NCBI GenBank assembly: GCA_029975965.1 | Contig: JARKOV010000044.1 | Location: 1-13,022 of the forward strand | DNA length: 13,022 nt | Direction of reading: 5' to 3' | Source: Anaerolinea sp. | GTDB taxonomy: Bacteria > Chloroflexota > Anaerolineae > Anaerolineales > Anaerolineaceae | Shown here: piece by piece, positions 1-13,022 of the stretch | Layout of the letters: each line of letters opens with the position of its first letter | How positions within the stretch are numbered: position 1 is the stretch's first letter | The notes under the pieces: model-generated | What the model was told of the DNA's origin: nothing | Database searches by the model: none | Seen by the model: only the letters and a program-made list of their open reading frames with translations | Position numbers and translations under genes: made by a program

Positions 1-1
1 C

Positions 2-520
2 GAGCAAGTGCGCGAAATACTGAAATCGATGCACGCCACCGCCCTGTTCGTCACCCACGACCAGGAGGAAGCCATCTACATGGGTGACCGCATGGCGGTA
101 GTTCAAGCCGGTCGAATCGAACAGATTGGCGCGCCCGAAGAGGTGTTCCACCGCTCTCAGACCCGCTTCGTAGCCGAGTTCATGGGCAACAGCGACTTCC
201 TCTCCGGTTGGATAACTTCGGAAGGCGTGCAGACCGAGATCGGGCTGCTGCCTCAGGCGGTAGACTGGCCCTCCGGCTCCCCGGTTGAGGTGGCCGTTCG
301 CGCCGACGATGTGGATTTCGAGCTTTCCGGCGAAGGCAGCGCCCAGATTGCCGCATGCCACTTCCGCGGCGCGTTCAACCTTTACCGCTTGCAATTGCGC
401 TCGGGTGAAGTGGTGCACGCCCTGAAACCCCACACTTACCAGGCTGCGCCGGGCGAGCGCATCCGCGCCTATGTCAGCGCCGGGCATCCGCTGGCGATAT
501 TCCCTAAGACGATCGTGTAA
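2..520 (+). CDS. ABC transporter ATP-binding protein, C-terminal part (5' truncated by window edge)
   Basis: This is the C-terminal end of an ABC importer ATPase of the MalK/PotA/FbpC type, which hydrolyses ATP on the cytoplasmic side to drive solute uptake. The frame is open back to the window edge, so the Walker A, Q-loop, signature and Walker B motifs lie outside. What is visible is the switch histidine (H-loop) in VTHDQEEA near the start, then the typical DRMAVVQAGRIEQIGAPEEVF stretch, split here by GDR at its front, and a C-terminal TOBE-like beta domain of about 100 residues ending at FPKTIV. A GTG at position 8 is only an internal codon, not a credible start. The transporter's substrate cannot be told from this fragment. 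The gene is convergent with the beta-galactosidase downstream, which by itself does not show that it moves sugars. The family call is secure. Confidence 0.9.
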   Translation, partial: EQVREILKSMHATALFVTHDQEEAIYMGDRMAVVQAGRIEQIGAPEEVFHRSQTRFVAEFMGNSDFLSGWITSEGVQTEIGLLPQAVDWPSGSPVEVAVRADDVDFELSGEGSAQIAACHFRGAFNLYRLQLRSGEVVHALKPHTYQAAPGERIRAYVSAGHPLAIFPKTIV

Positions 521-524
521 TTAG

Positions 525-566
525 TTTTCTGCATTATGTGGGCTTTGCATCAGATAATGCAGAAAA
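525..566. repeat. 42-bp palindromic element, copy A (13-bp stem, 16-nt loop)
   Basis: Perfect 13-bp inverted repeat (TTTTCTGCATTAT at 525-537, its complement at 554-566) around a 16-nt loop that begins GTGGGCTTTGC. It sits 4 nt after the ABC ATPase stop codon. The same architecture and the same loop core occur inverted at 4877-4918. It has T-rich 5' and A-rich 3' edges, the wrong polarity for an intrinsic terminator on either strand, so a repeat or protein-binding site is more likely. Confidence 0.8.
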
Positions 567-624
567 ATTGAAATACAATCCCAAAGACGCTACCCGACAC
601 CCGTTGACCGGCAGCGGCGATCCA

Positions 625-2982
625 TCAACTTGCCTGGAACGAGGCTTCGTGCTCCGCCACCGTCCGGATCGACCGCACCTGCAGCGCGCCGCCCAGACCG
701 TTAAAGGCTGGCCGGTGCTCAGGCGGGAGGTAGATCGGCGCATCTTCACGGAGCGGCAAGAAATGCAGGAGTAACCCACGCTCGAGCACCTCAGGCGCAA
801 AGCGGCTCAAGCCGATCTCCCACACCCGACCGTTGTAAAAATCGTCGGCGATCAACCGCTCCCCGAGATAGGCGCGCGCGACATCCCCGACATAATCGAC
901 CTGCAGGAACACTTCGACCACGCCATCCAGGGCGTTGGGCGACAGGCGCACTTCCCACACCTCTGCCGCAGAAAAATCGGCGTCGTCCGGCGCCTGCGCC
1001 ACCCCACCGGGACCCATGGGCACGCGCCGCGCCGGACCTGCAGCCTTGACCCGGCGAGCTTCGACGGCAAGATGTTGCTCGATTGAATCGGCGCGGAAAC
1101 GGGTGAATGCGCCTTCGGTCACCCCGGGCTGTCCCAACGAGCCGGGTGGCGAGGGAAAAACGGCGAAGGTCAACGCTGCGGCTGAGCGGGCGCGCAGGCG
1201 CAGCCGCTCACCGTCGAAGAGCAGGCCGGCCGGCGAGAGGAACAGGCGCTCTGCTCCCCAGAGCTGTGCCTTCCAGCACTGCAGCGCCTGCGCTTCGCTG
1301 AGCAGCAACAGCCGCGAGGACCTTCCATCCCGGCCGAAGAGCGTCATGACTTCTCCATAGGGCGGGTTGCGCAGGAAGCCCCCCGCATCGAGCGTCGCGC
1401 CGTCGATCCTGCTCAGGGTTCCCGGCTCAAAGGCAAACTCCGCCGCCACGCCACCCGCTTCGGCAAAAACGAAACACGTCCCCTCGGGCAAAGCCAACCG
1501 GCAGACCAACTGCGCGCTGGCAGACTTCAGCACCGGCCCATCCAGCGAGAGGTTGAAGGGCCAGATCATCCACGCCCCCGGGTGAATGGTCGCCCGGCGC
1601 GAAGGAACCACGATCGTTTCCGCCTCAAGCTGTAAAGCGACCTGCACGGACGTCTTTTCGGTCAGGGCTTCGACTCGTTGGTGGTTGTTGATGAACACGA
1701 ATCCGCACTGGCCGTCTGAGCGCACCGACCAGCGCAGCGTTTCGCGGTCATCCAGGTCGGCGGGCATCTCGGTTGGGAAAATTGCCGTCATCGGCGCCAG
1801 CTCCGCACCGAAATCCTGCAGGAACAGGTGCACCAGGCGCATGCGGTGATACTGACCGTTGAGCTGCCCATATTCGCGGATGGCAGCCTGGAAATCGTAG
1901 GAGATCACCGGCAGGTCGTTGGGGTAGCCGGTGGCCTGCGACTCCTGGAGCGTGCTAAGCCTGCCCGCCGGGTTGGAACCGCCGTGGTACATGTAATATC
2001 CCGGCAGGTTGCTGCCGCAGCCCAACTTGACGACCAAAGGCGCGGTCACATCCTCGGGGGTGATGTAGGGTCGGCGGTGGTAGGAAACCTGCATCCCGCC
2101 GCCCAGCTCGCAGGTAGCGAAGGGATAGCGAGCCAGGTAATCCAGGCTGCCGATGTCGCTGCGCGGGAGAAGATCGGCGCCGATCAAATCGTCGTTGCGC
2201 CCCCTCGAAAACACGTACTGCCGGCGGCACTCCCTCGCCCACCCGTCCACCTGGCGCTCCCAGAAAGCGTCGGGGTAACCGCCGAAGAGCGGGATGACCT
2301 CGTCTTCAGGCACCTGGGCGGGCCCCCACCCGGTCATGGTGTAAAGCGGCACCTCGATTCCAGCCTCGCGCGCCAGGCGCTTGAGGGTGCGGATGTGCTC
2401 GGGGTTGCGGATCAACTCGTTCTCGAGCTGCACCCCGATCACCGGCCCGCCCTCTTTCCAGAGCAATCCCGCGAGCTGGCGGGCGACCTCGTGGTATAGC
2501 CGCCGGACGTAATCCAGATAGGGCTGCGCATCCTGGCGCACCAATTTTCCACAGCGCGTAAGCAGCCAGTCTGGGAACCCACCGTTGCGGCACTCACCGT
2601 GTGCCCATGGCCCGATGCGCGGGTAAGCGTACAGGCCCGCCTCGGCGCACAGGGTCACGAAACGGCGCAGATCGCGCTGGCCAGACCAGTCGAACTGACC
2701 CTCGATCTCCTCGTGATGAATCCAGAAGATGTAAGTCGCCGCGATGGTGATCCCGCCGGCCTTCATTTTGAGCAACTCGTCGCGCCAACCGGAGGCGGGG
2801 TAACGCGAGAAATGGAACTCCCCCATCACCGGCAGCCAGGGCTTTCCGCCCAGGGTCAGGTAACGGCTGTTGGCATGGATCTCGACGCCATCCGGGTTCG
2901 CGCCTCCCATGCGCAGGTGACCGGAGAGGAGGGACAGGTCAGGGTGGGTCAGGTCGATGGTGTGTTGGCTCATGCACACCAT
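625..2982 (-). CDS. Beta-galactosidase, glycoside hydrolase family 35-like
   Basis: A large retaining glycoside hydrolase, probably removing terminal beta-galactose from oligosaccharides. The first ~380 residues look like a TIM barrel: GEFHFSRYPASGWRDELLKM near residue 54, the GGITIAATYIFWIHHE strand, YPRIGPWAHGECRNGGFPDW, then GGPVIGVQLENEL, whose second Glu (about residue 189) is the expected acid/base. Glu292 in ATCELGGGM is the likely nucleophile, though the motif differs from the classical GH35 form. The remaining ~400 residues are beta-rich, as in the jelly-roll domains of this family. There is no signal peptide, so it is probably cytoplasmic, acting on imported sugars. I took the ATG at 2982 because a weak AGGCAGG lies about 10 nt upstream; an ATG three codons later (2973) gives MSQHTIDL and is equally possible. 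Family certain, substrate inferred. Confidence 0.9.
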   Translation of the reverse strand: MVCMSQHTIDLTHPDLSLLSGHLRMGGANPDGVEIHANSRYLTLGGKPWLPVMGEFHFSRYPASGWRDELLKMKAGGITIAATYIFWIHHEEIEGQFDWSGQRDLRRFVTLCAEAGLYAYPRIGPWAHGECRNGGFPDWLLTRCGKLVRQDAQPYLDYVRRLYHEVARQLAGLLWKEGGPVIGVQLENELIRNPEHIRTLKRLAREAGIEVPLYTMTGWGPAQVPEDEVIPLFGGYPDAFWERQVDGWARECRRQYVFSRGRNDDLIGADLLPRSDIGSLDYLARYPFATCELGGGMQVSYHRRPYITPEDVTAPLVVKLGCGSNLPGYYMYHGGSNPAGRLSTLQESQATGYPNDLPVISYDFQAAIREYGQLNGQYHRMRLVHLFLQDFGAELAPMTAIFPTEMPADLDDRETLRWSVRSDGQCGFVFINNHQRVEALTEKTSVQVALQLEAETIVVPSRRATIHPGAWMIWPFNLSLDGPVLKSASAQLVCRLALPEGTCFVFAEAGGVAAEFAFEPGTLSRIDGATLDAGGFLRNPPYGEVMTLFGRDGRSSRLLLLSEAQALQCWKAQLWGAERLFLSPAGLLFDGERLRLRARSAAALTFAVFPSPPGSLGQPGVTEGAFTRFRADSIEQHLAVEARRVKAAGPARRVPMGPGGVAQAPDDADFSAAEVWEVRLSPNALDGVVEVFLQVDYVGDVARAYLGERLIADDFYNGRVWEIGLSRFAPEVLERGLLLHFLPLREDAPIYLPPEHRPAFNGLGGALQVRSIRTVAEHEASFQAS

Positions 2983-3148
2983 TATCGCACAGCCTGCCTG
3001 GAGCGGCGGGACGGAGAATGCGACCCCTTATCCAGGCGCCACCAAGCAGGCTGTAAAACGAAGCAGCGGGCCAGGTTTCACTCTAAACCCGCTGCGTATT
3101 TCACAACAAGAGAAGATGGTTCGTTTACCGGCAAGTAAATGTTCGCTA
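2983..3148. other. Divergent intergenic region with two inverted repeats
   Basis: No gene is seen between the beta-galactosidase start and the palindromic repeat at 3149. Two dyads are present. ACAGCCTGC at 2989-2997 pairs with GCAGGCTGT at 3046-3054 and could be a spread operator just upstream of the hydrolase. GCAGCGGG at 3063-3070 pairs with CCCGCTGC at 3088-3095, a hairpin without a T-tract. On the minus strand GATAATGG overlaps the hydrolase start and resembles a -10 box, but no -35 accompanies it. Confidence 0.4.
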
Positions 3149-3203
3149 GTAGCTGCTCAGCCAGAGGTGCAAGAGACTTCTCCTCTATCCACTGAGCAGT
3201 TAC
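3149..3203 (+). repeat. Interspersed palindromic repeat, copy 1 (complete)
   Basis: A 55-nt element with a 12-bp outer stem (GTAGCTGCTCAG against CTGAGCAGTTAC, one G-T wobble) and an inner part CCAGAGGTGCAAGAGACTTC followed by TCCTCTATCC that can form a nested AGAG/CTCT hairpin. The same sequence recurs inverted at 9968-10015 and as a 5' half at 12925-12954, so this is a repeat family and not a chance hairpin. It lies upstream of the regulator promoter. Confidence 0.85.
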
Positions 3204-3224
3204 GCTGGTCATATCAATTGCCAC

Positions 3225-3252
3225 TTGACATTTTCAATAATGATAATATAAT
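3225..3252 (+). promoter_or_regulatory. Sigma-70-type promoter of the regulator-CPBP operon
   Basis: TTGACA at 3225-3230 and TATAAT at 3247-3252, both perfect consensus hexamers, with a 16-bp spacer. Transcription would begin near 3259, about 30 nt before the ATG at 3290. The -10 box and spacer are inside the palindrome at 3230-3278, so a protein bound there would block RNA polymerase. Confidence 0.8.
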
Positions 3253-3278
3253 ATGATTATATTATTATTATTGAAAAT
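3230..3278. promoter_or_regulatory. 49-bp near-perfect palindrome, probable autoregulatory operator
   Basis: Two 23-bp arms (3230-3252 and 3256-3278) flank ATG at 3253-3255; only one position in 23 departs from perfect symmetry. The arms are AT-only except for a few bases, beginning ATTTTCAATAAT and ending ATTATTGAAAAT. The dyad centre (3254) is at the -10 box, and the RBS AGGAGG (3281-3286) follows directly. Because the predicted start site is near 3259, the transcript would lack the left arm, so the dyad most likely acts as DNA. A dimeric winged-helix protein, the product of the next gene, is the obvious candidate binder (inference). Confidence 0.75.
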
Positions 3279-3289
3279 ATAGGAGGGAT

Positions 3290-3859
3290 ATGGCAAGCGA
3301 TGCGACCAAAAAAATTCTCGACCACATGCTCCACCCCGTGCGCATGCGCGTGCTGATGGCGCTGGCGGGCAGCCAGGGGATGACTCCCCTCGAAATCGCC
3401 GGAAAGTTGAGCGACGTGCCCCAGGCCACGCTGTACCGGCACATCAACCGCCTCGCCAGAGCGGAGCTCTTGCAGGTCGTCGACGAGCGCCCGGTGCGCG
3501 GCACGGTCGAAAAAGTGTACGCGCTCAACCGGTCGAAGCAGACTCACCTCGGCAACGAGGACATGGCTCAGCTCACCAGGGACGACCACCTGCGCTATTT
3601 CACCGCCTTCATGATTGCGCAACTGGATCAATTCTCGCGCTATCTGAACCACCAGCCAGTCGTTGACATGGCCGCCGACGGGGTTGGCTACACTCAGGTA
3701 GCCCTGTACATGAGCGATGCAGAGCTGGCTGCGTTCGCACAAGCGATCAATGCGGTGATCATCCCCTATCTCGAACCCACGGCCGCTCGCGGAGATGGCG
3801 TGGACCGCAAGAAGAGGTTCTTAACCACCATATTAATGCCGGAGGTATCCGGCGAGTAG
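3290..3859 (+). CDS. Winged-helix (ArsR/HTH_20-type) transcriptional regulator
   Basis: A 189-residue DNA-binding protein. Residues 5-75 form a winged helix: KILDHMLHPVRMRVLMAL, then TPLEIAGKLSDVPQATLYRH as the helix-turn-helix, then NRLARAELLQVVDERPVRG and a wing ending EKVYALN. The opening phrase HPVRMRVL is typical of the ArsR-like HTH_20 group. The remaining ~110 residues look alpha-helical and may serve for dimerisation or sensing; there is no Cys pair of the metal-sensing kind. The start is set by AGGAGG three bases upstream of GGATATGG. It is followed after 10 nt by the CPBP protease gene, so the two share a transcript. The palindrome over its own promoter suggests negative autoregulation. 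The DNA-binding role is clear; the signal it senses is unknown. Confidence 0.85.
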   Translation: MASDATKKILDHMLHPVRMRVLMALAGSQGMTPLEIAGKLSDVPQATLYRHINRLARAELLQVVDERPVRGTVEKVYALNRSKQTHLGNEDMAQLTRDDHLRYFTAFMIAQLDQFSRYLNHQPVVDMAADGVGYTQVALYMSDAELAAFAQAINAVIIPYLEPTAARGDGVDRKKRFLTTILMPEVSGE

Positions 3860-3869
3860 GAAGTAGAAA

Positions 3870-4703
3870 ATGAACGCACAATTCTGGACTCTCTTTGGTA
3901 TTTTGTTAGCCGCAGGGCTGTTCGCGTCGGTTGCCGTGCTCCCTTATTCCCTGGCCATCAATCCCGGGGCTGTCGACCAGTTGAAAGCCAACCTGGCCCA
4001 AAAAGGCAGCCGCCTGCCGGCGATGCTGGTGGTCGTCCTGGCCAGCACCTTGCAGGCCGGTTTATTGATCGCGATAGCCATCTATTTTGGCCTGCGCGCC
4101 ACCCGGGCGATCGGGTTGGGTCTGCCGGTGCTGGATGCCTGGCTGACGGGGACGAGCGCGTTGCCGGCGATCCTCTCCGGGCTTCCCGCGGCGCTCCTGG
4201 TTGGGTTGGGCGCCGGTGTGGTCATCCTCGCCCTGGAGCGGTTCTACTTCCAGCCGCGCCTGCCCGAAGCCTTCCACAATGTGAAAACGAAGCAAGCCAC
4301 CTGGAAGCGCATGCTGGCCTGTTTTTACGGCGGAATTTACGAAGAGCTGCTCCTGCGCCTGTTCGTCATGAGCGGGTTGATCTGGTTGATCGGCCTCGTC
4401 TGGCCTTCACCCGCCGGGCAGGTGAATCCGGGTGCATTTTGGACGGCGAACATCATCGCGACGCTGCTCTTTGGCCTGGGGCATTTACCGGCAACCGCCC
4501 GGATGGCGCGGCTGACCCCATTGATCGTCTCGCGCGCGATCATCCTCAACGGCCTGGCCGGCCTGTTCTTCGGAGTGCTGTTCCTGCGCTACGGCCTGGA
4601 GTTCGCCATCCTCGCCCACTTCTGCATGGACATCCTGATCCACATCATCCTCCCGGAGCTGACACCCGCCAGTGTTGCCAAGGTGCAGGCGCAAGAAGCG
4701 TGA
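3870..4703 (+). CDS. CPBP-family intramembrane metalloprotease (Abi/Rce1-like)
   Basis: A 277-residue multi-pass membrane protein with the CPBP motifs: motif 1 EEx3R at residues 158-163 (GIYEELLLRLF), motif 2 FxxxH with His205 (LFGLGHLP), and motif 3 HxxxD with His250 and Asp254 (LAHFCMDILIH). Hydrophobic segments are seen at about 7-30, 50-75, 97-121, 165-180, 193-206 and 226-260, the catalytic motifs being in the C-terminal half as usual. Family members cleave substrates within the membrane; in bacteria roles include peptide maturation and immunity to self-made peptides. No peptide precursor gene is visible nearby. The gene follows the winged-helix regulator after 10 nt, so the regulator probably controls it. 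A strong hairpin ends the unit. Active-site residues are intact, so it is probably functional; the substrate is unknown. Confidence 0.88.
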   Translation: MNAQFWTLFGILLAAGLFASVAVLPYSLAINPGAVDQLKANLAQKGSRLPAMLVVVLASTLQAGLLIAIAIYFGLRATRAIGLGLPVLDAWLTGTSALPAILSGLPAALLVGLGAGVVILALERFYFQPRLPEAFHNVKTKQATWKRMLACFYGGIYEELLLRLFVMSGLIWLIGLVWPSPAGQVNPGAFWTANIIATLLFGLGHLPATARMARLTPLIVSRAIILNGLAGLFFGVLFLRYGLEFAILAHFCMDILIHIILPELTPASVAKVQAQEA

Positions 4704-4741
4704 CTCACCGGACCAACCCAAGCAATTCCCTTTTTTTATGC

Positions 4742-4776
4742 GTAGCTCAAAGACCATCCGTTGGTTTTTGAGCTAC
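4742..4776 (+). terminator. Strong hairpin after the regulator-CPBP operon
   Basis: GTAGCTCAAA pairs with TTTGAGCTAC, then a G-T wobble and ACCA/TGGT continue the helix to 15 pairs around the loop TCCGT. It lies 38 nt after the protease stop codon. The T-run that follows is poor (ATCTTTAA), while a run of seven T lies just before it (4731-4737), so termination is likely but not certain. Confidence 0.5.
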
Positions 4777-4876
4777 ATCTTTAAGTAGACGGTGAAAGCC
4801 AATCTCTGGGACGAAACCGTTACAATGGAGAAAGGTAAAATTAGAAATCAAGATCAGTGAGGGATTGTGCAATATA

Positions 4877-4918
4877 TTTTCTGTAAAATGTGGAGCAAAG
4901 CCCACATTTTACAGAAAA
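4877..4918. repeat. 42-bp palindromic element, copy B
   Basis: A perfect palindrome with TTTTCTGTAAAAT at 4877-4889 and its complement at 4906-4918; the pairing extends inwards by GTGG/CCAC and outwards by one A/T, giving 18 pairs. Read on the minus strand the loop is GTGGGCTTTGCTCCAC, matching copy A (525-566) in its first 11 bases. Total length is the same 42 bases, and the differing stem bases stay paired. It is 27 nt before the start of the next gene, and a TACAAT (4821-4826) upstream could be a weak -10, which would put the element in the 5' leader. Confidence 0.8.
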
Positions 4919-4945
4919 TGTGATACGCACTCCAGTGAGGATTCC

Positions 4946-5449
4946 ATGGACGAGCAGCCGGTGGGTCGAGTCGATGAATCTGCGGGTGAAGCGACAGAGT
5001 TCAGGTCGGGATTTACCCTGAAGGTGGACGCCAAACAAGATGCGGTTGTCAGGCAGGCGGGTGCGGCGGTCATCGCTGCGGGACATAACATCAAGATGAC
5101 AGGCGGAGGTGGGCTGCTGATCGCCTCCGGACGCGACATGAGAGTCTCCAACTCGTTTTCTCCGGTAACGGTGGTGGGGTACAACATGAAAATGTTCAAT
5201 TGCACCGTCCTGGGGATGAACGTGGGAGGCAACGCGGAGCTGGCCAACGCCACCACGCTCGTTTCGGCGAGCAAGGCGGTCCAAACCCGGAACAGCTCCA
5301 TCGGGGTGGTGCTGGCGGGCAAAGTCGAATTGGGGGAAGGCGCGCGCGTCCTGCTCAATACAAAGCAGGCCGCCGCCTGGGGAGTCGCTTTCGGAGTTGG
5401 GTTCGCGCTCCTGAGCTGGCTGTTGCGGTTGAAAACGCCTGGAAAGTGA
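4946..5449 (+). CDS. Small beta-rich protein with C-terminal membrane anchor, unknown function
   Basis: A 167-residue protein I do not recognise. Residues 20-135 are rich in Gly, Val, Asn and Ala and show a short periodic pattern (VIAAGHNIKM, LLIASGRDMRV, PVTVVGYNMKM, CTVLGMNVGG, GVVLAGKVELGEG), suggesting a small beta-solenoid resembling bactofilins, though no bactofilin signature can be confirmed by eye. Residues 142-161 form one hydrophobic helix followed by RLKTPGK, so it is probably tail-anchored with the bulk on one face of the membrane; there is no N-terminal signal peptide. The ATG at 4946 with TGAGG five to ten bases upstream is chosen; an upstream TTG (4865) would translate through the palindromic repeat and is unlikely. 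The acyltransferase gene follows after 84 nt with two small hairpins between. A scaffold-like role is a guess. Confidence 0.7.
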   Translation: MDEQPVGRVDESAGEATEFRSGFTLKVDAKQDAVVRQAGAAVIAAGHNIKMTGGGGLLIASGRDMRVSNSFSPVTVVGYNMKMFNCTVLGMNVGGNAELANATTLVSASKAVQTRNSSIGVVLAGKVELGEGARVLLNTKQAAAWGVAFGVGFALLSWLLRLKTPGK

Positions 5450-5467
5450 GCCCCAGGCATCCGGCGA

Positions 5468-5511
5468 GTGGTTGAAACCACCTAACGCGACTGAAACACA
5501 TTCGTGTTTCA
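5468..5511. other. Two small hairpins between the beta-rich protein and the acyltransferase
   Basis: GTGGT-TGAA-ACCAC at 5468-5481 (5-6 pairs) and TGAAACAC-ATTC-GTGTTTCA at 5492-5511 (8 perfect pairs). No T-run follows either one, so they may be transcript-processing or attenuation structures or just local symmetry. Confidence 0.4.
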
Positions 5512-5533
5512 CACCGTTGAAAGATCGTAAGAG

Positions 5534-6265
5534 ATGAACGAATCAGCCTACCGTCTGATCACCCGATTCATCAAGCTGTGCTTCTGGCGGGGACGATTCA
5601 TCGGTCGGGAGAATCTGCCTTCGTCCGGCCCGGCGGTCTTTGTCTCCAATCATCTCAACGAGCTGGGTCCGATCGCATGTGTCAGCGAAATTCCGCTGCG
5701 CCTTTACCCCTGGATTCATTGGAAGATGCTCGCGGAGCGCGAGACCCTCGAATTTTTACGCATCGATTTTGTGGAAAAGTCCCTTCGCCTGCGCCCGCCG
5801 TTGAGCCTTGCGGTTGCCGGGGGGCTTTCGCGCATCGTATTGCCGCTGATGCGCAGCCTGGGCTGTATACCGGTGCACCGCGGGGAGGGGTTTTCAGCCA
5901 AACAAGTCACCTGGGAAGCCAGCCTGGCGCGATTACGAGCGGGGGATTGCCTGCTGGTCTTCCCCGAAGACCCCGAATCGCCCGCGGATCCGGCCACGGG
6001 AATCCATCGCTTCATGCACGGCGTGTTATGGCTGGCGGATGTTTATTACCACGCCACTGCGCAGCCTCTGCCCTATTATCTGATCGCGGTGCATCCCTCG
6101 CGAAAAATGATGGTGCGACCACGCCTGTTGCTGTCACCACAGCAGTTCACCGCCAAACAGAGCAAGACCTACTGGTCAGACCTGTTCGAACAGACGATCA
6201 TCGAAATGTACCGGGAACTCGAGCAAGAGGGAAAATACCCGGCGCCTTGGTCCAGGCCAACCTGA
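5534..6265 (+). CDS. Divergent PlsC-like glycerolipid acyltransferase
   Basis: A 243-residue member of the LPLAT/PlsC superfamily, whose members transfer an acyl chain to lysophosphatidate or related alcohols at the inner face of the membrane. The fold is recognisable: SSGPAVFVSNHLNELGPI carries His40 of motif I, LGCIPVHRG (residues 109-117) is motif II with Arg116, and LLVFPEDPES (140-149) stands where FPEGTRS normally is. Two motif residues are unusual. In HX4D the Asp is Gly45 (an acidic residue is offered two places earlier as Glu43), and Gly-Thr-Arg of motif III is replaced. So either substrate handling differs or it is not a normal acyltransferase. No signal peptide. The ribosome-binding site is weak (AAGAG near the ATG). 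Fold fairly sure, activity uncertain. Confidence 0.75.
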   Translation: MNESAYRLITRFIKLCFWRGRFIGRENLPSSGPAVFVSNHLNELGPIACVSEIPLRLYPWIHWKMLAERETLEFLRIDFVEKSLRLRPPLSLAVAGGLSRIVLPLMRSLGCIPVHRGEGFSAKQVTWEASLARLRAGDCLLVFPEDPESPADPATGIHRFMHGVLWLADVYYHATAQPLPYYLIAVHPSRKMMVRPRLLLSPQQFTAKQSKTYWSDLFEQTIIEMYRELEQEGKYPAPWSRPT

Positions 6266-6360
6266 CCGCCTGAAAAGCCCGCCTCGCCGCCCCAGTCCGC
6301 GAGAACCCATTGCAACCGGCAGTCTTCCTCTGCTAACTTTAGCGAAATTGGGCAAAACGG

Positions 6361-7104
6361 TTAACTCGGAGGGGTCGGAGTCGGCAGGATTCGCTCTGCC
6401 TCAGGTTGAGGCGTCAGCTCCTGTTCCAACACCACGTCGAAGTACTTCCCCCACACGAGAGGAGAGATCGCTGGATCGCCTTCTTTGATCCCCACCCAGC
6501 CCGAAAGATACACGCTGCCGGTGCTGTTCGTCTGGAGCTGCACCCACATTGTCCGATCTTCACCCGCCAGGACCGGACCGCTCCAGGCATCCTGTCCGTC
6601 AAGGACTTTCACGGCATCCGGCAGCATAAAACGAGCCTCCACCAGCGGCGCGTCCACGGCGAAGCGGAAGCTCAAGCCCATCCAGAACGGCTTTCCCGCC
6701 ACCGGCTGCTCGGGGACTTCCAAAAGGAGCCGGCTCCTGCGCACCACCTCCAGGCACTGGCGGTTCAGGCACAAAGGTTCGTACTCTTCGATGGGCAATT
6801 CGGGGGCGCAGACAACATCTGGATAGGTTTCCTTGACAAAGGTGGTGTACGCGTTGGCCAGCTCCACCTGGGACACGTGGATGGCCTGCACGTCACCGCA
6901 CCCGCCCACGCGCATCAACATGCACTCGGAAGACGCCACGCAGGCTGCTCGCGAATCGAGAAATTCAAAGGCGCGCGCGGTGGATGCGAAATTTCGAGCA
7001 AAGACATCGATGCCCTCTTTAGAACGATCAAGGTCGGTACGACAGCCAGCCAGCACAATCATCAGGCAACATCCCGCCAGTACAGCAAGAGACCAACGAA
7101 CCAT
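6361..7104 (-). CDS. Predicted Cys-rich lipoprotein, unknown function
   Basis: A 247-residue exported protein without a family I can name. The N-terminus is a lipoprotein signal: MVRW, a hydrophobic stretch, then the lipobox LAGC with Cys21 as lipidation site. A Cys-rich part follows (Cys55, 61, 69, 99, 112 and 117) in the pattern CVASSECMLMRVGGCG ... LCLNRQCLEV, which looks disulfide-bonded. Residues 125-228 are beta-rich (for example RTMWVQLQTNSTGSVYLSG), like an Ig-type sandwich, and the tail PTPTPPS is low complexity. The start at 7104 has AGGTGAGG five bases upstream; a longer frame from 7137 adds 11 residues before this RBS and is less likely. It is convergent with the acyltransferase, 95 nt away, with no clear shared terminator. 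Surface location is well supported, function unknown. Confidence 0.75.
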   Translation of the reverse strand: MVRWSLAVLAGCCLMIVLAGCRTDLDRSKEGIDVFARNFASTARAFEFLDSRAACVASSECMLMRVGGCGDVQAIHVSQVELANAYTTFVKETYPDVVCAPELPIEEYEPLCLNRQCLEVVRRSRLLLEVPEQPVAGKPFWMGLSFRFAVDAPLVEARFMLPDAVKVLDGQDAWSGPVLAGEDRTMWVQLQTNSTGSVYLSGWVGIKEGDPAISPLVWGKYFDVVLEQELTPQPEAERILPTPTPPS

Positions 7105-7296
7105 CGTAACCTCACCTGGCAACCATCGGAATGCCACCCATCAATCCAAACAAGTTTGAACCGATTCAGCAACCTGGTAGGAATTTTTATATACGCCTAT
7201 TTATGATTTTACTGCTCACGACATAGAAACGATCAAGAACAGATTAAATAACGGCATTTCGTTACTCCGCAGCCAATACATGGCTTCCAGAGGGCG

Positions 7297-7932
7297 CTAT
7301 CTCTGCAGCAAGCCCCTTGTCAGAATCTCTTCAGGCCGCTCAAACATCGCCTCCGGCTGGTGCTGCTGCAGCATCTTCCGGTCGGTGTAGCCCCAGGTCA
7401 CCGCGCCGAACGGGATCTGCAGAGCCCGCGAAGATTGCAGGTCACGCACTTCGTCGCCGATGCTGAGGGCTTCGTGCGCAGCCAGGCCGGCTTTTCTCAA
7501 GATTTTTTGAAACCTGCTCTTTTTTCCGAACATGGACACACTCGTCTCGACATAGTCGAAGCGGGCGATATTCCTTGCACCTAACACGCAGCGCACGTTC
7601 TTGGCGGAATTCGAGGTGACGATAGCCAGTCGAACGCCTTGCTCGCACAGGCCGGTGATCACCTGTTGCATCCCTTCCACCAAGGGAATCCGGTCGATCT
7701 GGGCGCTCATCAGCTTTTTGAGATGATTGCCAATCAAGACCATCTTCCAGATCGAGATTTTGTACTTCGCCAGGATGTGGTGAATGTCAAAGGCGCGCAG
7801 TTGATCCAGTTCGTCACGGGCAAGATCAGGCAGCTTGTAACGCCGGGCGAGATCTCCAAAAACCGAAAGAAACCAGGGGTAGGAATCTGCCAACGTCCCG
7901 TCGAAATCGAAGAAAATCAATTTATAATTCAC
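7297..7932 (-). CDS. HAD-superfamily phosphatase, phosphoglycolate-phosphatase-like
   Basis: A 211-residue haloacid-dehalogenase-type hydrolase using an aspartyl-phosphate intermediate. Motif I is FFDFDGTLADSY with nucleophile Asp9 and acid/base Asp11; a helical cap covers about residues 18-85; motif II is IVTSNS (Thr106), motif III the Lys at 137/138 in FGKKSRF, motif IV IGDEVRD (Asp160, Asp164) for Mg binding. The cap shape and length resemble phosphoglycolate phosphatases and related sugar-phosphate phosphatases, but substrate cannot be read. The GTG at 7932 is chosen: it has GGGGA six bases upstream and puts the nucleophile nine residues in, as is usual. An ATG at 7971 adds 13 residues (MRRIHRGTEWGRS) lacking family character. 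A promoter lies at 8006-8034, divergent from the lipid kinase. All catalytic residues are present. Confidence 0.85.
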   Translation of the reverse strand: MNYKLIFFDFDGTLADSYPWFLSVFGDLARRYKLPDLARDELDQLRAFDIHHILAKYKISIWKMVLIGNHLKKLMSAQIDRIPLVEGMQQVITGLCEQGVRLAIVTSNSAKNVRCVLGARNIARFDYVETSVSMFGKKSRFQKILRKAGLAAHEALSIGDEVRDLQSSRALQIPFGAVTWGYTDRKMLQQHQPEAMFERPEEILTRGLLQR

Positions 7933-8005
7933 ACTTCGTCCCCATTCTGTGCCGCGATGAATTCGTCGCATTGGATGGCGTCGCCTCAGCCAACGGCGTG
8001 TAAGA

Positions 8006-8034
8006 ATTTTACAGAATTAATCGAATCAAATCAA
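8006..8034 (-). promoter_or_regulatory. Promoter for the HAD phosphatase gene
   Basis: On the minus strand TTGATT (8034-8029) and TAAAAT (8011-8006) are separated by 17 bp. Transcription would begin near 7999, giving a leader of about 67 nt to the GTG at 7932, or 28 nt to the ATG at 7971. The leader starts with a copy of the CTCAGCCAACGG motif on the opposite strand (7985-8000). Confidence 0.6.
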
Positions 8035-8089
8035 ACCGCCACCGGCAGGGTTATAGCATTACAAATCGATCCAGTGAGGACCCCATCCA

Positions 8090-9028
8090 ATGAATGAACA
8101 AGCCAGGCTGATCTATAACCCCGCTGCCGGGAAAGGCAGCGCCGCAAAGCATTTACCCAGGGTTCAGGCGCTTTTCGCGACTCACGGGCTGGAATACGAG
8201 CTGCACCTGACCGAACGACCAGGGCATGCTCAAGAGCTGGCGCGGCAGGCTGCCGAAGCGGGCGTTCCACTGGTGATCGCCGCCGGCGGCGATGGCACGG
8301 TCAACGAGACCATCAACGGTTTGATGACGGCCCGCTTGAACGGGTATAAACGCCCGGCGCTGGGGGTGGTGCCGGTTGGGCGTGGGAACGATTTTGCCTA
8401 CGGCATGAACATCCCCACCACGATGGAGGAAGCGGTTGCCGTCCTGGCGCAAGGCCACCGTCGCACCACCGATGTGGGCCACGTCACCGGAGGCGATTAC
8501 CCTGAAGGCCGCTATTTCGGCAATGGGGTCGGGCTGGGTTTTGACACTGTGGTCGGCTTTGAAGCCGCCAAGATCAAATGGCTGCAAGGGGCCGCCTCTT
8601 ACCTGGTGGCCGTGGTGCGCACCATCTTTCTCTACGCAAAAGCTCCCGTGTACCAGATCCTGCTGGACGAAGGCGAAGCCGAACAGCAGGCCTACCTGAT
8701 GGTCTCGGTGATGAACGGCAACCGCATGGGCGGCGCTTTCCTCATGGCACCCGATGGCGATCCGGCGGACGGCAGCTTCGACCTGTGCCTGGCAGGACAA
8801 GTTCCTCAGTTGAAAATCCTGCCTCTGGCGGCAAAGTTCATCTCCGGGACGCAGAAGGAACACCCTGCCGTGAGGATGGTGCGCGCGAAGAAAATCACCA
8901 TCCGCGCCGTCCAGGGCTCGATCCCGGCGCATGCCGACGGGGAGACGATCTGCACCGCCGGGCAGGCGTTGACCATCGAGCTGCATCCCGCCACCCTGGA
9001 AGTGGTTTCGCGAAATCATGAAGCGTAG
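8090..9028 (+). CDS. Diacylglycerol/lipid kinase family protein (YegS/DgkB-like)
   Basis: A 312-residue kinase of the DAGK catalytic family (YegS, DgkB, BmrU relatives), which phosphorylates diacylglycerol or similar lipids at the inner membrane face with ATP. The N-terminal nucleotide domain shows YNPAAGKG (residues 9-16), AAGGDGTVNETING (64-77, the hallmark GGDGT) and PVGRGNDFAYG (95-105, where many relatives have GTGNDFA). The C-terminal beta-sandwich shows FGNGVGLGFDT (143-153), MNGNRMGGAFLMAPDGDPADG and the terminal ADGE motif (HADGETI). Length matches the family. RBS TGAGGA is nine bases before the ATG. It overlaps the following acyltransferase gene by 11 nt, implying translational coupling, and phosphorylated lipid could pass between the two activities. 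Family sure, exact lipid substrate unknown. Confidence 0.92.
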   Translation: MNEQARLIYNPAAGKGSAAKHLPRVQALFATHGLEYELHLTERPGHAQELARQAAEAGVPLVIAAGGDGTVNETINGLMTARLNGYKRPALGVVPVGRGNDFAYGMNIPTTMEEAVAVLAQGHRRTTDVGHVTGGDYPEGRYFGNGVGLGFDTVVGFEAAKIKWLQGAASYLVAVVRTIFLYAKAPVYQILLDEGEAEQQAYLMVSVMNGNRMGGAFLMAPDGDPADGSFDLCLAGQVPQLKILPLAAKFISGTQKEHPAVRMVRAKKITIRAVQGSIPAHADGETICTAGQALTIELHPATLEVVSRNHEA

Positions 9029-9689
9029 CACCCGGGTGGTCAACTGGTTCTTGCGGCGCGTGTTCCAGGCGGTCTGCCGGATCGAGCTGCGGCACCTGGA
9101 TCGCATCCCACCCCACGGACCGTGCATCCTGGTTGGCAATCACGTCAGCTTTCTGGAAGTCCCGGTCGCCATCTCACATATCGATAATCCGCTGGTCACC
9201 GGACTGGCCAAGAAAGAATCCTGGAACAACCCGCTGTTCAACTTTCTCTTCAAACAGTGGGAGGTCATCCCCATCGATCGAGACAACATCGACCGCGAGG
9301 CGTTTCATCGCTCCCTCCAGGCCCTCGAACAGGGCAAGATGCTGGCGGTCTTCCCCGAGGGCACGCGCAGCAAAGACGGTCGCCTTCTGCCGGGAAAACC
9401 CGGCGTGACCGCCCTGGCGATGCGCTGCCGTGCACCGTTCATCCCGGTGGGGTTTTATGGTTATGAGAACTTCTGGGACAATTTAAAGCGCCTTCGCCGC
9501 ACCGAATTCACCATGGTGGTCGGTGAGCCTTTTCAGCTCAACGGCAACTGTGATTTCCGTTCAAAAGAGGTGCGCCAGGCGGTTACGGACGAGATCATGT
9601 TCAAGATCGCCGAGTTGCTCCCAGAATCATACCGTGGTCACTACCGCTTCGATGGCCCGGTCGATTACCGTTACGTCGTGACCGCTTGA
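9018..9689 (+). CDS. 1-acylglycerol-3-phosphate acyltransferase-like protein (PlsC family)
   Basis: A 223-residue LPLAT family member, likely making phosphatidic acid or a related lipid. Motif I is GNHVSFLEVP: His42 is present but the Asp of HX4D is Glu47, a conservative but uncommon change. Motif II is VIPIDRDN (83-90). Motif III is a full FPEGTRSKDGRLLPGKPG start, here FPEGTRS at 112-118, and motif IV is PFIPVGFYG. The N-terminal part has an amphipathic stretch (FLRRVFQAVCRIEL) that could sit on the membrane. The ATG lies inside the end of the lipid kinase gene with no independent RBS, so translation should depend on its neighbour. It is a better match to the family than the homologue at 5534. 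Family certain, acyl acceptor unknown. Confidence 0.88.
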   Translation: MKRSTRVVNWFLRRVFQAVCRIELRHLDRIPPHGPCILVGNHVSFLEVPVAISHIDNPLVTGLAKKESWNNPLFNFLFKQWEVIPIDRDNIDREAFHRSLQALEQGKMLAVFPEGTRSKDGRLLPGKPGVTALAMRCRAPFIPVGFYGYENFWDNLKRLRRTEFTMVVGEPFQLNGNCDFRSKEVRQAVTDEIMFKIAELLPESYRGHYRFDGPVDYRYVVTA

Positions 9690-9756
9690 GGGGATGGGGT
9701 AGGGCTGATGAAACCGACCACACCCCAGTGACCCTCCGATATGGGCCAAACCGATA

Positions 9757-9762
9757 TATAAT
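9757..9762 (+). promoter_or_regulatory. Possible -10 element
   Basis: TATAAT in ATATATAATAGGG, a perfect -10 hexamer, but the expected -35 position reads CTCCGA and gives no support. It could drive a leader across the repeats toward the ATPase. Low confidence. Confidence 0.3.
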
Positions 9763-9799
9763 AGGGCTAACGATATTTCTTAACGGTATCGTATAGCTT

Positions 9800-9833
9800 C
9801 TCAGCCAACGGTGTCAGTGACACACCCGCTGAG
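9800..9833 (+). repeat. Palindromic repeat with CTCAGC/GCTGAG arms and internal hairpin
   Basis: CTCAGC (9800-9805) pairs with GCTGAG (9828-9833); inside, GTGTC-AGT-GACAC (9811-9823) forms a perfect second hairpin. The outer parts (CTCAGCCA and CCCGCTGAGC) are shared with the repeat at 9968-10015 read on the other strand, but the core differs, so this may be a second subtype of the family. CTCAGCCAACGG also occurs at 7985-7996. Confidence 0.65.
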
Positions 9834-9881
9834 CGATGATGATTGCTTCCTAACGACCATTTTCATGAATATTTGTGATTG

Positions 9882-9915
9882 CTCAGGCCAACGGGGTAAG
9901 GGGACTGATTCTGAG
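9882..9915 (+). repeat. Degenerate CTCAG/CTGAG repeat
   Basis: CTCAGGCCAACGGGGT at 9882-9897 matches the neighbour at 9800 with one inserted G, and CTGAG at 9911-9915 closes a 5-bp stem. It is preceded by GATTG, as is the repeat at 9968. Probably a decayed copy. Confidence 0.45.
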
Positions 9916-9967
9916 ATCTTTTCTTCCCACGGCCGAGTAGCTATAAAAATCATCAATTTTTTATGAT

Positions 9968-10015
9968 TGCTCAGCGGGTAGAGGAGAAGCCTCTTGCACC
10001 CCTGGCTGAGGAGCA
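9968..10015 (-). repeat. Interspersed palindromic repeat, copy 2 (inverted)
   Basis: Reverse complement of copy 1 (3149-3203) with a few substitutions: GTGCAAGAG, CTTCTCCTCTA and CTGAGCA are all shared. Outer stem TGCTCAGC pairs with GCTGAGGAGCA with one bulge; an inner AGAGG/CCTCT hairpin has the loop CTTCT. It lies between the lipid genes and the ATPase. Confidence 0.85.
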
Positions 10016-10123
10016 CCAATTTCTTTACCTCCCGGTAGTGTTCCTATTGGTAGAGATCCGATGAAGAAGATTGGGCGCGGTCCCGTCATTTCGCCGGATT
10101 TCTTGTCCAGTCTCAACAAAGCA

Positions 10124-10130
10124 AAGGAGG
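10124..10130 (+). promoter_or_regulatory. Strong ribosome-binding site that fixes the ATPase start
   Basis: AAGGAGG five bases before the ATG at 10136. An in-frame ATG at 10061 would add 25 residues that lack family character and has no RBS, so 10136 is the likely start. Confidence 0.85.
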
Positions 10131-10135
10131 ATTGT

Positions 10136-12874
10136 ATGGAACTCAAGGACAGAGTTCAATTGATCGAGATGCCCAACCAGCCAATCGCCTGGCATGCCAC
10201 GCCCGAAGAAGTCGTCTACCAAAAGTTGCAAACCACCCTCCAGGGCCTATCCCGTGCCGAGGTTGAGGAACGGCAGCAGGAGTTTGGGCGCAACACCCTT
10301 CCGGCACGCACGCCACCCACCCTGATCGATGTAATTCTCCACCAGTTCAAAAGCCCACTCATCTATATTCTGCTCGTAGCGGCTGCGATTGCGTTGATCA
10401 CCGGAGACGTCAAGGATGCCATTTTTATCCTGGCCGTCATCTTCTTAAACGCGACCATCGGGACGATCCAGGAATGGCGAGCAGAACAGAGCGCTCACGC
10501 CTTGCAGCAATTGATCAAAGCCCAGGGGCGAGTCCGCCGGGATGGCCAACAACTGCTGGTCGACGCAGAGGAATTGGTCCCAGGCGATGTGGTGCTGCTC
10601 GAATCGGGCGATAGAGTATCGGCAGATTTGCGCCTTGTGCAGGTGAACAACCTGGCCATCGACGAAGCTTTTCTGACCGGGGAGTCTATCGCCGCCGAGA
10701 AAAAAGTCGCATTGATGGATAAGGATGCGCCGGTCAGCGACCGGCTCAATATGGCCTATGCCGGCTCAACCGTCATCTCTGGCCGGGGAATTGGGCTGGT
10801 CATTGCGACCGGGAAATATACCGAGGTAGGTAAGATCGCCCGCACGGTTGCCGAGGAAGAAGGCGCCAAACCTCCCCTGGTGTTACGGATGGAGAAATTC
10901 TCAAAGCAGATTAGCCTCATCGTGCTTGGCTTTGCAGGTCTCCTCGGAATCGTCGCCTTTGGTCGGGGGATGCCCTTCAACGAGGTTCTTATTCTGGTCA
11001 TCGCGATGGCAGTATCGGCCATACCTGAAGGCCTGCCCGTGGCCATGACGGTGGCTTTATCACTATCCACCGGGCGAATGGCGAAACGGAACGTGATTGT
11101 GCGGAAATTGACCGCGGTCGAAAGCCTGGGAAGTTGCACGGTCATCGCCAGCGATAAAACCGGCACCTTAACGGTCAACCAGCAGACGGTTCGAGTCATC
11201 TCATTTCTGGACGGCAGGCGAGTTTCGTTGAGCGGGCAAGGTTACAACGACCAAGGCGCAATCCACCTCGATGGCGCCGATGCGCCCGACCAGGCAACCA
11301 GAGCCAGGTTGGAGAACCTGGCACGGCATGCGGTTTTCTGCAACGAGGCAAACCTCCACAAGGAGAACGGATCCTGGTCGCACACAGGTGACGCGATGGA
11401 TGTGGCTTTGTTGGCCTTCGCATATAAGATTGGGGTAAACCCGGACGCGTTACGAAAACAGCATCCGAAACTGAGTGAAATCCCTTTTGAATCGGAAAAA
11501 CGCTTTGCCGCCACGCTTCACCAGTTAGAAAACGACTCGGTGTTGGTCGTGAAAGGCGCGGTTGAAACCATCCTGTCCTTTTGTGATCAGATGCAAACCC
11601 CCTCAGGGCCGCAAACCCTGGAACCTGGCAAAATCAACCAGCAGGCATTGGACCTGGCCGCGGATGGTTTTCGCGTTTTGGCCTTTGCCTCGAAACGAAT
11701 GCCGGCCGGTTCGCCGAACCTGGAATTGCACGAGAACCAACTGACCGGATTGACCCTGGATGCCCTGGTAGGTTTCATCGATCCGCTCCGACCGGAAGCA
11801 CAGGAGGCGGTCGGCGTCGCTCAGCAAGCCGGGATACGCGTCGCCATGATCACCGGAGACCATCCGGCCACAGCTTTCGCAATCGCCCACGACCTGGGGA
11901 TTGCCGCCAATCAGAGCCAGGTGGTGACCGGCCAGGAATTGGCTGAGATTGGCGATGTACACGTGCCGGAATTCTATGAACGGGTCAAGCATTCCAACGT
12001 TTTTGCTCGCGTTTCGCCGCATCAAAAATTGCACGTCGTAGACGCCCTGATGAGCCTGGGGAATTTTGTCGCCGTCACCGGCGACGGCGTCAACGACGCT
12101 CCCGCCCTGCAAAAGGCCAATATCGGCGTGGCGATGGGCTCCGGCACCGACATCGCCAAGGACACCGCCTCGATCATCGTGACCGACGATAACTTTGCCT
12201 CGATCGTTGCAGGTGTCGAAGAAGGACGCCATGCCTACGCCAATGTTCGCAAGGTCACCCTCTTGCTCATCTCAACCGGGCTGGCGGAGCTGGTGTTGAT
12301 TGGCCTTTCGATCGCCGCCGGTTTGCCGGTGCCACTGCTGGCCGTCCAAATTCTCTGGTTGAACCTGGTAACCAACGGCATTCAAGATGTGGCTTTGGCC
12401 TTCGAAGGCGGCGAGCCGAACATCATGCAAGCCAGGCCGCGTTCACCCAAAGAAGGGATATTCAATCGCAAGATGATCGAACAAGTCATGCTGAGCGGCC
12501 TCACCATGGCCTTGATCTGTTTTGCTGCCTGGGCATGGTTAATCAATACCGGCTGGGAAGAAACCGCTGCACGGAACGGCCTGTTGACTCTGCTGGTTTT
12601 GATGCAGTTCTACCACGTGCTGAACTGCCGCTCCGAAACAACCTCAGCCTTCCGCGTCCCGCTCAGAAGAAACCCGGTGCTGATCCTGGGGATGTTGCTC
12701 GCGTTCGTCATCCACATACTCGCCACCGAGGTGCCATTCCTGCAATCCTTGCTGCGCACCCAATCCCTGCCCATCCAATATTGGCTGGGGTTCGGAGCGG
12801 TGGGTATCGCCATGTTGGTCGTCTTAGAAATCTACAAATGGCAGGCCGGCTTGCGCCAGGCAAAGTCCGTATGA
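10136..12874 (+). CDS. Type-II cation-transporting P-type ATPase (calcium-pump-like)
   Basis: A 912-residue pump exporting a cation across the membrane with ATP, through an aspartyl-phosphate. Landmarks: N-terminal cation-ATPase domain with the phrase LSRAEVEERQQEFGRN (38-53); first helix pair 73-115; actuator TGES at 181-184; helix M4 AIPEGLP (295-301); phosphorylated Asp340 in DKTGTLT; nucleotide-domain KGAVE (473-477, usually KGAPE); MITGDHPAT (571-579); hinge TGDGVNDAPALQ (648-659); six C-terminal helices from about 707. PEGLP favours the calcium-type group, but compared with SERCA, the M6 aspartate (SERCA D800) is Asn747 and the M5 asparagine (N768) is Gly715, while Glu718, Asn743 and Thr746 match. 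So the transported ion may not be calcium; names such as calcium or magnesium pump would be guesses. It appears to be a single-gene unit. Confidence 0.93.
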   Translation: MELKDRVQLIEMPNQPIAWHATPEEVVYQKLQTTLQGLSRAEVEERQQEFGRNTLPARTPPTLIDVILHQFKSPLIYILLVAAAIALITGDVKDAIFILAVIFLNATIGTIQEWRAEQSAHALQQLIKAQGRVRRDGQQLLVDAEELVPGDVVLLESGDRVSADLRLVQVNNLAIDEAFLTGESIAAEKKVALMDKDAPVSDRLNMAYAGSTVISGRGIGLVIATGKYTEVGKIARTVAEEEGAKPPLVLRMEKFSKQISLIVLGFAGLLGIVAFGRGMPFNEVLILVIAMAVSAIPEGLPVAMTVALSLSTGRMAKRNVIVRKLTAVESLGSCTVIASDKTGTLTVNQQTVRVISFLDGRRVSLSGQGYNDQGAIHLDGADAPDQATRARLENLARHAVFCNEANLHKENGSWSHTGDAMDVALLAFAYKIGVNPDALRKQHPKLSEIPFESEKRFAATLHQLENDSVLVVKGAVETILSFCDQMQTPSGPQTLEPGKINQQALDLAADGFRVLAFASKRMPAGSPNLELHENQLTGLTLDALVGFIDPLRPEAQEAVGVAQQAGIRVAMITGDHPATAFAIAHDLGIAANQSQVVTGQELAEIGDVHVPEFYERVKHSNVFARVSPHQKLHVVDALMSLGNFVAVTGDGVNDAPALQKANIGVAMGSGTDIAKDTASIIVTDDNFASIVAGVEEGRHAYANVRKVTLLLISTGLAELVLIGLSIAAGLPVPLLAVQILWLNLVTNGIQDVALAFEGGEPNIMQARPRSPKEGIFNRKMIEQVMLSGLTMALICFAAWAWLINTGWEETAARNGLLTLLVLMQFYHVLNCRSETTSAFRVPLRRNPVLILGMLLAFVIHILATEVPFLQSLLRTQSLPIQYWLGFGAVGIAMLVVLEIYKWQAGLRQAKSV

Positions 12875-12891
12875 GCCGTTTCCAGCGATGG

Positions 12892-12920
12892 TTGATTTCA
12901 GTCATTCCCAATGTTATAAT
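12892..12920 (+). promoter_or_regulatory. Promoter after the ATPase gene
   Basis: TTGATT at 12892-12897 and TATAAT at 12915-12920 with a 17-bp spacer. Transcription would begin near 12927, within two bases of the left edge of the half-repeat at 12925. The product, a leader of a gene beyond the window or a small RNA, is not visible here. Confidence 0.7.
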
Positions 12921-12924
12921 CGCG

Positions 12925-12954
12925 GTAACTACTCAGCCAGAGGTGCAAGAGACT
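12925..12954 (+). repeat. Interspersed palindromic repeat, copy 3 (5' half only)
   Basis: Matches bases 3149-3178 of copy 1 at 28 of 30 positions, ending after GAGACT. The right half is missing and is replaced by the perfect hairpin at 12958. Confidence 0.8.
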
Positions 12955-12957
12955 GAA

Positions 12958-13000
12958 TTTGAGGTGTTTGCGGGGGCGAAGCCCCCGCAAACACCTCAAA
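12958..13000. terminator. Perfect 20-bp hairpin with GAA loop
   Basis: Arms at 12958-12977 and 12981-13000 are exact reverse complements, GC-rich near the loop (GCGGGGGC-GAA-GCCCCCGC) and TTT/AAA at the base. Only a broken T-run follows (CATTTTATTATA from 13009), so intrinsic termination is possible but not canonical. It could also be a mobile palindromic repeat unit. It ends 22 nt from the window edge. Confidence 0.55.
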
Positions 13001-13022
13001 ATAAGGGCATTTTATTATACCC

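Follow-up and report, generated by a model that had tools for sequence, protein, structure and literature searches.

A 70-bp, almost wholly palindromic repeat family with 8-bp target-site duplications in Anaerolinea sp. and a relative

The accessible part of PMC10969869 describes MITEs as typically shorter than 500 bp, with terminal inverted repeats (TIRs) of about 4-30 bp. MITEs are also flanked by a target-site duplication, which decays as the insertion ages. The family analyzed here, two copies of which (E1 and E2) lie in the window (the whole 13,022-nt stretch analyzed), has this size and such TIRs, a flanking duplication, an AT-rich composition, a mainly intergenic location and no internal transposase. 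Among prokaryotic MITEs, those with 7-9 bp direct repeats (QMITE2, Coxiella) have the same short size, TIRs and a similar duplication length and are, as far as the same text goes, likewise AT-rich compared to their host, mainly intergenic and able to form a stem-loop (PMC10969869). However, QMITE2 has TIRs of 23-29 bp that enclose a core of 113-145 bp, whereas the whole unit is 70 bp here and has almost no core; furthermore, unlike in the QMITE2-type elements of this excerpted source (PMC10969869), the inner stem is kept here by pairing and not by sequence, and no parent insertion sequence was found.

According to the available portions of PMC3733652 and PMC6006769, the foot of a REP hairpin is marked by a tetranucleotide, GTAG/GTGG (or CGTC). 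The REPs and REPINs mobilized by a REP-associated tyrosine transposase (RAYT) resemble our family in being mainly intergenic multi-copy hairpins with a variable stem and an apex near the Pseudomonas core (PMC3733652, PMC6006769 and PMC3116915, each in part), but they differ from it since our family has a duplication and lacks this foot, and since the search of the parts covered revealed no RAYT flanked by copies. RUP, Correia/NEMIS and ERIC are also small elements with TIRs and a target duplication; according to the passages at hand of PMC2229807, they have TA termini, in contrast to the GAT...ATC ends and the 8-bp duplication found here. Compensatory changes in the stems of short repeats have been reported for Borrelia plasmids (PMC2674063, in part). 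No fitting Chloroflexota palindromic MITE or covarying MITE hairpin was found in the literature covered, most subscription journals being outside this coverage.

The 70-bp unit in the window

Two 42-bp palindromes in opposite orientation had been described in an earlier note on this DNA, and both were found again at the same coordinates and with the same sequences (cores in Table 1). E1 and E2 are identical in TTTTCTG, GTGGGCTTTGC and CAGAAAA and differ in the middle of the stem on both arms. With at most three mismatches, TTTTCTG-N6-GTGGGCTTTGC occurs twice in the window compared to 0.02 times expected, and two matches were reached in none of the 200 shuffles of the window. The likeness of E1 and E2 extends past these palindromes, ACAATCCC being common to both: the 42-bp palindromes are the cores of a larger 70-bp unit flanked by an 8-bp target-site duplication (Table 1). 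Of the 12,902 pairs of window positions located 70 apart, a single one matches at 8/8, which corresponds to the flanks of E2, and 19 match at 7/8 or more.

Table 1. Features of the window related to the two 70-bp copies
Feature	Position	Strand	Remark
E1, 70-bp palindromic copy, probable MITE (core 525-566)	511..580	-	R2 65.8 bits; left end GATTGTATTTCAAT at 580
E2, 70-bp palindromic copy, probable MITE (core 4877-4918)	4863..4932	+	R2 72.6 bits
E1 target-site duplication, left copy CCTAAGAC	503..510	.	7/8 with 581-588
E1 target-site duplication, right copy CCAAAGAC	581..588	.	pairs with 503-510
E2 target-site duplication, left copy CAGTGAGG	4855..4862	.	8/8 with 4933-4940
E2 target-site duplication, right copy CAGTGAGG	4933..4940	.	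same 8 bp as 4855-4862
ABC-transporter ATPase ORF, C-terminal part (TOBE_2 domain)	8..520	+	end inside E1
167-aa ORF, family unassigned, directly 3' of E2	4946..5449	+	no Pfam match

The RNA folds of both copies (58 nt each) are stable, with z-scores of -4.5 (+ strand) and -2.7 (- strand) for E1 and of -7.0 (- strand) and -5.8 (+ strand) for E2. E1 and E2 both keep their 13 basal pairs; a G:G mismatch follows in E1, and the helix of E2 reaches 17 pairs; 15/16 and 16/16 arm positions are paired in the window copies. The outer 13 positions of the unit are only partly complementary (7/13 in E1 and 7/13 in E2). Since the longest coding stretch in any frame of E1 or E2 does not exceed 23 codons, no transposase gene lies inside. 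The loop had been proposed to be kept by its sequence. GGGC...GCCC is indeed conserved, but the apex is mostly paired and its two central nucleotides vary; in the family consensus, GTGGGGC-NN-GCCCCAC forms the upper stem and the apex, and GTGGGCTTTGC corresponds to this part and is therefore not a kept loop.

E1 contributes the final two codons and the stop of the ABC-transporter ATPase ORF; if E1 and one target copy were removed, this frame would close with five different residues followed by a stop of its own. The right copy of the E2 duplication is plausibly, by its position, a putative Shine-Dalgarno sequence for the 167-aa ORF. This ORF has six homologues at E <=0.001; it gave eight matches in 301 genomes of the order of genome G226, the best (42%, with one internal stop) being in genome G564, and none in 47 genomes of another order of the phylum, reached via the CPBP protein.

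Copies, duplications and insertion sites in a relative

The exact motif of the two copies matches 20 times in genome_contigs, but none of these matches is palindromic (2-7 of 16 arm positions) and, as their arms do not pair, they were taken as chance. Two of them belong to records titled Chloroflexi and Dehalococcoidia, which provided the starting genomes of the search for relatives. The DagK of the window has a match in 206 of the 251 sampled genomes of the phylum of the Chloroflexi record, the best (54%) being in G226. The GH35 protein of the window shares 68% identity over 778 residues with that of G564, a divergence too high for the DNA comparison that would reveal an empty site by synteny.

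A covariance model built from E1 and E2 only (R1) was run at E <=0.001 against 147 genomes of the family of G564. It revealed 37 matches in G564, one weak match in G631, which is a hairpin with other ends, and none in the other 145 genomes. The search for further copies that the earlier note had put forward thus found many of them in this relative. After removal of G631 and of five second-strand repeats, 24 G564 copies out of 30 loci were aligned with E1 and E2 (26 rows), and this alignment gave a second covariance model of 74 positions (R2). In G564 overall, R2 gave at least 150 matches (150 of the 1,015 candidates were scored, both strands of a palindrome being often counted). In seven whole contigs (2,136,548 bases), it detected 113 places (53 per Mb), 70 at E <=0.1 in three contigs and 43 at E <=0.01 in four; two clear ends were found in 86 places and not in the other 27. 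Some of the 113 places may be foreign to the family, because both models respond as well to unrelated hairpins whose apex is GGGC...GCCC (in G617, in G631 and at 12945-13014 of the window). When R2 was run at E <=1e-4 on 400 genomes of the order, up to 12 candidates being scored in each, only G564 and G617 were positive, and the G617 matches are another hairpin family with other ends. E1 and E2 are the copies seen in the source organism, that is, in its 13,022-nt window. Three patterns searched in viral_contigs and one G564 copy searched in plasmids and phages gave no match.

Element ends were placed at GATNGTG in the G564 copies, and 43 of the 86 copies with two clear ends measure exactly 70 bp. 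A 21-bp end pattern with at most two mismatches has 112 matches in G564 compared to one for the reversed control. The left and right flanks of 78 copies of 67-73 bp were compared in registers 3 to 15: their identity is 0.776 at 8 bp versus 0.241-0.348 at the other registers and 0.263 for shuffled flank partners. At least seven of the eight flank bases are identical in 41 of the 78 copies versus 14 of 2,340 shuffled pairs, a control figure on the high side because self-pairs were left in it; at most four of the eight are identical in 13 copies. A previous flank test with a free register had given a score of 8 or more in 20 of 70 places versus 0.44% in the control. The 41 target sites with duplications of at least 7/8 share no strong motif.

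The copies are mainly intergenic: 40 of the 113 places lie for more than half of their length inside greedy ORFs, compared to 88.9% of 5,000 random positions. For 65 places, the overlap with such ORFs is below one tenth. The elements have a GC content of 44%, versus 64.2-64.7% for three G564 contigs. Among the end-pattern matches listed, five (one probably due to chance) are on C4 (886 kb) versus 15 on C68 (368 kb), for which a binning difference or an insertion bias is possible.

Several other hairpin elements were observed. On contig C43 of G564, a 200-bp end pair (210482-210681) is a nested insertion: a hairpin element of another kind, with arms GGTTTTCTCGCTAA, interrupts a family copy. G617 contains, at L220, L221 and L222 near 1501-1574, another dispersed family of hairpins (GTTGTTCTGTTTTTTGTTGGG...), whose ends are possibly GTGCCAAAAG...CTTTTGACAC. 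The window itself carries a second palindromic family of about 55 bp (3149-3203, 9968-10014 in inverted orientation, 12925-12954 and 9793-9822). One of its copies begins with GTAG (GTAGCTGCTCAGCCAGAGGTGCAAGAGACTTCTCCTC...), which makes it a better REP candidate than the palindrome initially reported; no match to this GTAG-type family was found in 2.2 Mb of G564. A very stable hairpin (12953-13005; 25-bp arms at 92%, -40.4 kcal/mol, apex GGGGGCGAAGCCCCC), matched only weakly by R2, lies directly 3' of a truncated GTAG-like repeat copy. Lastly, a candidate operator, judging by its appearance, is a near-perfect AT-rich palindrome (3230-3278; 23-bp arms at 96%, 3-nt loop) just upstream of an HTH_20 regulator (3290), next to a CPBP-type protease.

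Ends kept by sequence and inner stem kept by pairing

Two-sided changes affect 11 of the 27 pairs in the 26-row alignment and are confined to the inner helix. None of 500 shuffles matched the two-sided count, the pairing or the covariation score, and the count of further pair types was reached in nine of them. The cells of the inner helix comprise 22 two-sided changes, four one-sided changes (G-U) and 33 unpaired cells. As R2 itself rewards pairing, the test was repeated on copies retrieved by their ends only: the outermost 13 bp at each end, spaced at exactly 70 bp, were searched for in 2,215,349 bases of G564 with an end profile trained on copies found by R2. This search gave 28 copies at 70 bp, versus 0, 0, 0, 2, 0, 1, 0 and 1 at eight other spacings. 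In their inner stems, 518 of 588 cells are paired, compared to a mean of 459 and a maximum of 480 in 2,000 permutations; mirrored changes amount to 36 cells (permutation mean 5.5, maximum 16) and 25 classes (mean 4.8, maximum 14). Therefore, the earlier claim that changes on both arms preserve the helix holds in these 28 copies, where pairing and mirrored changes both exceed the permutations.

The ungapped set (44 copies: 43 of G564 and E2) separates the two parts of the unit. At the outer positions paired in the consensus, three changes are mirrored versus 87 single; in the inner stem without its central dinucleotide, 59 are mirrored versus 118 single, and positions 14-34 contain 60 mirrored cells versus 12.8 expected if the arms were independent. 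As single changes dominate outside and mirrored changes are in excess inside, the ends behave like a protein site kept by its sequence and the inner stem like a helix kept by its pairing. The evidence from G-U pairs is mixed (four one-sided against 22 two-sided changes in the 26 rows, 27 of the 118 single changes in the larger set). This share leaves the choice between DNA and RNA unsettled, and the element may have an RNA role.

The 17 copies with perfect duplications already carry a mean of 1.12 mirrored changes per copy. Over 43 copies, neither mirrored pairs (rho 0.23, p 0.14) nor broken pairs (rho 0.20, p 0.19) correlate significantly with the decay of the duplication. Many of the mirrored changes may thus predate the insertions.

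Mobilization, alternative readings and significance

We consider, with a probability of about 0.87, that E1 and E2 were inserted as members of a single MITE family, whose 70-bp units are non-coding, almost wholly palindromic and moved in trans. A transposase supplied in trans, probably of the cut-and-paste type, would recognize the terminal ~13 bp (GATNGTG...) and cut the target with an 8-bp stagger, which would generate the 8-bp duplication, the unit being inserted mainly between genes. The upkeep of the stem could result from a hairpin or cruciform used in transposition, from transcript protection or from arm-to-arm copying. The parent insertion sequence would have ends GATNGTGTNTATC and 8-bp duplications. 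A variant of this scheme, in which the hairpin is part of the transposition substrate (ends read by sequence, a folded stem of any letters and an 8-bp stagger into double-stranded target), seems rather unlikely; if true, it would be a hybrid of REP-like hairpin recognition and cut-and-paste transposition.

The parent element was searched for by pairs of ends 100-6,000 bp apart in 2.2 of the 4.6 Mb of G564, which gave 28 pairs, none of them with a good duplication. Among the 25 listed, the two pairs that scored highest for a partial duplication (5.5 and 4.5) enclose ORFs that look by eye like ordinary enzymes; a 231-bp pair in C65 has no duplication. PF00872 (IS256-type) and PF01609 (DDE_Tnp_1) have no match in G564, the same searches being positive in six and nine of 14 control genomes, respectively. 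The 2.2 Mb of G564 contain no paralogous ORFs (at least 150 aa and 70% identity), so that this assembly has probably collapsed or lost its true insertion sequences.

The earlier note had suggested a REP element recognized by a transposase, i.e., moved as single-stranded DNA by a RAYT. The element is indeed a short, mainly intergenic hairpin present in many copies, and G564 has two Y1_Tnp matches over the cut-off. Furthermore, the Pseudomonas REP core GGGGGCTTGCCCCC, as given in the accessible part of PMC3116915, is similar to the apex GGGGCTTGCCCC, a likeness that we interpret as probable convergence on a stable apex. However, no GTAG/GTGG/CGTC tetranucleotide is found at the foot in the 26-row alignment, and all 70 listed copies are more than 5 kb away from the two Y1_Tnp places, one being 2 kb from a third, sub-threshold fragment. 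Transposition by IS200/IS605 chemistry inserts DNA without target-site duplication, so that the duplications of the 78 copies argue against this route. Taken together, the duplications, the lack of a REP foot and the lack of a tyrosine transposase gene among the copies point to a non-autonomous transposon (a palindromic MITE) rather than to a REP, the REP reading being in our view very improbable.

The stable folds, the covarying stem and the location of E2 in a gene leader and of E1 at a gene 3' end would also suit a structured RNA, a terminator or another cis-regulatory hairpin that is kept for its function and is not mobile. This is hardly credible, given that the whole window has no Rfam match at the gathering threshold, that no terminator-like or sigma-70-like site was found around E2 (4690-4960) and that the distribution is patchy (two positives in 400 sampled order genomes at E 1e-4, up to 12 candidates being scored in each, and one of the two with another hairpin). 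A 70-bp unit with 8-bp duplications at unrelated sites refutes such an origin, co-option of single copies being possible. Insertion of palindromic DNA by an integrase-like, non-classical enzyme (e.g. Cas1-like) acting on the hairpin would account for a unit that is nearly all hairpin with a stem kept by pairing, and for the failure to find a classical transposase by the 2.2-Mb end pairs or by PF00872 and PF01609 in G564. It is nevertheless quite improbable, since the ends are conserved by sequence like transposase sites (three mirrored versus 87 single changes) and collapsed insertion sequences could sit in the many small G564 contigs that read as N.

Short palindromic repeats are easily labelled as REPs by their shape alone. 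The flank register test distinguishes a transposon that makes duplications from a REP with sequence data only. Under the favored reading of a MITE family moved in trans, the evolution of the unit as two modules (ends by sequence, stem by pairing) provides a natural data set on hairpin upkeep in bacterial mini-transposons, of which it can be asked whether transposition chemistry, transcript protection or arm-to-arm copying is the reason. The family is also usable as a marker of insertion events within a Chloroflexota lineage.
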